DNA of 64,000 nt. Origin: Marinomonas sp. SBI8L. Lineage in GTDB: Bacteria; Pseudomonadota; Gammaproteobacteria; Pseudomonadales; Marinomonadaceae. A program made the position numbers and the translations under genes. The stretch is taken from contig NZ_JSEO01000010.1 in the NCBI RefSeq assembly GCF_001624705.1, positions 124,001 through 188,000 of the forward strand, written 5' to 3'. Every line of letters begins with the position of its first letter. The stretch's first letter is position 1. The notes beneath the pieces were generated by a model. That model was not told the origin of the DNA and made no database searches. It worked only from the letters and a program-made list of their open reading frames with translations. Of this stretch, positions 1-64,000 are shown in pieces.

Positions 1-391
1 AAATGCGTATCACTTGATGAAAAATTAATCACACAAAACCTTAATGTGAAATTTATTTTGCTAATGGGGCTATGATGTCTTAGTTTGACAATGTATCCTG
101 ATCTCATTATTTCAATATCGCAATAATTGAAATTTAGTTATTAATTATGTTTTTTGTGAATACCACAGGTCTTATTTAATAACGATCTCTTCTATTTTAC
201 TCAAGAAGAGGGCAACCAAGCTCATAGTTTGAATCCAGTTTATACCTTGAGTTTGAAACATATATGAGGCTGCTATGCACCTTAATAAAAATAAAAGACT
301 AACCTAGCTACCAAATTGGCTTAATTGGATATCAAGCAAGTTAGAAGCAGAATCCAATTCCAAATATGTTCATTAAAGAGGACTGTTCGTT
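1..391. other. Leader/intergenic region before purine permease
   Basis: No gene is visible here. Two perfect inverted repeats can be seen: a 7-bp stem (187-193 with 204-210, 10-nt loop) that lacks a T-run, and an 8-bp stem (323-330 with 352-359) ending about 32 nt before the permease start. The second could fold in the 5' leader of the permease mRNA. I looked for the conserved purine-riboswitch core and did not find it. Confidence 0.4.
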
Positions 392-1726
392 ATGATCAGC
401 AGCAATTCCGAACCTAATTCAATACCTTCCAATTTTTTGGAGCGTTTTTTCAAACTTAAACAACACGGCTCTAACGTAAAAAATGAGATGATTGGTGGTA
501 TCACTACTTTTGCTACCATGGCATACATTATTTTTGTTAACCCGAGCATTATGGCTGCCTCAGGCATGGACCATGGTGCTGTGTTTGTTGCCACTTGCAT
601 CGGAGCCGCTATTGGTTGTCTTTTGATGGGGTTGTTTGCAAATTGGCCAGTTGGATTAGCGCCAGGTATGGGCCTTAACGCCTTTTTTGCTTTTACTGTC
701 GTTGGTGAGATGGGTTATAGCTGGGAAGTGGCTTTAGGTGCAGTATTTCTCTCAGGTGTTATTTTTGTGGCCATGAGCTTTTACCGTGTTAGAGAATGGA
801 TTATAGAAAGCATTCCACAAAGCTTACGTTTTGCTATGACAGCGGGTGTTGGACTTTTCCTTGGGTTGATTGGGCTTAAAGGGGCTGGCATTGTTGTTGA
901 TAACCCTGCCACGCTTATATCTATGGGTGATTTTACTCAACCAAGTGCATTACTAGCAGGTGTTTGCTTTCTTATTATTGCTGTACTGAGCGAACGTAAG
1001 GTTTTTGGTGCCGTACTCATTGGTATTATTAGTGTCACTTTGGTTGGACTTGGGTTGGGAATTGTTGAGTACAATGGTATTTTCTCGGCACCACCTAGTA
1101 TTGCTCCAACCTTTATGGCGATGGATATTATGGGGGCTTTAAACATCTCCATGGTGAGTGTCATTTTAGCCTTTCTTTTCGTTAATATGTTCGATACGGC
1201 TGGCACCTTAATGGGAGTTGCTGATAGAGCTAATCTAATAGATCCAGAAACCAATAAAATTCAGGGGCTAAGTAAAGCGCTTAAAGCAGATAGTGTTGCA
1301 AGTGTTGCGGGTGCGTGTGTAGGTTGTCCGCCTGTCACAAGTTATCTTGAAAGTGCTGCAGGTGTCGCTGCGGGTGGTCGTACTGGTCTTTCTGCTTTAG
1401 TTATCGGTGCTCTGTTCGTTTTAGCAATATTCTTATCCCCTTTAGCTGCAATGATTCCTGCTTATGCCACAGCGGGTGCGCTTATATATGTCGCTTTCGT
1501 TATGATTAGTAGCTTGCAGCATGTAAACTGGCGTGATTTTACTGATTCAGCACCTGCTGCTATCACCGCATTTATGATGCCTTTAACCTTCTCAATTGCT
1601 AACGGTATTGCCTTAGGCTTTATCACTTATACCGTACTAAAACTTGCTACAGGAAAATCAAAAGATGTTTCTGTTTGCATGTATGTTCTGACCTTAGTGT
1701 TTGTCGCTAAGCTTATGTTTTTATAA
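392..1726 (+). CDS. NCS2/AzgA-family purine (hypoxanthine/guanine/adenine) permease
   Basis: Inner-membrane proton symporter for purine bases. The 444-residue length and the order of about 12-14 hydrophobic segments fit the AzgA branch of the NCS2 family (AdeP/GhxP/PbuG-like). Recognisable family stretches are GLAPGMGLNAFFAF near residue 90, the NMFDTAGTLMGVA segment in the middle, and the TSYLESAAGVAAGGRTGL segment near residue 310. The ATG is preceded by an AAAGAGG Shine-Dalgarno 9 nt upstream. The gene is monocistronic and closed by a strong terminator at 1745. The exact base preference (adenine versus guanine/hypoxanthine) cannot be read from the sequence. Confidence 0.9.
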   Translation: MISSNSEPNSIPSNFLERFFKLKQHGSNVKNEMIGGITTFATMAYIIFVNPSIMAASGMDHGAVFVATCIGAAIGCLLMGLFANWPVGLAPGMGLNAFFAFTVVGEMGYSWEVALGAVFLSGVIFVAMSFYRVREWIIESIPQSLRFAMTAGVGLFLGLIGLKGAGIVVDNPATLISMGDFTQPSALLAGVCFLIIAVLSERKVFGAVLIGIISVTLVGLGLGIVEYNGIFSAPPSIAPTFMAMDIMGALNISMVSVILAFLFVNMFDTAGTLMGVADRANLIDPETNKIQGLSKALKADSVASVAGACVGCPPVTSYLESAAGVAAGGRTGLSALVIGALFVLAIFLSPLAAMIPAYATAGALIYVAFVMISSLQHVNWRDFTDSAPAAITAFMMPLTFSIANGIALGFITYTVLKLATGKSKDVSVCMYVLTLVFVAKLMFL

Positions 1727-1744
1727 AGTTATTTAGTATCACTG

Positions 1745-1779
1745 AAAGCCCTTTAACTTAGGTTAAAGGGCTTTTTTTG
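1745..1779 (+). terminator. Rho-independent terminator of the purine permease
   Basis: A long GC-capped stem (AAAGCCCTTTAAC pairing with GTTAAAGGGCTTT) is followed by seven T residues, 19 nt after the permease stop codon. Confidence 0.9.
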
Positions 1780-1897
1780 TTTAAGTATGTAGGAAAACTG
1801 AAAAAAAATTGTGTGAAAAGAGGTAATTGACTAATTGTTACATTGTTTAGCTGGTCTATATCCTTAATAATGTCCCAATCATTTATAAGGTTTTATT

Positions 1898-2347
1898 ATG
1901 AAAATATGGGTAGATGCGGACGCCTGTCCCAATGTAATTAAAAACATTCTATTTAAAGCGTCAGAGCGTACCAAAATAGCGTGTATTCTAGTGGCAAATC
2001 AAAAAATTAATACACCACCTTCTGCTTTTATATCGAGCCGACAAGTGAGCCAAGGGTTTGATGTGGCAGATGACTATATTGTTCAAAACATTGAAGCAGG
2101 TGACTTAGCTATTACAGCTGATATTCCCCTTGCCGCTGAAATCATAGATAAAGATGCCACAGCGATAAATCCTAGGGGAGAGATTTATACTAAGGAAAAT
2201 ATTAAACAAAGATTGGCCATGCGAGACTTTATGGAATCAATGCGTAGCTCTGGCATACAATCAGGTGGACCTGCTGCTTTTAGCCAGCAAGATAGAATGG
2301 CTTTTGCTAATTCGCTTGATAAGTTATTGGCCAATAAGGTTAAATAA
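1898..2347 (+). CDS. yaiI: YaiI/YqxD family protein (UPF0178, DUF188)
   Basis: A 149-residue soluble protein of the conserved UPF0178 family, the usual family length. The N-terminus [15 protein letters not shown] is the family hallmark, with acidic residues in the PIN-like fold thought to bind metal. Later conserved stretches include [13 protein letters not shown] and NPRGEIYT. The biochemical role is not established; a nuclease-like activity has been proposed from the fold. It stands alone between two terminator-like structures and has an AAGG ribosome site upstream of the ATG. Confidence 0.88.
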
Positions 2348-2397
2348 ATATGAGGGTGAATTGGTCGAGCGGTTAATATCACCCCATAAATAAAAAG

Positions 2398-2455
2398 AAA
2401 ATTCAGCTAATAGCTTTTACTAGAGCTCATAAACCGAAAGTTATTTGCTGAATTT
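2398..2455 (+). repeat. Inverted repeat in the yaiI-ndh spacer
   Basis: A 9-bp perfect stem (AAATTCAGC at 2398-2406 with GCTGAATTT at 2447-2455) is extended by four more pairs after one mismatch, and is followed by a short T stretch. It ends about 15 nt before the ndh start and just before its GAGGA ribosome site. It can act as the terminator of yaiI or as a leader structure of ndh. Confidence 0.55.
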
Positions 2456-2470
2456 TATTGAGGATTAGTT

Positions 2471-3760
2471 ATGAAACGCATAGTTGTAGTAGGTGGAGGC
2501 GCCGGTGGCCTTGAGCTTGTTACCCGATTGGGGCACAAGTTTGGTAAAACACGGCAAGCCGAAATCATTCTAATAGATAAAAGTCGTACTCATATATGGA
2601 AGCCTTTATTGCATGAAGTTGCGACAGGTTCTCTAGATATCAATACTGACGGCATTAGCTATCGTGCGCATTCAGCAAAACATTACTATCAGTTTCAACT
2701 TGGTTGTATGAATGGTATGGATGCTTCTAGAAAAGTGATCAAACTAGATGCATTGAATGATGATGAAGGGCATGAACTCTTGCCAGAAAGAGAGCTTAGC
2801 TACGATATTGTCGTATTAGCCATTGGTAGTGTGAGCAATGACTTTGGTACTCCAGGCGTTGCTGAAAACTGCTACTTCTTAGACTCTCATAAACAAGCTG
2901 AGCGCTTCCAACAAGCGTTATTGAATCAGTTCTTACGCATACAACAAGGAACGGATGAAGAGAACTTAAAACTCTCAATTGTAGGTGGCGGTGCGACAGG
3001 CGTTGAGTTATCGGCAGAGCTTTATCATGTTGCTGATCTGTTAAAAGCGTATGGTATGCCTGCGGTTTCAGCTAAACGTTTAGAAGTGGAGTTAATTGAA
3101 GCTGGTCAGCGCATTCTTCCAGCGTTACCTGATCGGATTGCAAATAGCGCCAGATCAGAACTGTCTCGTCTTGGTGTAAAGGTATCTGAATCAAAACGCA
3201 TTATTCGTGCGGAAAAAGAAGGCTTCATTACAGCTGATGAAACCCTTATTAATGCGGATATGATGATTTGGGCTGCTGGTGTGAAAGCACCTGATTTTGT
3301 TGCACAACTAGAGGGGTTTGAAACAAACCGGAATAACCAAATTCTAGTTAGGCCAAGTTTACAGTCTCAGTCTTTCGATAATGTGTATGTGATTGGCGAT
3401 TGTTGTGCTTGTGTGCAACCGGATGGTAGTTTTGTGCCACCAAGAGCTCAGTCTGCCCACCAGATGGCAAGCATGGTATTTAAAAACATCCAAGCCAGCT
3501 TCAGAGGGGAGCCGCTGCAAGATTATCTTTATAAAGACCATGGCTCCTTAGTGAACTTAAGCCGTTATAGTACGGTTGGAAGCTTAATGGGGAATTTGAC
3601 AGCAGGCTCTATGTTTGTAGAAGGGCGTATTGCACGCTTAGTATATGTGTCTTTATACCGATTACACCTCATAGCTATTCATGGGTGGACGAAAGCCATG
3701 ATAATCATGGCCGCTCAGAAAATTGGTAAAGTGGTTAAGCCTAAAATGAAACTTCATTAA
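2471..3760 (+). CDS. ndh: Type II NADH dehydrogenase (NADH:quinone oxidoreductase)
   Basis: Single-subunit, non-proton-pumping FAD enzyme that passes electrons from NADH to quinone at the inner face of the membrane. Its 429 residues match Ndh (about 430). The FAD dinucleotide fold is at residues 4-14 (VVVGGGAGGLE) and the NADH fold at 169-180 (SIVGGGATGVEL). The second FAD motif NVYVIGDCCA lies near 315, followed by the conserved PPRAQSAHQMA segment. The amphipathic C-terminal stretch that docks Ndh on the membrane is present. The ATG follows a GAGGA ribosome site. Convergent with the alpha-glucosidase gene and separated from it by a bidirectional terminator. Confidence 0.95.
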   Translation: MKRIVVVGGGAGGLELVTRLGHKFGKTRQAEIILIDKSRTHIWKPLLHEVATGSLDINTDGISYRAHSAKHYYQFQLGCMNGMDASRKVIKLDALNDDEGHELLPERELSYDIVVLAIGSVSNDFGTPGVAENCYFLDSHKQAERFQQALLNQFLRIQQGTDEENLKLSIVGGGATGVELSAELYHVADLLKAYGMPAVSAKRLEVELIEAGQRILPALPDRIANSARSELSRLGVKVSESKRIIRAEKEGFITADETLINADMMIWAAGVKAPDFVAQLEGFETNRNNQILVRPSLQSQSFDNVYVIGDCCACVQPDGSFVPPRAQSAHQMASMVFKNIQASFRGEPLQDYLYKDHGSLVNLSRYSTVGSLMGNLTAGSMFVEGRIARLVYVSLYRLHLIAIHGWTKAMIIMAAQKIGKVVKPKMKLH

Positions 3761-3799
3761 AGGCTGATTATCACCTATCTAAATTTCGTTTATCTAAAT

Positions 3800-3830
3800 A
3801 AATACGAGGTAAGTTCTTTACCTCGTATTT
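3800..3830. terminator. Bidirectional terminator between ndh and the alpha-glucosidase
   Basis: A 13-bp perfect stem (AAATACGAGGTAA with TTACCTCGTATTT) sits exactly between two convergent genes. The stem carries A and T tracts on its two sides, so it can stop transcription from either direction. Its right arm overlaps the stop codon of the minus-strand gene. Confidence 0.88.
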
Positions 3831-5592
3831 ACCCTCCAACGCTAGCTATTGCTGCTTCTTCAATGGTTTCTTCCTCATCCATTTGCTTACTCTTACAATG
3901 GATTTTGATGCTTTCTCTCTGACGATCATGCTTATTTGATTGAGCGTGATCATTAACGACATCGGCGATAACGCAGGTATTAGCAAATAAACTGATAATC
4001 CCACCGTGTGCATTGACTGACGCTTTATATTGACCACCTGGAAGGCTTGGTGGCAAAGGACATAATTTGATATCAAAATTTAGAGCGAACTGGAAAGTAT
4101 TGTCAGAAGTATTTAATGCAATTAAAGTCTCGTGATTTTCAAAAGTCCGAATAAAAATCAAACTCTTGTCATCGCTATGTATAAACTTGATATCACCAGA
4201 AATGAGCTCGGGCCTTAATTTGCGGAAATGCAAAAAATCCTGATAAGCCGTTAAAGTTGAGCCCGAATCATCTTCTTGTTTAGTGACATTGTTATCTATA
4301 TGTTCGGCCGAAACGGGGAGCCAAGGTGTTGTTGAGGAAAAGCCGCCATTTTTTGAACCACTCCAAGGAATTGGTGTGCGACAACCGTCTCGACCTTTAA
4401 ACTCTGGCCAAAAGGCGATACCAAAAGGATCAACTAATTGCTCGAAAGTAAGCTCGGCTTCTTTTAAACCTAATTCCTCACCTTGATACAAACAAATACT
4501 GCCGCGTAGGCACAAAAGCATAAGCATGAAAACCTTTGCTTGATTAGGATCTTGATTCCCTGATCCCCAGCGGCTAGCAACACGTTCTACATCATGGTTG
4601 CCAATTGACCAGCAAGGCCAGCCATCACCAAGAGCGTGTTCTATTGTCTCTATGGTGTGGCGGATATGATTCATTGAATTATCTTTGGTTAAAAGATCGA
4701 AGGAGTAACACATGTGAAGCTTGTCTTGACCTTGGGTGTATTCGGCCATGGTTTTTAAGGAAAAGTCACAGCCGACTTCGCCAACTGTTGTTGTACCTGG
4801 GTATTGATCCAATAAAGTCCGTAACCTTTTTAAAAAGCTGATATTAATAGGTTGAGATTTATCATAAAGGTGAAGTTGATAAGCGTAAGGATTATCAGGA
4901 CGAACACCTATTCCGCCTTCTTCTATGATTTCTCTTGCAGGATTATCTTTCAATTCAATGTCATGATAATAAAAGTTGGCCGTATCTAATCTGAATCCAT
5001 CTACTCCACGCTTAAGCCAAAACTCAACGGTATCAAGAAGGGCGTCAACAACATCAGGGTTATGGAAGTTTAAATCAGGCTGACTATCTAGAAAATTATG
5101 TAGGTAGTATTGACGGCGGCGGCTATCCCAATGCCAGGCGGGTCCACCAAAGACTGAAAGCCAATTATTGGGTACACTGCCATCAGGCTTAGGGTCTTGC
5201 CATACATACCAGTCATGTTTGTCGTTGGTTTTATCTTTACGAGACGCTGTAAACCAAGGGTGGGCATCAGAACTGTGATTTAATACCTGATCTATGATGA
5301 TTTTAAGTCCAAGAGAGTGGGCTTTAGATATCAAATTATCAAAATCAGTTAATGTGCCAAACATAGGATCGACATCACAATAATCACTAACATCATAGCC
5401 AAAGTCTTTCATGGGCGAGGTGAAAAAGGGCGATAGCCAAACTGCATCCACGCCTAGGCTTGCAATATAATCCAGTTTTTCAGTGACGCCAGGTAGGTCA
5501 CCAATGCCATCATTGTTAGAGTCAAAAAAGCTTCTTGGATAAACTTGGTAAATTACGCAACCACGCCACCATTGTGTATTCAATTCATTCAT
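3829..5592 (-). CDS. Alpha-glucosidase, glycoside hydrolase family 13 (subfamily 23-like)
   Basis: Cytoplasmic retaining alpha-glucosidase acting on short alpha-glucosides (maltose, sucrose or similar). The N-terminal 540 residues look very close to Halomonas alpha-glucosidase HaG (GH13_23), including DFGYDVSDY near 63, DQVLNHSSD near 101 and GFRLDTANFYYHD near 199. The inferred nucleophile is D203, the acid/base E272 (in VGEVG) and the transition-state stabiliser D334 (in NHDVER). There is no signal peptide. Unusual: after the expected end there is a hydrophilic tail of about 45 residues, with a KHDRQRESIK stretch and then an acidic DEEETIEEAA stretch, making the protein 587 rather than about 540 residues. 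No sugar transporter or regulator lies next to it; a MITE-like element begins about 105 bp upstream. Confidence 0.92.
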   Translation of the reverse strand: MNELNTQWWRGCVIYQVYPRSFFDSNNDGIGDLPGVTEKLDYIASLGVDAVWLSPFFTSPMKDFGYDVSDYCDVDPMFGTLTDFDNLISKAHSLGLKIIIDQVLNHSSDAHPWFTASRKDKTNDKHDWYVWQDPKPDGSVPNNWLSVFGGPAWHWDSRRRQYYLHNFLDSQPDLNFHNPDVVDALLDTVEFWLKRGVDGFRLDTANFYYHDIELKDNPAREIIEEGGIGVRPDNPYAYQLHLYDKSQPINISFLKRLRTLLDQYPGTTTVGEVGCDFSLKTMAEYTQGQDKLHMCYSFDLLTKDNSMNHIRHTIETIEHALGDGWPCWSIGNHDVERVASRWGSGNQDPNQAKVFMLMLLCLRGSICLYQGEELGLKEAELTFEQLVDPFGIAFWPEFKGRDGCRTPIPWSGSKNGGFSSTTPWLPVSAEHIDNNVTKQEDDSGSTLTAYQDFLHFRKLRPELISGDIKFIHSDDKSLIFIRTFENHETLIALNTSDNTFQFALNFDIKLCPLPPSLPGGQYKASVNAHGGIISLFANTCVIADVVNDHAQSNKHDRQRESIKIHCKSKQMDEEETIEEAAIASVGG

Positions 5593-5696
5593 TTCTCTTA
5601 TCCCTAAATCATGATGTAAATAATATATTGATAGTAAAAACCGAGTTTGTTTACGAATTAAGACGCATTATGAGCTTTAACGCAAATTCGTCTTCA

Positions 5697-5974
5697 GCTA
5701 GGGGGTCTGTGAATAAGGTCTCCCGTATCAGCATATGCTATAAGCGACTAGATTTATGGTGCAGAGCGCAACTTAGGAGTGACTTTATTGATAAGGCCCT
5801 AAAGATAATAGTAGCGCTTTTAGAAAATTAACTTCGGGTCTTCAAGAATACTTAAACGGTATTCATGGAAAATAACACCCTGCCTTGTCACTTTTCGAAA
5901 GGTAGCTAGATTAAGTCAAAGTTTTACTTTTTTGAGAAAACTGAGATGGGGTGGCTTAATCGCTGCTTCCTTAA
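5697..5974 (+). repeat. MITE-like element, copy 1
   Basis: About 278 bp homologous to the element at 40527-40819 in the same orientation. Shared blocks, in order: CTAGATTTATGG, GAGCGCAACTTA, a TTCGGGTCTT block, AACGG-ATT, TAACACCCTG, TTGTCACTT, CGAAAGGTA, and the terminal CTTAATCGC block ending TTCCTTAA. The left end is degraded (CTAGGGGGTCTG instead of TTAAGGAACCTA). It contains no supportable gene and fills most of the gap between the alpha-glucosidase and the MFS gene. Confidence 0.75.
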
Positions 5975-6120
5975 TAAAAACACTATAAATTTAAATTATT
6001 ACTAAGATTAGATTAGTTGTGCCGCCCTTGATGGGGTAAAATAATCTATTAATCGTCTGTTACATTCATCAAGTGTTCTTAACCAAAAGTACAAGATGAT
6101 TGCCTTGTTTGGAAAACATT

Positions 6121-7275
6121 ATGTTCTCAGCCCGCTCACGTCATATTGCATGGCCCTTATTTAATTTCTATTTCTTTTTTTGCGCCATGATAGGTGTGTT
6201 TATGCCTTATATGTCAGTGTACTTTAAGTCGATAGGGTTTAATGGCACGCAGACTGGCCAATTACTTTCGCTGGTGACACTGTCTACCATTGTCGCACCG
6301 CATTTTTGGGGTTGGTTAACAAACACCTTAGGTTTACCTAAAAGGGCTCTGCAAATAGCGGTTATCGGTGCTTGCATCATGGCTATCTGTATGAACTTTG
6401 TTGAAAGTTATCAGGCTTTTTGGTGGATAATGCTGTTATATGCTGTCTTTTTTTCTGCCTTAACACCACTTAGTGATACTTTAACCTTGAGAAGTATTCG
6501 CAACCTTAATGTTCCTTATACAAGAATACGTGTCGGGGGCTCGATCGGTTTTATCGTTGCCGTAACTTTTGCTGGTTATCTGATTGAATCATTCGGACCG
6601 GTTGTTATTTTACCGAGTCTGACGGCTTTCTTACTTATCGCTGTACTGACAAGTTTTTATATCTATGAGCAACCAATAGATACCAATATTAAAAAGAATA
6701 AAGGCGACTTTGTTAATCTGATTAAAAATAGAGAAGTGATTTTCTTTTTGATTCTCGCATTTTTATCTTTTATGGCTCATGCACCATTTAACGTGTTTTT
6801 TGCTGTGCATTTAACGAATGCAGGCTTTAGTGGTGATCAAGTTGGGCTATTAATTGCCTTTGGTGTTTTAGTAGAGATCTTTGTTTTTATTTTCTTAGGA
6901 AATTTTTTCGCACGGCTTAATGTTGTATACCTAATCGCATTCTGTTTCATTTCTGGAATAGTGCGCTGGTATTTAATTGCTTGGTACGCAGACAATGTGA
7001 TGATTGCACTTTTTACTCAATTGCTGCACTGCATTACTTTTGCCACTTTCCATATGGTATCTATCGCTCAGATAAATCGATTATTCCCAGAGCAATATGC
7101 TGCTCAAGGACAAGCTATGTATAGCGGCTTTGCAATTGGTTTAGGTGGTGGTGTTGGTATGGTTGGTTCAGGGTATCTATGGGATTGGTTTGGCGGGGAA
7201 TGGACTTTTGCCGCAGCATCAATCGTAAGTCTCATTGCCCTGATTGTATTGATTATTAGCCAAAGAGTGCGTTAA
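6121..7275 (+). CDS. MFS permease, HcaT/phenylpropionate-transporter-like (MFS_1_like)
   Basis: Inner-membrane permease of about 384 residues with 12 predicted membrane segments. The N-terminus (RHIAWPLFNFYFFFCAMIG, then FMPYMSVYFKSIGFNGTQ) and the central RIRVGGSIGFI stretch are characteristic of the HcaT/YajR-like branch of the major facilitator superfamily, often annotated as 3-phenylpropionate transporters. The substrate is not known; no aromatic catabolic genes are nearby. A longer reading frame begins with TTG at 6100, but the ATG at 6121 with GGAAA upstream fits the family start better. Its last 4 bp overlap the stop end of the convergent LysR gene. Confidence 0.85.
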   Translation: MFSARSRHIAWPLFNFYFFFCAMIGVFMPYMSVYFKSIGFNGTQTGQLLSLVTLSTIVAPHFWGWLTNTLGLPKRALQIAVIGACIMAICMNFVESYQAFWWIMLLYAVFFSALTPLSDTLTLRSIRNLNVPYTRIRVGGSIGFIVAVTFAGYLIESFGPVVILPSLTAFLLIAVLTSFYIYEQPIDTNIKKNKGDFVNLIKNREVIFFLILAFLSFMAHAPFNVFFAVHLTNAGFSGDQVGLLIAFGVLVEIFVFIFLGNFFARLNVVYLIAFCFISGIVRWYLIAWYADNVMIALFTQLLHCITFATFHMVSIAQINRLFPEQYAAQGQAMYSGFAIGLGGGVGMVGSGYLWDWFGGEWTFAAASIVSLIALIVLIISQRVR

Positions 7276-8174
7276 CTATCATGACCATGAGATATCTCTT
7301 TTTCCAGTAAAGACATCATGGCAGCAGCGCTACGACTTAATGTTCTTTGTTTGTGATAAATTACGCCTAGTCGCCTTTCTAGAATGAGGTCATTGGCAGC
7401 AAGTACCTTATGATGTTGATTTACTAAAGTTGAGGGGAGTAAAGACCAACCCCAACCAATGGAAACTAGCATGGTCAGCGTATCAAAATTGTTGGTACTC
7501 ATTCTGACATTGGGTTTTAAACCCTGGCTCCCAAGCACCTTATCTACCATCTGTCTGGTAAAAGTATTTTGATCTGGTAATACACACGGCATGCTAGCCA
7601 ATGCTTCTATATTAACTTCTTGGTTTGTTTTACTTTCATTGGTTGCCAGTTCGTGATCTTGCCCAACAACTAACATGAGAGGGTCTGACCAAATGGGTAT
7701 CGACTCTATCATTGGATTTTCATCGTTCGATAGGGTAATGACGGCAATTTCTGTGTCACCCTTTAATACTTGTTGGTAAGCATCTTCTGATTGCGTGAAA
7801 TCAATTTCGATTAATACATTTGGGTAATCATTCTGATATTGCTTCAGCGCTTTAGGTAGCCTGTGTAAGCCAATATGATGACTTGTCGCCATTTTTAATT
7901 CGCCGGTTATGACTTCATCTTGAGTTGTTAAACTTCGTTTAATATCACGAATGTCAGCAGTAATCTTTTTAGCTTTGGGTAATAGTTGATGGCCAGCTTC
8001 TGTCAGTTGTATCTGGCGACCAATACGATCAAAAAGCTTTAGCTCTAAACTGGCTTCTAAAGCGGCAATGCGTTTACTAACTGCCGGTTGAGTGACAAAG
8101 AGTTGTTCTGCAGCATCAGAAAATGAGGCGGTTTCTGCAACCTTTATAAAAGTCAGTAATTCTGAGATTTCCAT
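7272..8174 (-). CDS. LysR-type transcriptional regulator divergent from leuC
   Basis: A 300-residue LysR-type regulator. Residues 1-60 form the winged helix-turn-helix (SFSDAAEQLFVTQPAVSKRIAALE); the rest is a periplasmic-binding-protein-like effector domain. It faces leuC across a 188-bp shared promoter region holding a classical T-N11-A box, which suggests autoregulation and control of leuCDB. A LysR gene divergent from leuC is common in pseudomonads and relatives; the inducer is not readable from sequence. Convergent 4-bp overlap with the MFS gene. Confidence 0.9.
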   Translation of the reverse strand: MEISELLTFIKVAETASFSDAAEQLFVTQPAVSKRIAALEASLELKLFDRIGRQIQLTEAGHQLLPKAKKITADIRDIKRSLTTQDEVITGELKMATSHHIGLHRLPKALKQYQNDYPNVLIEIDFTQSEDAYQQVLKGDTEIAVITLSNDENPMIESIPIWSDPLMLVVGQDHELATNESKTNQEVNIEALASMPCVLPDQNTFTRQMVDKVLGSQGLKPNVRMSTNNFDTLTMLVSIGWGWSLLPSTLVNQHHKVLAANDLILERRLGVIYHKQRTLSRSAAAMMSLLEKEISHGHDS

Positions 8175-8211
8175 TTGTCTATTTTCCCGAGTTCAGAGAG
8201 TCAAAATGCCA

Positions 8212-8226
8212 ATTGAATTTGTCAAT
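8212..8226. promoter_or_regulatory. LysR-type operator (T-N11-A box)
   Basis: A perfect 5-5 palindrome, ATTGA-N5-TCAAT, matching the T-N11-A consensus of LysR regulators. It lies 38 bp before the LysR start and 137 bp before leuC, the position expected for the primary regulator-binding site. Confidence 0.65.
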
Positions 8227-8362
8227 TTTGGTTTGATTTGCTCATAAATTAATCATTAATCCATCTATTCCAAAAAATAATCCAAAACATGAAAAATATG
8301 AATTTGAGTAATTTAGACATAAGCAGTAGGATTACGCAATCAGTTATGCAGGAGAGAATTCA

Positions 8363-9790
8363 ATGTCAACGAAAACCTTATATGACAAGTTATGGGACCA
8401 ACATCTTGTTAAGCAAAGAGATGATGGTAGTGCGTTAATTTATATCGACTTACAACTTCTACATGAAGTGACATCACCACAGGCTTTTGAAGGTTTACGT
8501 ATGGCAAACCGTAAGCCTTGGCGTATCAGTGGTAACTTAGCTACTCCTGACCATAATGTTCCGACTACTAAGAATGAGCGTCGTGAAGGGGTTAATGGTA
8601 TTGCTGATCCTGTATCAAAGATTCAGGTAGTTACATTAGATGAAAACTGTGATGAATTTGGTATTACTGAATTCAATATGATGGATGAACGTCAAGGTAT
8701 TGTGCATGTTGTTGGGCCAGAACAAGGTGCGACATTACCTGGAATGACAGTGGTATGTGGCGATTCACATACTTCTACCCATGGTGCATTTGGTGCATTA
8801 GCCCATGGTATCGGTACTTCTGAGGTTGAGCATGTTTTAGCAACTCAATGTTTAGTTCAGAAAAAGAATAAAAACATGTTAGTTCGAGTGGATGGCGAAC
8901 TATCACCTTATGTTTCTGCAAAAGATGTTGTACTTGCCATTATTGGTGAAATTGGTACGGCTGGTGGTACAGGTTATGTTATCGAATTTGGCGGTACAGG
9001 TATCCAAAGTCTTTCTATGGAAGGCCGTATGACTGTCTGTAATATGGCAATTGAAGCCGGTGCGCGAGTTGGTTTAATTGCAGTAGACCAAACAACAATC
9101 GATTATGTTGAAGGTCGTCCATATGCGCCAAAAGGCGAACAGTGGGATCAAGCTGTTGAAGCATGGAAAGATCTTGTGTCTGATGAAGGCGCACATTTTG
9201 ATAATGTTGTTGTTCTTAAGGCTGAAGATATCAAGCCTCAAGTTACCTGGGGTACATCACCAGAAATGGTTATCGCAATTGATCAAGCCATTCCACGCTC
9301 TGAAGATCAAACTGATCCAGTGTTAAAAGAAGGTTATGCACGTGCATGGAAATACATGGGGTTAGAAGGGAAGTCAGTATTGGCTGACATTACCTTAGAC
9401 CGTGTTTTCATCGGTTCTTGTACTAACTCTCGTATCGAAGATCTACGTATTGCCGCAGAAGTTGTTAAAGGTCGCCAAGTAGCAGAAAGCTTGAAACAGG
9501 CAATTGTTGTACCTGGTTCTGGTTTGGTTAAAGCGCAAGCAGAAGCTGAAGGTTTAGATGAAATCTTTACTCAAGCTGGTCTTGAATGGCGTGAGCCAGG
9601 CTGCTCAATGTGTCTTGCTATGAATGCTGATAAGTTAGGTAACGGTGAACATTGTGCTTCAACATCAAACCGTAACTTTGAAGGTCGTCAAGGCTTTGGT
9701 GGACGCACGCACTTGGTGAGTCCAGCTATGGCAGCTGCCGCAGCAATTGCTGGCCACTTTGTTGACGTTAATGAATTAGTAAAACACTAG
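8363..9790 (+). CDS. leuC: 3-isopropylmalate dehydratase large subunit
   Basis: Aconitase-family subunit that with LeuD isomerises 2-isopropylmalate to 3-isopropylmalate, the second step specific to leucine synthesis. The 475 residues are full length. The three 4Fe-4S ligands are C353 (in [11 protein letters not shown]), C414 and C417 (in GCSMCLAMN). The substrate-binding block [14 protein letters not shown] is near residue 132. Translation starts at ATG with AGGAGAG 7 nt upstream. First gene of leuC-leuD-leuB, with leuD 9 bp downstream. Confidence 0.98.
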
Positions 9791-9799
9791 GAGACAATT

Positions 9800-10447
9800 A
9801 TGCGCGCTTTTACACAACACCAAGGCATAGTTGCCCCATTAGATTTAGCGAATGTTGATACGGATATGATCATTCCAAAACAGTTCCTAAAATCTATCAA
9901 AAGAACGGGTTTTGGTAAGAACTTGTTTGATGAATTACGTTATGAAGATGAAGGTCAGCCTGATCAAGAATGTACAGGGCGTCCATTGCGTGAAGACTTT
10001 GTGCTAAACCAAGCCAAATATGCAGGCTCAAGTGTTTTACTAGCCCGCCGTAATTTTGGTTGTGGTTCTTCTCGTGAACATGCACCTTGGGCCTTAGATG
10101 ACTACGGTTTTAGAGTTGTCATTGCTCCAAGTTTTGCTGATATCTTCTTCAATAACTGCTTTAAAAATGGCCTTTTGCCAATCCAGCTTAGTGAAGAAAA
10201 TGTAGAGCAATTATTTCAAGAAGTTGCTAACGAAGATGGTTATGCATTGTCTATTGATCTTGAAGCCCAAACAGTTACTACACAATCTGGTACAAGCTTT
10301 AGCTTTGACGTAGATGATTTTAGAAAGCACTGCTTGTTGAATGGTTTAGATGATATTGGTTTAACACTACAAGACCAAGATGCGATTAAATCTTACGAAG
10401 CAGAGCGTCAGCAATCAGCTCCATGGTTGTTTGTAAACAAAGGTTAA
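9800..10447 (+). CDS. leuD: 3-isopropylmalate dehydratase small subunit
   Basis: Swivel-domain partner of LeuC that completes isopropylmalate isomerase. At 215 residues it is the normal LeuD1 length. Family motifs are [12 protein letters not shown] (20-32), [15 protein letters not shown] (about 85-99) and [21 protein letters not shown] (110-131). Spaced 9 bp from leuC with its own GGAG site, so co-translated from one mRNA. Confidence 0.98.
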
Positions 10448-10459
10448 TTAAATTTATTT

Positions 10460-10481
10460 AAAGCGTCCATAGGGCGCTTTT
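10460..10481 (+). other. Stem-loop in the leuD-leuB spacer
   Basis: A 9-bp stem (AAAGCGTCC at 10460-10468 with GGGCGCTTT at 10472-10480, one U-G pair) and a 3-nt loop. It is followed by only a few T residues and ends one base before the leuB ribosome site (AGGGA). It may moderate leuB translation, protect the upstream message or cause partial termination. Confidence 0.5.
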
Positions 10482-10492
10482 AGGGAATGATT

Positions 10493-11572
10493 ATGTCTAA
10501 AAATATTCTAATTTTGCCAGGTGATGGCATAGGTCCAGAAATTGTTGCACAAGCGGTTCGTGTACTTGATCATGTAAATGACGCTTTTTCATTAAATCTG
10601 GCTCATGAAACAGCTCTAGTGGGTGGATCAGCTTACGATGAAACAGGGTCTCCGCTGCCAGAAGTGACATTAGACAAAGCAAAAGCCGCTGATGCTATAT
10701 TGCTTGGCGCTGTAGGTGGTCCTAAGTGGGATGGTTTAGACATGGCTGTTCGACCTGAAAAGGGTCTACTAGGTTTACGTTCAAATCTAGAGCTTTTTGC
10801 TAACTACCGCCCTGCGATTTTGTACCCTCAACTAGCTGAAGCATCTAGCTTAAAACCTGAAATTGTTGCTGGCTTGGATATTTTAATTGTACGTGAATTA
10901 ACAGGTGGCATTTACTTCGGTCAACCTCGTGGTATCCGTACTTTAGAAAATGGTGAACGCGAAGGATATAACACCTACGTTTACTCTGAATCTGAGATTC
11001 GTCGTATCGCTCATTCTGCTTTTGAAGCTGCTCGTCAACGCGGTAAGCGTGTGTGTTCTATTGATAAATCTAACGTACTTGAAGTGACAGTACTTTGGAA
11101 AGAAATCATGGAAGAAGTGGCAAAAGAGTACCCAGATGTCGAATTAAGCCATATGCTAGTAGATAATGCTGCAATGCAGCTTGTTAAGGCACCAAAACAG
11201 TTTGATGTAATGGTCACTGGCAACATGTTTGGTGATATCCTATCTGATGCCGCTGCTATGCTAACTGGCTCTATCGGTATGCTTCCATCAGCGTCATTGA
11301 ATTCTAAAGGTCAAGGCATGTATGAACCTTGCCATGGCTCTGCACCAGATATCGCAGGCCAAGGTGTTGCAAACCCATTGGCGACGATTTTATCTGTTGC
11401 TATGATGTTGCGTTATTCACTAAATGAGAAGCAAGCTGCTGACGCTATTGAAGCGGCGGTAAGTAATGTATTAGACCAAGGCCTTCGTACGGGTGATATT
11501 GCCTCAGAAGGTTGCACAACAGTTGGTACACAAGCAATGGGTGACGCAGTACTTGCGGCACTATCCGCCTAG
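10493..11572 (+). CDS. leuB: 3-isopropylmalate dehydrogenase
   Basis: NAD-dependent oxidative decarboxylation of 3-isopropylmalate to 2-ketoisocaproate, third step of leucine synthesis. 359 residues, normal length. The LPGDGIGPE start motif and the signature [20 protein letters not shown] (near residues 243-262) are intact. An in-frame ATG six bases earlier (10487) directly abuts the AGGGA ribosome site at 10482-10486, leaving no spacer; the ATG at 10493 has a 6-nt spacer and gives the usual N-terminus [10 protein letters not shown], so it is preferred. Confidence 0.97.
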
Positions 11573-11614
11573 GGATTTAAAAACAGTCGTTTTTAATAAT
11601 GGTAAAAAGACCAT

Positions 11615-11637
11615 TTGGGTATTGTTAACCAATACCC
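11615..11637 (+). other. Stem-loop in the leuB-asd spacer
   Basis: A perfect 9-bp inverted repeat (TGGGTATTG at 11615-11623 with CAATACCCA at 11629-11637, 5-nt loop) in the 132-bp gap between leuB and asd. There is no T-run, so it is more likely an mRNA-processing or protein-binding element than a terminator. The gap suggests asd may also have its own promoter. Confidence 0.5.
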
Positions 11638-11704
11638 ACTATAGGCATAAACGGGTTAATACTGCTCTTGGTATGAGTGGGCCCATCACAAAAAGGTAAT
11701 AAAA

Positions 11705-12823
11705 ATGTCAAAACTTACAGTTGGTTTAGTTGGTTGGCGCGGAATGGTTGGTTCTGTGTTGATGCAAAGAATGCAAGAAGAAAGAGACTTTGATCTAATT
11801 GATCCTGTTTTCTTCACCACATCACAAAAAGGTCAAGAAGGCCCTGATATTGGAAAAGACATTCCATTATTGCAGGATGCTATGAGTATTGAAGACCTTC
11901 AAAAAATGGACGTTATTATTTCATGCCAGGGTGGTGATTATACTAAAGCTGTTTTCGGGCCTTTGCGCGAAGCCGGTTGGAAAGGTTATTGGATTGATGC
12001 TGCTTCTTCTTTGCGAATGAAAGATGACGCCATTATCGTACTTGATCCTGTCAATAAAGACGTTATTAAAAACGGTCTTAAAGATGGTGTTAATACCTTT
12101 GTTGGTGGTAACTGTACTGTAAGTTTAATGATGCTTGCCCTTGGTGGTATGTTTGAAAAAGGTCATATCGAATGGATGACTTCAATGACTTATCAAGCAG
12201 CCTCTGGTGGTGGTGCACGTCATATGCGTGAATTGATCAATCAAATGGGTCAACTTAAGCATAGCGTTTCTGATCAATTACAAGATCCAGCTAGTGCAAT
12301 TTTGGATATTGACCGACAAGTTACTCAAACAATGCGTTCTAAAGAAATGCCGACAGATCAGTTTGGTGTGCCTTTAGCAGGTAGTTTGATTCCTTGGATT
12401 GATAGCCAACTTGAAAATGGCCAAAGCCGTGAAGAGTGGAAAGCACAAGCTGAAACTAACAAGATTTTAGGTAATTCTGGTGAGCCAATTCCTGTAGATG
12501 GTTTATGTGTTCGTATCGGTGCAATGCGATCTCACAGCCAGGCTTTCACTATCAAGCTGAACCAAGATATTCCAGTTTCAGATATTGAAGGCATGTTAGC
12601 TCAGCATAATGATTGGGTGAAAGTTGTACCTAATGATAAAGAATTAACAATGGCACAATTAACACCAACAGCAGCGACTGGCACACTAGATATTCCTGTA
12701 GGCCGAATTCGCAAACTTAATATGGGGCCTGAGTACATCAGTGCTTTCTCTGTTGGCGACCAGTTGCTTTGGGGTGCTGCAGAACCATTAAGAAGAATGC
12801 TTCGTATTGTGTTAGAAGCTTAA
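11705..12823 (+). CDS. asd: Aspartate-semialdehyde dehydrogenase
   Basis: NADPH-dependent reduction of aspartyl phosphate to aspartate semialdehyde, the branch point for lysine/diaminopimelate, methionine and threonine. At 372 residues it is the long gammaproteobacterial type. The NADP-binding motif [11 protein letters not shown] is at residues 7-17 and the catalytic cysteine is C137 in GGNCTVS. The substrate-binding [11 protein letters not shown] segment is near 168. Lies downstream of leuB in the order known from pseudomonads, and is closed by a terminator. Confidence 0.98.
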
Positions 12824-12841
12824 TTTTCTTATTTTAAAAAG

Positions 12842-12876
12842 AAAGCCAATTAGTTGATTCTAGTTGGCTTTTTTTA
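12842..12876 (+). terminator. Terminator of leuCDB-asd
   Basis: A 12-bp imperfect stem (AAAGCCAATTAG with CTAGTTGGCTTT) followed by a run of seven T, 19 bp after the asd stop. Confidence 0.9.
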
Positions 12877-12990
12877 TATCTCAAATTTCTTCGAGACACT
12901 TTTAAAAAATACTTTTAATCTCTAAAACTGTCCAATAAATGCAAATTTGCCTCCTATAATGAAAAAATAAATTTTATTAAGGGGGAGTGT

Positions 12991-13698
12991 ATGGTGCTTG
13001 AAAGGAGCATATACATATCGCAATTCGTCCTATTATCTGGGCTCGCTTTATTTATAGGCAACCCCGCAATTGCTGAAATTGATAACGAAGAGTTTGAGTT
13101 GTTAAATGATAGTGGTTCTGTAACGCTAGCCGATAGTATTGAGCCGAAAGATAATATTGACGTTGTGATAAACGCCGCAGATAAAGATGGCGAAGCTTTA
13201 GATGAACCTCTAGTGGAAGAGGGGGTATACCAAATAAAGTTTGGTGGATGGTCTGATCACTATATATCCGGTAATGCATCGAATTATGACTTCAATGAAA
13301 GTCATGAAGGTTTGGGTTTTGCCTATTCGTACTATGACGAAACAAGTGAACGCTTTTTCAATGGTTACAATTATGAATTTTGGTATATGAAAGACTCATT
13401 TTACAAAGATAATATTCAAGCCAGTTATGGGATTTTTCATCGGAAATTACTAGATAATTGGGGGGTTAAAAGCATTGATGTAGGGATCAACTTTGCTGCG
13501 ATTAGCAGAAGTACAGCAGATATTGATACAAATACAGCCGAGCTTAAAAACCATGAAAGACTTCATACTTTGATGCTTATTCCTTCGTTAAGCGTCTATA
13601 CCAAATATAAGTTCCATCTAGATTTTGTGTTTTTACCTGCGATTCCAAATGTCTCTGACTATAGTGTACTTTTCTTTAGAGCTGGCTTTAATCTATAA
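12991..13698 (+). CDS. Exported protein, probable small outer-membrane beta-barrel
   Basis: I do not recognise the family. The 235-residue product starts with a signal peptide (hydrophobic core FVLLSGLALFIG, cleavage probably after NPAIA near 28). Residues 30-75 are acidic and low complexity. The rest alternates aromatic and polar residues in short beta-strand-like stretches (IKFGGWSDHY, HEGLGFAYSYY, YNYEFWYM) and ends in an aromatic-rich FFRAGFNL, typical of outer-membrane barrels. It resembles small barrel enzymes such as PagP/PagL only in general style. A GGGGGAG ribosome site precedes the ATG. It is a single gene; the following ~200 bp shows nothing recognisable. Confidence 0.65.
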   Translation: MVLERSIYISQFVLLSGLALFIGNPAIAEIDNEEFELLNDSGSVTLADSIEPKDNIDVVINAADKDGEALDEPLVEEGVYQIKFGGWSDHYISGNASNYDFNESHEGLGFAYSYYDETSERFFNGYNYEFWYMKDSFYKDNIQASYGIFHRKLLDNWGVKSIDVGINFAAISRSTADIDTNTAELKNHERLHTLMLIPSLSVYTKYKFHLDFVFLPAIPNVSDYSVLFFRAGFNL

Positions 13699-13905
13699 AT
13701 TAGCGGCCTTGCAAAGATAGGTGTGCGCCATTCTATTTTTTGTGCCAGCTTAAGGGCTAATTAGTAGGTGAGGTCTTTTGCTTCTCCTTTTGTTCTTGTT
13801 TAGTTTAAATAAATGAAGGACAGCCAAGGTTCAGGTACGTATAATCAAAATGTATACATTTGCATGTAGCATACTCTTTATTATTCCATATAGGTTTTTA
13901 TCATT

Positions 13906-15690
13906 TTGGCAGAACTAAGGCTGTTTTTTAGCTATGTATTAGTGCATAAGTACTCATATTTACTGGGTATTGCCTTCTTATTTTCGACAAACTGGCTCGC
14001 GGTTAATATTCCAATTTATATTGGTAATAGCATTGATATCCTGACAAAGATGACATTAGACCGGTATGATTTACTAGTTTCGAATATTTATTATGTTATT
14101 GGTTTTGCTTTACTGATGATGCTAAGCCGTACCATTTCTAGAATGTTGTTTTTTAATCCGGGACGATTGGTCGAAAAGGAAATTAAAAATCACGCTTTTA
14201 CTAAGCTTACCCAGCTGCAACAAGGGTTTTACCAAAAAAATCCTGTCGGTGGTCTTATTTCAATCGTAAATAACGACATTAATGGTATTCGTGCTATGGC
14301 AGGTGTTGGCATGATGAATATTTTTAACATCATGTTTACCTTATCTATGACACCGTTAAAAATGTGGCAGATCTCACCAAGTTTAACCCTTTATTGCTTA
14401 GCGCCCATCATATTGTCATTTTTTATCGTTAATCATGCCATTAATAAAATGCGCCAATTACTTAAAGAAAGAATGCATCACCTTCAGTCATTATCGACTC
14501 AGACAGTGAATTATCTAAATGGCGTAGAGGTGATTAAGTCTCATCAAATACAGCCTTGGGTTGTTGATAAATTTGATGAAGATAACCAAGCTGTTTTAGA
14601 TCTCTCTATCAGGCAACTTCGCATTCGTAGCTTTTTTATTCCTTTATTGGAGTACACAGATGCGGGCGTAAAAATATTAATCTTGTCTTTGGGCGGATTA
14701 ATGCTAATCAGGTCAGAGTTAACTTTAGGGCAGATAACCGCCTTTCTAACTTATGCTGCATTATTTGCTATGCCTATGATGTCTCTTGGAAGGTTGATGG
14801 CCACGATACAAATGGGGTTAGTTAGCCTTAAAAGTATGTCTAGAATTTTATCTGAAGAAACGAAAATTGATGAAGGTTTGAATAAGTCAGCTGAGTTCAA
14901 AGAAGTCATCAAGGTGAGAAATTTAAATTTCTCCTATCCTGATCTCTCTATACCTTCCACAGAAGAAAGTGATAAAGCCAAAAAGCAAATACTTAAAAAT
15001 ATTAACTTTGAAATCTTTAAAGGAGAGAAAGTTGCTTTGTTAGGTCGAGTTGGTAGCGGTAAGACAACCTTAGTGAATTGCCTTAACCACTTTAATGAAG
15101 TCGATAAAGCGTCGATTTATATTGATGATATAGATATTACTAAAATCACTAAACAAGCGCTTAGGCAGCTTGTAAGAACGGTAACTCAAGACCCTTTTCT
15201 ATTCTCAGATACCTTAAAAAATAATATTGAATTTGGAGCTGAAGAGCAAAAAATCAAACAGCCAATTAATCAAGTGTTAAAGCAAAGTGCAATGGCACAA
15301 GAAGTTCAAAACTTTAGCCAAGGTTTAGAAACGATAGTAGGGGAGAAAGGGATTCTATTATCGGGTGGTCAAAAGCAGCGGATCAGTTTAGCGCGTGGTA
15401 TCTATACCCATAGCGAGCTTTTGATTTTAGATAATGTGCTATCAGCTGTAGATAATGAGACCGAAAGGTTCTTGTTAAATCAGCTATTAAGTAAAGAGAA
15501 CGAATTAAGTTGTTTGATTGTGTCTCATAGACAGGCAGTTCTTGAAAGAGTGGATAAAATTTTAGTTATGGAAGAAGGTGAAATTGTGGCAATTGGTAGT
15601 CATGCAAACCTGATGCAGGAATCTGAATTTTATAGGAACACTTGGCAATCATTACAAACAGAAGAAAATGTTGGAGCTGCCCTTGTCTAA
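13906..15690 (+). CDS. ABC exporter half-transporter, MdlA-like subunit with degenerate ATP site
   Basis: First half of a heterodimeric multidrug-type ABC exporter in the inner membrane. Residues 1-310 hold six membrane helices; residues 330-590 form the ATPase. Walker A is GRVGSGKTT (about 380), Q-loop TQDPFLF, signature LSGGQKQ (about 485). Walker B reads LLILDNVLSAVD near 505: the catalytic glutamate is replaced by asparagine, so one of the two ATP sites should be weak. The frame has an in-frame stop shortly upstream and begins with TTG at 13906; no ATG fits. It overlaps the partner gene by 23 bp, implying translational coupling. Substrate unknown. Confidence 0.9.
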   Translation: MAELRLFFSYVLVHKYSYLLGIAFLFSTNWLAVNIPIYIGNSIDILTKMTLDRYDLLVSNIYYVIGFALLMMLSRTISRMLFFNPGRLVEKEIKNHAFTKLTQLQQGFYQKNPVGGLISIVNNDINGIRAMAGVGMMNIFNIMFTLSMTPLKMWQISPSLTLYCLAPIILSFFIVNHAINKMRQLLKERMHHLQSLSTQTVNYLNGVEVIKSHQIQPWVVDKFDEDNQAVLDLSIRQLRIRSFFIPLLEYTDAGVKILILSLGGLMLIRSELTLGQITAFLTYAALFAMPMMSLGRLMATIQMGLVSLKSMSRILSEETKIDEGLNKSAEFKEVIKVRNLNFSYPDLSIPSTEESDKAKKQILKNINFEIFKGEKVALLGRVGSGKTTLVNCLNHFNEVDKASIYIDDIDITKITKQALRQLVRTVTQDPFLFSDTLKNNIEFGAEEQKIKQPINQVLKQSAMAQEVQNFSQGLETIVGEKGILLSGGQKQRISLARGIYTHSELLILDNVLSAVDNETERFLLNQLLSKENELSCLIVSHRQAVLERVDKILVMEEGEIVAIGSHANLMQESEFYRNTWQSLQTEENVGAALV

Positions 15691-17434
15691 ATTTAGCTGG
15701 TTAGGGGCTTTTGCGCACTTCCTGCCTTTTATTAAAGCCTATCGAAAAGATTATATTTTAGGGCTTTTGCCTGTACCCATTTCGGTATTTTGCAATATTG
15801 CGTTTCCTTGGCTGATTATTCAAATTATTGACCAGCAATTGGTTTTGAAGCAGTGGGAAGGAATGAGTTATTGGACAAGCCTTATTGTGCTTGTTCTTAT
15901 CTGTAATTATTTATCAAGTTCTTTCTATAACTACTTTGTTCAAAAAGCCGCTTTGCAAACGATTACCGATATACGTAAGGACCTTTTCGATCGTGTTTTG
16001 CATTTTCCGAAATCATTTTACGATAAAACCCCAATGGGAAGTGTATTGACACGAATCACTAGTGATCTAGAGGCGATTACTGAGTCTCTAGCGTCTGGGG
16101 TTCTGGCAATGGTTAAGGATGTTCTAGTTACCATTGCACTCTTTATTTTCTTAGCCAGTATTAGTTGGAAACTAACATTGCTGACTTTGATTATTGCGCC
16201 ACCTATGTATTGGATTACAAGTCGTTTGAGACGTAGCCTGCAAAAGTCTCAGCTTGGGTCTAGGCGTGTTTTGTCGAAAAGTACGGGGTATTTGCAAGAA
16301 AGCTTACAGGGGATTAAAACGGTTCAGTTATACAATGCTGAGAGTGAGAGCCAAAGCAAATATCAAGGTTTTACTAAGATTTTCTTTAAGCATCAGTCTA
16401 AATCTAACTTGATTGATGCAAGTCTTTTTTCGATTATTGAAGGCATTACAACCATTAGTATGGGCCTTATTATTTGGTATGGTGCGAATGAAATTCTGTT
16501 AACCTCATTGTCAGTGGGGGTCTTAATTGGCTTTATACAAACACTAGATAAAATATTTGTACCTATCCGTGATTTCACTTCGCAAATCGCCTCTATTCAA
16601 AGAGCTGTTGCCGCTTTAAACAATATAGAAGGGCTTTATCTACAAGAAACTGAATCATCCAATAATAAAGTGACAACTTCAGAAGAAGGGTTTAATGGAC
16701 GTGAGTTTCAAAGCCTAGTTTTTGACAATGTTTTTTTCAGGTACAAACAGGATATGCCATATGTGTTAAACGGAGTATCTTTTAACTTGAATAAAGGTGA
16801 GAAAATAGCGCTTGTCGGTAGCACTGGTTCGGGTAAGTCAACCATTATCCGCCTTTTAACGAAAGTCTATGTTGGTTATGAGGGCAGCATTAAACTTAAC
16901 GGATTTGAACTAAAAGATATCAATAAAAACCAATTAATGGACTTTTATTCTTTGATGCAGCAGGAAGTGTATCTTTTTAATGAAAGCATCGAATTTAACA
17001 TTTCCTTAGCAAGAAAAAATATCAGCCTTGATAAGGTCAAAGAAGCTGCTGAATATGTATTTGCAGATGGTTTTATTCGTTCATTACCTAGCGATTATCA
17101 ATTTCAAATTACAGATAATGGTGGCAACTTATCAGCTGGTCAAGGCCAGTTAATTGCGTTCGCAAGAGCAATGGCAACACAAAGCCATCTTGTGTTACTG
17201 GACGAGGCGACAAGCTCAATCGATTCAGTTACAGAACAGATGATTCAAAAGGCAATTGAGCAGGTGTTTAAAGAGAAAACCCTTATCGCAATTGCTCATA
17301 GATTAAGTACTATTCAAAACTCGGATCAGATTCTGGTGCTAGATAAAGGTAAGGTAATAGAAGTCGGTGACCATAAGAGCTTAGTTAAGTTAGAAGGAAC
17401 CTACGCAAATTTGGTAAATGCTGAGAAAAAATAA
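15668..17434 (+). CDS. ABC exporter half-transporter, MdlB-like subunit
   Basis: Second half of the heterodimer: six-helix membrane domain (1-315) then ATPase (335-585). Walker A is GSTGSGKST (about 382) and Walker B keeps the glutamate (LVLLDEATSSID, about 510). The signature is LSAGQ rather than LSGGQ. Thus each subunit carries complementary defects: degenerate Walker B in the first, altered signature in the second, the pattern of asymmetric exporters such as MdlAB or BmrCD. An alternative TTG start at 15683 has a GGAG site 6 nt upstream and would shorten the N-terminus by five residues. Substrate unknown. Confidence 0.9.
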   Translation: MLELPLSKFSWLGAFAHFLPFIKAYRKDYILGLLPVPISVFCNIAFPWLIIQIIDQQLVLKQWEGMSYWTSLIVLVLICNYLSSSFYNYFVQKAALQTITDIRKDLFDRVLHFPKSFYDKTPMGSVLTRITSDLEAITESLASGVLAMVKDVLVTIALFIFLASISWKLTLLTLIIAPPMYWITSRLRRSLQKSQLGSRRVLSKSTGYLQESLQGIKTVQLYNAESESQSKYQGFTKIFFKHQSKSNLIDASLFSIIEGITTISMGLIIWYGANEILLTSLSVGVLIGFIQTLDKIFVPIRDFTSQIASIQRAVAALNNIEGLYLQETESSNNKVTTSEEGFNGREFQSLVFDNVFFRYKQDMPYVLNGVSFNLNKGEKIALVGSTGSGKSTIIRLLTKVYVGYEGSIKLNGFELKDINKNQLMDFYSLMQQEVYLFNESIEFNISLARKNISLDKVKEAAEYVFADGFIRSLPSDYQFQITDNGGNLSAGQGQLIAFARAMATQSHLVLLDEATSSIDSVTEQMIQKAIEQVFKEKTLIAIAHRLSTIQNSDQILVLDKGKVIEVGDHKSLVKLEGTYANLVNAEKK

Positions 17435-17527
17435 AATTACATTTTTTGAAGATTTCTTTCATTATTCGAGCTAGATATCATTCCATTATGTTCTATATTT
17501 CTAGAGAGTCATTCGGCTTTTAATCAA

Positions 17528-18532
17528 ATGATTAAAAGGATTGTTATCTTTGGAAAAATGGACTTAGCCATGCGCAAAATTTTCAATAAAAAGCTTCATC
17601 GCTATACTCTTGTGATTAGCATATCTCTATTTTGTGCTTTGATTTTTCTACAGGTAAGGGAATCAAAGCTTGGAACCTCATTTTTTGGGAATGAAAGTCC
17701 TGTTCTCGATAATATTTATCAAGGTTTGACTAGCTCGCCGTTGCTTAGTAGTTTTTTAATGGCGGTTTTAGGCTTTTTTATTGTCTCAAACGTGATATTA
17801 AGCTTGTTTGAAAAGCAAATTATCCCTGTGTTTGGTTTTCGTTCTGTTGATCAAAGTAGTGAGTCAAATATAGCCACCAAGACTCAATTGAGACATGGTA
17901 TCCCATCTGGTCAAAGTGAACCCAACCTACCATTAAACTCAAGTCTTTCTATTTTTGATGCGGTAATAAAATGTGAACTAAGTCGGCTTGAAGATGAAGT
18001 GTCAAGACTTAAGGTGAATGCAACCTCTATTGCTCAAACAAACCAAGTCATTGATAGTTTAATGGTTAGGATTAATACAATTATTCTTGATACGCAAAAG
18101 AATATTGATAACTTTCACGTTAATGTTCCAGCAGCACAAACATTACTTAAAGAATTAGACTTATTATCAATAAAGGCAGATACCTTAACGAAGGAGATAG
18201 CTAAAGCTATCGACAAATTACTTTTGGAAACAGATAAAAGAACAGCAAAGGTAAATAGCATAATTAGCCAAGTATTATTGGTGCCAAAAGATGGACAGAT
18301 ACCCGAAATTAATGATTATCTAAATGATTTTGATGGTGCTAGTAAATTGACGAATGAGCTGGCGTTAGAGCAAGCTGAGATAGCTCAAGATGTTAAAATG
18401 AAGCTAAACGAGTTGAGTGATATTGCTAAAGAGACTAATTTAAAGTCTCAATGCATAGTGAATTCGATGCGTGATATATCAAACACTAAACAAGAACATG
18501 AATCTAAAGCTACCAATATTGACGGCCATTAA
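17528..18532 (+). CDS. Hypothetical membrane protein, two TM helices plus cytoplasmic coiled coil
   Basis: No family recognised. Two hydrophobic helices lie near residues 28-45 (VISISLFCALIFLQV) and 72-96 (SSFLMAVLGFFIVSNVILSLF). A polar linker follows, then roughly 150-320 is a long heptad-rich helical region (for example ELSRLEDEVSRLKVNATS and ELALEQAEIAQDVKMKL). The overall shape resembles a chemoreceptor signalling arm but no MCP tip motif is present. Alternative ATG starts at 17558 and 17570 have slightly better ribosome sites than 17528. Possibly an envelope-anchored scaffold. It lies 94 bp after the ABC genes. Confidence 0.7.
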   Translation: MIKRIVIFGKMDLAMRKIFNKKLHRYTLVISISLFCALIFLQVRESKLGTSFFGNESPVLDNIYQGLTSSPLLSSFLMAVLGFFIVSNVILSLFEKQIIPVFGFRSVDQSSESNIATKTQLRHGIPSGQSEPNLPLNSSLSIFDAVIKCELSRLEDEVSRLKVNATSIAQTNQVIDSLMVRINTIILDTQKNIDNFHVNVPAAQTLLKELDLLSIKADTLTKEIAKAIDKLLLETDKRTAKVNSIISQVLLVPKDGQIPEINDYLNDFDGASKLTNELALEQAEIAQDVKMKLNELSDIAKETNLKSQCIVNSMRDISNTKQEHESKATNIDGH

Positions 18533-18626
18533 ACGAAAGTTGAGAATGAAATCTTAAATAGGTTTCCTAGACAAGAGCTTATCTGTAAAATAAACGCCTT
18601 TCTATGTATATGAATAGGGCAGAATA

Positions 18627-19343
18627 ATGGGTAGAGCCTACCAAAACCGTAAAGAGTCCATGGCAAAAACATCTGATGCCAAGGCAAAAGTTTATAGTAA
18701 ATACGGACGTGAAATTTATGTATGTGCGAAATCGGGCGGTATAGACCCAAATGGTAACCTTTCTTTGCGCGGTTTGATTGAGCGAGCAAAAAAAGATCAG
18801 GTGCCAACACATGTTATTGATAAAGCCATAGATAAAGCAAAAGGTGGCGGTGGTGAAGATTTTGATACCGCACGCTATGAAGGTTTTGGTCCAGGTGGCT
18901 GTATGGTTATTATTGATTGTCTAACAGATAACCCTAATCGTACCTTTGGTGATGTTAGAACCTGCTTTAACAAGGTTAAATGTAAAATCGGTACTCAAGG
19001 TAGTGCGAGTCATATGTTTGAGCATAGCGCTATTTTGTCCTTTGCTTGCGATGATGAAGAAGCTGTTCTTGATGCGCTCATGATGGCTGATGTTGATGTT
19101 GCTGATATTGAAAACGAAGAAGGTAAAGTGACTGTCTTCGCTCCTAATACGGATTACTTCAAAGCTAAAACCGCATTACTTGAAACTTTTGGTGAAATTG
19201 AGTTTGATGTAGATGAAATTCAGTTTTTACCACAAACGGTTTCTCCAATTGCTGAAGATGCGATGGAAAACTTTGAGCGTTTTGTTGATATGCTAAATGA
19301 CTTAGATGATGTTCAAAACATTTATCATAATGTAGAACTTTAA
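18627..19343 (+). CDS. yeeN: YebC/PmpR family protein, YeeN-type
   Basis: A 238-residue TACO1/YebC-family protein. The beginning [15 protein letters not shown] and the blocks [31 protein letters not shown] and [13 protein letters not shown] match the YeeN branch of E. coli rather than YebC proper. YebC proteins were long called transcription regulators; more recent work assigns family members to relief of ribosome stalling, so the exact role of this copy is open. There is no neighbouring ruvABC, consistent with the YeeN branch. Confidence 0.9.
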
Positions 19344-19364
19344 TTTTTGAGTTATTAGAAATAA

Positions 19365-19392
19365 AAAAAACCAGCTTCGGCTGGTTTTTTTA
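19365..19392. terminator. Bidirectional terminator with UUCG tetraloop
   Basis: An 11-bp stem (AAAAAACCAGC / GCTGGTTTTTT) closed by the very stable TTCG loop, with A and T tracts on both sides. Located between convergent yeeN and the disulfide reductase gene. Confidence 0.92.
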
Positions 19393-19405
19393 TTTATCAT
19401 TTTAA

Positions 19406-21541
19406 TTAATTTCTGCGCCAAGTATGGAAGCGTTTTAACCATGACATCGTTTTTTCTGGAATGTGAGCTCGTTTCCACTCGCCTGCCGCATACTTGTTTG
19501 CTTCAGCCATAGTTGGGTAGATATGTATTGTTCCAAGTATCTTATTAAGTCCTAAGCCATACTTCATTGCTTGAACATATTCAGCGATAAGATCTCCGGC
19601 GTGGTTGCCGACAATTGTAACACCTAAAATTTTGTCTTTTCCTGGTACTGTGAGCACTTTCACAAAGCCATCTGTTTGACGATCTGCAATGGCTCGGTCT
19701 AGTTCCTCTAAATCAAATTTTACGATCTCATATGGGATTTCCTGTGCTTTGGCCTCATCTTCACTTAGTCCCACTCTTGCAACTTCTGGGTCGGTAAAGG
19801 TTGCCCAAGGAATAACACGATAGTCGACAGCAAACTTTTTAAGGCTACCGAATAAAGCGTTGACGGCCGCAAACCAAGCTTGATGGGCGGCAGTATGTGT
19901 AAATTGATAAGAGCCAATAACATCACCAACACCAAATATATTTGGAATATTTGTTCTTAAGTAATCATCGACTACTAATGCGCCGTTAGCTGTCGTTTCA
20001 ACACCTAACTCTTCAAGACCTAATCCTTTAGTGTTTGGCGTTCTACCAACAGAAATTAAAAGGTTATCAAAAGGAACTCTTACTATCTGGTCATTGTGTT
20101 TGCATAGTAGGATTTTTTCATTACCTTCAAGAATCACTTCACTTGCTTCATGTAAAGTTAATAGGTTAACGCCTTCATTTTTAAACTTATTTGTTACCCA
20201 TAATGATGCGTCATCATCCTCACGCGGTAGGATTCTTGGGCCTCTTTCAATCTGTGTTACCTCAGCACCTAAACGATTAAATGACTGGGTAAGCTCACTC
20301 CCAATAGGGCCTCCACCTAGGATAATAAGACGCCCTGGGTTTTCACGTATAGACCAAATAGTGTCACTAGTATGGTAGTTAACAAGTTCCAGTCCTTTTA
20401 TATTTGGGATGAAAGGTCTTGCACCCGTTGCTATTACGATATTTTTAGTTGTAATTACCTTGCCATCAATTTCAACTTCGTAAGGTGAGATTATTTTTGC
20501 TGTGGCAGCGATGCATTCGACCCCAAGACCTTCATAGCGCTCTACAGAGTCGTGTGGTTCAACCTGCTTGATAACCTTGTCTATGCCTTCAAACACTTGG
20601 TTAAAGTCGATAGTAACAGATTCTGTATTAACCCCTAGATGACTCGCATCTCTTACTTCTTGGGCTGCATGAGCAGAACGAATTAAAGCCTTACTTGGCA
20701 CGCAGCCGGTATTTAGGCAGTCACCACCCATTTTATGCTTTTCGATTAATGCTACTTTTGCTTTCACTGCAGCGCCGATATAAGTACTCACTAGACCGCC
20801 TGCACCTGCACCAATTGCGACTAAATTATAATCATATTTTTTTGGCTTTTTAAAATGGGCGAAGGCTTTGCGGGATTTAATTGCTTCAACAATTTTTTTA
20901 GCCGCAATCGGTAAAATACCTAATAGGGCAAATGACAAGAATAAATCAAAGGATAAAATGCCAGATAAACTGTCAATTTTAGCAAGTTGAGTGCCCGCAT
21001 TTACAAATACGGCAGTGCCAGCAAGCATGCCAATCTGACTAACAAGATAGAAAGTTTTTGTTTTTATCGTAGTCAAGCCCATTAATAGGTTAATAACAAA
21101 AAATGGGAAAGCAGGTACCAATCGCAATGTAAATAAATAGAAAGCACCGTCCTTTTCAATGCCTTTATTAAAGGCCCTTAATTGATTCGAGAATTTAGTT
21201 TGGACGGTGTCTTTAAATAGGTATCTTGATGCAAGAAAGGCTAGAGTGGCACCGATCGAACTTGCAAAAGAAGCAATGAGTAAACCTTGATATAAACCAA
21301 AGATAGCACCAGCAGCTAAGGTTAATATTGCTGCACCTGGTAAGGACAATGCTGTAATTAAAACATAAGACAAGAAGAAGCCTGCTGCAATGAGAAAGGC
21401 ATGCTCTTGCTTAAGTTGTGAAAAATAATCCTGTTGAGATTTTAGAGCATCAAGATTTAAATATTGTTGTATATCAAAAATAACGAAAACAGACACCATG
21501 ATGGCAAAGAGTAAGAGGATTAGAAGTTTGCTTTTTTTCAT
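19406..21541 (-). CDS. VTT/DedA membrane domain fused to a flavin disulfide oxidoreductase
   Basis: A 711-residue fusion. Residues 1-225 are a TVP38/TMEM64 (VTT) membrane domain with the LRLVPAFPFFVIN motif at 139-151. Residues 236-711 are a class I pyridine-nucleotide disulfide oxidoreductase: FAD fold VAIGAGAGGL at 241-250, redox-active C275 and C280 in GGDCLNTGCVPSK, NAD(P)H fold LIILGGGPIGSE, and C-terminal dimer domain. At the position of the lipoamide dehydrogenase active-site histidine (HxHPT) this protein has Tyr675 (HIYPT), as in mercuric reductase. No mercury-binding CC pairs or mer genes are present. A membrane-tethered electron-transfer role is inferred; substrate unknown. Confidence 0.88.
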   Translation of the reverse strand: MKKSKLLILLLFAIMVSVFVIFDIQQYLNLDALKSQQDYFSQLKQEHAFLIAAGFFLSYVLITALSLPGAAILTLAAGAIFGLYQGLLIASFASSIGATLAFLASRYLFKDTVQTKFSNQLRAFNKGIEKDGAFYLFTLRLVPAFPFFVINLLMGLTTIKTKTFYLVSQIGMLAGTAVFVNAGTQLAKIDSLSGILSFDLFLSFALLGILPIAAKKIVEAIKSRKAFAHFKKPKKYDYNLVAIGAGAGGLVSTYIGAAVKAKVALIEKHKMGGDCLNTGCVPSKALIRSAHAAQEVRDASHLGVNTESVTIDFNQVFEGIDKVIKQVEPHDSVERYEGLGVECIAATAKIISPYEVEIDGKVITTKNIVIATGARPFIPNIKGLELVNYHTSDTIWSIRENPGRLIILGGGPIGSELTQSFNRLGAEVTQIERGPRILPREDDDASLWVTNKFKNEGVNLLTLHEASEVILEGNEKILLCKHNDQIVRVPFDNLLISVGRTPNTKGLGLEELGVETTANGALVVDDYLRTNIPNIFGVGDVIGSYQFTHTAAHQAWFAAVNALFGSLKKFAVDYRVIPWATFTDPEVARVGLSEDEAKAQEIPYEIVKFDLEELDRAIADRQTDGFVKVLTVPGKDKILGVTIVGNHAGDLIAEYVQAMKYGLGLNKILGTIHIYPTMAEANKYAAGEWKRAHIPEKTMSWLKRFHTWRRN

Positions 21542-21780
21542 GTAGGTTCCTGAAAGTAATCAATGAGATATAGCGTAAATGCTGAGTGCAATTTTACATT
21601 TTTTTTACATACCCTTTATGACTATGGCAAAGTAAACAAGTTCAAATTATGTTTGTTAAAGCAAAATAAATTAACCTTTTCATCAAAATGAAACATAAAG
21701 AGCAAAAAGAATTTAAAAAATGGGTTGAAATTGTGCCTTATAAACCATAGGTTATTAGTAACAGCATTGAAAAGGAGCAA

Positions 21781-21807
21781 ATGGTAAGCAAAGTAAGTTT
21801 TAGTTAA
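21781..21807 (+). CDS. Possible 8-codon leader peptide upstream of hpf
   Basis: A short frame MVSKVSFS with a near-ideal ribosome site (AAAAGGAG, 5 nt before the ATG), ending 22 nt before the hpf start. The strength of the site next to so short a frame makes a regulatory upstream ORF conceivable. There is no other evidence. Confidence 0.25.
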   Translation: MVSKVSFS

Positions 21808-21829
21808 ATAGAAAAAGGAAATAGATTAT

Positions 21830-22228
21830 ATGTATACACTTAATATCAGTGGTCACCATGTAACATCAGGCCAAGAAGTCCAATCTCTAGTTAAAGATAA
21901 GATGGATAGTTTAAGTAAAATTAATCATCAAATTACGACAATTAAAGTCATACTCAATTCCGAAAAACATGAAACAAATAAACTAATTGTTGAAGCCAGC
22001 GTTCATATTCCTGGCCATGACCTATTTGCTACCGTTAAAACAGATAAACAAATTAGCCCAGCACTAGATATGTTGGTTGCAAAGCTAGAAAAACAACTTA
22101 CCAAATACAAAGCCAGACACAGTGTCGGTAAAGTACATAAAAGCAATGCCAAAGATCACGAGTCATTATTTGAACGTGAATATCAAGCAGAATTTAACGA
22201 ACTTGTTGAGAGGGAAGTGCTTCAATAA
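21830..22228 (+). CDS. hpf: Ribosome hibernation-promoting factor (HPF/RaiA family)
   Basis: A 132-residue cytoplasmic protein that binds the 30S decoding region in stationary phase or stress and keeps ribosomes inactive. MYTLNISGHHV at the start and the VEASVHIPGHDLFATVKTDK block (about 54-73) are the core HPF/YfiA fold. The acidic, glutamate-rich tail beyond residue 105 makes it longer than E. coli Hpf (95) or RaiA (113), but it lacks the long dimerisation domain of long-form HPF. It is not in the usual rpoN operon here. Its terminator has been interrupted by an IS. Confidence 0.88.
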   Translation: MYTLNISGHHVTSGQEVQSLVKDKMDSLSKINHQITTIKVILNSEKHETNKLIVEASVHIPGHDLFATVKTDKQISPALDMLVAKLEKQLTKYKARHSVGKVHKSNAKDHESLFEREYQAEFNELVEREVLQ

Positions 22229-22245
22229 GCTTCTGTAAAAAAGTG

Positions 22246-22251
22246 AAAGCC
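22246..22251 (+). repeat. Target-site duplication, left copy
   Basis: AAAGCC next to the left end of the IS, repeated at 23812-23817 after the right end. Joining the flanks restores the stem of the hpf/argH terminator. Confidence 0.6.
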
Positions 22252-22269
22252 CCAGACTGCTGACAAAGT

Positions 22270-22296
22270 CCTCGCCAACCTAGGCGGGGATTTTTT
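22270..22296 (+). terminator. Terminator inside the left end of the IS
   Basis: Seven-bp stem (CCTCGCC with GGCGGGG, one wobble) followed by six T residues, just before the transposase start at 22307. Blocks read-through from hpf into the transposase. Confidence 0.75.
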
Positions 22297-22306
22297 ATAA
22301 TAAGCC

Positions 22307-22879
22307 ATGCTTAATTCTCGCCCCCAAACTCAGTCTTCTCTTGAGTTCGTTTGTATTGACGAGCTTGTTCCTAAAGATCATTTGCTTCGCAAGATAGATA
22401 AGCAAATCGATTTTTCATTTATTCATGACTTAGTAAAAGATCTTTACTGTCCAGATAATGGTCGTCCTGCACTTGATCCTACTCTCATGTTTAAACTCTT
22501 ACTGCTTGGTTATTTGTTTGGTGTTCGAAGCGAACGCCAGCTTATACGTGAAGCGCAAGTCAATGTAGCCTATCGCTGGTTCCTCGGTTTAGGGCTCACC
22601 GATAAGTTACCTGATGCTTCTACGCTAAGCCAAAACCGCCGCAGACGTTTTAATGATTCGGATGTTTATCAGCAAATTTTTGATGAGATTGTGCTTCAAG
22701 CTATGCGCAAGAAGCTCGTATCTGGCACGGTGCTTTACACCGACTCAACTCATATCAAAGCTAATGCAAATAAAAATAAACATCTTAAAGTGACAGTAAA
22801 AGAAGAACGACAAGCTTACTTCGATCAACTCGACGACGATGTTAAAACAGAGCGAGCCCGCTTAGGAAAAAAGCCTTAG
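22307..22879 (+). CDS. IS1182-family transposase, N-terminal part
   Basis: 190 residues with the hallmark IS1182 beginning: IDELVPKDHLLRKIDKQIDF, the NGRPALDPTLMFKLLLLGYLFG segment, and PDASTLSQNRRRRF. The first catalytic aspartate is in LYTDSTHIKANANK (near 145). The frame ends at TAG 22877-22879 directly after the run A-AAA-AAG. The remainder of the enzyme continues in the -1 frame. Confidence 0.88.
   Translation: MLNSRPQTQSSLEFVCIDELVPKDHLLRKIDKQIDFSFIHDLVKDLYCPDNGRPALDPTLMFKLLLLGYLFGVRSERQLIREAQVNVAYRWFLGLGLTDKLPDASTLSQNRRRRFNDSDVYQQIFDEIVLQAMRKKLVSGTVLYTDSTHIKANANKNKHLKVTVKEERQAYFDQLDDDVKTERARLGKKP
22867..22873 (+). other. A AAA AAG slippery heptamer (candidate -1 frameshift site)
   Basis: The heptamer is phased exactly as X-XXY-YYZ relative to the upstream transposase frame (GGA AAA AAG) and the stop codon follows one codon later. 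Slipping back one base joins the two halves of the transposase without loss. It may be a programmed site or simply a single-base indel in a homopolymer. Confidence 0.5.
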
Positions 22880-23649
22880 AGTCATCCAAAAAGGCGCAAC
22901 CTGAAAAAACGATCAAACAAAGCACAACCGACCCTGATAGTGGCTACATGGTGCGAGATCAAAAACCTAAAGGCTTTTTCTATCTCGATCACCGTACTGT
23001 TGATAGTAAAGTCAACATCATCACGGATGTGCATGTTACATCGGGAAATGTACATGATGCGCGCCCTTATATGGCAAGATTAAAACGACAGGAGGATCGG
23101 TTTGGTTTTGATGTGCAAGCCGTTGGACTCGATGCAGGCTATAACACAGCAGCGCTATGCAAGCAGCTGGAAGATAAAGGGATCTTCCCTGCGATCGCTT
23201 ATCGCCGCTTAAATCATAAAGCAGGCATGTTCTATAAAAAGGATTATCAATACGATCCTGACACGAATACCTATCAATGCCCACAGGGCCAATCTCTTAT
23301 CTATAAAACAACGACAAGAGAAGGGTATCGCCATTATCAATCTAACTCGGCGGAATGTGTCGCATGCCCAACGCTGAAGCAGTGTACGAAGAACGCGAAA
23401 TATGTCAAAACAATCACACGTCATCTCTGGCAAGACAGCAAAGAGAGAGCGAATTTAAAACGTCTGAGTGAACGCGGTAAGAGAATTTATAAACGACGAA
23501 AAGAAACAGTAGAACGCAGTTTTGCCGATGCAAAAGAGCTGCATGGTTATCGTTATGCACGCTTCAGGGGTCAGCCTAAGGTCCAAGCTCAAGCATTAAT
23601 GACAGCCGCAGCGCAAAACATAAAGAAAATAGCCATGCTAACGGGCTAG
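22868..23649 (+). CDS. IS1182-family transposase, C-terminal part (-1 frame)
   Basis: Continues the transposase from the slippage site; an internal ATG at 22948 gives 233 residues. It contains the second catalytic aspartate in VGLDAGYNT, a four-cysteine zinc-ribbon-like segment (CPQGQ, CVACPTLKQC) and the catalytic glutamate in KETVERSFADAKELHG. Full length after frameshift would be about 447 residues, normal for the family, so the element may still be functional. Confidence 0.85.
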
Positions 23650-23772
23650 AAAGAGAAAAGACTTGATAATGACCATGACGGCATCATTTTGCGTTTTATA
23701 AGCGTAATAGAAAGGCAAGTAAGTACATTAAAAGGGAAATAATTTAAATAGAGAGAAAAGGTTTCAAAATAA

Positions 23773-23799
23773 CAAACCCCAGATTTTAACTGGGGTTTG
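23773..23799. terminator. Hairpin at the right end of the IS
   Basis: Nine-bp perfect stem (CAAACCCCA with TGGGGTTTG, 9-nt loop) overlapping the right terminal inverted repeat. Confidence 0.6.
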
Positions 23800-23810
23800 T
23801 CACTAATCTG

Positions 23811-23836
23811 AAAAGCCAAACATAAGTTTGGCTTTT
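23811..23836. terminator. Bidirectional terminator of hpf and argH, split by the IS
   Basis: Eleven-bp perfect stem (AAAAGCCAAAC with GTTTGGCTTTT, 4-nt loop). The left arm contains the right copy of the duplicated AAAGCC; a copy of the same six bases precedes the IS. The IS therefore landed in the terminator stem and target duplication preserved a working hairpin on the argH side. Confidence 0.85.
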
Positions 23837-23899
23837 CAAGTAACCTACCTTCTTGTCCTAATTAGGGATTAAGAAGCACGAGTTTATTAGAACTTATTA

Positions 23900-25300
23900 T
23901 TAACGCTTAGCGATTTCAGCTTGAGCGCGGGCAACTGCAGCACGTACTTGAGCAGGTGCAGTTCCACCGATATGATCACGAGCTGCCACAGAACCTTCTA
24001 GTGTTAATACATCAAATACATCTGCTTTGATCATGCCACCAAAACCTTGCAGCTCTTCTAATGTCATCTCAGAAAGGTCACGACCTTGTTCAACACCAAA
24101 ACCTACCGCCTTACCAACAATCTCATGGGCATCACGGAAAGCAACACCTTGCCCTACTAAATAGTCAGCTAAATCAGTTGCAGTTGAGAAACCACGACGA
24201 GCTGCTTCATACATATGGTCTTTACGAGATTCGATTGCAGGAATCATATCAGCGAAAGAGCGTAGTGAACCTTTTAAGGTATCAACCGTATCAAACAACG
24301 GCTCTTTATCTTCTTGGTTATCCTTGTTGTAAGCCAAACATTGTGACTTCATCAAGGTTAATAAGCTCATAAGATGGCCATAAACTCGACCTGTTTTACC
24401 ACGTACCAGCTCTGGAACATCTGGGTTTTTCTTCTGCGGCATAATAGAAGAGCCGGTACAGAAACGATCTGGTAGGTAGATAAAATTAAATTGAGCCGAT
24501 ACCCAAAGTACCATTTCTTCTGCCCAACGGGACATATGCATCATGATAATAGCTGCAGTTGAGGTGAACTCAATTGCAAAATCTCTATCACTGACTGAAT
24601 CAAGCGAGTTATAAGTAGGACGCTCAAAGCCTAAAAGTTCAGCAGTCATATTACGGTCAATTGGGTAGGTTGTTCCTGCTAGTGCAGCCGCGCCCAGTGG
24701 TAAGATATTAATACGCTTACGACAATCTAAAAGACGCTCATAGTCTCGCTGAACCATTTCATTCCAAGCCATGAGGTGATGGCCGAAAGTAACAGGTTGC
24801 GCAGTTTGCAAATGAGTAAAGCCAGGCATTATGGTGTCTGCTTCTTTTTCTGCAAGGCTTAAAATACCTTGTTGTAAACGCGTTAGTTCTTCTAAAAGGA
24901 AGTCCACTTCATCACGCATGTAAAGGCGTATATCTGTAGCAACTTGGTCATTACGTGAACGGCCTGTATGCAGTTTCTTACCTGTAATACCAATTTTTTG
25001 TGTTAAGCGAGCTTCAATGTTCATATGTACATCTTCAAGCTCAACCGACCAATTGAATTCGCCTTTTTCAATTTCTTCTTTAATTTCAGCTAAACCTTGG
25101 ATGATCTGGTCACGTTCTGCGTCAGTTAGTACACCCACACTGGCTAACATTTTCGCATGAGCAACAGAACCTTGAATATCTTGAGCAGCCATACGCTGAT
25201 CAAATTCAACCGATGCCGTAAAACGTGCTACAAACGCATCAACAGGCTCAGAGAAACGCCCACCCCATTGCTGGTTAGTGGCTTTATTCGTGTCAGTCAT
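23900..25300 (-). CDS. argH: Argininosuccinate lyase
   Basis: Last step of arginine synthesis: cleaves argininosuccinate to arginine and fumarate. 466 residues, normal length. Family blocks are WGGRFSEP near 13, [12 protein letters not shown] near 111, [15 protein letters not shown] [15 protein letters not shown] near 158, and the superfamily signature [12 protein letters not shown] near 284, which carries the catalytic serine loop. Transcribed away from hemC with a 168-bp (to the hemC ATG at 25469) shared promoter region, an arrangement also seen in pseudomonads. Confidence 0.98.
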
Positions 25301-25483
25301 TTATTCCTTCCCACATAGTAATTTAAGGCTAGCTTTAAAGACTGCAAGATTACCTGATCCAAGACCACATATAAAGCACCATAAGGATGACGCTTAGACG
25401 CATTCTTAGTATCATGGTCGCAATTTAGTTAGAGGTTTTTTAAATCTTCTAACATTCATTCTCTATCAATGTCAGGATGCCTA

Positions 25484-26410
25484 GTGAAAGATAAAATCAT
25501 CATCGCCACCCGTGAAAGCCAGCTAGCCCTTTGGCAAGCTAATAATGTTAAAAACTCCCTAGAAGCACTTTACCCAGATACACAGGTTGAGTTACTTGGC
25601 ATGACGACCAAAGGTGACCAAATATTAAACTCACCGCTTTCTAAAATTGGCGGTAAAGGCCTGTTTGTAAAAGAACTAGAGCATGCGCTATTAGAAGGCC
25701 GCGCCGATATCGCAGTGCATTCAATGAAAGACGTACCTATGGCCTTCCCTGAAGGTTTAGGTCTTGCTGTTATTTGTGAGCGAGAAGACCCAACTGATGC
25801 GTTTGTTTCTAACAAATACGATAACCTTGCATCATTACCTCAAGGTGCCGTTGTGGGTACTTCAAGTTTACGCCGTTCATCTCAACTTGCCCTCGCTCGT
25901 CCTGACCTTGTAATAAAGGACCTAAGAGGTAACGTTAATACGCGCTTACGTAAACTGGATAATGAAGAATATGATGCAATCATATTAGCCACAGCAGGTC
26001 TAATGCGTCTTGAAATGACAGATCGCATTAAAGAACGTATCTCTGACCTAGACAGCTTACCTGCAGGCGGACAAGGTGCAATGGGGATCGAGTGCCGTAG
26101 CGATGATGCTGACATGATCAAACATCTTGCGCCACTACAACACCAAGAGACCTATTACCGAGTAACTGCAGAGCGTGCAGTTAACGAGAGACTAAATGGC
26201 GGTTGCCAAGCACCTATAGCTGCTTTTGCACTACTTGAAGGTGATGAGTTGTATTTAAGAGGGCTTGTGGGCTCTGTTGACGGGTCTGTGATTTTACGTG
26301 ATGAGATACGTGGATCTAAAAATGATGCTCATGCACTGGGTGTTCAACTAGCTGAAAAGCTAATCGCAGCAGGCGCAGACAAGCTACTTGCAGAGATTAA
26401 TAAAGACTAA
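25484..26410 (+). CDS. hemC: Porphobilinogen deaminase (hydroxymethylbilane synthase)
   Basis: Condenses four porphobilinogens into hydroxymethylbilane in heme synthesis. The cofactor-attachment cysteine is in [10 protein letters not shown] (C241 from this start). Other blocks: [12 protein letters not shown] at the N-terminus, HSMKDVP, and [10 protein letters not shown] with [10 protein letters not shown] longer frame starts at ATG 25469 but has no ribosome site; the GTG at 25484 has AGGA with a 7-nt spacer and yields the usual N-terminus, so it is preferred (308 residues). First gene of hemC-hemD-hemX-hemY. Confidence 0.95.
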
Positions 26411-26430
26411 GCGATATTTTGTTCTAACTA

Positions 26431-26463
26431 AATGGGGGAATTGGCAAAGCCGATTACCCCATT
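26431..26463 (+). other. Stem-loop in the hemC-hemD spacer
   Basis: Two stacked 7-bp stems (AATGGGG/CCCCATT and AATTGGC/GCCGATT, the latter with one U-G pair) separated by a G/A mismatch, with an AAA loop, lying between the hemC stop and the hemD start. There is no T-run, so it is more likely an mRNA stability or processing structure than a terminator. Confidence 0.55.
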
Positions 26464-26482
26464 GATATATTAAAGGCATTCG

Positions 26483-27244
26483 ATGCAACTATCTGGCAAA
26501 CACATTTTAATTACACGTCCTCAGCCTGAGAACCAAGTTAGTTGTGAGCGATTTCAACAATGGGGTGCAACCCCCTTCCCCTTACCCATGATGGAAATTT
26601 CGGCTTTAACAGATCAAAAAGCCTATATTCAATCTCAAATTTTCGATCTAGACCTTTACGACAAAGTCATTTTTATCAGCAAGAACGCAGTACGTCACGG
26701 AGTTGAATGGATAGAAGACTGTTGGCCCATGCTACCCGTTGGCATTACTTGGATAGGGATAGGGAAAGGCACGAGCCATTTTTTAAATGAGCTTGGACAT
26801 GATTTAGGCATTCAAGCCTTAGCAATGGACCAATCAGGCCATACTTCGGAAAAGCTGCTCAACCAAGCCTGCATGCAAGAGGTTACAGGGCAAAAAATAT
26901 TGATCATGGCTGGCGAAGGTGGCCGCAGTAAATTAGAGACAAGTTTGATTGAACGCGGTGCCCAAGTAAACCATCTCCCCCTCTATTCTCGAAATAAGAT
27001 TGACTATAAAGCAGAACAGGTTGCCGAGGCCGAAAGCTGTGAAGTAATATTGATTACAAGTGGTGAAGGGCTAGAAAATCTAGTTGATACCCTCTCCCAA
27101 CATGATACAAACTGGTTTAATAAGCTGATACTCACGCCTAGCCAAAGAGTGACGGATATTGCTCTGCAACTTGGTTGGAAAAATGCCGTTAATGCAAATG
27201 GTGCCGATGACGACAGCTTATACGCCACCCTAACTCAGTTATAG
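26483..27244 (+). CDS. hemD: Uroporphyrinogen-III synthase
   Basis: Closes hydroxymethylbilane with inversion of ring D to give uroporphyrinogen III. 253 residues, typical. The family is divergent, but ILITRPQPENQVS at the N-terminus, FISKNAVRHG near 65, ILIMAGEGGRSKLE near 137 and LPLYSRNKI in the second lobe are recognisable. It is placed between hemC and hemX as in most gammaproteobacteria; hemX begins 9 bp downstream. Confidence 0.93.
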   Translation: MQLSGKHILITRPQPENQVSCERFQQWGATPFPLPMMEISALTDQKAYIQSQIFDLDLYDKVIFISKNAVRHGVEWIEDCWPMLPVGITWIGIGKGTSHFLNELGHDLGIQALAMDQSGHTSEKLLNQACMQEVTGQKILIMAGEGGRSKLETSLIERGAQVNHLPLYSRNKIDYKAEQVAEAESCEVILITSGEGLENLVDTLSQHDTNWFNKLILTPSQRVTDIALQLGWKNAVNANGADDDSLYATLTQL

Positions 27245-27253
27245 GATTCATAG

Positions 27254-28825
27254 ATGGCCGACCAAATCGAACACAAAGAAAAAAGTGCAGAAGATAAAGA
27301 AACGCAATTAGACCAAGATTCGTCAGCCACAACCAGTCAAACACAAAACCAAGACACCAATATGACGCCCAATAATCAAACACCTACCAGCACATCAAAC
27401 AATGCTAAAAATGGCCTTATTTATGCCACCCTTTTACTCAGTGTGGGTGCTTTTGGTTTAAGTGGTTGGCAGTTCTATCAAGCAGAATTACAAGAATACG
27501 ACACCAAACTTGCTCGTATTAGTCAAAGCAATGCCAAACTAGAAACCATTCTGGCACAACAAACCCAAGCGGTGGCACAGGTTGCGCCAATTCAATCGTC
27601 TTTAAGCAAAGTTATTCCGGCGTTAAAAAAACTGGAAACTGATGGTCAGAATATTCAGGAGAATAGCGCTAAGCTAGGCTCTGAGATCACCTCAGTCAGA
27701 AAACAACTTAGCCGCTTAAAAAACACCAGCAAAGAAGACTGGAAGTTAGCTGAAGCAGAATATTTAGTACGTCTAGCAAATCAGCGCCTATTAATGGAAA
27801 AAGACATTAGTGGCGCAGAGCAATTATTAGTAAGTGCAGATACCATACTTGCAGAAATGAAAGACCCTATTCTTTTTGATACAAGACGGGCACTTGCTAA
27901 AGACATTCAAGCTCTCAAATCAACTCGCTCTTTCGATTTAGAAGGGGTTTACTTGCAGTTAGATGCACTTTCTTCCTTGGTAAATAGCCTACCTCAAAAA
28001 GAACCGAGCAAGCTTTTTAGCCAAAATACGGAGAAAGCAACACCTGAAGACATAAATGAAACAGGTGAAGTCAGCTATGCAAAAGCATTAGCGCAGGACA
28101 TTTGGCAAACTCTTAGGTCTTTAGTTGTCATTAATTACAACAGCAAACCTATTAAGCCATTATTACCCCCCACAGAATATCAGCAACTTATTACTGGTAT
28201 TCAGTTACAAGTCAATGTAGCTCAACTTGCGTTAATGAAGCAGGAAAGCAGTGTTTACCAGATCGCACTTGAACATATTGCCAATGCGGTTAATGAGCAC
28301 TTTGATATTGATTCAGCAGCGGTATCAGGTTATCTCACCAGTTTAACTGCATTACAACAAATCAATGTGTCACCTGAATTACCTTTACCTCGCGGTTCTT
28401 TAGCAAGCATGAAAGATTTGATGCAAAACTGGAATGGCACGGGGAAAAACAATAGACAGGCAATTCAAGCGCCTGCAGAAACATTAGGCATAACACAAGA
28501 GCAAGACATAGTCGCTAAACCACAAGCTCAGGACGTACCAGAGTTAATTAAAGTCGTCCCTAAAAGCGCAGAGGCTGTAGCAGGATCGCAAGTCGAAGAG
28601 CAAAACGTGGTTGCAACAAAAGCAGAAGAGCTCACTCCTGAGCCTGATACACAAACACCTTCAGTCGATGTTCAAACAGAACAGACCACTAATCAGCAAA
28701 TACCTGGCTCTTCAGAAACTAGTGCTTCAGAGACAAGTGCTACAGAGCAAACTGCAACAGAAGCAGAGACAGAAGAAGCGACTATCCAAGCACCCGCTAC
28801 CTCTGAACAGGAGACTAGCCTATGA
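27254..28825 (+). CDS. hemX: HemX-like membrane protein
   Basis: 523 residues, a single-pass inner-membrane protein of the HemX family, historically called uroporphyrinogen-III C-methyltransferase although it lacks a methyltransferase fold. Residues 1-50 are a polar Gln/Thr-rich cytoplasmic head, the membrane helix lies at about 56-75 (LIYATLLLSVGAFGLSGWQF), then a coiled coil (80-165) and a helical domain. The last ~130 residues are a low-complexity Glu/Thr/Ser/Gln tail that makes it longer than E. coli HemX (about 390). It overlaps hemY by 4 bp (ATGA). Confidence 0.9.
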   Translation: MADQIEHKEKSAEDKETQLDQDSSATTSQTQNQDTNMTPNNQTPTSTSNNAKNGLIYATLLLSVGAFGLSGWQFYQAELQEYDTKLARISQSNAKLETILAQQTQAVAQVAPIQSSLSKVIPALKKLETDGQNIQENSAKLGSEITSVRKQLSRLKNTSKEDWKLAEAEYLVRLANQRLLMEKDISGAEQLLVSADTILAEMKDPILFDTRRALAKDIQALKSTRSFDLEGVYLQLDALSSLVNSLPQKEPSKLFSQNTEKATPEDINETGEVSYAKALAQDIWQTLRSLVVINYNSKPIKPLLPPTEYQQLITGIQLQVNVAQLALMKQESSVYQIALEHIANAVNEHFDIDSAAVSGYLTSLTALQQINVSPELPLPRGSLASMKDLMQNWNGTGKNNRQAIQAPAETLGITQEQDIVAKPQAQDVPELIKVVPKSAEAVAGSQVEEQNVVATKAEELTPEPDTQTPSVDVQTEQTTNQQIPGSSETSASETSATEQTATEAETEEATIQAPATSEQETSL

Positions 28826-30066
28826 GACGCTTATTCCTAATTATCGTTTCGGTTTTAGTGGCCGGCGGTACCTTAGGCCTGTTGATGAAACAAGATACAG
28901 GCTATGTTCTAGTATCCTATGGCAACATCACACTAGAGACGAGTATCTGGGTATTTGCTTGTTTTATCTTGGTGCTGCTATTTGTTCTTAGTTGGGTTAA
29001 ACGTATTTTGTTTGCTAGCTTAAGGCCTGGCAGTTCACTCGCTAAACTAACGGGCAATATGCATCAAAAACGCGCATCTCGAAATACCATTCGAGGCCTG
29101 TTAGAGCTAGTAGGTGGTAACTGGTCTAAAGCTGAAAAGCTTCTAACCAAGAGTGCGAACAATGTCTCCTATCCACTTATCAACCATATTGCAGCAGCCT
29201 ATGCAGCTAGTGAGCAAGATGCCCATGAGAGATCAAAAACCCTATTAAGGGAAGCTCACCGTTCATCACCTGAAGCTGAGTTTGCTATTAGTTTTGCTCA
29301 AAGCCAAATTCAAATGCGCCAAGGTCACTTTGAAAGCGCCCTAGCAACATTACTCCGCCTTCATAAGATCCAACCAAAGCATAGACAAGTTCTCAAAATG
29401 TTAGTGCAAGCTTATAGCCAGCTAGAAGATTGGCAAGCGCTGCTAAACCTAACACCAATGCTGAAAAAAGAAGGCATTCTGAATGATGAGAACATGCTAG
29501 ACCTAGAGAAAAAAGCGTTTAACGCCTTGCTTGAGCACTTTAAACATAAGTCTCTACAAGGCCACAGCCATGACGAGATTCTTAAAACGGTTGAATCTGT
29601 TTGGCAAAAGCTCGATGGTTTAGAAGATGATGAAAGCATGCGTATTACTTATGCTAAGGCAATGACACAATTTGGTGACGAGACCAAATCAGAAAACTTC
29701 ATTCGTAAATGCTTGAACAAGCTTTGGTCAGATCAACTTGTCCTTGTGTATGGCCAGATTAATCACAAGAATGCGAAAAAAGCACTACAACAAGCAGAGT
29801 CTTGGTTAGGCAAGCATTCAGATAGCGCTGAACTATTGCTTACCTGCGGTCGCCTTAGCCAGAAACAGCAACTTTGGGGTAAAGCCAGAGACTATTATCA
29901 ATCATCTATTGATATACAAGCCAAGCCTGAAGCTATCTCAGATTTAGGTCGCTTACTTAATGCATTAGGTGATAATGAAGCAAGCCAAGCACTCTTTTTG
30001 GCGAGTTTAAATGGCCAAGGAAAACCGCAGCAAGCTCTCCCTCTTCCAACAAGTCATCAGCACTAA
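28822..30066 (+). CDS. hemY: HemY-like TPR membrane protein
   Basis: 414 residues with two N-terminal membrane helices (about 3-20 and 42-62) followed by tetratricopeptide-like helical repeats facing the periplasm or cytoplasm; recognisable family stretches are GGNWSKAEKLLTKSA and HIAAAYAASEQDAHERSKTLL. The family (HemY_N plus TPR) is linked to heme synthesis by gene position; it is not protoporphyrinogen oxidase. The start overlaps the hemX stop, so it is translationally coupled. Last gene of the operon, ended by the terminator at 30082. Confidence 0.92.
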   Translation: MRRLFLIIVSVLVAGGTLGLLMKQDTGYVLVSYGNITLETSIWVFACFILVLLFVLSWVKRILFASLRPGSSLAKLTGNMHQKRASRNTIRGLLELVGGNWSKAEKLLTKSANNVSYPLINHIAAAYAASEQDAHERSKTLLREAHRSSPEAEFAISFAQSQIQMRQGHFESALATLLRLHKIQPKHRQVLKMLVQAYSQLEDWQALLNLTPMLKKEGILNDENMLDLEKKAFNALLEHFKHKSLQGHSHDEILKTVESVWQKLDGLEDDESMRITYAKAMTQFGDETKSENFIRKCLNKLWSDQLVLVYGQINHKNAKKALQQAESWLGKHSDSAELLLTCGRLSQKQQLWGKARDYYQSSIDIQAKPEAISDLGRLLNALGDNEASQALFLASLNGQGKPQQALPLPTSHQH

Positions 30067-30081
30067 TAAGCTACAAACCTA

Positions 30082-30112
30082 AATAAAGAGGCGAAACTTT
30101 CGCCTCTTTATT
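30082..30112. terminator. Bidirectional terminator between hemY and the hybrid kinase
   Basis: Long stem (AATAAAGAGGCG with CGCCTCTTTATT, further A-T pairs inside) between two convergent genes. It overlaps the stop codon of the kinase gene. Confidence 0.9.
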
Positions 30113-33100
30113 CCACGTCTTCCGTTTCTAACATCTTTTGAATCGTGCCTACCAAATGGTGTAAATCAAACGGCTTAGGAACGTGGGCATTCATACCTAC
30201 AGTCAAACAATGCTCAATCACTTCTGATTGAATATTGGCAGTCATAGCAATAATAGGCAGAGTTAACCCCAACTCCTCTCGAATCACAGCTGTGGTCTGA
30301 TAACCATCAAAGTCCGGCATTTGAATATCCATCAAGATTAAATTGGTATCATTGTCTTGGCTCAAATAAGAAAGAGCTTCAACTCCAGACTCAACGGATA
30401 CAACATTTGCACCAGCATGTTGCAACAAACCAGCCGCAACAAGACTATTTATCGGGTTGTCTTCAACTAACAGCAAGTTGATTCCCACTAGAGACGCTTT
30501 ATCTTCACCTGCCAAATCATCAAGGTAAGCATAATCATCTGCCAACATATCGCAGATTTCTTGATTCGTCTTGGCTAATTTAAAGGTATTAAGGTCCATT
30601 TCACTAAGGTAATCTACCTCAAGTAAATCGGTTTTTTTCACACTTTTCAAAGTAAAAAAGAGGCGTTTAAGTGCTTTCAACAAAGCGGTTTTTGTAACAG
30701 GTTTATCTAAGGTAATTGCACGATAATTATCTAAAACCAAGGCTTTTTCTAACAAGTTCTGTTGATCAAATGCCGTCACCATTAATAAACACGCCGGCAT
30801 AAGCTTATTGTCTAGTTGATGAATCTGTTCAATCACATCCAAACCATTAAATGCAGGCATATTGTAATCTAGAATAACGAGGTCGTAGTCAGTTACACTC
30901 GTCAGTTTGGCAATGGCTTCTAATCCGGTTTTCACTGAGTCTATCTGACAATCAAATTGATCCATTTGATGCTCAAGTACATTAATAGAACGCTCATCAT
31001 CATCGACAATCAAAACCTTGTGAATACGCTCTTGCAAAGAGGTAGATACCAAGGTTTCTCTTTGCACTGGATGCACCTGTAACGGCAATAGCACATGAAA
31101 TGACGTTCCCTTGCCTACCTGACTTTCAACTCGGATGCTTCCACCCATTAACTCAATCAACTTTTTAGTAATCGCAAGACCGAGTCCGGTACCACCAAAG
31201 CGTCGATTAATTGAAGCTTCAGCTTGCTTAAAGTCAGTAAAAATATGCTCTAGTTGATCTGAGTTCATCCCTATACCAGAGTCTTCAACACAAATTGCCA
31301 GCTCTTTTTCTGACACCATTTTCAGACTGATTAATACATGGCCTGATTGTGTAAATTTAATCGCATTACTGCCCAAATTTAATAATATTTGTTTTAGCTT
31401 AAGAGCATCTGTCTGCACCTTATTGGGCAAGCTTTTATCTATATCGAATAAGACTTCTATCTCTTTGTTATTTAGGCTTGCTGACAGTATTAATGCCATT
31501 TCATCAATCAAACTAAAAAGCTCAAACTCATGCTTTTCAATCAACATAGAGTTCGCTTCAATTTTTGAGAAGTCCAAAATATCATTAAGTATTTTTAAAA
31601 GAGAATTTGCTGCCACTTGGGTTTTATCAATAAAGTCTGATTGAGTAGGTGACAAAGAGGTTTTCTTGATCAGCTCAAGCAAGCCGATAACCGCATTCAT
31701 TGGCGTTCTTAATTCATGGCTCATATTAGCTAAAAAGCTTGATTTTGCTTCACTAGCAATATCGGCTCTGTCTTTCGCTCGGGCTAATTCATGCTCTTTT
31801 TTAAGCCTGTCGCTAATGTCTCGTGCAACAAGGTGGACGTACTCCTTACCATCTAAATAAATTAGGTTAGCATTGACTGATACATGCTTTTCTTCACCTT
31901 GATTATTCACAAAGCTGGTATCAAACCAGACTTTTTTCGATTTCTGTAATTCGACCTGATAAGGCTGCCACCAGCTAAAAGAGTGATCTGGGAAAATATC
32001 GAATAACTTACGGCCAAGCAACATTTGACTCTCGACGCCAAGCGCTAAACAAGCCGCTTGGTTAACCTTAATCATATCCCCTCTTTCATCCATCCAGAAC
32101 ACAGCATCAGACGTTGCTTGAGTCGATACTTTTTCAAGTTGCCATTCAAACTCTAGATACTTTTGCCGAGTTAAATCCGTCACTATAGCAAGATAGCCCA
32201 TATTTTCCCCTTGATCGTTATGGATCAAGCTCACACTTAAGTTACCTGGAAATTGGCTAAGGTCTTTACGTAAAAAGATTCTTTCCTGATCTTCATGATT
32301 ATGCTGCTGCTTACCCCTGTGTAATAGCTCATTTTCAATCAGGGTACGCTTCATATATCTCGCCAACTGAGAGCCTTGGCTATAATAAGTGGGATAATCA
32401 ACACCAAGTTCATCAGCAAACAAAACGCTATCTGGTTTGCCGATGACATCCTGCTCTGTATATTGAAATAAGAATTTAGTCGCGGGATTGATAAAGGTAA
32501 CCAAACCCTCTAGATCTGTTGCTATTACGGCAAAGGCAGTACTGTTGAGAATGCCAGACTGTAGGTTCAGCACGGATTTCATCTGCTCTGTTCTTAGCCT
32601 AACCACTTCTTCTAATTCTTCATTAGAACGCTGTAGTGCTTTCTCAGCTCGCTTCATATGACTAATATCAACTGCCGCAATTGTCATTCCCATAGGGCGA
32701 TTTTTACTGTCAATCATGGGAGTCACATGTAAGCCTAAAGAGAGTAAGCGACCATCCTTATGCAGTCTTTGAGTATCTAGAATATTGTAAGACTGACCTT
32801 TTTCGATAAAGCCTTTGCCCATATCATATTCGGCCCATTTATCATTTGGTAATATCATGGCGGGCAAAAAGCGACCTAAGGATTCTTCTTCACTATAACC
32901 AAAAAGCAAGGCTGCGGCGGGGTTCCAACTCAGTACGCAATCATCATTATCTAGGCTAATAATGGCTTCATTTACACTGGTTAAAATAGAATTAAGTCGG
33001 ATACTCTGGCGAACAACTTGTCGACGTCTGGTTAAAGACGTGATTAAAAAGAAGATAACCGCAGAAAAAAGAAGTGCGCCAGCTAAGACAGTTTTTTGCA

Positions 33101-34064
33101 CACTACTCTCATCAACAAGGTGCATAGCATCAATATAATCTTGTCCTGCAACTAGCTCTATGTGCCAGCTTCGATTATAAAAATTAAGATCAGCACTTAC
33201 TTTATACCTTGTTGGGTCAGCCACCTTTTGTTGATAAAACACTTGGTCATTCAAATTAGTAACATCACGCATACTAAAAGCCAGAGCACCAGACTTTATA
33301 CCAATTGCTTGCGCTAGATTTTTACCCAAAAACTTAGCGTAACTCCAACCGATTAAATCCCTTTCATTAAACTCATTTGCCTGTGTATAACGGGACTCTT
33401 TATACATAGGAAAAAAAATCAGGAACCCTCTTTCATCAATTGAAGCTGTTTTCTTAAAAAAGATAGGAGGTGTGATTTGAAAGTTATTATGTAAAGCCGC
33501 ATTTAATGCCGACTCATGACTCACAGCATTAAAAGCAAAATTATAACCTTGCATGGATTGTTCAAGTGGGGCATTCGTATACTGGACAGCAAAATAGTTT
33601 TCAGCATCTTCACGTGCTGGGGTAATAATGTATTTGCTACCAAGTTGATCTGACATCCACTTTTCAAAGTCTTGTTTATCATTACGAGGGACAAACCTAA
33701 CAATGCCAAAGCTGGTTATATTGGGAAATTCTCGAGAGTAGTTTTTTGCTTTTGAAAACTTTTTAAAATGTTGTTGGGTCAATATGTTGTCTTCAACGCT
33801 ATTCACCAATGCCTGCAAATCTGTCAGAGCATATTCATAATAACGAAACTCATCTTGAAGCCGTTTCTTATAGTTCTGTAATTGAAGGTTTAAATCAAAT
33901 TCAATTCGTTTCGCATTATTTATCCCCTGTTGCTGCGCAAGGTAATTGGCGACAGGAATACCTAAAAGCAAAACAACTAAAGCAACGCCATAGTTAGGCA
34001 ACCACGCCTTAATAGATTTACTTGTCGCTCGATTCAGCAATTGGGACACTTGTCCAAACAACAT
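30108..34064 (-). CDS. CHASE-PAS hybrid sensor histidine kinase with two receiver domains
   Basis: 1318-residue inner-membrane sensor kinase. TM1 is at about 24-44 and TM2 at 324-345; between them is a CHASE ligand-binding domain (block FPNITSFGIVRFVPR near 114). Three PAS domains follow (about 355-475, 505-640, 650-760). The phosphoacceptor is about H783 in NMSHELRTPMNAV. The ATPase has NLGSNAIKFT, DSGIGM and FGGTGLGLAI. Two receivers follow, with aspartates near 1065 (ILDYNMPAFNG) and 1243 (LMDIQMPDFDG). There is no C-terminal HPt domain, so phosphotransfer to a separate HPt protein is expected. A GAGG site precedes the ATG. Ligand unknown (CHASE domains sense small organic molecules such as cytokinins in plants). 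Confidence 0.93.
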   Translation of the reverse strand: MLFGQVSQLLNRATSKSIKAWLPNYGVALVVLLLGIPVANYLAQQQGINNAKRIEFDLNLQLQNYKKRLQDEFRYYEYALTDLQALVNSVEDNILTQQHFKKFSKAKNYSREFPNITSFGIVRFVPRNDKQDFEKWMSDQLGSKYIITPAREDAENYFAVQYTNAPLEQSMQGYNFAFNAVSHESALNAALHNNFQITPPIFFKKTASIDERGFLIFFPMYKESRYTQANEFNERDLIGWSYAKFLGKNLAQAIGIKSGALAFSMRDVTNLNDQVFYQQKVADPTRYKVSADLNFYNRSWHIELVAGQDYIDAMHLVDESSVQKTVLAGALLFSAVIFFLITSLTRRRQVVRQSIRLNSILTSVNEAIISLDNDDCVLSWNPAAALLFGYSEEESLGRFLPAMILPNDKWAEYDMGKGFIEKGQSYNILDTQRLHKDGRLLSLGLHVTPMIDSKNRPMGMTIAAVDISHMKRAEKALQRSNEELEEVVRLRTEQMKSVLNLQSGILNSTAFAVIATDLEGLVTFINPATKFLFQYTEQDVIGKPDSVLFADELGVDYPTYYSQGSQLARYMKRTLIENELLHRGKQQHNHEDQERIFLRKDLSQFPGNLSVSLIHNDQGENMGYLAIVTDLTRQKYLEFEWQLEKVSTQATSDAVFWMDERGDMIKVNQAACLALGVESQMLLGRKLFDIFPDHSFSWWQPYQVELQKSKKVWFDTSFVNNQGEEKHVSVNANLIYLDGKEYVHLVARDISDRLKKEHELARAKDRADIASEAKSSFLANMSHELRTPMNAVIGLLELIKKTSLSPTQSDFIDKTQVAANSLLKILNDILDFSKIEANSMLIEKHEFELFSLIDEMALILSASLNNKEIEVLFDIDKSLPNKVQTDALKLKQILLNLGSNAIKFTQSGHVLISLKMVSEKELAICVEDSGIGMNSDQLEHIFTDFKQAEASINRRFGGTGLGLAITKKLIELMGGSIRVESQVGKGTSFHVLLPLQVHPVQRETLVSTSLQERIHKVLIVDDDERSINVLEHQMDQFDCQIDSVKTGLEAIAKLTSVTDYDLVILDYNMPAFNGLDVIEQIHQLDNKLMPACLLMVTAFDQQNLLEKALVLDNYRAITLDKPVTKTALLKALKRLFFTLKSVKKTDLLEVDYLSEMDLNTFKLAKTNQEICDMLADDYAYLDDLAGEDKASLVGINLLLVEDNPINSLVAAGLLQHAGANVVSVESGVEALSYLSQDNDTNLILMDIQMPDFDGYQTTAVIREELGLTLPIIAMTANIQSEVIEHCLTVGMNAHVPKPFDLHHLVGTIQKMLETEDVE

Positions 34065-34202
34065 CCATTAACCTCGCCCACTTATTGAGACAAACAGCTT
34101 ACCAAACTCAAGAGCCCGCTTTTATTCCTTTTTTAAATATATCTTGATTTAGCATAACTTTTTAACGCCACGCCCTACCAACAAGCATTAAATAACTCAA
34201 AA

Positions 34203-34330
34203 GCACCAAAAAAGCACATTGGGCACACTAATTGCAAAATATGCCCCAGAGTGCACCAAAACAATAAAGGCGCACCAAACCAAAACAAAAAACGATAAAA
34301 ATAAGTGCAAAAATACTTTTTGCGCACCGA
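34203..34330 (+). promoter_or_regulatory. Cluster of GCACCAAA direct repeats upstream of amtB
   Basis: GCACCAAA occurs at 34203, 34253 and 34272, and GCACCGAAA at 34323. TGCACCA is half of the NtrC consensus (TGCACC-N-GGTGCA), so these may be NtrC half sites, although no full palindrome is present. An inverted repeat around 34307-34327 (GTGCAAAAA with TTTTTGCGCAC, one bulge) lies just before the gene. Confidence 0.4.
34221..34235 (+). promoter_or_regulatory. Sigma-54 (RpoN) promoter of amtB
   Basis: GGGCACACTAATTGC matches the -24/-12 consensus TGGCAC-N5-TTGC, with the GG and GC elements exactly 12 bp apart and an A after GC. The start of transcription would be near 34246, about 105 nt before amtB. 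Fits nitrogen-limitation control through NtrC. Confidence 0.75.
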
Positions 34331-34350
34331 AATAAAGCAAGGGAAAACCT

Positions 34351-35562
34351 ATGACACCTATTAACAGTGCTGTTGAGATACTCGTCTCAAGTTCAAACAC
34401 TATGTTTATTCTACTTGGCGCCATTATGGTCTTCGCCATGCATGCAGGCTTTGCCTTCTTAGAAGTTGGAACAGTACGAAACAAAAACCAAGTAAATGCG
34501 CTAGTCAAAATTATGACAGATTTTGGCGTTTCTGCTGTGGTCTATTTCTTCGTTGGCTACCAAGTTGCCTACGGCGTTAGCTTTTTTGCAAGTGCAGAGA
34601 CTTTGGCTCAAAACAACGGCTACGAGCTAGTTAAGTTCTTCTTTTTAATGACATTTGCAGCAGCTATCCCTGCCATCATTTCTGGTGGTGTAGCGGAGCG
34701 CGCTAAGTTTTACCCTATGTTAATCTCATCAGCCATGGTCGTTGGTCTGGTTTACCCTTTCTTTGAAGGCATCATCTGGAATGGTAATTATGGCTTCCAA
34801 GCTTGGCTTGAAAATCAATTTGGTTACGGCTTTCATGACTTCGCAGGTTCAGTTGTTGTTCATGGTGTCGGTGGTTGGATAGCTCTTGCAGCTATCATGT
34901 TATTAGGTTCACGTAATGGCAGAATGCGTGGTGGTAAGCTAATGGCATTTGCCCCATCTAATATTCCTTTCCTTGCGTTAGGCGCTTGGATTTTATGCAT
35001 AGGCTGGTTTGGCTTTAATGTCATGTCTGCTCAAACACTTGATGGTATCAGCGGCTTAGTTGCTGTAAACACCCTAATGGCCATGGTTGGCGGCATCTTG
35101 AGTGCTATGGTCTTTGGTAAGAAAGATCCAGGCTTTATCCACAACGGTCCATTAGCAGGTCTAGTGGCAGTATGTGCGGGCTCAGACGTAATGCACCCAA
35201 TTGGCGCATTAATAGCAGGCGCTATCGCAGGCTTCCTTTTCACTTGGTTGTTTGTTGTTATCCAACAAAAAATGCCAAAGGTAGATGATGTATTAGGTGT
35301 ATGGCCTCTTCATGGTATTTGTGGTGCTTGGGGCGGTATCGCCGCTGGCATTTTTGGCAGCCAAGCATTGGGTGGGTTAGGTGGTGTGAGCCTTGCGTCT
35401 CAAGTGATTGGGACACTCGCGGGTATTGCTGTAGCACTAATAGGTGGCTTTATCGTATATGGCGTAATGAAAGCGGTAACAGGCATTCGTCTCAGTGAAG
35501 AAGATGAATTTAGCGGTGCTGACCTTTCTATCCATAAAATTAATGCCATGAATAAAGACTAA
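34351..35562 (+). CDS. amtB: Ammonium transporter
   Basis: Eleven-helix Amt/Mep/Rh channel for ammonium in the inner membrane, 403 residues. Diagnostic stretches are MHAGFAFLEVGTVRNKN near 30, FAGSVVVHGVGGWIAL near 165 (first pore histidine) and WPLHGICGAWGGIAAGIFG near 316 (second pore histidine). Unusually, no glnK lies beside it. Transcription appears to depend on the sigma-54 promoter at 34221. Confidence 0.96.
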   Translation: MTPINSAVEILVSSSNTMFILLGAIMVFAMHAGFAFLEVGTVRNKNQVNALVKIMTDFGVSAVVYFFVGYQVAYGVSFFASAETLAQNNGYELVKFFFLMTFAAAIPAIISGGVAERAKFYPMLISSAMVVGLVYPFFEGIIWNGNYGFQAWLENQFGYGFHDFAGSVVVHGVGGWIALAAIMLLGSRNGRMRGGKLMAFAPSNIPFLALGAWILCIGWFGFNVMSAQTLDGISGLVAVNTLMAMVGGILSAMVFGKKDPGFIHNGPLAGLVAVCAGSDVMHPIGALIAGAIAGFLFTWLFVVIQQKMPKVDDVLGVWPLHGICGAWGGIAAGIFGSQALGGLGGVSLASQVIGTLAGIAVALIGGFIVYGVMKAVTGIRLSEEDEFSGADLSIHKINAMNKD

Positions 35563-35597
35563 AAGAAGCAGTCATTAGCGACTTAAAGCGCTTAACT

Positions 35598-35625
35598 AAA
35601 ACGCCCTACTTGCTAGGGCGTTTCT
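35598..35625 (+). terminator. Terminator of amtB
   Basis: Ten-bp stem (AAACGCCCTA with TAGGGCGTTT) with a TTT run, located 36 bp after the amtB stop and before the convergent yjjG gene. Confidence 0.82.
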
Positions 35626-35637
35626 CATCAAAGCGCA

Positions 35638-36330
35638 TTAGGCCTTCGTTAAGACATCATCCAGTAACAAACACCTCAATTGATCTAAATTAGCCACTTC
35701 ATAGGTAGGCTCAATATTGTCAGGCACAGGTTTATTATGGCGATTCAACCAACAGGTATCAATTCCTGCCTGCATTCCACCTAATATATCCGAGTGCGGG
35801 TTATCTCCAACCATGAGCACAGAAGCTTTATCCTGATGATTCAACTTAGCCAGAGTATGCTCAAAAATAGCCACATCTGGTTTCGCTAAGCCTACCTCTT
35901 CAGAAATGACCACATCCTGAAAATAGTGCTTTAGGCCTGTATTCTCCAACCTAGCTTGCTGTAACTCTGTGAAACCATTGGTAATAATGGCCATATTAAC
36001 TCGACTTGATAAGCTCTCTAACAGCGCAAGAGCACCAGGTAACGGCGCACATATTTGGGCCATAGCATTTAAAAAGCCAGAGTTAAGCTCATTCGCACTC
36101 ACTCCCAGCTTGTCAGCCCAAAGACTAAATCGTTCTGTTTTAAGTGTTTGTGCACTAATTTTTTGTTCCTGATAGGCTGTCCATAAGGGCTTATTGACCT
36201 CCTTATACTCATAATAATCCTGTTCAGAGAACTGAATATCATAGTCAATAAATAGCTTTTTTAAGCCTGCGAAATCATCAAAAGAAAACAAGGTTTCATC
36301 GGCATCAAACAAAAGCCATTGGTATTTCAT
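35638..36330 (-). CDS. yjjG: HAD-family pyrimidine 5'-nucleotidase (YjjG)
   Basis: Cytoplasmic haloacid-dehalogenase-type phosphatase that hydrolyses dUMP, UMP and related nucleotides; E. coli YjjG limits incorporation of abnormal nucleotides. Motif I is LLFDADETLFSF at the N-terminus (aspartates D8 and D10), motif II IITNG, and motifs III/IV GLAKPDVAIFE and MVGDNPHSDILGG. The frame stays open 39 codons upstream, but ATG 36330 gives the standard YjjG start; AAGGAG lies 10 nt upstream (an ATG two codons earlier is also possible). 230 residues, as in E. coli (225). Confidence 0.9.
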   Translation of the reverse strand: MKYQWLLFDADETLFSFDDFAGLKKLFIDYDIQFSEQDYYEYKEVNKPLWTAYQEQKISAQTLKTERFSLWADKLGVSANELNSGFLNAMAQICAPLPGALALLESLSSRVNMAIITNGFTELQQARLENTGLKHYFQDVVISEEVGLAKPDVAIFEHTLAKLNHQDKASVLMVGDNPHSDILGGMQAGIDTCWLNRHNKPVPDNIEPTYEVANLDQLRCLLLDDVLTKA

Positions 36331-36362
36331 TAACATCTTACTCCTTAAAAAATGCAGTATAT

Positions 36363-36396
36363 AATTCTGATTTAATACTAACAATTCTGATTTAAT
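36363..36396. promoter_or_regulatory. Fourteen-bp tandem direct repeat between yjjG and a LysR gene
   Basis: AATTCTGATTTAAT occurs at 36363-36376 and again at 36383-36396, exactly 20 bp apart, i.e. about two turns on one face of the helix. It lies in the divergent promoter region, 52 bp before the LysR start, and is a good candidate operator. Confidence 0.5.
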
Positions 36397-36447
36397 GACA
36401 CATATTGTTGCTATAATCTCAACAATGTTTATTTTCTTTGGTGCCAA

Positions 36448-37377
36448 ATGTCGAACTTTAATACCTTACCTATTTTTGTTGCCCTAGTAGAAGCAGGTAG
36501 TTTCTCCAAAGCGGGTGAGCAACTTAATACTTCGAAGTCAGCTGTTAGTAAACGTATTAGCCAATTAGAAAGTGACTTGGGTGTGCGTCTTTTTAATCGA
36601 ACCACTCGCAGCCTGACTTTAACAGAAGCAGGAGAAGAGTATTATGACTATGCAAGCCAAGCAATTAGCCTAGCAAAAGAGGCTGAATATGCGGTGAGTC
36701 GATTACAAGCAAAACCCAAAGGGAAACTCAAAATTAGCGTTCCCATGACCTTTGGAAGACTTTACATTAGTCATTTAATACCTAAATTCCTCGCACTTTA
36801 TCCAGACATTCAAATTGAAATGATCATGGACGACAAACGCCAAGACTTTATCAAGCAAGGGTTCGATATAGGCATACGCATAGGGCAGCTTGAAGATTCC
36901 AGTCTAGTCGCAAAAAAAATAGCCCTTTGTCGCAGTGTTATTTGTGCCTCAAATGCCTATTTATCAAATAGTGGAACCCCTCAAACCCCAAGTGATTTAA
37001 GCCAACATAACTGCCTTTATTATTCATACTTTAGAGCAGGGCAAGATTGGCTTTTCCATAAAAAAGCTGACAAGAAAGAGAGTGACTTTATTAAAGTCAC
37101 TCCTAAAGGTAATTATCGAGTTAATAATTCTGAAGCCCTACATGATGCCGCTTTGGCAGGGCTTGGCATAGCTAACATGCCAACCTTTATTGTCGGGCCA
37201 GACCTTGTGAATAAAAAGCTTACTCAAGTCTTAACAAACTACCCTCAACCTATCCATGGCATTTATGCCATTTTTCCAGAACGTAGGCATCTCGCTGCTA
37301 AAGTGAAAGTCTTTATTGAATTTCTTCAACAAGAGATAGGAGGAGATACGCCTATTTGGGATCAGGGTTTGTCTTAG
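36448..37377 (+). CDS. LysR-type transcriptional regulator (CrgA/AaeR-like)
   Basis: 309 residues. The DNA-binding region (GSFSKAGEQLNTSKSAVSKRI, 17-38) and the start of the effector domain (KGKLKISVPMTFGRLYISHLIP) fit the large CrgA/AaeR/DsdC-like branch of LysR regulators. It is divergent from yjjG and has no obvious metabolic target nearby, so the regulon is unknown. Confidence 0.9.
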   Translation: MSNFNTLPIFVALVEAGSFSKAGEQLNTSKSAVSKRISQLESDLGVRLFNRTTRSLTLTEAGEEYYDYASQAISLAKEAEYAVSRLQAKPKGKLKISVPMTFGRLYISHLIPKFLALYPDIQIEMIMDDKRQDFIKQGFDIGIRIGQLEDSSLVAKKIALCRSVICASNAYLSNSGTPQTPSDLSQHNCLYYSYFRAGQDWLFHKKADKKESDFIKVTPKGNYRVNNSEALHDAALAGLGIANMPTFIVGPDLVNKKLTQVLTNYPQPIHGIYAIFPERRHLAAKVKVFIEFLQQEIGGDTPIWDQGLS

Positions 37378-37390
37378 AAAATAAACTTAT

Positions 37391-38065
37391 CTAAAAAAGA
37401 TAATTAACACCTAGCATAGCACCATCATTGATGCGGTCAGAGGTAAAATTATCCTGCCACAAGTTTTCATAGTAATACTTAGCAAACAGGTTTAATTGTG
37501 GTGAGAATTGATGATTTATTCCTAACTCATAACCAGATTCGGTAATCACACCTTCATTCCAATCAAAGGCAAGAAACTCAGGTCGAAAGCTAAAGCCAAT
37601 TATCATTGAAGTTGATTCGTTGAAACTCTCATAAAAGCTTAACGCGAACTCTATCCCTGTTCTTTCATAACTACCAGCTTTGGTCTGATTAATACCTAAG
37701 TGCAAATCAGCACCCACAGTATCATTAATCGGCGAACTGTATTTCAAACCACGAATACCAATGGCAGTCATAGTTGCGGTTTCTGATGCTGTCATATCAT
37801 ATTCAGTACGAGAGAAATACAAACCCGCAAACCCCATACTTTGCTCTTTTTGGAAATCCATACCGATTTCAACATGACTCATATCAGGGCCATAACCTAT
37901 CTCTAACAAGAAATCAGGTTGATAAAAACCCGTTTCTGTCTCTACCTCATCAATACTTAAAAAGGTGCCTTCAGCCTGCGCTGTGACACTAAAAGATAAG
38001 CACAAAAAACCACTAACAGCGCCCAATAAAAGCGACTTAAAACGAGGTAAAACAAGAGCTTTCAA
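37391..38065 (-). CDS. Outer-membrane beta-barrel protein, possibly YfaZ-like
   Basis: A signal peptide (LPRFKSLLLGAVSGFLCLSF, cleavage after TAQA) is followed by about 190 residues of alternating aromatic and polar strands (MGFAGLYFSRTEYDM, NLFAKYYYENLW) that end in the barrel-type terminus AMLGVNYLF. This resembles the YfaZ family in size and style, but I cannot confirm membership. The frame is open upstream to 38140, yet a TTG at 38063-38065 has AAGGAA six nt upstream and places the signal peptide at the N-terminus, so that start is preferred (225 codons). Single gene. Confidence 0.7.
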   Translation of the reverse strand: MKALVLPRFKSLLLGAVSGFLCLSFSVTAQAEGTFLSIDEVETETGFYQPDFLLEIGYGPDMSHVEIGMDFQKEQSMGFAGLYFSRTEYDMTASETATMTAIGIRGLKYSSPINDTVGADLHLGINQTKAGSYERTGIEFALSFYESFNESTSMIIGFSFRPEFLAFDWNEGVITESGYELGINHQFSPQLNLFAKYYYENLWQDNFTSDRINDGAMLGVNYLF

Positions 38066-38200
38066 ACTAATTTCCTTGTGATGATAAAGCAGAATTAAAT
38101 AACGAAAACAGACCATAACACTGGCATTAGCAAACCGCAAAAGCCAAACAAAGAGAGCAAGTTAGTATGACAATAACTTTACCCTCTTTACGCCTATTGC

Positions 38201-39019
38201 TTAGGGCGTTGGAATATCATCACGTTTATGGCGAGTTTTTAAATAGTTAGCCAAGATAGTTTCTTCTGCTTTAGCATTCACTTCACGACCTTCTAAAAAG
38301 TCATCAATCTCATCATAAGTAACACCTAAAGACACCTCGTCTAATAATTGAGGTCTATCATCTTCGAGGTCGGCTGTTGGCGCTTTACCATGAACCGAAG
38401 CAGGTGCACCCAGAGTTTGTGCTAACAACCTAACTTGGCGTTTATTAAGGCCAAACAAAGGTGCAAGGTCACAGGCACCGTCGCCATGCTTGGTATAAAA
38501 GCCTGAGATGTTTTCCGCGCTGTGATCAGTACCAGGTACTAAGCCATTATACATGCCTGCCACTTCATACTGTGCAATCATGCGCATACGTGCTTTAGAG
38601 TTTCCTTTGGTGAAGTCTCGCTTGAAGTCACTCGGCGCTTCCATACCAGCCTCAACCACACTTGCCATCACAGACTCATGAATACCATCTGTACCAGACT
38701 TAATATTAATTGCTAAGGAGATATCTGGTTTAATAAAGCTAAGCGCCAGCTGCGCGTCGTCTTCATCTGCCTGAACACCGTAAGGTAACCTAACAGCAAT
38801 AAACTTATATTCGTCACCCAATTCTTCACAAGCTAACTGGCATAAACGACCGCATAAAGACGAATCAACACCACCACTAATACCTAGCACGAGTACTTTC
38901 ATACCAGATGCTTTAAGTGTGTCTTTAATAAAGTTTACACGTCGACTTATCTCTTGATCCGGATCAATGCTAGGTTGAACACGCATCTCTGCCACTATTT
39001 GCTGCTTTAAGGCTTCCAT
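38201..39019 (-). CDS. nadE: NH3-dependent NAD+ synthetase
   Basis: Last step of NAD synthesis: amidates nicotinic acid adenine dinucleotide with ammonia and ATP. 272 residues, the short ammonia-dependent form without a glutaminase domain. The PP-loop ATP site is GISGGVDSS at 46-54. Further blocks are [22 protein letters not shown]-like residues near 155-175 and [19 protein letters not shown]. Stands alone. Confidence 0.96.
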
Positions 39020-39285
39020 TAATCTGTCCTGTTCATGGTTAATTCAGATTCTTCAAACTCACTAAAACAAAGCATTTATCGGGCCACACTTATCCACCAG
39101 ATAATCTTTTACTAAAGCTTGTGCTTAGGGAGTGTATGAAAATAATATGACGCTATTTTAAAAGTGATAGTGAATGGGTGCAAACGCCTATTTGTCTGAG
39201 GAAGAACTAAATTCCCCCTTGAGCAAATGCATTAACCCAGATAAAGTGCTCATTCCTTTATTTTATGGTGTTTTGAGTTAAGCCT

Positions 39286-39759
39286 ATGTCTAAAATTATC
39301 CTACTCGTGATCATAGTTGCCCTTGCCTTTTTATGGTTTAACAAGAGCAAGAAAAATAAACAACTGGCCATAGAAAATGCCAGTGCTGGTAGTGCTTTTT
39401 TAGCTGAAAATGCAAAAGACCCAGATGTTGTAACAACAGATTCAGGCCTACAATTTAAAATCTTGCAACAAGGCACAGGTGATGTGCACCCAAATGCCAC
39501 AGACCAAGTAAAAGTGCACTATCATGGCACCTTAGTTGATGGCCGTATTTTTGATAGTTCAGTCGATCGTGGAGAGCCAATTTCATTTGGTTTAAATCAG
39601 GTGATCAAAGGCTGGACTGAAGGGGTACAACTTATGGTCGTTGGTGAAAAGCGTCGCTTATTTATTCCAAGCGAACTTGCCTATGGCCAAAGCTCAGCCG
39701 GTATTATCACACCAGGTTCCACCCTAATTTTTGATGTTGAATTACTTGAAATTAACTAA
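39286..39759 (+). CDS. FKBP-type peptidyl-prolyl isomerase, membrane-anchored
   Basis: 157 residues. An uncleaved-looking N-terminal helix (IILLVIIVALAFLWF) is followed by KSKKNK, which suggests anchoring with the catalytic domain in the periplasm or cytoplasm. Residues 50-157 are a complete FKBP domain: VKVHYHGTLVDGRIFDSSVDRGEP, the FGLNQVIKGWTEG loop, RRLFIPSELAYG and the terminal TLIFDVELLEI. Proline isomerase and chaperone role. Single gene followed by a strong terminator. Confidence 0.92.
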   Translation: MSKIILLVIIVALAFLWFNKSKKNKQLAIENASAGSAFLAENAKDPDVVTTDSGLQFKILQQGTGDVHPNATDQVKVHYHGTLVDGRIFDSSVDRGEPISFGLNQVIKGWTEGVQLMVVGEKRRLFIPSELAYGQSSAGIITPGSTLIFDVELLEIN

Positions 39760-39774
39760 ATAAAGTATCAAGAA

Positions 39775-39808
39775 AAAAGCCATCACTTGATTATAAGTGA
39801 TGGCTTTT
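39775..39808 (+). terminator. Terminator of the FKBP gene
   Basis: Fourteen-bp perfect stem (AAAAGCCATCACTT with AAGTGATGGCTTTT) with a 6-nt loop; flanking A and T tracts allow bidirectional use. Confidence 0.92.
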
Positions 39809-39865
39809 AAGTTTTAATTCTCGTTTTAAATCTTTGGCATTTTTCATACGCCAGCATGGGGCTTA

Positions 39866-40264
39866 TTAGCCATTTATTAATATACCAACAACTTGGAAAT
39901 TGAGTGTCAGTGGATTCAAGCTCTTAGCATTATCAATTGTTACATGCGCTCTGGTATTTGGAGATTGAAAATGTCCCTCTCCTAAACTACTCATACCTAA
40001 CGAACTAAAGCCTGCGATGATATGCCAACTACCTTCTAGCCCAACTGAATCAGAATGAGACTGACATAAAGCTTTAATATCATTTGCAGCTAAAGCGTAA
40101 TCCATTGTTTCCATTGTGATATTTTGCTGGTTGAAGTCATATATGGCCATAGACCAAACTATCTCTGCAATACCATCGTCACTGTCCAGCTTAGTAATTT
40201 CAGCCATCAAATTTGGCTGATCATTTACAATTAAAAGTTCCTTTTTATAGCCTGACACCAACAT
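39866..40264 (-). CDS. Hypothetical protein
   Basis: 132 residues, no signal peptide, mixed alpha/beta character, no motif I recognise. The sequence is rich in Ser/Asn/Asp with two short strands near the end (LNPLTLNFQVVGILING). Codon content resembles its neighbours. It lies just upstream of MITE-like copy 2 (element at 40527) and is convergent with the FKBP gene. Confidence 0.55.
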   Translation of the reverse strand: MLVSGYKKELLIVNDQPNLMAEITKLDSDDGIAEIVWSMAIYDFNQQNITMETMDYALAANDIKALCQSHSDSVGLEGSWHIIAGFSSLGMSSLGEGHFQSPNTRAHVTIDNAKSLNPLTLNFQVVGILING

Positions 40265-40526
40265 ACTTCATTCCTACTAAAAATCTTATCCGCTTATTAA
40301 ACCAGATATAAGCAATAAAAAAACAGAGATAAACCAACAATAAGAAAAATAAATAAGGAAGAGCCATAAATAAACTGCATTAAACCGAAATTCAGAAGAG
40401 TTAGTTCTCAACAGGATGGAGAATTAGACCTCACTTAGCTTAGCCATGGTCCAATGAAACCTTAGTAAAACACACAAATAGACACCTATAATATGCAGCG
40501 TTTAAATTGTTATTGGACCTTATCGC

Positions 40527-40819
40527 TTAAGGAACCTACGAATAACTCCTCCCGCCTCAGCGTGTGAATAAAAACCGCTAGATTTATGGCGAGGAGCGCA
40601 ACTTAATAGTTATTCTATTAATAAGATTCTCAACATAAAGATAGGTTTTTTAGACCACGCCCTTCGGGTCTTTGAAGAATACCTAAACGGCATTTCAGAG
40701 AAAGTAACACCCTGTGTTGTCACTTCTCGAAAGGTACCTACATTACGTCAAAGTAACGCCTTGTGTGACACTTTTCCTGAAAAGACTGAGAAGAGGTGAC
40801 TTAATCGCAGGTTCCTTAA
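40527..40819 (+). repeat. MITE-like element, copy 2 (most complete)
   Basis: 293 bp bounded by TTAAGGAACC and GGTTCCTTAA. The outer ~32 bp form imperfect terminal inverted repeats, about 25 positions matching. Inside are a palindrome (TTAATAG-N5-CTATTAA near 40602), a CCCTTCGGG mini-hairpin and two tandem hairpin units that share AAGTAAC-N-CACTT. There is no ORF. The last bases provide the TAA stop of the binding-protein gene at 40816. Confidence 0.8.
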
Positions 40820-41559
40820 TATTCAGGAAAATAACGAGATAGGATTTTTTGATATTGGCCACTCTCTTTAATAGCCACTAGACTGTCTTTTAACGTTTGA
40901 ATTAACACAGGGTCGCTTTCAGGGTGCATAGCAAGATAGAGCTCCTCAGATAAGTCATCTATCCTAAGTACTCGTTCAATCAGATCAAGATCCAACCCAG
41001 CCTCCTTCACCTGATAAGGAAGAGATGCCTCATCATAAGCAATTAATTCCATGCGTCCATAAATCAGCATACGCACAACAAATTGATCAGCATTTGCGAC
41101 TTCTAAGTGCTTAAAGCCACGGTTTTCCAAATACATTTTTATGGCATCTTCCTGAGACACACCAATTTTATGCGATCTAGCTTCGTCAAATGAATGAATA
41201 TGTAAATCTGTATTCGACTTTAACTTATAAAAAGAGGTTCTATAGGGCGCGATGGTTCCCAACCAAGCAAACATGGATTCACGTTCAGGAATACGAGCAA
41301 TAGAATAAATTAAAGTATTAGGTTCAAGCTGAGCCGTTCTATAAGCTCGCGGCCAAGGAAGGAACTCAATATCAGCATCAAGATTTGCGTGTTCAAGCAC
41401 AGCTAACACCACTTCGCTCGAAACACCTTCTGCCTTGTCTTTAACTTCAAAATTATAAGGCGGGAAATTCTCAGTAACGATTCTTAATTCTAAATGAGGG
41501 TCAGCACGAGCAAAATTGCTCAACAAGATGAGTAAAAGAGATAACAAACGCAAGTGCAT
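40816..41559 (-). CDS. Orphan periplasmic solute-binding protein (SBP family 3)
   Basis: 247 residues: a signal peptide (LLSLLLILLSNFARA, cleavage near 19) followed by an amino-acid-type extracellular solute-binding domain of family 3. Typical stretches are LRIVTENFPPYNF near 25 and ILSRYFPEY at the end. No ABC permease or ATPase is adjacent; such orphans are common in marine gammaproteobacteria and may act as sensors. The stop codon lies inside the end of MITE-like copy 2, so the C-terminus may have been altered by that insertion. Confidence 0.85.
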   Translation of the reverse strand: MHLRLLSLLLILLSNFARADPHLELRIVTENFPPYNFEVKDKAEGVSSEVVLAVLEHANLDADIEFLPWPRAYRTAQLEPNTLIYSIARIPERESMFAWLGTIAPYRTSFYKLKSNTDLHIHSFDEARSHKIGVSQEDAIKMYLENRGFKHLEVANADQFVVRMLIYGRMELIAYDEASLPYQVKEAGLDLDLIERVLRIDDLSEELYLAMHPESDPVLIQTLKDSLVAIKESGQYQKILSRYFPEY

Positions 41560-41710
41560 GTAATTTAGCCCCTCTCAAAAACTGTCGATGCTCTCCTCAC
41601 ACCTTTAGCCTAGTTGTGTCATTTAAATAATGCGATCCCTAGCATTAGTACACTTTATCAAAGTGCCATTCTGCCCTAACTAATCAAGTTTTCATATGTT
41701 GTTAGCATAG

Positions 41711-41743
41711 CGGAGAAGCACAACCTTTGCTCTTGCTTCTCCG
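41711..41743. other. Stem-loop in the 41560-41829 gap
   Basis: A perfect 10-bp stem (CGGAGAAGCA with TGCTTCTCCG, 13-nt loop) without a T-run, about 90 bp beyond the stop of the DUF1203 gene. A smaller GGGTA/TACCC hairpin lies near 41790. These are probably weak terminators of the two minus-strand genes; nothing else is seen in this gap. Confidence 0.4.
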
Positions 41744-41829
41744 TAATAAGCAGCCCCTCATACACAATTCATCTAGCTATTTAAGGGTAAAAAATACCCA
41801 ACTCAAATTCAAAAAGCTCTACTCCCCTT

Positions 41830-42309
41830 TTAACGACAAAGCTCCGCCCTAAGGCTAAAGCATCCAAAAGCCGCATATCTCGCAATGACAAAAGCCACTC
41901 GCTCATGTGAGAGATAATCAACCAGATCGGCTTCAGCTTCTTCTAAGCAAGTTAACTTGGCATCTAGTATTCGCTCATCTTTAGAGTAGGCTTTTAGAAC
42001 AAATGGGCCAGAAAAATAACCTACCTTATCATCATTCAAATTTGATAGGGTCAAATCTCCAGTGTCTTCATTACTCGCATTCGCTAGTACAAATATTGGC
42101 CCATATTCCTTATAAGGACCCGATACATTAAAAGGACAATAACTTGCTAAAATTAACTTCTCTCCAGCTTTAGCACGCCTAAATACATCTCGACATGGCT
42201 CGCCACCAGAAGCCGTTATTATCTCAACCGCTTGGTTTTGATCATCCAACCCTTCAACCCTAACTTTATCTAAAAACTCAGGCTTAATTGGTTTTATTTG
42301 ATACTTCAT
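41830..42309 (-). CDS. DUF1203 family protein
   Basis: 159 residues. The pattern VRVEGLDDQNQAVE, then GGEPCRDVFRRAKAGEKLILASYCPF, then GPYKEYGPIFVLAN is the DUF1203 signature (GLDD, PCR, Y.PF, GPYxExGPIF). The function of the family is unknown. The frame extends 11 codons upstream, but ATG 42309 gives the normal DUF1203 start. A ~290-bp AT-rich gap without recognisable features follows on the upstream side. Confidence 0.85.
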   Translation of the reverse strand: MKYQIKPIKPEFLDKVRVEGLDDQNQAVEIITASGGEPCRDVFRRAKAGEKLILASYCPFNVSGPYKEYGPIFVLANASNEDTGDLTLSNLNDDKVGYFSGPFVLKAYSKDERILDAKLTCLEEAEADLVDYLSHERVAFVIARYAAFGCFSLRAELCR

Positions 42310-42631
42310 CTTTAACCACTCATCGTTGTTACTATCATTCAAACAAATAAGTGATCATTAATAACTGAGTCTTTAAGGCAAAACATCCAGATATTGTTTT
42401 TGTATTTTAGAAGCAAAATTTGACTTTATTTGACCACATAAAACTATAAATTTTGAATTTTTTGATATAAGCAGTAAGGATAGAGAGATAGTTTTGTCAT
42501 TATTTTGATTGATAACAATTTAATTTATTAATAATCTCTTTTGCCAATTAAGAGTGAGTGATGAATGACAGCATTTTTGTCTCACTCTCTCCTAAATTGA
42601 TTGTTAATTTTTTAAAGGATGTTTTTCAAGG

Positions 42632-44428
42632 ATGAGAAAAGCCATATTCATTGCTATGACTTTTATACTAACTGCTTGTGGAGGCAGCTCAGAAACAAAT
42701 AATAATGTTTCAGGATCGAACTTCACCTTAGGCTTCTCTTCCATTAAAAGTTTTGACTTTAGCTGGCAAGTTCAAAGTGGAGCAACTCACTACAAGCTAT
42801 TAGAAAATAAAGACTCTAACTCTGGCTTTATCCAAGTAGGTACTGACATTTCAAGCAATACACTAAGCTATAGCCACTTAGTACCACTCTATTCAAGAAT
42901 AAATGCCCAATATATTTTACAAAGTTGTAACGCAAGTGAGTGTATTGATTCTGACACACTATCGGTTAATAACGCCTTAACTGACAGCATTGGTTATGTA
43001 AAAGCAAGCAATACTGATATCGACGACAATTTTGGCAAAAGCTTATCTCTATCAGGTGATGGGCTGACATTAGCTGTTGGGGCTTATGCAGAAAATAGTA
43101 GCAGCACAGATATAAATGGAGACCAGACTGATAATACGTCAAACAACGCTGGAGCCGTCTATATCTTTGATAAAAGTTCATCTGGCAATTGGACTCAACA
43201 CACTTATTTAAAAGCCAGTAACGCTGAAGCAGGAGATTTTTTTGGTTTTAGTGTAAGCCTAACAAGTGACGGTAATACACTCGCTGTTGGCGCCGTTTTA
43301 GAAGATAGCAGTTCAACAGGCATAAATAGCGACCAAATAAATAATGCCGCTATAGATTCAGGTGCCGTCTATCTTTACTCACGGGATAATAACAACGTAT
43401 GGAGCCAACAAGCTTATATAAAAGCCAGCAATACAGACAGTGAAGACTATTTTGGTGAGAACCTTAAACTGTCTTCTGATGGAAGTACGTTAACTGTTAG
43501 TGCCTCTTCCGAAGACAGCAGTTCAACAGGTATTAATAATATACAAACCGATAATACAAGCTCTGATTCTGGCGCTGTTTTTGTCTTTACACGTGACTCA
43601 AATGATAACTGGAATCAGCAAGCTTACATAAAATCAAGCAACACTGGCTCAGGTGATTTATTTGGGAGCAGTGTGTCACTATCTAGCGACGGGGACTTAC
43701 TAGCTGTTGGGGCTTTAGACGAAGACAGTGGTTCAACAGGCATTAATGGCGACCAAATGGATAATTCTACAGATGGATCAGGTGCCGTTTATATTTTCTC
43801 AAGAGATACTAATGCCTTATGGACACAACAAGCATATTTAAAAGCAAGCTTTAAAGATAGAATCAACCTCTTTGGAGATCATTTAGCACTTTCAGCAGAT
43901 GCTAGTACACTCGCGGTTAGCTCACCTTATGAAGATAGTGATTCAATAGGCGTTAATGGTGACCAAACGAATAAAAATGCACTTTACTCTGGTGCTGTCT
44001 ATATTTTCGCAAAGGACATGAGTAATAACTGGGAACAAGAAGCCTATATAAAAGCCAGTAACACCCAAGCTGACGATCAATTTGGTTATCACCTAGACAT
44101 TTCTTCAGATGGAAATATTTTAGCTGTCTCGGCTATCAGTGAAAGCGGCAATACAGATGGGTTAAATGGAGATCAAAATGATAACTCTCAGAACAAGTCT
44201 GGTGCGGTTTATACCTTTGTGCGAAATGGCACTGTTTGGAGTCAACAAGCTTATTTAAAAGCAAGCAATACAGATAAAGATGACAAGTTTGGAGAAGCTG
44301 TCTCTCTAGCAGCAGATGGATCAATTTTAGCTGTCGGAGCCTATTTAGAAGACAGTAATGCGATAGGCATTAATGGAGACAAAACAAAAAACAATGCCAG
44401 TGCCTCTGGTGCAGTATACTTATACTAA
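42632..44428 (+). CDS. Lipoprotein with seven FG-GAP repeats (beta-propeller)
   Basis: 598 residues. Signal peptide with lipobox LTAC (lipidated cysteine at 16), a fibronectin-like segment at about 30-110, then seven repeats of about 68 residues. Each repeat has the plan Y[LVI]KASNTxxxDxFGxxLSLSxDGxTLAVGA, EDSSSTGINGDQ, SGAVYIF, W; they start near residues 122, 190, 261, 331, 401, 471 and 538. Seven units are what a closed integrin-like propeller needs. The calcium-type DxDxDG-like loops (NGDQTDN) recur. Probably an outer-membrane surface or adhesion protein. The repeats are visible at DNA level as ~205-bp imperfect tandem units. Confidence 0.88.
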   Translation: MRKAIFIAMTFILTACGGSSETNNNVSGSNFTLGFSSIKSFDFSWQVQSGATHYKLLENKDSNSGFIQVGTDISSNTLSYSHLVPLYSRINAQYILQSCNASECIDSDTLSVNNALTDSIGYVKASNTDIDDNFGKSLSLSGDGLTLAVGAYAENSSSTDINGDQTDNTSNNAGAVYIFDKSSSGNWTQHTYLKASNAEAGDFFGFSVSLTSDGNTLAVGAVLEDSSSTGINSDQINNAAIDSGAVYLYSRDNNNVWSQQAYIKASNTDSEDYFGENLKLSSDGSTLTVSASSEDSSSTGINNIQTDNTSSDSGAVFVFTRDSNDNWNQQAYIKSSNTGSGDLFGSSVSLSSDGDLLAVGALDEDSGSTGINGDQMDNSTDGSGAVYIFSRDTNALWTQQAYLKASFKDRINLFGDHLALSADASTLAVSSPYEDSDSIGVNGDQTNKNALYSGAVYIFAKDMSNNWEQEAYIKASNTQADDQFGYHLDISSDGNILAVSAISESGNTDGLNGDQNDNSQNKSGAVYTFVRNGTVWSQQAYLKASNTDKDDKFGEAVSLAADGSILAVGAYLEDSNAIGINGDKTKNNASASGAVYLY

Positions 44429-44509
44429 AGAGGTAAAATTAATCCGAAATTAGTGAAGGTAAACTCACTCTAAAAGCTTTCTTAATCGTGTTATTTACAT
44501 AACCTTCAC

Positions 44510-44643
44510 TAGGACTAACTTATCAAAACGAGAAGATTAGGGAGAACCTTATCAATTGAATAAGGATTAAGTTTCGACCCAATCCATAAATCTAGAGACA
44601 TTTCCACACACTGAGGCGGGAGGACTTATTCGCAGCGTCCTTA
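44510..44643 (-). repeat. MITE-like element, truncated copy 3
   Basis: On the minus strand, about 130 bp match the left part of copy 2: the terminal block GCGAATAAGTCCTCCCGCCT, then CTAGATTTATGG and a hairpin where CCTTAT pairs with ATAAGG. This hairpin differs in sequence from the TTAATAG/CTATTAA stem of copy 2 but keeps the pairing. The right half is missing. It occupies the gap between the propeller lipoprotein and the GT25 gene. Confidence 0.65.
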
Positions 44644-44693
44644 GTCCTATGTCACTAAAAATGTGATAGAGCCTAAAAATTAAAGAAAACCTG

Positions 44694-45452
44694 TTACACC
44701 CAACCTAAAATTCTATCTTTAATCTTAGCTCTAAAACTTGCTCTCACCTTATTGATAAGAGGCATGACATAAAACAAAACAAACTCATTCACTAAAAAGT
44801 GTTTAGTACTTTTTCTCAAAGACAAGTCACTTTCAAACCGACCTGTCTTAGAGCCTTGCCAAACTAAAGGCTTAACAGACCAAAAGATATTTAGTTCGAC
44901 TTGCTCCCAACAGGCAGTCACAAATGCGTCCGCTGGATAATTAAAGGCTTCTTGTCGAGCCAAATAACCTTCTATCACACCACAAAGTTTTTCCGCCGCT
45001 AAAGGGCTCACCAAATAACCCGCCGCCCTTTTTGTGCCTTTCATTTTCACTAAGGTTTTATTTAAATACCAAATCGGCACATCATAGCTGCAATATTCAA
45101 TATTGATGTAATAATTATCTTCTCCATCCAATGCGTTTAATAAGGTTTTACAATCACGCACAATCGAGGATTTAAAAGCGGCATCATCCTCAAGCACTAA
45201 ACCATGAGTATCGCTATTCGAGATTCTTTTCAGCGCATCATAATGCTTCCAAAAGCAAGATTTCTCCGCTTTATTCCGAGATAAATGCAAATTATTAAAT
45301 GGGGTATAACAACCATGATTAAAGTCTTTTGCAGGAAATGAATCGACCCAACTTAAATTATATTCATCTTCGATTTCACAGAGCTGCCTTTGAATATTAA
45401 GCATTCGGTTTTCATACTTATCGAGGCGTTCATGGATACAATAAATATTCAT
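44694..45452 (-). CDS. Glycosyltransferase family 25 (LOS/LPS type)
   Basis: 252 residues. The N-terminus MNIYCIHERLDKYENRMLNIQ and the acidic LVLEDDAAF motif (near 92-100), the metal/nucleotide-sugar site, mark a GT25 enzyme, which usually adds galactose or a related sugar to lipooligosaccharide. A TTG start 21 bp upstream is possible but the ATG at 45452 gives the family N-terminus. It lies 34 bp downstream of the GT90 gene on the same strand, so both likely modify the same surface glycan. Confidence 0.82.
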   Translation of the reverse strand: MNIYCIHERLDKYENRMLNIQRQLCEIEDEYNLSWVDSFPAKDFNHGCYTPFNNLHLSRNKAEKSCFWKHYDALKRISNSDTHGLVLEDDAAFKSSIVRDCKTLLNALDGEDNYYINIEYCSYDVPIWYLNKTLVKMKGTKRAAGYLVSPLAAEKLCGVIEGYLARQEAFNYPADAFVTACWEQVELNIFWSVKPLVWQGSKTGRFESDLSLRKSTKHFLVNEFVLFYVMPLINKVRASFRAKIKDRILGWV

Positions 45453-45486
45453 AAAATTAAAACCTAATATCAATTTTGACTCAGCA

Positions 45487-46473
45487 CTAAAGCTGGCCAG
45501 ATAATTCGAAATAGCGCTGTAAAAGTAAAATAGAAATAGCGTCTTCCACTTTAGGGTTTTGAAACTGCGCTATAAATTGATGGGCATTTTTTATGATCAT
45601 TTCAGCCTGCTCAGGATGAGCAAGGTAGTAATCCATTTTTTCATCAAGATCTGAATAGTCTTCTTTAAGCTCCACATAATGCACGCCAGAAACTAACGTA
45701 CCTTCCATAAACCAGGTTTCAAATTTAGGCTTAACCATGAAGCAAAGAGAGTTAGAGGACATGCTCCATTTCAAGCTAGTCGCAACATCATTGCCCTCTA
45801 TAGATAGAATGAACTTATATTGCAGCTGTTCATCAATGGTTAATTTTTCTTTCTGCCAAACCACATCCTCGGTTGGTTTATTAGTTTGCCCAATCTCGCA
45901 TCTAGGATGATCATGAAACGCCCTCATAAACTCTCTACGATGCTCTTGATAAGCGGCACCGCGCCAAACTAGCATGTCTTTTTTCTGGCGAAATGAGTAG
46001 GGATCATCAACAAACTGGAAATGCCTATGCTTATCTAGATTCATCAAAATGGCATGCTTATTATCCCCTTCAATAGGCCTAGCTTTAACGATATAAGGAT
46101 AATCTTCTAAATACGTCTCATCGCCAAACCTATGATTAAACTTCAGATCACTCGAAAAATAATAAAGGTACTGCTTTAGGTCGTAATAATAAGCGCTCGG
46201 TTTTTCTTTTTTGAAATCACCAATCAACTTAGCATTATCAGGAGTAATAAAAGGTGTATTTTGTTTTAGATAATAACGAATACGCCTTTCAACCGTCTGA
46301 GTATTAGCATCACTTATTGCCATTAAACGCTTCTTTCTTTTTTTAAAGAAGTAGCAAGGAATGGATAGCCTTATAAAAGCCCCAGTATAAAACATCAGTT
46401 TAGATGTTTTATTATAAGAAGATGAAAAAAACATAAGTACCCAGAGAATAAATTTTATTGAAGCAGAATTCAT
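45487..46473 (-). CDS. Glycosyltransferase family 90 (CAP10/LPS-modifying type)
   Basis: 328 residues. A short hydrophobic N-terminus (FILWVLMFFSSS) precedes a GT90 domain with MLVWRGAAYQEHRREFM near 180, the KFILSIEGNDVATSLKW block and a FMEGTLVSGVHYVELKEDYSDL segment, all typical of CAP10/LpsA-like xylosyl- or glucosyltransferases. The frame opens at ATG 46500, but the ATG at 46473 has AGGTGG 8 nt upstream and is preferred. First gene of a GT90-GT25 pair. The following 0.5 kb upstream is very AT-rich, which hints at acquisition by transfer. Confidence 0.85.
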   Translation of the reverse strand: MNSASIKFILWVLMFFSSSYNKTSKLMFYTGAFIRLSIPCYFFKKRKKRLMAISDANTQTVERRIRYYLKQNTPFITPDNAKLIGDFKKEKPSAYYYDLKQYLYYFSSDLKFNHRFGDETYLEDYPYIVKARPIEGDNKHAILMNLDKHRHFQFVDDPYSFRQKKDMLVWRGAAYQEHRREFMRAFHDHPRCEIGQTNKPTEDVVWQKEKLTIDEQLQYKFILSIEGNDVATSLKWSMSSNSLCFMVKPKFETWFMEGTLVSGVHYVELKEDYSDLDEKMDYYLAHPEQAEMIIKNAHQFIAQFQNPKVEDAISILLLQRYFELSGQL

Positions 46474-46500
46474 TTCAAAACCACCTGGATAACTTAACAT

Positions 46501-47038
46501 ACTGATTTTAAATAATTTTATTAAAAAAATGTAATCTAAAAAGAAAACAGAATACTTAACTAAACAATAAACAATGAGCCAATTAAGATATAACCCATTG
46601 AAAAATAAAGATTTTATAAAATATCTTCATCAAAATCGAACATTAACTTTTTTTAATGTTAAGGTAAGATTAAATTTTTGTAATCTTTATAAAGCTAAAA
46701 ATTAAGAATTAGCTTTATAATATTCAATTCGTTTATATTCATATTATTTTTTAATAAAAAATAAGCTATTAATGGATAGTGAATATTTTATATAAAAAGA
46801 TAGTAAGTAACTTATATAAAAAGATAAAAAAGCTAATTAGAAGTAATTAGGACCGATTAGCTATAACGGTTCACACTCGAGACTTTCGGAAAGTCTCTGA
46901 TACGGGTACAAAAAATCACACCTAAAGATGCGTAAACAATCTCAATTAGGAAACTATATTCTAAAGTAATAAAGCAAACCTATTTAGCTTGTCTATACTA
47001 AGCTCTAGACAAGCATATATTCACCTGATGGGAGACTA
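46501..47038. other. AT-rich intergenic region with two adjacent hairpins
   Basis: 538 bp between divergent genes. The first 350 bp are very A+T rich and contain no frame worth calling. At 46852-46870 an ACCG/CGGT stem and at 46879-46897 a perfect 8-bp stem (GAGACTTT with AAAGTCTC, CGG loop) lie side by side, followed by ATACGGGTAC and an A-run. They could belong to the 5' leader of the binding-protein gene at 47039. Not a riboswitch class I recognise. Confidence 0.35.
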
Positions 47039-48187
47039 ATGGATAAAACCAGACGCCTTTGGATTTCAAGGCTTATAAAAGGCAGTGGATGCGCAGCGTT
47101 ATGTACAAACCATCCTTTGCTGACAGCCATTGAGTCGAGCTCTGAAGCTGATATTGCAATTCGAAACTCCGCTGAATACATAATGACTTATGCTTCCCCC
47201 TACGCAACTGATGCCTACAAATACTGCCCTCATATGCACCTTGAATTTAAAAAGAATATTGAAGAGATGTCTTCTGGCAGAATCTACGTTGATATCAAAG
47301 ACAAAGGCATTTTAGGAACAGGTCATGAGCTAATGGCGAAAGTGGCAAGAGGCGCTATCTCAGCAGGATTAGTCTCAGTTTCCAACTTAACACCCGCAGC
47401 CCCCGAGCTCGATATTCTTAATATTCCATTTTGGTCCGCTAAAGACCAAGCTTACTTAAACCTTGTTACCTCAAATACTTGGAAAGAGCTCATTATTGAT
47501 AGAGTAAAATCTCAAGGTAAATTAGATGTTTTATTCCATTACTTACCGGGGTCAAGAACAGCCAGCTCAACAATGAAATACGGTAAAGTCATCAGACGGC
47601 CCGACGAAGTTAAAGGCACCATCTTTCGTATACCTAATAGCAAGGCACTCAAAACCTTTTATGAACTAGCAGGCGCATCACCTGTCGATGTTGACTGGGT
47701 GAGCGTTGCTTCCATGGCCAAACATGGTCGGATTCAAGCATTAGACCCCAGCGTGATTGGCCTACATAACGGCCCTCGTGGTTTACGCCATCACGTTGGG
47801 AACATCTCACAAATTCAAAGTGTATATGACGGTTGGATAGCAGTAGTAAGCCAACAATGGTTTAACCGCTTACCTTTAGAATTAAAACTAGCACTCAAGG
47901 ATGCTTCTGAAAAAACCTTTAGAGAACATTTAAGCAGTATCAGCCAAGTAAGAGCAAACTGTACAAATAGCTTCGAAGACTTAGGCGCTAGCATTTATGT
48001 CCCCACCCATGAAGAAAGAGAAGAATGGATTAGACGATGTGGACCGAATAACGAAACATGGACCGCAATCAAAAGAAATATATTAGGAGACGATAAAACT
48101 TTCCAAAAGCTCGTCGATGCCACAAAAACCAATAATGGTTATAGCATTACCTCTTTAAACAATTTAGAAGGTTATTCATACAGTTAA
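47039..48187 (+). CDS. Orphan TRAP-type substrate-binding protein (DctP-like)
   Basis: 382 residues of the DctP/TAXI-like TRAP solute receptor type: IYVDIKDKGILGTGHELMAKVARGAI near 80 and IFRIPNSKALKTFYELAGASPVDVDW near 195 correspond to the conserved carboxylate-binding helix region. The N-terminus has a twin-arginine-like TRRLWISR followed by only a weak hydrophobic stretch, so export by Tat is possible but uncertain. No DctQ/DctM membrane components are nearby. Its stop is 3 bp from the tRNA-Val fragment marking the island edge. Confidence 0.85.
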   Translation: MDKTRRLWISRLIKGSGCAALCTNHPLLTAIESSSEADIAIRNSAEYIMTYASPYATDAYKYCPHMHLEFKKNIEEMSSGRIYVDIKDKGILGTGHELMAKVARGAISAGLVSVSNLTPAAPELDILNIPFWSAKDQAYLNLVTSNTWKELIIDRVKSQGKLDVLFHYLPGSRTASSTMKYGKVIRRPDEVKGTIFRIPNSKALKTFYELAGASPVDVDWVSVASMAKHGRIQALDPSVIGLHNGPRGLRHHVGNISQIQSVYDGWIAVVSQQWFNRLPLELKLALKDASEKTFREHLSSISQVRANCTNSFEDLGASIYVPTHEEREEWIRRCGPNNETWTAIKRNILGDDKTFQKLVDATKTNNGYSITSLNNLEGYSYS

Positions 48188-48189
48188 AC

Positions 48190-48232
48190 GGTAAGGCTAG
48201 GCAGATTCGAACTTTGACCTCATCCATGTCAA
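48190..48232 (-). repeat. Partial tRNA-Val copy, probable distal attachment site
   Basis: About 43 bp nearly identical to the 3' half of the tRNA-Val gene at 57150-57226 (3' acceptor strand, T-arm and right half of the anticodon arm, up to ATCCATGTCAA), with one base missing and a few changes. The 5' half is absent. Same orientation as the tRNA. This is the direct repeat expected when an element integrates into a tRNA 3' end. Confidence 0.75.
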
Positions 48233-48459
48233 AGTCAATTCAGAGCCGGAATAAACCTTTGAATCTAAAGGATTTTCGAGAATTTATTTCCAATTTTTTC
48301 TAGAAATCGTGCCCTTATAAATCAAGCACTTAGATGCAGAGTAGAAAACTCGTTTCCGAAGCTTTATTCTAGTTTACATTAGCACGTGAGTAAATAAAAA
48401 ATACTTTGCACTGACGGCTTTCTATTAAGGAGAAGCCATCATTGAAACAACAAAAGAGA
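48233..48459. other. Non-coding gap at the left island edge
   Basis: No gene seen. A stem (GACGGCTT with AAGCCATC, one mismatch) at about 48412-48441 may terminate the LRR lipoprotein gene, although it lacks a good T-run. Confidence 0.3.
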
Positions 48460-50046
48460 CTAAGAGCAGCTCGTAGTGTCCTTTATCACTAAAGTAGGGT
48501 TTTGGCCCATAAGCTCATTAATTTGATAGCAAGTTATTTTATTAAGACCGCTAATATCCAACGTTTTCAACTTTTGTAATGAATATAAAGGGCTAATATC
48601 CTCAACTTCATTGTCGCTCAAATCTAACTCTTCTAAATCAGATAACTTAGCTAATGATGAGATATCCTCGATTTGGTTGTATTTCAAATTCAATTTAGTA
48701 AGGCCTACAAGCGATTCTAAAGCACTAATATCGGTAAGATTGTTAGTAGAAACATTTAGGTTTTTTAAACCCACCATTCCTTTTAGATCATCAATGTTAT
48801 CCAACTTCATCGTATCTAAAAAAAGGGTCTCAAGTGACATTTTTGAAATATCAGACAGAGGTATATCTGAGCCATACAACTCAAGCTTAGTAACCGTGTT
48901 AAGAGTTTCTAGTTCCTGACTTCTAAAATTTGAATCTACATAATAAAGCTGCAAGCTTTCTAAAGTGTTCAAATTAGCAAGACTTGAAATATCCGTTACA
49001 TCTGTTCCATTAAGAGCTAAGTCAGTTATATTTTCCAAGCGGCTAATACGCTGAATATCAGTATTCTTCGTATAATAAAGCGTTAATTTAGTTAAGTTTT
49101 TAAGGCTCTCTAAAACGCCATAGTCAGCAAAGTCCAACTGTTCTGTTCTACTGTGACCACCGAGCCAAACTTCTTCTAGACTTGTTAAATTCGTCAAAGG
49201 GCTAAAGTCAGTAATCATATTACCGTCCAGCATGATGGCTTCTAAAGTTGGGTACAAACTTACCCACTTTAAATCGCTTAAACTTGTATTAATTAAATCA
49301 AGTGTTTTTAAATTCGGAAAAGGAGAGTCAAAGTTTGATACTAATGCAAGATTATTTACCTCACGGTCCCTTATCCCAAGAAACTCTAACGAAGGTAATT
49401 GACTTAAAATATACAGGTCATGGTCTGTAAGAGGGTCACCAAAATCATCACTAAAAGTACGAAGTTCGAGAAATTGCTCTATCCCTACCAAAGTATCTAA
49501 AGCTCTAAAGCCACAATCCAAAGTAATCACCTCAGACATATATACCCAGCCCTCACTCCGAAGGTAGCCATCTAAACATTGCTGCAAACCAATGCCTTTC
49601 ATTCTGCCTAAGTCAGAAATTTTAGGGTTAGGTAACAAGGCAAAACTCACCTCTTCACTCGTAACAACTTTATTGTTATGAATAACATCTAATGCAAAAC
49701 TAAGATTAATTTCATGAATCGAATTTGGCAGCGTTATAGTGGCAGAAGTCTCATTCTTACCAGACTTAAAGCTTGCTTGAGGAGCGATCTTTCCAGTTTG
49801 CTTCCATTCATACGAAAACTGATTACTTTTGATATTTCCAATAGCAGCATTCAGGTTTAAATCTAAATTTGAATAAACAGGTAATACGCTATCTATCTTT
49901 ACTGTTGGAATATCATCTAGAGGCAAATCAGTTGAACTACCAGAAGATGAGCTATCTGTCGCACTGCTGCTGGAACTATCATTTTCTGAAGAGCAGGCAC
50001 TCAAAATACCAAAAACAATACAATACTGAACTAAGCGTAAAAACAT
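48460..50046 (-). CDS. Leucine-rich-repeat lipoprotein (internalin-like)
   Basis: 528 residues. Signal peptide with lipobox LSAC, then a serine-rich linker (SSSSSATDSSSSGSS), an Ig-like segment (about 50-140), and 12 or so internalin-type leucine-rich repeats from about 185 to 515 (LEEVWLGG, LTKLNLKYNQIEDISSL, LEELDLSDNEVEDISPL). Probably an outer-membrane surface protein that binds other macromolecules. The frame starts at GTG 50055, but ATG 50046 with AGGTG 7 nt upstream is the better start. It lies inside the island and may be a cargo gene. Confidence 0.85.
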   Translation of the reverse strand: MFLRLVQYCIVFGILSACSSENDSSSSSATDSSSSGSSTDLPLDDIPTVKIDSVLPVYSNLDLNLNAAIGNIKSNQFSYEWKQTGKIAPQASFKSGKNETSATITLPNSIHEINLSFALDVIHNNKVVTSEEVSFALLPNPKISDLGRMKGIGLQQCLDGYLRSEGWVYMSEVITLDCGFRALDTLVGIEQFLELRTFSDDFGDPLTDHDLYILSQLPSLEFLGIRDREVNNLALVSNFDSPFPNLKTLDLINTSLSDLKWVSLYPTLEAIMLDGNMITDFSPLTNLTSLEEVWLGGHSRTEQLDFADYGVLESLKNLTKLTLYYTKNTDIQRISRLENITDLALNGTDVTDISSLANLNTLESLQLYYVDSNFRSQELETLNTVTKLELYGSDIPLSDISKMSLETLFLDTMKLDNIDDLKGMVGLKNLNVSTNNLTDISALESLVGLTKLNLKYNQIEDISSLAKLSDLEELDLSDNEVEDISPLYSLQKLKTLDISGLNKITCYQINELMGQNPTLVIKDTTSCS

Positions 50047-50623
50047 CCATGTCACCTATAACCAACGCAATATTGCGTACAAAAAACAAGGTGAGATTTT
50101 ATTTTTTAAGGTGAATACGATCTATTAGAGTTGGTATTAGATTTTTTAGTATTTAGTAACACTCAAGCCTTATACAGCACACCGCACTTCTGTAGTAACG
50201 AGAATTACCTGCAAACCAAGTATAGCAATCAATCAAATGACAAACAGTATTTAGCCTGCTTGTCTAAGTAAGAAAGCGCTTTAATGTTTATCTTGCTTGG
50301 ACGCTCGTTAGCCTCTGATTTTACAGCTTTTATTGAAGAAGCCCACAGCCTATTCCTACTAAACACACAGAAAATGTGGACTTTTCTTTGAGTTATTCAT
50401 CTGATCACACTCGTTTTTATTGTCTAAAAGTCACTACAAAAAATCCTTTGAGCAACTGGTATGGAAAGTTATATAAAGATAAAAAATGTCAACTTGTTAG
50501 ACACTTAGCTATTACCCAAAGCACAATGTTAAGAATAGATAACGCCCCTTGAACAACTCAAACTTCTCACCTAGCTTTTTAAGACAGCAGTAAAAACATA
50601 TGAACTAAAAAAAGAGAGTTACA
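50047..50623. other. Intergenic region inside the island
   Basis: About 570 bp between the LRR lipoprotein and the next small gene. No supportable reading frame, tRNA or repeat was seen. Confidence 0.3.
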
Positions 50624-50998
50624 ATGAATACTCAAAAATTACTGTCGATGACAATCAATGAGTATGAAAACTTAGAAAGCCAGATAAGTTTCATCATAAG
50701 CTCCCACGAGCCTCAAAACAGTTTAAAAAATGTTGTCATACATAATTTAAATTTTTTTGATGACTGGCTAATGAATGACATCAATGAAAGCATAAAAACA
50801 GATCAAAACTACCTAAGATCGGTCTGGCTTCATTCTGAACTGATACATGAAGTAAAAAGCATACTAGAAGATGCTGAAAATAATTACACAGAGGCCGTGC
50901 ACACCAGATTAGAAGAAAATAGTAAGTATAAAGTATTGTTTAAGAGACTATTATCGACATTAAAAAACTTGCAGGTCAGCCTAAACGACATCGAATAG
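50624..50998 (+). CDS. Hypothetical protein, helical
   Basis: 124 residues, acidic, almost entirely predicted helix (for example KSILEDAENNYTEAVHTRLEE), no signal peptide and no known motif. A GAGAG ribosome site precedes the ATG. Isolated in the island. Confidence 0.5.
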   Translation: MNTQKLLSMTINEYENLESQISFIISSHEPQNSLKNVVIHNLNFFDDWLMNDINESIKTDQNYLRSVWLHSELIHEVKSILEDAENNYTEAVHTRLEENSKYKVLFKRLLSTLKNLQVSLNDIE

Positions 50999-51026
50999 AA
51001 TAAGTTCTAGTAGGTTAGATCCCACC

Positions 51027-51314
51027 TTACCCAAAATCATTATTTTGCTGCTTGCCTAGCTTGTACATTAAATAAGTAAAATAAACCGTGTTGAAAGCAA
51101 CAAAAATGAGGTTTGGCAAGTTGTCAGATATCGCACCGACTTGTACAAGTGTTAGCGGGATAGCGACAACAGCCATGCACATAAACAACATAGCCGGATA
51201 CAGCCACCTATTTGTTTTAACCAATTTTGTCACGAATAAAACAGATACTCTTACCGCCAAAAGGGACAGTATCAAGAAAAATAGCTCGAGATACTCACTC
51301 TCAAATAACGCCAT
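51027..51314 (-). CDS. Small three-helix membrane protein, hypothetical
   Basis: 95 residues with hydrophobic segments near 9-27 (LFFLILSLLAVRVSVLFV), 37-57 and 66-82, typical of a small inner-membrane protein. The ATG at 51314 has AAAAGG 6 nt upstream; an earlier ATG at 51341 lacks one. The opposite strand carries a frame of similar length (51088-51381), which is a shadow. Function unknown. Confidence 0.5.
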   Translation of the reverse strand: MALFESEYLELFFLILSLLAVRVSVLFVTKLVKTNRWLYPAMLFMCMAVVAIPLTLVQVGAISDNLPNLIFVAFNTVYFTYLMYKLGKQQNNDFG

Positions 51315-51445
51315 ACATTGCCTTTTCGGTTGCCATAACAATAAACGTCAGATTTTAAACAGCATCATAGCAAAAGCCTAACACTTTATTAGGCTTTTCT
51401 AATATTCTAAATTACAGCCCTTATCGCCTGCTCTAAGCAGTCTTA

Positions 51446-52343
51446 TCAATAAACTTTACTGTTCATGTGTGCGACGTGCAGGCGCTCTCTGGCGATGCCG
51501 TATAGTCTGGGGTTGGTTGTTTTGAGTGTTGGGAAGATGGCGTCTTCGAAGTCTCTTTTCATCGCAGTGGTGTGGGAGTGGATGAGTTTCATATTGTACT
51601 CATAGAACTCTATGCGGCGCTCCATTGAGGCGACGTATTCGCTTGTAGGGCTGTCTGCTCTGCCTAGGTACTCGCCTTCTAACGCGGTTTGGATAAAGAT
51701 TAAGCCTTTCTCTAATTGTGCTGGGGTTGCCTCATCCAACTTACTTACACCTAGATAGTTATTCACCTCTTCGCCAATTTTAGCGCGCTCGACACTCATA
51801 TGGTGTTTAGAGCGTTTATTGGCTAGCGCTAAGATATTCCCTTCTAGCAAGTTGGCCATGGTTCTCGTCGCTTCGTTTGCTTGGCTATGTTGGGTGGGGT
51901 CGATCGCTGGGCTTTCTATTGCTGGAGAATGCGAGTTAGTGGCTTTGAGTTGGCGTTCATATCTAACAAAGAGCCGATGAAGTTGTGGCGGGCTTCGCGG
52001 CCTTTTAGTGCAGCTCTACCATGGCAAGCTCTTTCGCCATATCGAGAGTGATGAAGTAGTCTTTTGTTGGTCTACCGCCCGTATTTAGGGTTTTCGCCCG
52101 TTTTGGCGAAAACCCATTTTGATCATTTAAAGAGATCAAAATGAAGTCTTCATCTTCAACAAATTTATATTGATTGATTCTGGCTTTCATCCAATTAGAA
52201 AAGTCACGACCAACTTCTAAAAAGGTATGTAAATCGCGTGCGTTAACTGTATCGCAGTTTTGATTGTTTATTATGTGAGAATATAGTGGAAGGATTTCGG
52301 TTGAGTTCAAGCGTTCTGCTTGTATTGCAGATTGCATAGCCAT
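51446..52343 (-). pseudogene. Decayed phage antirepressor (AntA-type with ORF6C-like C-terminus)
   Basis: Two pieces of one former gene in different frames. Positions 52343-52005 encode the AntA/AntB domain (VNARDLHTFLEVGRDFSNWM, then GGRPTKDYFITLDMAKELAMVE) and stop early. The expected continuation KGREARHNFIGSLL is readable in another frame around 51990. The C-terminal part (51859-51446; NNYLGVSKLDEATPAQLEKGL) resembles ORF6C-type antirepressor tails. The first part has an excellent TAGGAGG site. In P1-like phages the antirepressor lifts lysogenic repression and is silenced by C4 RNA, whose gene lies just upstream here. Confidence 0.78.
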
Positions 52344-52400
52344 CTGTGGCCTCCTACGGTCTAATATTGACCACCGGATGAGGTACTAATCTCAAAAGGA

Positions 52401-52474
52401 GGTGGGTCTGAATTAGGTTAGTACTACCGCCCGTAGGAACGGCCTAGCCGAAGCTAGCCCAACAAAGACCCACC
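52401..52474 (-). ncRNA. c4: C4-type antisense RNA (phage P1/P7 immunity RNA)
   Basis: 74 nt closed by a perfect 8-bp terminal stem (GGTGGGTC with GACCCACC) with internal hairpins (CTAGC-TTCG-GCTAG). It lies directly upstream of an AntA antirepressor, as c4 does in the P1/P7 immI operon. The RNA carries GTACTAA on the minus strand (52418-52424), complementary to TTAGTAC in both flanking leader sites (52383-52390 just before the antirepressor ribosome site, and 52542-52549). This is the paired a'/b' target layout expected for C4. Assigned from structure, context and recall of the family. Confidence 0.7.
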
Positions 52475-52489
52475 ATAACAGGCGGATTC

Positions 52490-52526
52490 CGGCCACAAAA
52501 AAACACGCGGTGCGTGTTTGAGGCCG
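52490..52526 (-). terminator. Terminator-like hairpin in the antirepressor leader
   Basis: Reading the minus strand, AAACACGC pairs with GCGTGTTT across an ACC loop, followed by further T residues, all enclosed by CGGCC/GGCCG. Located between the leader target site and C4 RNA. Confidence 0.55.
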
Positions 52527-52614
52527 CTACGGAGAAACGGGGTACTAATCCCGACACTGGATTTTGCCAGTGCATTTAAATGGTAGACCTAAGAGGGTTT
52601 GGGTGTCAATGAAA

Positions 52615-53316
52615 TTATAAATTGTACTTACTAAGCTCATTCCCTGATAGTTTAGCTAGGCCAATGTTTGTAACATCATTTAATAGTTTTAAACAGTGTG
52701 CTTTTTCAAAGTTTGTTTCAGCTTCTTGAACCCTATTATTTAAATCATTTATAGCTTCAAAATACCCACTATCTAAATCTTCCCCATCTAAATTAATTTT
52801 TTTAAATAAGAATCTATCTAATCGACAAACTTCAATAGTATTTACTCCTTTAGCATTATTTTCTTTTGGGTAGTAAATCATTGATTTCTCCAGCCAACTA
52901 ATATGTTCAAAATAATGATCAAAATGAGGATGTACAATAATGTAATCAGACGATAAATCAGGGAATGTTTTTCTATTAGGGTTTTTCAGAACATTTTTCG
53001 CACCTTTAATAGTGTTACAGTCCTTACATGACAAGGCTAAGTTTTCTGGAGTAAACATAAATTCTTCTTTTACACTTTTAGAAATAATATGCTCTATATC
53101 CCAGCTACCACCATGATCAACAATAATTGTTTGTTTGCAATAACAACATGTATAGTTTTGAATCTTCAAATAATATTTTTTTATCTTTTTTTTAAGGTTC
53201 TCTAAGTTCTTATTATCTTGTAAATTCCAAAAAGAGGAGCATTTATTTTCATCATTTTCATACTCTTCAACAACTTTATTATCGTTTTCATCATAGACAA
53301 TAGGCTTAGATATCAC
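52615..53316 (-). CDS. ptuB: HNH endonuclease, PtuB-like (Septu anti-phage system)
   Basis: 233 residues. An HNH/zinc-finger nuclease: CCYCKQTI near 58, WDIEHIISKS near 73 and LALSCKDCNTIKGAKN near 92, giving the histidine-metal pocket plus two CxxC pairs that hold zinc. Size and position, downstream of and overlapping a ~470-residue ABC-like ATPase by 4 bp, match PtuB of Septu. In Septu the ATPase-nuclease complex degrades nucleic acid on infection and aborts phage growth. An alternative is a TIGR02646-type HNH protein; both usually occur with such ATPases. Confidence 0.82.
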   Translation of the reverse strand: MISKPIVYDENDNKVVEEYENDENKCSSFWNLQDNKNLENLKKKIKKYYLKIQNYTCCYCKQTIIVDHGGSWDIEHIISKSVKEEFMFTPENLALSCKDCNTIKGAKNVLKNPNRKTFPDLSSDYIIVHPHFDHYFEHISWLEKSMIYYPKENNAKGVNTIEVCRLDRFLFKKINLDGEDLDSGYFEAINDLNNRVQEAETNFEKAHCLKLLNDVTNIGLAKLSGNELSKYNL

Positions 53317-54719
53317 TTAGCAGCCTCCTCTACTTTAGACAGCACCTCTTCAAGCATAATCATTAAGTCGTACACAGGATCGTTCTCTAAAATAACCCCT
53401 TTTAAATCAAGAATACCTTTAGCATCAATTATCTGATCTTGATTTAGATTACCACTAGATCCAAAACTTGTTAAGAGCTTGATAATTGTTCTTGTTAAAA
53501 ACTCATTTTTAAATCCTGGAGTTTTAAAAACATTTGCCAATTGAAAATCAACAGACCTTTTATTATAATCAGTAGAAGGATGTAGTTTACGATCTGACAT
53601 TGACATAACAAAGCAATTTCTGTCACGTAACTTAGATATCATTAAGGGTGAATGAGTTGCAATTATAAAGTGGCAATTTTTATACTCTTCAAACGTTTTC
53701 ATCAACAGTTCAATATATCTCTCTTGCCATTTTGGGTGTAAGCATACTTCTGGCTCATCAATAAAAATCATTGAACTTTCACATATCTTACTTGCGATGC
53801 CAAGAATACTTAAAATCACACTTTGCTCACCAGAGCTTGCTTCGCCAATTAAAAACGGTTCCATTTTATTTTTCTTAGTTAATTTAATCTCCTTTAGAGA
53901 AATAATCCCACAGTTCAATATTAAATCTAAATAATCTGAAACATTAAAATATGAATCAGACCTAACACCTTTATCACTCAAACTTATATCGAACTTTCCT
54001 CCGCTGTAATTTAACAATATCAACTCAACAAAATCTAAAAAATGTTTTATCCTTTCAAAATTATAAACGTCATATTCATTCTCATAGTTATCAAAAAGTT
54101 CTTCATGAAAAAAGTAGGTATTTTGTTTATATTTTTGCTTTAAAATAGGTCTCAAATACTCATAAATAAAATTTTCAGTAGCATTACTTGACAATGATTT
54201 TTTTTCATAGTTTATAAAAGAATGAGAAAATTCAAATATTGCATTTATTTTCCTTTCAAAACCAATAACATCAAGAGCTTTTGTGATATTTATACAAATA
54301 GATTTATTATTAATCGCAGACTTTAAAAGTGAAGAATAAAGGCTCTCCATATAAATATGACCTAAACCATTGCCGTCACTTGATATATTAAATAACTTTC
54401 TCAAACCTAAGTAATGATAATCATTATTTTTACTTTCATTTAGCGGAAACCTGTCAAATGGACTCATAGATGCTGAAATTATATTTTGGGGTAATTTTTC
54501 GCCATAAAAGTTAAGTTTGAATAATAAAGCTAATTTACCAGCAATTATAGGTTCAAGGTTATTCTTAGAGCAAATACAATCCTCAATAATTTTTTTTAAA
54601 AGCCTACTTTTACCAGATCCATTTTCACCAACAATTATTGTAAATAAATTATCTATACTACTTACATCATTAGGTAATAACTGATAATTTTTTTCCTGAA
54701 AGGTAAAATTCTTCAACAT
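53313..54719 (-). CDS. ptuA: ABC/SMC-like AAA ATPase, PtuA-like (Septu anti-phage system)
   Basis: 468 residues. Walker A is VGENGSGKSRLLKKI near 29-44, an ABC-type signature-like EASSGEQSVILS lies near 290, Walker B is SMIFIDEPEVCLHP near 318, and FIIATHSPLMIS is the switch histidine (about 352). Low GC and Asn/Lys-rich relative to core genes in this window. Followed by an HNH gene overlapping 4 bp, the Septu arrangement. A retron reverse transcriptase, which sometimes recruits the same pair, was not found nearby. Confidence 0.82.
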   Translation of the reverse strand: MLKNFTFQEKNYQLLPNDVSSIDNLFTIIVGENGSGKSRLLKKIIEDCICSKNNLEPIIAGKLALLFKLNFYGEKLPQNIISASMSPFDRFPLNESKNNDYHYLGLRKLFNISSDGNGLGHIYMESLYSSLLKSAINNKSICINITKALDVIGFERKINAIFEFSHSFINYEKKSLSSNATENFIYEYLRPILKQKYKQNTYFFHEELFDNYENEYDVYNFERIKHFLDFVELILLNYSGGKFDISLSDKGVRSDSYFNVSDYLDLILNCGIISLKEIKLTKKNKMEPFLIGEASSGEQSVILSILGIASKICESSMIFIDEPEVCLHPKWQERYIELLMKTFEEYKNCHFIIATHSPLMISKLRDRNCFVMSMSDRKLHPSTDYNKRSVDFQLANVFKTPGFKNEFLTRTIIKLLTSFGSSGNLNQDQIIDAKGILDLKGVILENDPVYDLMIMLEEVLSKVEEAAK

Positions 54720-54750
54720 TACAAATATAATCCTTTAATAAATCACACTA

Positions 54751-55293
54751 TCATTTATTCTTATCTGTCTGATAAATGTCATACCATCTTCCGACTCTAA
54801 GAAGAGCAAAAGTTGCAGCTAATGTTAAAGATAATGCATATATAAACACCCAATATCCTATGAAATTTCCAACAATAATCATATCGTGAAAATATCCATT
54901 AAAAAATTCAACAAAGGGATGATCTAACGGTAAACTAAAATCATATGCTTTCCTAAACAAAGCTATAAATAAAGCAACTACCTGCAAAACTATAAAATGA
55001 ACAAAAGCACCGTTTAACGATAAAAACGGTGATGCACCATCTTCATCACCATCATCACCAGCAATTAAACTTCTAAATTTTTCATCGCCAATTGCTAAAA
55101 ACATTGCATACCCACCTAATGAAAATCCCAATAAGTTCGGCATAATTGACAGAACATCATCCCACCAACCTGAAGCAGACCAATGAGGAAATAGTGCAAT
55201 ACTTATGAAAAAGGAACCATAAAGGTAATAGCTCTTAAGCAGAGCTCCAAAACCTCCATATGCTTTATAATAAACACTTAGAATGTTACTCAT
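54751..55293 (-). CDS. Four-TM membrane protein of the defence cassette
   Basis: 180 residues with hydrophobic segments at about 19-35, 49-66, 93-113 and 138-165. An acidic cytoplasmic or periplasmic loop (AGDDGDEDGAS) lies between the second and third. It is 25 bp downstream of the DUF4747 gene and 31 bp upstream of ptuA, all on the minus strand, so one operon is likely. No family recognised. In abortive-infection systems such small membrane proteins often act as pore-forming effectors; that is an inference here. Confidence 0.7.
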   Translation of the reverse strand: MSNILSVYYKAYGGFGALLKSYYLYGSFFISIALFPHWSASGWWDDVLSIMPNLLGFSLGGYAMFLAIGDEKFRSLIAGDDGDEDGASPFLSLNGAFVHFIVLQVVALFIALFRKAYDFSLPLDHPFVEFFNGYFHDMIIVGNFIGYWVFIYALSLTLAATFALLRVGRWYDIYQTDKNK

Positions 55294-55318
55294 AGCATCT
55301 CTCGACTATAAAATTTAT

Positions 55319-56215
55319 TCACTTTGATAGTTTATTACTCAGTATAGTTTTAAGTTTGCTAGTCATCCTATACATAAAAGCTATGGGCATTGACTCTTCT
55401 GAAGGGTCATACATTTCAGTCTCTTTGAAAGGCTGGCTTACAGTAGAATATTCAATTGGTTTGCTAGCATGGTCACGACCCTTTATTTTAAGGCTTCCAT
55501 TTTTTGCAGCTATATGGGCTAAAACTTTTAAGCCATCATCTACTTCAATGCTTTGCTCTGCATCTGCAATGAACTTTTGCTCAATTCTTTGAACTTTATT
55601 TTTCTTCATCCTATTCAGAAATGCTGCTTCTTCTTTTGCGAATGAATCTGGATTCGGCTTTTTAAAAACTGTCTCGATACTTCTCTTAAAAGGAATATTT
55701 AACGCTTCTTCTAAACCATTAATATCAGGTAAATGCGTTACCTCTACTTCTCCAAATTTTTCTACTATTTCTTCTTGAGAAAATAACTTATTAAAAAAAT
55801 CTGTAGCCACAGTTGGACCTAAAGTTTTTTTGTCATAATAAGACTCATAAAATAGCATGTGTTTATCCGGATAAAATATATAGGAAAACCTGCTTCCATT
55901 TGGCCTTAAGTTTGGTGGAATATTTAGACTCTCTTTATCATCATCAGTAGCTATGTCATTGGTTTCAATATTTATCCATGGAGCATCAGTATCTATTTGG
56001 GTAAACCGCCAAATGTCACCAGTTACAGGCTTAATTGAATCATCACACCAAGGGTAACTTCGTACTCCAGCTAACAAAGCACCCGATGTAGAGTTCAACT
56101 TAACCACTCTTTTCAATTTAAATGCAGCCTTAAATAAATCTACATATTTTTTCTCGCTGTGCGGCTGAATTGTTATGTTTATAGCTCCAACAGACATTCT
56201 TTTCAGACTTGCCAT
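55319..56215 (-). CDS. DUF4747-like protein of the defence cassette
   Basis: 298 residues, no signal peptide. The layout MSVGAINITIQPHSEKKYVDLFKAAF, FSYIFYPDKHMLFYESYYDKKTLGP and FFNKLFSQEEIVEKFGEVEVTHLPD resembles DUF4747 proteins, soluble proteins of unknown function found sporadically in accessory regions. The C-terminal third is basic. AAGGAT precedes the ATG. First gene of a four-gene operon with a membrane protein and ptuAB; likely sensor or regulator of the membrane partner (inference). The DUF assignment is from memory. Confidence 0.68.
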   Translation of the reverse strand: MASLKRMSVGAINITIQPHSEKKYVDLFKAAFKLKRVVKLNSTSGALLAGVRSYPWCDDSIKPVTGDIWRFTQIDTDAPWINIETNDIATDDDKESLNIPPNLRPNGSRFSYIFYPDKHMLFYESYYDKKTLGPTVATDFFNKLFSQEEIVEKFGEVEVTHLPDINGLEEALNIPFKRSIETVFKKPNPDSFAKEEAAFLNRMKKNKVQRIEQKFIADAEQSIEVDDGLKVLAHIAAKNGSLKIKGRDHASKPIEYSTVSQPFKETEMYDPSEESMPIAFMYRMTSKLKTILSNKLSK

Positions 56216-56334
56216 GATTAATCCTTATCATCCTTTTAATTGTCGAAACTTTACTGAGCCACCATATTCTAAGCAAGAAATTTCCAAATTTATTTGAAAA
56301 TCATTGATAAAATTGCATTTTTAAAAGCCAAAAA

Positions 56335-56907
56335 TCATCCTACACTCGCCCTCACCAGCACCCTATAGCCCTGCTTATTCCCACTGGCGGTGACGGACTC
56401 TATTCGCCACTCTCCAGCTAAAATCGTAGGGAAACTCCCATCTAATATCAGCTGAGCCCCTACGACTAGCGCCTTGTGATCTGGTATGTTGCTTGGTACT
56501 TCTAGGGTGAGCTTAGACCCTTGCTTACGCTGTGTTTTTAAGAGCTCGTCTTTGGCTGCTTTCATGGCGGTGGCTTGGGTTGAATAGGCTTGCCGCAATT
56601 TCTTAAAAGGCGCACTGCCTGTGCTGATGGTGTGCTCCTCCCCTGTTTCGCTGTCGGACCAGCTGGCTTTGATGCCGCTCACGGTTGTGCGACTTGATTG
56701 CTCTAGTTGGCAGTTGATAAAGCCGCTGTCGCTGGGTGTGTTCTTGCTCGGCATGGATAAGGTGACTATGGGTAGACGCTGGCCTGAGAGGGTTTTCTCT
56801 CGTCCTTTTGGAGACAAGACGTATAAATCGTTAACCGGCTTTGCGATGGCGTCTCGCTCTCTGGCAAGCCTTGTCAGAAAGGCCACGTCTGTTTCATCAC
56901 TTCTCTT
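56335..56907 (-). pseudogene. Truncated phage late control protein D (P2 gpD-like)
   Basis: About 190 codons of the C-terminal part of a gpD/baseplate-hub protein: DETDVAFLTRLARERDAIA, SGQRLPIVTLS and GEWRIESVTASGNKQGYRVLVRASVG at the end. Intact P2-type gpD is near 380 residues; the N-terminal half is absent and a TAG closes the frame at 56908-56910. Upstream, in another frame, a short stretch (VTAHGFSPRAASEYEDEL, about 56985-56925) could be a scrap of an integrase catalytic domain (TAHGFR-like), but that is speculative. Confidence 0.78.
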
Positions 56908-57076
56908 CTATAAAGTGCGTCTAGGTGCTCGATGAGTTCGTCTTCATATTCGGAGGCGGCTCTGGGGCTAAAGCCGTGGGCGGTGACTATATATCAAAAG
57001 AGATCGGCAAGACCTTGTTTTGCTGTCTTTAGTTAAAACTGTAAAAGAGTTAAAGATTACTTTTCTTATAAGCACA

Positions 57077-57113
57077 AAAAAGCCCCTTAGAAACGAATCT
57101 AAGGGGCTTTTTA
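57077..57113 (-). terminator. Terminator downstream of tRNA-Val
   Basis: Fifteen-bp perfect stem (AAAAAGCCCCTTAGA with TCTAAGGGGCTTTTT) with A and T tracts both sides; 37 bp beyond the tRNA 3' end. Confidence 0.9.
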
Positions 57114-57149
57114 ATGTATGAATAACCAAAGCTACTAATACATTTAATT

Positions 57150-57226
57150 TGGTAGGGCTAGGCAGATTCGAACTGCCGACCTCATCCATGTCAAGGATGC
57201 GCTCTAACCAACTGAGCTATAGTCCT
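57150..57226 (-). tRNA. tRNA-Val (anticodon GAC)
   Basis: 77 nt with encoded CCA. D-arm GCTCAGTTGGTTAGAGC, anticodon arm CATCC-TTGACAT-GGATG (anticodon GAC), variable AGGTC, T-arm GGCAG-TTCGAAT-CTGCC. The acceptor stem (5' AGGACTA, 3' TAGCCCT) has an A4-C69 mismatch, consistent with the 3' half having been replaced by an integrating element. The 3' half is duplicated at 48190. Confidence 0.95.
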
Positions 57227-57244
57227 ATAAACTTGATGGCGAGA

Positions 57245-57272
57245 ATTATACCTATGCAAAATAGCTTGGCAA
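57245..57272 (-). promoter_or_regulatory. Sigma-70 promoter of tRNA-Val
   Basis: On the minus strand, TTGCCA (-35, 57267-57272) and a perfect TATAAT (-10, 57245-57250) are separated by 16 bp; a C-rich discriminator follows, about 18 nt before the tRNA 5' end. Confidence 0.7.
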
Positions 57273-57367
57273 GCTTTATGCCTAAATTTTATTTAAGCGT
57301 TTGTCACTTATTGTTGATATTTAGGTTCAGCTATTTTTGTTTAACATTCAATATCTTGCCTTTAGCT

Positions 57368-57811
57368 TTATATACCTGCCCCATGTGTCCAGTCATGAAC
57401 ATAGTCGGGTAATTCTGACTCTTTTGGTACTGGCGTCGATTTGCCATTTTCCCCTATGGCGACAAACTTAAACACGCCTTCGGTTACTTTTTCTCTTGTG
57501 CCGATGCGATTTCGTCTCACCCAAGCTTCAACTAATATTTCCATTGAAGAGCGCCCTACTTTTATCACACTGGTGTAGACACCTAAAATATCACCAACTT
57601 TAACGGGTCGAATAAAGCTCATACGGTCTATTTCGACTGTGACAACTCGGCTTTGTGCTCTTTGTCCTGCACATATACCGGCTGCGATATCCATTTGAGA
57701 TAACACCCAGCCTCCAAATATATCGCCTGCTGGGTTAGTATCTCCCGGCATGGCAACAGTGCGTGTCGTTAGCCTACCTTTTGTTTCTTCTGTCTCTGTT
57801 TGATCTGACAT
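57368..57811 (-). CDS. yciA: Acyl-CoA thioesterase, YciA-like
   Basis: 147-residue hot-dog-fold thioesterase that hydrolyses short- to long-chain acyl-CoAs. MPGDTNPAGDIFGGWVLSQMD (about 21-41) carries the catalytic aspartate and the hot-dog helix; VEIDRMSFIRPVKVGD follows. Length and motifs match YciA. Transcribed in the same direction as uvrB, about 100 bp downstream of it. Confidence 0.92.
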   Translation of the reverse strand: MSDQTETEETKGRLTTRTVAMPGDTNPAGDIFGGWVLSQMDIAAGICAGQRAQSRVVTVEIDRMSFIRPVKVGDILGVYTSVIKVGRSSMEILVEAWVRRNRIGTREKVTEGVFKFVAIGENGKSTPVPKESELPDYVHDWTHGAGI

Positions 57812-57913
57812 TGTCTGCCTTTCTCTGTCTGCTTATTTTTCACTTCCCTGTTTAGTATTGTCCAAATTTATATTTATTCGAGCTTATCGCCGAATTAGGT
57901 AATAAGCGGGTGT

Positions 57914-59944
57914 TTAAAGCTCACCCACTTCTTTCAACTTTTTCTGTAAAGCTCGTATCTGATCTCGGTAACCTGCTGCTAGTTCAAACTTAAGATTCTC
58001 TGATGCTTCTACCATTTCTTTTTGAAGGTTCACTATGGCTTTACGAACATCTGCCACATCATCCATACTTTCAACTTTGTAATCAGCTGAGGTTTCCGCC
58101 ACTTTTTTGGCTTTACTCTGCCTACCTTTACCTGCACCTGGGTTATATGAACCTTCCATAATATCTTGTACAGACTTAGATACCCCTTTAGGCACTATGC
58201 CATGCTCTTCATTATGAGCAATCTGCTTGGCACGACGCCTATCTGTTTCTGCCATGGCACGCTCTATTGAGCCAGTAATTTTATCGGCATATAAAATAGC
58301 GCGTCCGTTAATATTACGAGCTGCACGACCTATGGTTTGTATCAGTGACCTTTCCGAACGTAAGAAGCCCTCTTTATCAGCGTCTAAGATAGCAACTAAA
58401 CTTACTTCGGGTATATCTAAACCCTCACGCAGTAAGTTAATGCCCACTAACACATCAAACTCACCTAGCCTTAAGTCACGAATGATCTCAACTCGCTCTA
58501 CCGTATCTATATCAGAGTGAAGGTAACGTACGCGAACCCCATGTTCGTAAAGGTAACTGGTTAGATCCTCTGCCATACGTTTGGTTAAGGTCGTGACAAG
58601 GACACGTTCACCGTTTGGGATACGTTTGTTAATTTCTGATAAAAGATCATCAACCTGAGTGGCAACAGGTCGTATTTCTACTGGAGGGTCAATCAAGCCA
58701 GTCGGTCTTACGATTTGCTCAACAACCCAATCTTGGTGCTCTGCTTCATACTTACCAGGCGTTGCCGATACCAAAATAGTTTGTGGTTTAATTTGTTCCC
58801 ACTCTTCAAAGCGCATAGGTCTATTATCTAATGCTGATGGCAAACGAAACCCATATTCCACAAGGTTCTCTTTACGAGATCGGTCACCTTTGTACATGGC
58901 GCCTATTTGGGGAACTGTCACGTGAGATTCATCAATAACTAAGAGTGCATTTGCAGGTAAATAATCAAATAAAGTGGGCGGTGGTGAACCTTCTGGTCGG
59001 CCTGACAAATATCGAGAGTAGTTTTCTATACCAGAGCAGTAGCCTAGCTCTTGCATCATTTCTAAGTCATAACGTGTTCTTTGCTCTAAACGCTGTAGCT
59101 CAACTAATTTGTCTAGGGATTTTAGTTGTTGTAAACGCTCATCAAGCTCAACTTTAATACGTTCGATGGCATCCATTACGGTTTCTCTTGGTGTGACGTA
59201 ATGGGTTTTCGGATAAATAGTCAGCCTGGGGACTTTACGAATCGTTTTATTCGTTAGCGGGTCAAAGAACGAGAGGTTTTCGATTTCATCATCAAAGAGC
59301 TCAATTCTTACCGCTGTGTCTTCTGAATCAGCGGGGAATACATCAATCACATCCCCTCGCACTCTAAAGTTGCCGCGTTCGAACACCACATCATTGCGAC
59401 TATATTGCAGTTCGGCAAGGCGTCTTAAGATATCCCTTTGATCAATACGGTCACCTCTGTCTAAGTGCAACATCATTTTTAAATATGACTGAGGGTCTCC
59501 CAATCCATATATGGCAGATACAGTCGCCACTATGATGACATCTTCACGCTCTAATAAGGCTTTCGTCGCGGAAAGTCGCATTTGCTCTATGTGTTCATTT
59601 ACCGAAGCATCTTTTTCGATAAAAGTATCTGAGGCGGCTACATAGGCTTCTGGCTGGTAGTAGTCATAATAAGAAACAAAATATTCAACCGAGTTATTAG
59701 GAAAGAACTCTTTAAACTCACCATAAAGTTGAGCTGCAAGTGTTTTGTTATGGGCCATAATAATAGTAGGCCGTTTCGCTTTCGCGACCACATTAGCAAT
59801 GGTAAAGGTTTTACCAGAGCCTGTTACTCCTAACAAAGTCTGATGAGCAAGACCGGCTTCTATCCCCTGGGAAAGCTTTTCTATCGCTTTTGGTTGGTCT
59901 CCGGCAGGAGAGAATTGCGATACAACTTCAAACTCTTTAGACAC
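57914..59944 (-). CDS. uvrB: Excinuclease ABC subunit B
   Basis: DNA-damage verification helicase of nucleotide excision repair that loads UvrC. 676 residues, full length. Walker A is GVTGSGKT (39-46), the damage-probing beta-hairpin region [11 protein letters not shown] is near 92-102, DESHV is the Walker B box near 338, RxIGRAARN ([11 protein letters not shown]) near 540, and a UVR domain (about 635-670, [16 protein letters not shown]) at the end. Upstream 190 bp carry no clear LexA box that I can see. Confidence 0.98.
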
Positions 59945-60135
59945 GGCGTTATTCCTAGCATTCTAATAATCACTGAATCTATCAGTTTAACAAAAACTGC
60001 TTAAGCTGACCGCAATGAGGAGAATTATTTCATCTTATATCAAAGGATTATTAGAACTTTTGAGAGTGGAGATGAATTTTAAAAAAAATCATATATACTA
60101 TTTAGAAATAACCTTATTCCATTTAGAGATATATT

Positions 60136-61008
60136 ATGAAAACAACTCAGGTTACCTCTTTCTTTGATCATGCAACCAATACTGTTTCCTACATAGTGAC
60201 AGATAACAAGAGTCGTACTTGCGCCATTATTGACTCGGTACTGGACTATGATGCGGCATCATCTCAGACTAGCACTCAATCTGCTGATGTACTTATTGAG
60301 CATATCAAGGAAAATGTACTCACACTGAAGTGGATTCTTGAAACCCACGTCCATGCGGACCACTTATCGGCAGCACCCTACCTGCAAGAGCAACTTGGTG
60401 GTCAGGTCGCTATTGGCCAAGAAATCACACAAGTACAAGGTATTTTTACTGATTTATTAAACCTCAAAGACACCTGTGCCACAGATGGCTCACAGTTTGA
60501 CTTATTATTAAATGAAGATGATGAACTCGCTCTAGGCGACACTCTCATTCAGGTACTACACACACCTGGCCACACACCTGCCTGCATTAGTTATTATGTG
60601 GATGGCGCATGCTTTGTTGGCGACACTCTATTCATGCCTGATTATGGCACTGCTCGCTGCGACTTCCCCGGTGGAGATGCCAATACTCTGTATCACTCTA
60701 TTCAGAAGATACTTTCTCTACCAGATGAAACACTTATTTTTACCTGCCACGACTATAAAGCAGAAAATAGAGATCACTATGCTTGGCAGTCTAGTGTACT
60801 AGAACAAAAACAATCAAACCTTCATATTAATCACAAGATTAATGAAGCTGAATTCACTCAGATGCGTAGCACTAAAGATGCAACATTGAATATGCCAAAG
60901 TTGATCTGGCCTGCGGTGCAAATCAATATGAGAGCAGGCAAACTACCAGAATCAGAAACCAATGGCGCGAGTTACTTGAAGATTCCAGTTAGTCATACAG
61001 CTAAATAA
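60136..61008 (+). CDS. Metallo-beta-lactamase-fold hydrolase, ETHE1/Blh-like
   Basis: 290 residues with the metal ligands H71, H73, D75 and H76 in THVHADHLSA, a GHTPACISY histidine, VGDTLFMPDYGTARCDFPGG, and CHDY. The DYGTARCDFPGG block is diagnostic of the persulfide dioxygenase-like ETHE1/Blh branch, non-heme iron enzymes of sulfide detoxification, rather than glyoxalase II. It is 14 bp from a SulP transporter, an association known from sulfide-response (bigR) loci, which supports a sulfur role. No regulator or rhodanese lies adjacent. Confidence 0.9.
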   Translation: MKTTQVTSFFDHATNTVSYIVTDNKSRTCAIIDSVLDYDAASSQTSTQSADVLIEHIKENVLTLKWILETHVHADHLSAAPYLQEQLGGQVAIGQEITQVQGIFTDLLNLKDTCATDGSQFDLLLNEDDELALGDTLIQVLHTPGHTPACISYYVDGACFVGDTLFMPDYGTARCDFPGGDANTLYHSIQKILSLPDETLIFTCHDYKAENRDHYAWQSSVLEQKQSNLHINHKINEAEFTQMRSTKDATLNMPKLIWPAVQINMRAGKLPESETNGASYLKIPVSHTAK

Positions 61009-61022
61009 TATAGGGACTAAGT

Positions 61023-62732
61023 ATGACTAAATTAGCTTATTGGATACCAGGTATCGACCAGATAAAACACTACAAGCGTAAAAACTTTGGTGCGGATTTA
61101 GTGGCTGGAAGTATCCTATCTATCATGCTGGTTCCCCAAGCACTTGCTTATGCATTATTAGCTGGTTTGCCACCAGAAATGGGCCTTTATGCCAGTATAC
61201 TCCCTCTTTTCATTTATGCTTTTTTAGGCTCTAGCCGCACTATGGCTATTGGTCCTGCGGCCTTAATCGCCATGATGTCCGCATCCTTTAGCAGCCAATT
61301 CGCCTTACAAGGTACACCTGAATACAACACGATTGCGCTGATCCTAGCTATGCTTTCGGGTGTCATTCTTTTACTACTAGGCTTTTTAAAACTGGGATTT
61401 TTAGCAAACTTATTAAGTCATCCTGTCATTTCAGGTTTTGTCACAGGCTCTGCCATCATCATAGCGGCAAGTCAGATAAAACACTTTTTAGGAATATCTG
61501 TATCAGGTGCTTCCTTACTTGAGATTATCGAGGGAACCTATTATCAGCTCGATAACATTAATCCAATTAGTTTGATCATTGGGCTAAGCTCCTTAATCTT
61601 GCTCCTTTTATTAAAACGCTATGCATCGAGATTTCTAGAGGTATTGGGCTTATCAAAGGACACGGCAGCACTATTAAGCAAAGCAGGGCCTATTCTCGCC
61701 ATTAGCTTATTTACTTTTATTAGCTATAAATTCGCTTTAGCCTCTCACAACCTTGCACTAGTTGGCACAGTACCCAGTGGTTTACCACTTTTATCCATGC
61801 CAGATTTTAGTTTTAATCTAGTATCAGATTTATTACCAGCGGCTGCTATTCTCGGTCTGGTCAGCTTTATAGAGTCCATTTCAATCAGCCAAGCCTTTGC
61901 TACACGAAAACGACAAAAGATTGATTCAAACAATGAATTAGTTGGTTTAGGCGGGGCAAATATAGTATCGGGATTAAGCGGTGGATTAGCTGTCGCGGGC
62001 AGTTTTTCACGCTCTGCAATTAATGATGAGGCGGGTGCAAAAACACAGCTATCCGGTTTAGTCTCAGCAAGTTTTGTGCTGCTAACACTCTACTTTTTAA
62101 CAGATCTATTCTTTTACATGCCAAAAGCAGTATTGGCCGCGACTATTTTGTTAGCCGTATTTGCCTTGATCGATTTTAAAGCCATTATTCATGCTTGGCA
62201 TTACTCTAAGCATGACGGTATTGCCATGCTAGGCACACTAAGCATCGTATTACTCTTTGGTGTCGAAACAGGTATTTTGGCAGGGGTTTGTCTATCTATC
62301 TTGCTCTTCCTTTGGCACACAAGTCATCCTCATATTGCCATTGTCGGCAACCTCACAGGCACTGAGCATTATCGTAATGTAGAGCGCTATGAAGTAGAGG
62401 TAGAGCCAAATATTCTCACCCTTCGTATCGATGAAAACCTCTTCTTCGCTAACTGTCGAACCCTTGAAGAAAAAGTCACTGAACTCATTTCCGAACGACC
62501 TGATGTCGAACATCTGGTACTTATGTGTAATGCCGTCAATATGATAGATATAAGCGCGCTGGAAAGTCTGGAGACCATGATGCAAAGATTGAAGTCAGCC
62601 AATATTGCTCTACATTTCTCAGAAGTTAAAGGCCCTATTATGGATAAACTTAGAGATACGCACCTAATATCCGAGTTAACAGGTGAAGTGTTTTTAACTC
62701 AGCATCAAGCGATAAAATCCATTAAGAATTAA
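61023..62732 (+). CDS. SulP-family anion transporter with STAS domain
   Basis: 569 residues. Eleven or more membrane segments (about 20-410) with the SulP signature region ADLVAGSILSIMLVPQALAYALLAGLPPEMGLYAS near 26-62, and a C-terminal cytoplasmic STAS domain (about 440-560). It probably exports or imports sulfate, sulfite or bicarbonate. Co-transcribed with the upstream ETHE1/Blh-like gene (AGGGA ribosome site in a 14-bp gap), suggesting disposal of the sulfite made by the persulfide dioxygenase. Confidence 0.9.
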   Translation: MTKLAYWIPGIDQIKHYKRKNFGADLVAGSILSIMLVPQALAYALLAGLPPEMGLYASILPLFIYAFLGSSRTMAIGPAALIAMMSASFSSQFALQGTPEYNTIALILAMLSGVILLLLGFLKLGFLANLLSHPVISGFVTGSAIIIAASQIKHFLGISVSGASLLEIIEGTYYQLDNINPISLIIGLSSLILLLLLKRYASRFLEVLGLSKDTAALLSKAGPILAISLFTFISYKFALASHNLALVGTVPSGLPLLSMPDFSFNLVSDLLPAAAILGLVSFIESISISQAFATRKRQKIDSNNELVGLGGANIVSGLSGGLAVAGSFSRSAINDEAGAKTQLSGLVSASFVLLTLYFLTDLFFYMPKAVLAATILLAVFALIDFKAIIHAWHYSKHDGIAMLGTLSIVLLFGVETGILAGVCLSILLFLWHTSHPHIAIVGNLTGTEHYRNVERYEVEVEPNILTLRIDENLFFANCRTLEEKVTELISERPDVEHLVLMCNAVNMIDISALESLETMMQRLKSANIALHFSEVKGPIMDKLRDTHLISELTGEVFLTQHQAIKSIKN

Positions 62733-62754
62733 GTATTTAAAAGAGGATAAAAAC

Positions 62755-62790
62755 TAAAAAGCCCCCAAGCTCCTTGCCTGGAGCTTGGGG
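62755..62790 (-). terminator. Terminator of the ComEA-like gene
   Basis: Eleven-bp perfect stem (CCCCAAGCTCC with GGAGCTTGGGG); reading the minus strand it ends in GCTTTTTAG. It is convergent with the SulP gene end and may act for both. Confidence 0.85.
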
Positions 62791-62851
62791 TAAAAACCCT
62801 AACGAGGAGACTATCTACATCAGTAGATAAACATAGAAGAGGTTCTTAGAT

Positions 62852-63208
62852 TTATAAAGGTAAATCAGCCAATTTCTCTTCTTTATATTCCTCTCCTGGC
62901 CCAATCGATAAATAATCACGATTCTTTTTAAGTAAAGATGGTCCAATTCCTTTCACAAAAATAAGCTCATCAACTTCTGTAAAGGCGCCGTTTTCATTAC
63001 GATATTCGACGATTGCTTGGGCTTTTTTACGGCCGACACCCGTCATGACAGCGGCAAGTTGCTCTGCAGTTGCCGTATTGACGTCAAGAGGCGTTGCACT
63101 AAATGCTGGCGTAAAAACACACGAAAGTAGAAAAATTGATACCAAGAACATGGTTTTAAGAGAAGTACGGATATTACAAATATACGAGACGCACACGAGA
63201 TTCATCAT
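62852..63208 (-). CDS. ComEA-like helix-hairpin-helix protein
   Basis: 118 residues. Signal peptide (FLVSIFLLSCVFTPAFSA, cleavage after about residue 38) followed by LDVNTATAEQLAAVMTGVGRKKAQAIVEYRNENG and FTEVDELIFVKGIGPSLLKKNRDYLSIG, two helix-hairpin-helix motifs of the ComEA type that bind DNA non-specifically. In competent bacteria the periplasmic ComEA pulls in DNA; in many gammaproteobacteria the role is untested. AAGGAG is 7 nt before the first of two ATG codons. Confidence 0.9.
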   Translation of the reverse strand: MMNLVCVSYICNIRTSLKTMFLVSIFLLSCVFTPAFSATPLDVNTATAEQLAAVMTGVGRKKAQAIVEYRNENGAFTEVDELIFVKGIGPSLLKKNRDYLSIGPGEEYKEEKLADLPL

Positions 63209-63352
63209 AGAAAACTCCTTTTTCTATTGATGGCACAAAGGCCTAGTTATCATAAATCACGAAGATTTACTGAGCTGATCAACCCCTTGTCAATCAGCTA
63301 GTTAACTATAATCTCTCTTTCTGGATTCTCAAGTCGAGAAAAGTAATTTTGC

Positions 63353-64000
63353 TTATTTATTGACTAAACTTTGATTCACACTTGTTAGCACAGCTACTGG
63401 ATCAGCTGCTTGAGTAATAGGACGGCCCATAACAAGATAGTGACTACCCGCCGCCATTGCTTCTTGTGGTGTCATAATACGCTTTTGATCGCCTTGTTCT
63501 GCGCCAACCGGACGGATACCTGGCGTAACTAAGGCGAAGTCTTTACCTAGCTCTGTTGATAGCATTTTCGACTCTTGTGCTGAACACACAACTCCATCCA
63601 TACCAGATGATTGAGCCAGTTTCGCCAAACGGCTTACATGCTGCTCAGGTGTTAAATCGATACCAATTTCAGCAAGATCAGATTGATCCATACTGGTTAA
63701 TACAGTAACAGCGATCAATAAGGTCTTATCCTTACCAGACTGTGAAGCGATTGACTCTAGTGCATTCGCTGAGGCTTCCATCATACGACGGCCACCGGTA
63801 GCGTGAACATTCACCATCCAAACACCCGCCGTTGCTGCAACACTCACTGCATTTGCGACCGTATTTGGAATGTCATGAAACTTAAGGTCTAGAAAAATAT
63901 CAAAACCCAGTTTATGTAGTTCATCTAAAATAACAGGACCCGCTGTGGTAAAAAGTTCTTTCCCTACTTTCACTCTACATTGGCTAGGATCAAGGCGTTT
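63353..64000 (-). CDS. pyrF: Orotidine 5'-phosphate decarboxylase (5' end outside the window)
   Basis: Decarboxylates OMP to UMP in pyrimidine synthesis. The C-terminal 215 residues are visible: [13 protein letters not shown], the catalytic [12 protein letters not shown] (lysine and aspartate), VNVHATGG and the C-terminal [18 protein letters not shown] and VMGRPI phosphate-binding loop. A GTG at 63973 within the frame is a valine codon inside [15 protein letters not shown], not the start; the true start lies beyond base 64000. Confidence 0.95.

Follow-up and report, generated by a model that had tools for sequence, protein, structure and literature searches.

A putative RexAB-type DUF4747/membrane protein pair in tandem with Septu within an apparent prophage remnant of Marinomonas sp. 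SBI8L

We analyzed a 64,000-nucleotide stretch of the Marinomonas sp. SBI8L genome (contig NZ_JSEO01000010.1, positions 124,001 to 188,000; referred to here as the window), in which four minus-strand genes encode a DUF4747 protein, a membrane (TM) protein, PtuA, and PtuB (Table 1). The DUF4747 and TM genes are separated by 25 bp and the TM gene and ptuA by 31 bp, ptuA and ptuB overlap by 4 bp, and all four frames are full-length. An earlier sequence-only reading had placed these ORFs and their spacing correctly and had described them as AT-rich, unlike their flanks, and lying between phage remnants. The GC content is indeed low (26 to 36% in 1-kb windows), and the difference holds for the sequence immediately on either side (45 to 46%) but not for positions 48000 to 51499, which are likewise low in GC (33 to 37%) and make up the leftmost stretch of the element described below. 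Phage remnants are present on both sides, with a tail protein fragment upstream and isrK and C4 RNAs and a short AntA ORF downstream.

Table 1. Coordinates of the operon and of the surrounding features in the window
Feature	Position	Strand	Description
DUF4747 protein	55319..56215	-	298 aa; proposed RexA-like (RdgC/RexA-fold) sensor
Four-helix membrane (TM) protein	54751..55293	-	180 aa; proposed RexB-like effector
PtuA, Septu ABC/OLD-type ATPase	53313..54719	-	468 aa; PADLOC PtuA1
PtuB, Septu HNH nuclease	52615..53316	-	233 aa, GTG start; PADLOC PtuB1, PF01844
C-terminal fragment of phage tail protein, prophage remnant	56335..56886	-	phrog_52, 3.1e-34, profile positions 341-511 of 677
isrK RNA, 41 bp 3' of ptuB	52498..52573	-	Rfam RF01394, 65.1 bits vs cutoff 50
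C4 antisense RNA	52395..52480	-	Rfam RF01695, 52.2 bits vs cutoff 45
AntA antirepressor, short ORF	52005..52343	-	PF08346, 5.5e-27
tRNA-Val(gac), likely integration target	57150..57226	-	3' end repeated (96%) at 48190-48213
Incomplete repeat of the tRNA-Val 3' end, probably the distal att site of a ~9-kb element	48190..48213	.	24-nt direct repeat

The tail fragment is presumably gpD-type, and the isrK RNA, C4 RNA, and AntA ORF downstream of ptuB constitute what we take to be a C4/ant-type immunity remnant of a prophage. The AntA ORF matches positions 5 to 93 of the best PHROGs Ant family, which has 210 positions. The tRNA-Val direct repeats are spaced 8961 bp from start to start, and by eye their similarity runs past position 48213. 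Between them lie 15 mechanically called ORFs of at least 60 aa, nine of which were scanned (the four operon genes, a leucine-rich-repeat ORF, the ORFs at 50624 and 51446, AntA, and the tail fragment); no integrase was recognized among these nine, and the ORF at 50624-50998 gave only sub-threshold matches (integrase domain, E = 0.066; excisionase, E = 0.076). Based on the tRNA-Val repeat, the phage remnants, and the lack of a recognized integrase among the scanned ORFs, the operon region therefore looks like a decayed element (prophage) at tRNA-Val. The gene order uvrB-thioesterase-tRNA-Val was found in 2 of 20 same-genus regions, neither of which contains any of the eight island genes tested. 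The element also encodes a 531-aa leucine-rich-repeat protein (48460-50055, minus strand) whose N terminus appears lipoprotein-like by eye. Elsewhere in the window, a 39-nt inverted repeat (40528-40566 and 44605-44643; 87% complementary, arms 4 kb apart) flanks the gene for a 598-aa FG-GAP repeat protein, and its 21-nt core occurs twice in the window and in 0 of 100 shuffles.

PtuA scored 386 bits (7e-116) against PADLOC PtuA1, and PtuB scored 231.6 bits (1.9e-69) against PADLOC PtuB1 and also matched PF01844. Aligned with three plasmid homologues (32 to 37% identity for PtuA/PtuB), PtuA has the motifs GENGSGKS, SSGEQ, IDEP, and ATHSP, and its Walker A and B regions are conserved across the four sequences. 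In PtuB, the HNH and zinc-type residues C57-x2-C60, E75-H76, N92, and C97-x2-C100 are invariant among four homologues. A PtuA-type ABC/OLD ATPase with intact motifs is thus encoded next to a PtuB HNH nuclease and, judged by sequence, the pair is an ordinary Septu system, which agrees with the sequence-only reading. Retron type I-A (Ec78) PtuA/PtuB was considered and rejected, as the NCBIfam equivalogs scored 59.9 and 26.4 bits against cutoffs of 500 and 150. By description the window pair resembles E. coli Septu EcB88, likewise an adjacent ATPase and HNH pair, which according to the accessible text of PMC13096335 cuts tRNA-Tyr and needs both the ATPase and the HNH motifs. A phage origin of the window ptuAB pair fits the data, because its best phage-borne relative, in a Vibrio phage, is annotated as Septu PtuA/PtuB by the depositors and lies near a 186-type integrase gene. 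We also observed a same-genus ptuAB pair, without DUF4747, ∼6 kb from a copy of the thioesterase gene (L071, G026:C6, ∼18343-19443).

The DUF4747 protein matched PF15931 (214.5 bits, 2.3e-63) and phrog_10040, a PHROGs family of unknown function (207 bits), and no PADLOC or NCBIfam model at E values up to 1. PF15931 is rare: counting the genome of the window itself, it occurs in 1 of 57 relatives, 1 of 369 genomes at class level, and 7 of 398 at phylum level. The E values of these family assignments, like those of the Septu proteins, exclude chance matches. When the predicted DUF4747 structure was compared with the PDB, the 15 best entries were RexA, CENP-N/Chl4-type chains, Iml3, and RdgC; RdgC, IML3, and CHL4 are named among RexA relatives in the accessible portion of PMC11077077. 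The model thus has a RexA/RdgC-type fold, the fold of the cytoplasmic partner in RexAB-type systems, and we recognized no catalytic motif among the conserved residues. The TM protein had no significant Pfam match (best E = 0.21) and, with E values up to 1 considered, no PADLOC or NCBIfam match, and scored 130.7 bits against phrog_20580 (PHROGs, function unknown). Hydropathy analysis gave four hydrophobic segments at a cutoff of 1.25 and two at 1.6, and the AF2 model (pLDDT, 90.4) has long helices consistent with four. A small, probably 4-TM protein is accordingly encoded directly downstream of the putative cytoplasmic partner, as in RexAB-type systems, with a TM count that depends on the hydropathy cutoff.

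The DUF4747 and TM genes form one unit. All nine other loci found via DUF4747 (six genomes and three plasmids) have a homologous 4-TM gene directly downstream. In the reverse search, a scan with the TM alignment (A6) confirmed by tblastn yielded 35 loci (23 viral and 12 genome contigs), and upstream DUF4747 genes were scored with a profile from alignment A1 (ten sequences, window included); in 33 of the 35, DUF4747 immediately precedes the TM gene on the same strand, whereas the available sequence of the remaining two, L031 and L038, begins 0 and 163 bp upstream of the TM ORF. Removing duplicates from these overlapping sets leaves 36 distinct loci, of which 35 hold both genes and one starts at a contig end. 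Of the 43 loci with both genes (duplicates counted), 41 have them at a distance of -29 to +38 bp; the other two, at -179 bp, are the same sequence, in which we suspect a wrong start call. Pairwise distances of the two proteins are correlated among 36 pairs including that of the window (Mantel r, 0.796; 0 of 5000 shuffles as high, shuffle maximum 0.402), a value raised in part by common descent of the carriers. According to the records, the pair occurs in, among others, Gammaproteobacteria, Burkholderiaceae, Magnetococcales, Mariprofundaceae, Niveispirillum, and Spirochaetes and Bacteroidia assemblies. In L012, the next gene upstream of the pair encodes a CI repressor (1814-2602, minus strand; PF07022 plus S24), giving the same order, CI-DUF4747-TM, as lambda cI-rexA-rexB, and in L036 an S24 repressor gene lies near the pair. 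A divergent pair in L016 (G496:C89) adjoins genes for a GmrSD-type protein and a large helicase (PADLOC Orf5- and PLD_Helicase-like) in a defense-island-like setting, and two small Acinetobacter plasmids carry the pair with no phage repressor annotated nearby.

We compared the window pair with described Rex-type systems. Lambda RexA/RexB (PF15969/PF15968; PDB 8TWQ) showed no detectable sequence similarity to it: neither protein matched PF15969, PF15968, or the PADLOC RexA or RexB model at E values up to 1, whereas the lambda proteins themselves scored 327 and 305 bits in Pfam and 364 and 202 bits in PADLOC. Gene order also differs, in that cI precedes rexA-rexB in lambda and the window pair has no adjacent cI. 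CarolAnn gp44/gp43 and Sbash gp30/gp31 are described in the accessible sources as a RexA-like cytoplasmic protein plus a 4-TM protein, both needed and abortive; by that description both systems resemble the window pair, but CarolAnn gp44 (370 aa) and gp43 do not match the families of the window pair. The hhalign probabilities of both window proteins against lambda RexAB and CarolAnn were <1% (0.2% and 0.1% for CarolAnn gp44/gp43), a weak test given the single-sequence templates. The accessible text of a 2026 EMBO J paper files a RexAB-type “DUF4747/CarolAnn” prophage system as one system, with 17 cases behind CapKS, and its accessible main text does not contain the word “Septu.” As the available print sources state, the DUF4747 label on the CarolAnn proteins is a weak HHpred match, and Butters gp30 matches DUF4747 weakly as well (HHpred E = 140). 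Because neither RexA nor CarolAnn gp44 matches PF15931 at E values up to 10 and the hhalign probabilities are <1%, the printed DUF4747 label for RexA, Sbash, and CarolAnn rests on weak matches; the structural likeness of the DUF4747 model to RexA nevertheless supports the idea behind it. Apart from work on these weakly assigned proteins, our searches of the literature outside subscription papers turned up no functional test of a PF15931 member.

The sequence-only reading had proposed that the pair may be a second defense module of sensor plus membrane effector, which would fail if the genes rarely co-occurred or were a named system already. The consistent pairing, the co-inheritance, and the RexA/RdgC-type fold of the model favor such a separate module. 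The pair proved largely anticipated by the RexAB-type system of the 2026 paper, although the PADLOC 2023 RexA/RexB models miss it and, in the PADLOC comparison, only ptuAB of the four genes was matched.

We consider it likely that the locus carries two independent abortive-infection-type modules in tandem, a RexAB-type DUF4747/TM pair and Septu, both carried as cargo by a decayed prophage at tRNA-Val. In gene order and predicted shape, the pair looks like the RexA/RexB membrane-leak system. Taking as a model P. putida RexABpp (PP_5643/PP_5644), which it resembles by description, we propose a DNA-bound sensor acting on a membrane effector; in the accessible text of PMC12894663, which does not mention DUF4747, the RexA-fold protein binds DNA and the 4-helix RexB damages membranes. 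The cytoplasmic DUF4747 protein would bind DNA, respond to phage replication or to a phage protein, and then trigger the four-helix membrane protein, which may then permeabilize the inner membrane so that growth stops. Independently, the PtuA ATPase would control the PtuB HNH nuclease, active on infection. We infer the trigger, the DNA binding, the channel activity, and the nuclease target.

Roles could instead be distributed as proposed from experiments on Butters gp30/gp31, with the DUF4747 protein itself antiviral and kept at the membrane by the TM protein until infection. We regard this as unlikely, given the absence of a recognized catalytic motif among the conserved residues and the accessible text of PMC12894663, according to which RexABpp, CarolAnn, Sbash, and lambda all depend on both genes and the membrane protein is the effector. 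Less probable still is a pair that is not primarily defensive and adjusts the choice between lysis and lysogeny, a role proposed for lambda RexA, with exclusion as a side effect. RexA biases the lambda switch according to the available text of PMC11077077, the L012 and L036 pairs lie behind or near repressor genes, and the window pair shares its element with the C4/AntA remnant. However, some pairs, such as those of the Acinetobacter plasmids, have no annotated phage repressor nearby, and the L016 pair adjoins GmrSD-type and helicase genes.

The four genes might also constitute a single extended Septu, the second option of the sequence-only reading; the DUF4747 and TM proteins would then be sensor or anchor subunits. 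Their common strand and short gaps suggest a single transcript (from the 31-bp gap we infer co-transcription of the two modules), and low GC content is common to all four. However, no ptuA or ptuB homologues (blastp, 1e-5) were found in the 36 distinct other DUF4747/TM loci, 25 of which include 2.5 kb or more of downstream sequence; zero cases in 25 make a ptuAB linkage rate above ∼11% unlikely. Conversely, we inspected six Septu-bearing loci. Three are on plasmids (E. coli, Comamonas, and V. coralliilyticus), out of 57 plasmid records matching PtuA; one is in a Vibrio phage, out of six matching phage records; and two come from G026 and G008, the two same-genus genomes that matched. An HNH or PtuB gene adjoins ptuA in the plasmid and phage records, as does a ptuB match in G026. 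At E values up to 1, none of the six matched DUF4747 or the TM protein, with G008 covered as a 4.4-kb locus (L054) around the PtuA match only. These results speak against an accessory role in Septu, and we judge a four-gene system very improbable. At the bottom of the scale stands a coupled two-stage unit of four co-transcribed genes, in which a DNA-bound DUF4747 sensor would open the membrane effector and the resulting ATP/ion drop would free PtuB from an ATP-gated PtuA brake, linking membrane collapse to tRNA/DNA cutting.

The true PF15931 family is therefore a consistently paired two-gene module found in several bacterial groups, and its modeled member has RexA and reported RexA relatives as its closest solved structures, yet no sequence similarity to lambda RexAB or CarolAnn was found. 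If the pair is Rex-like in action, a 70-year-old exclusion system would gain an uncommon, widely spread, and sequence-distinct sister family, one that the PADLOC 2023 models miss, and the poorly understood Rex trigger would be open to study in a new example. Its tandem arrangement with Septu offers a clean test of cooperation between neighboring abortive systems.
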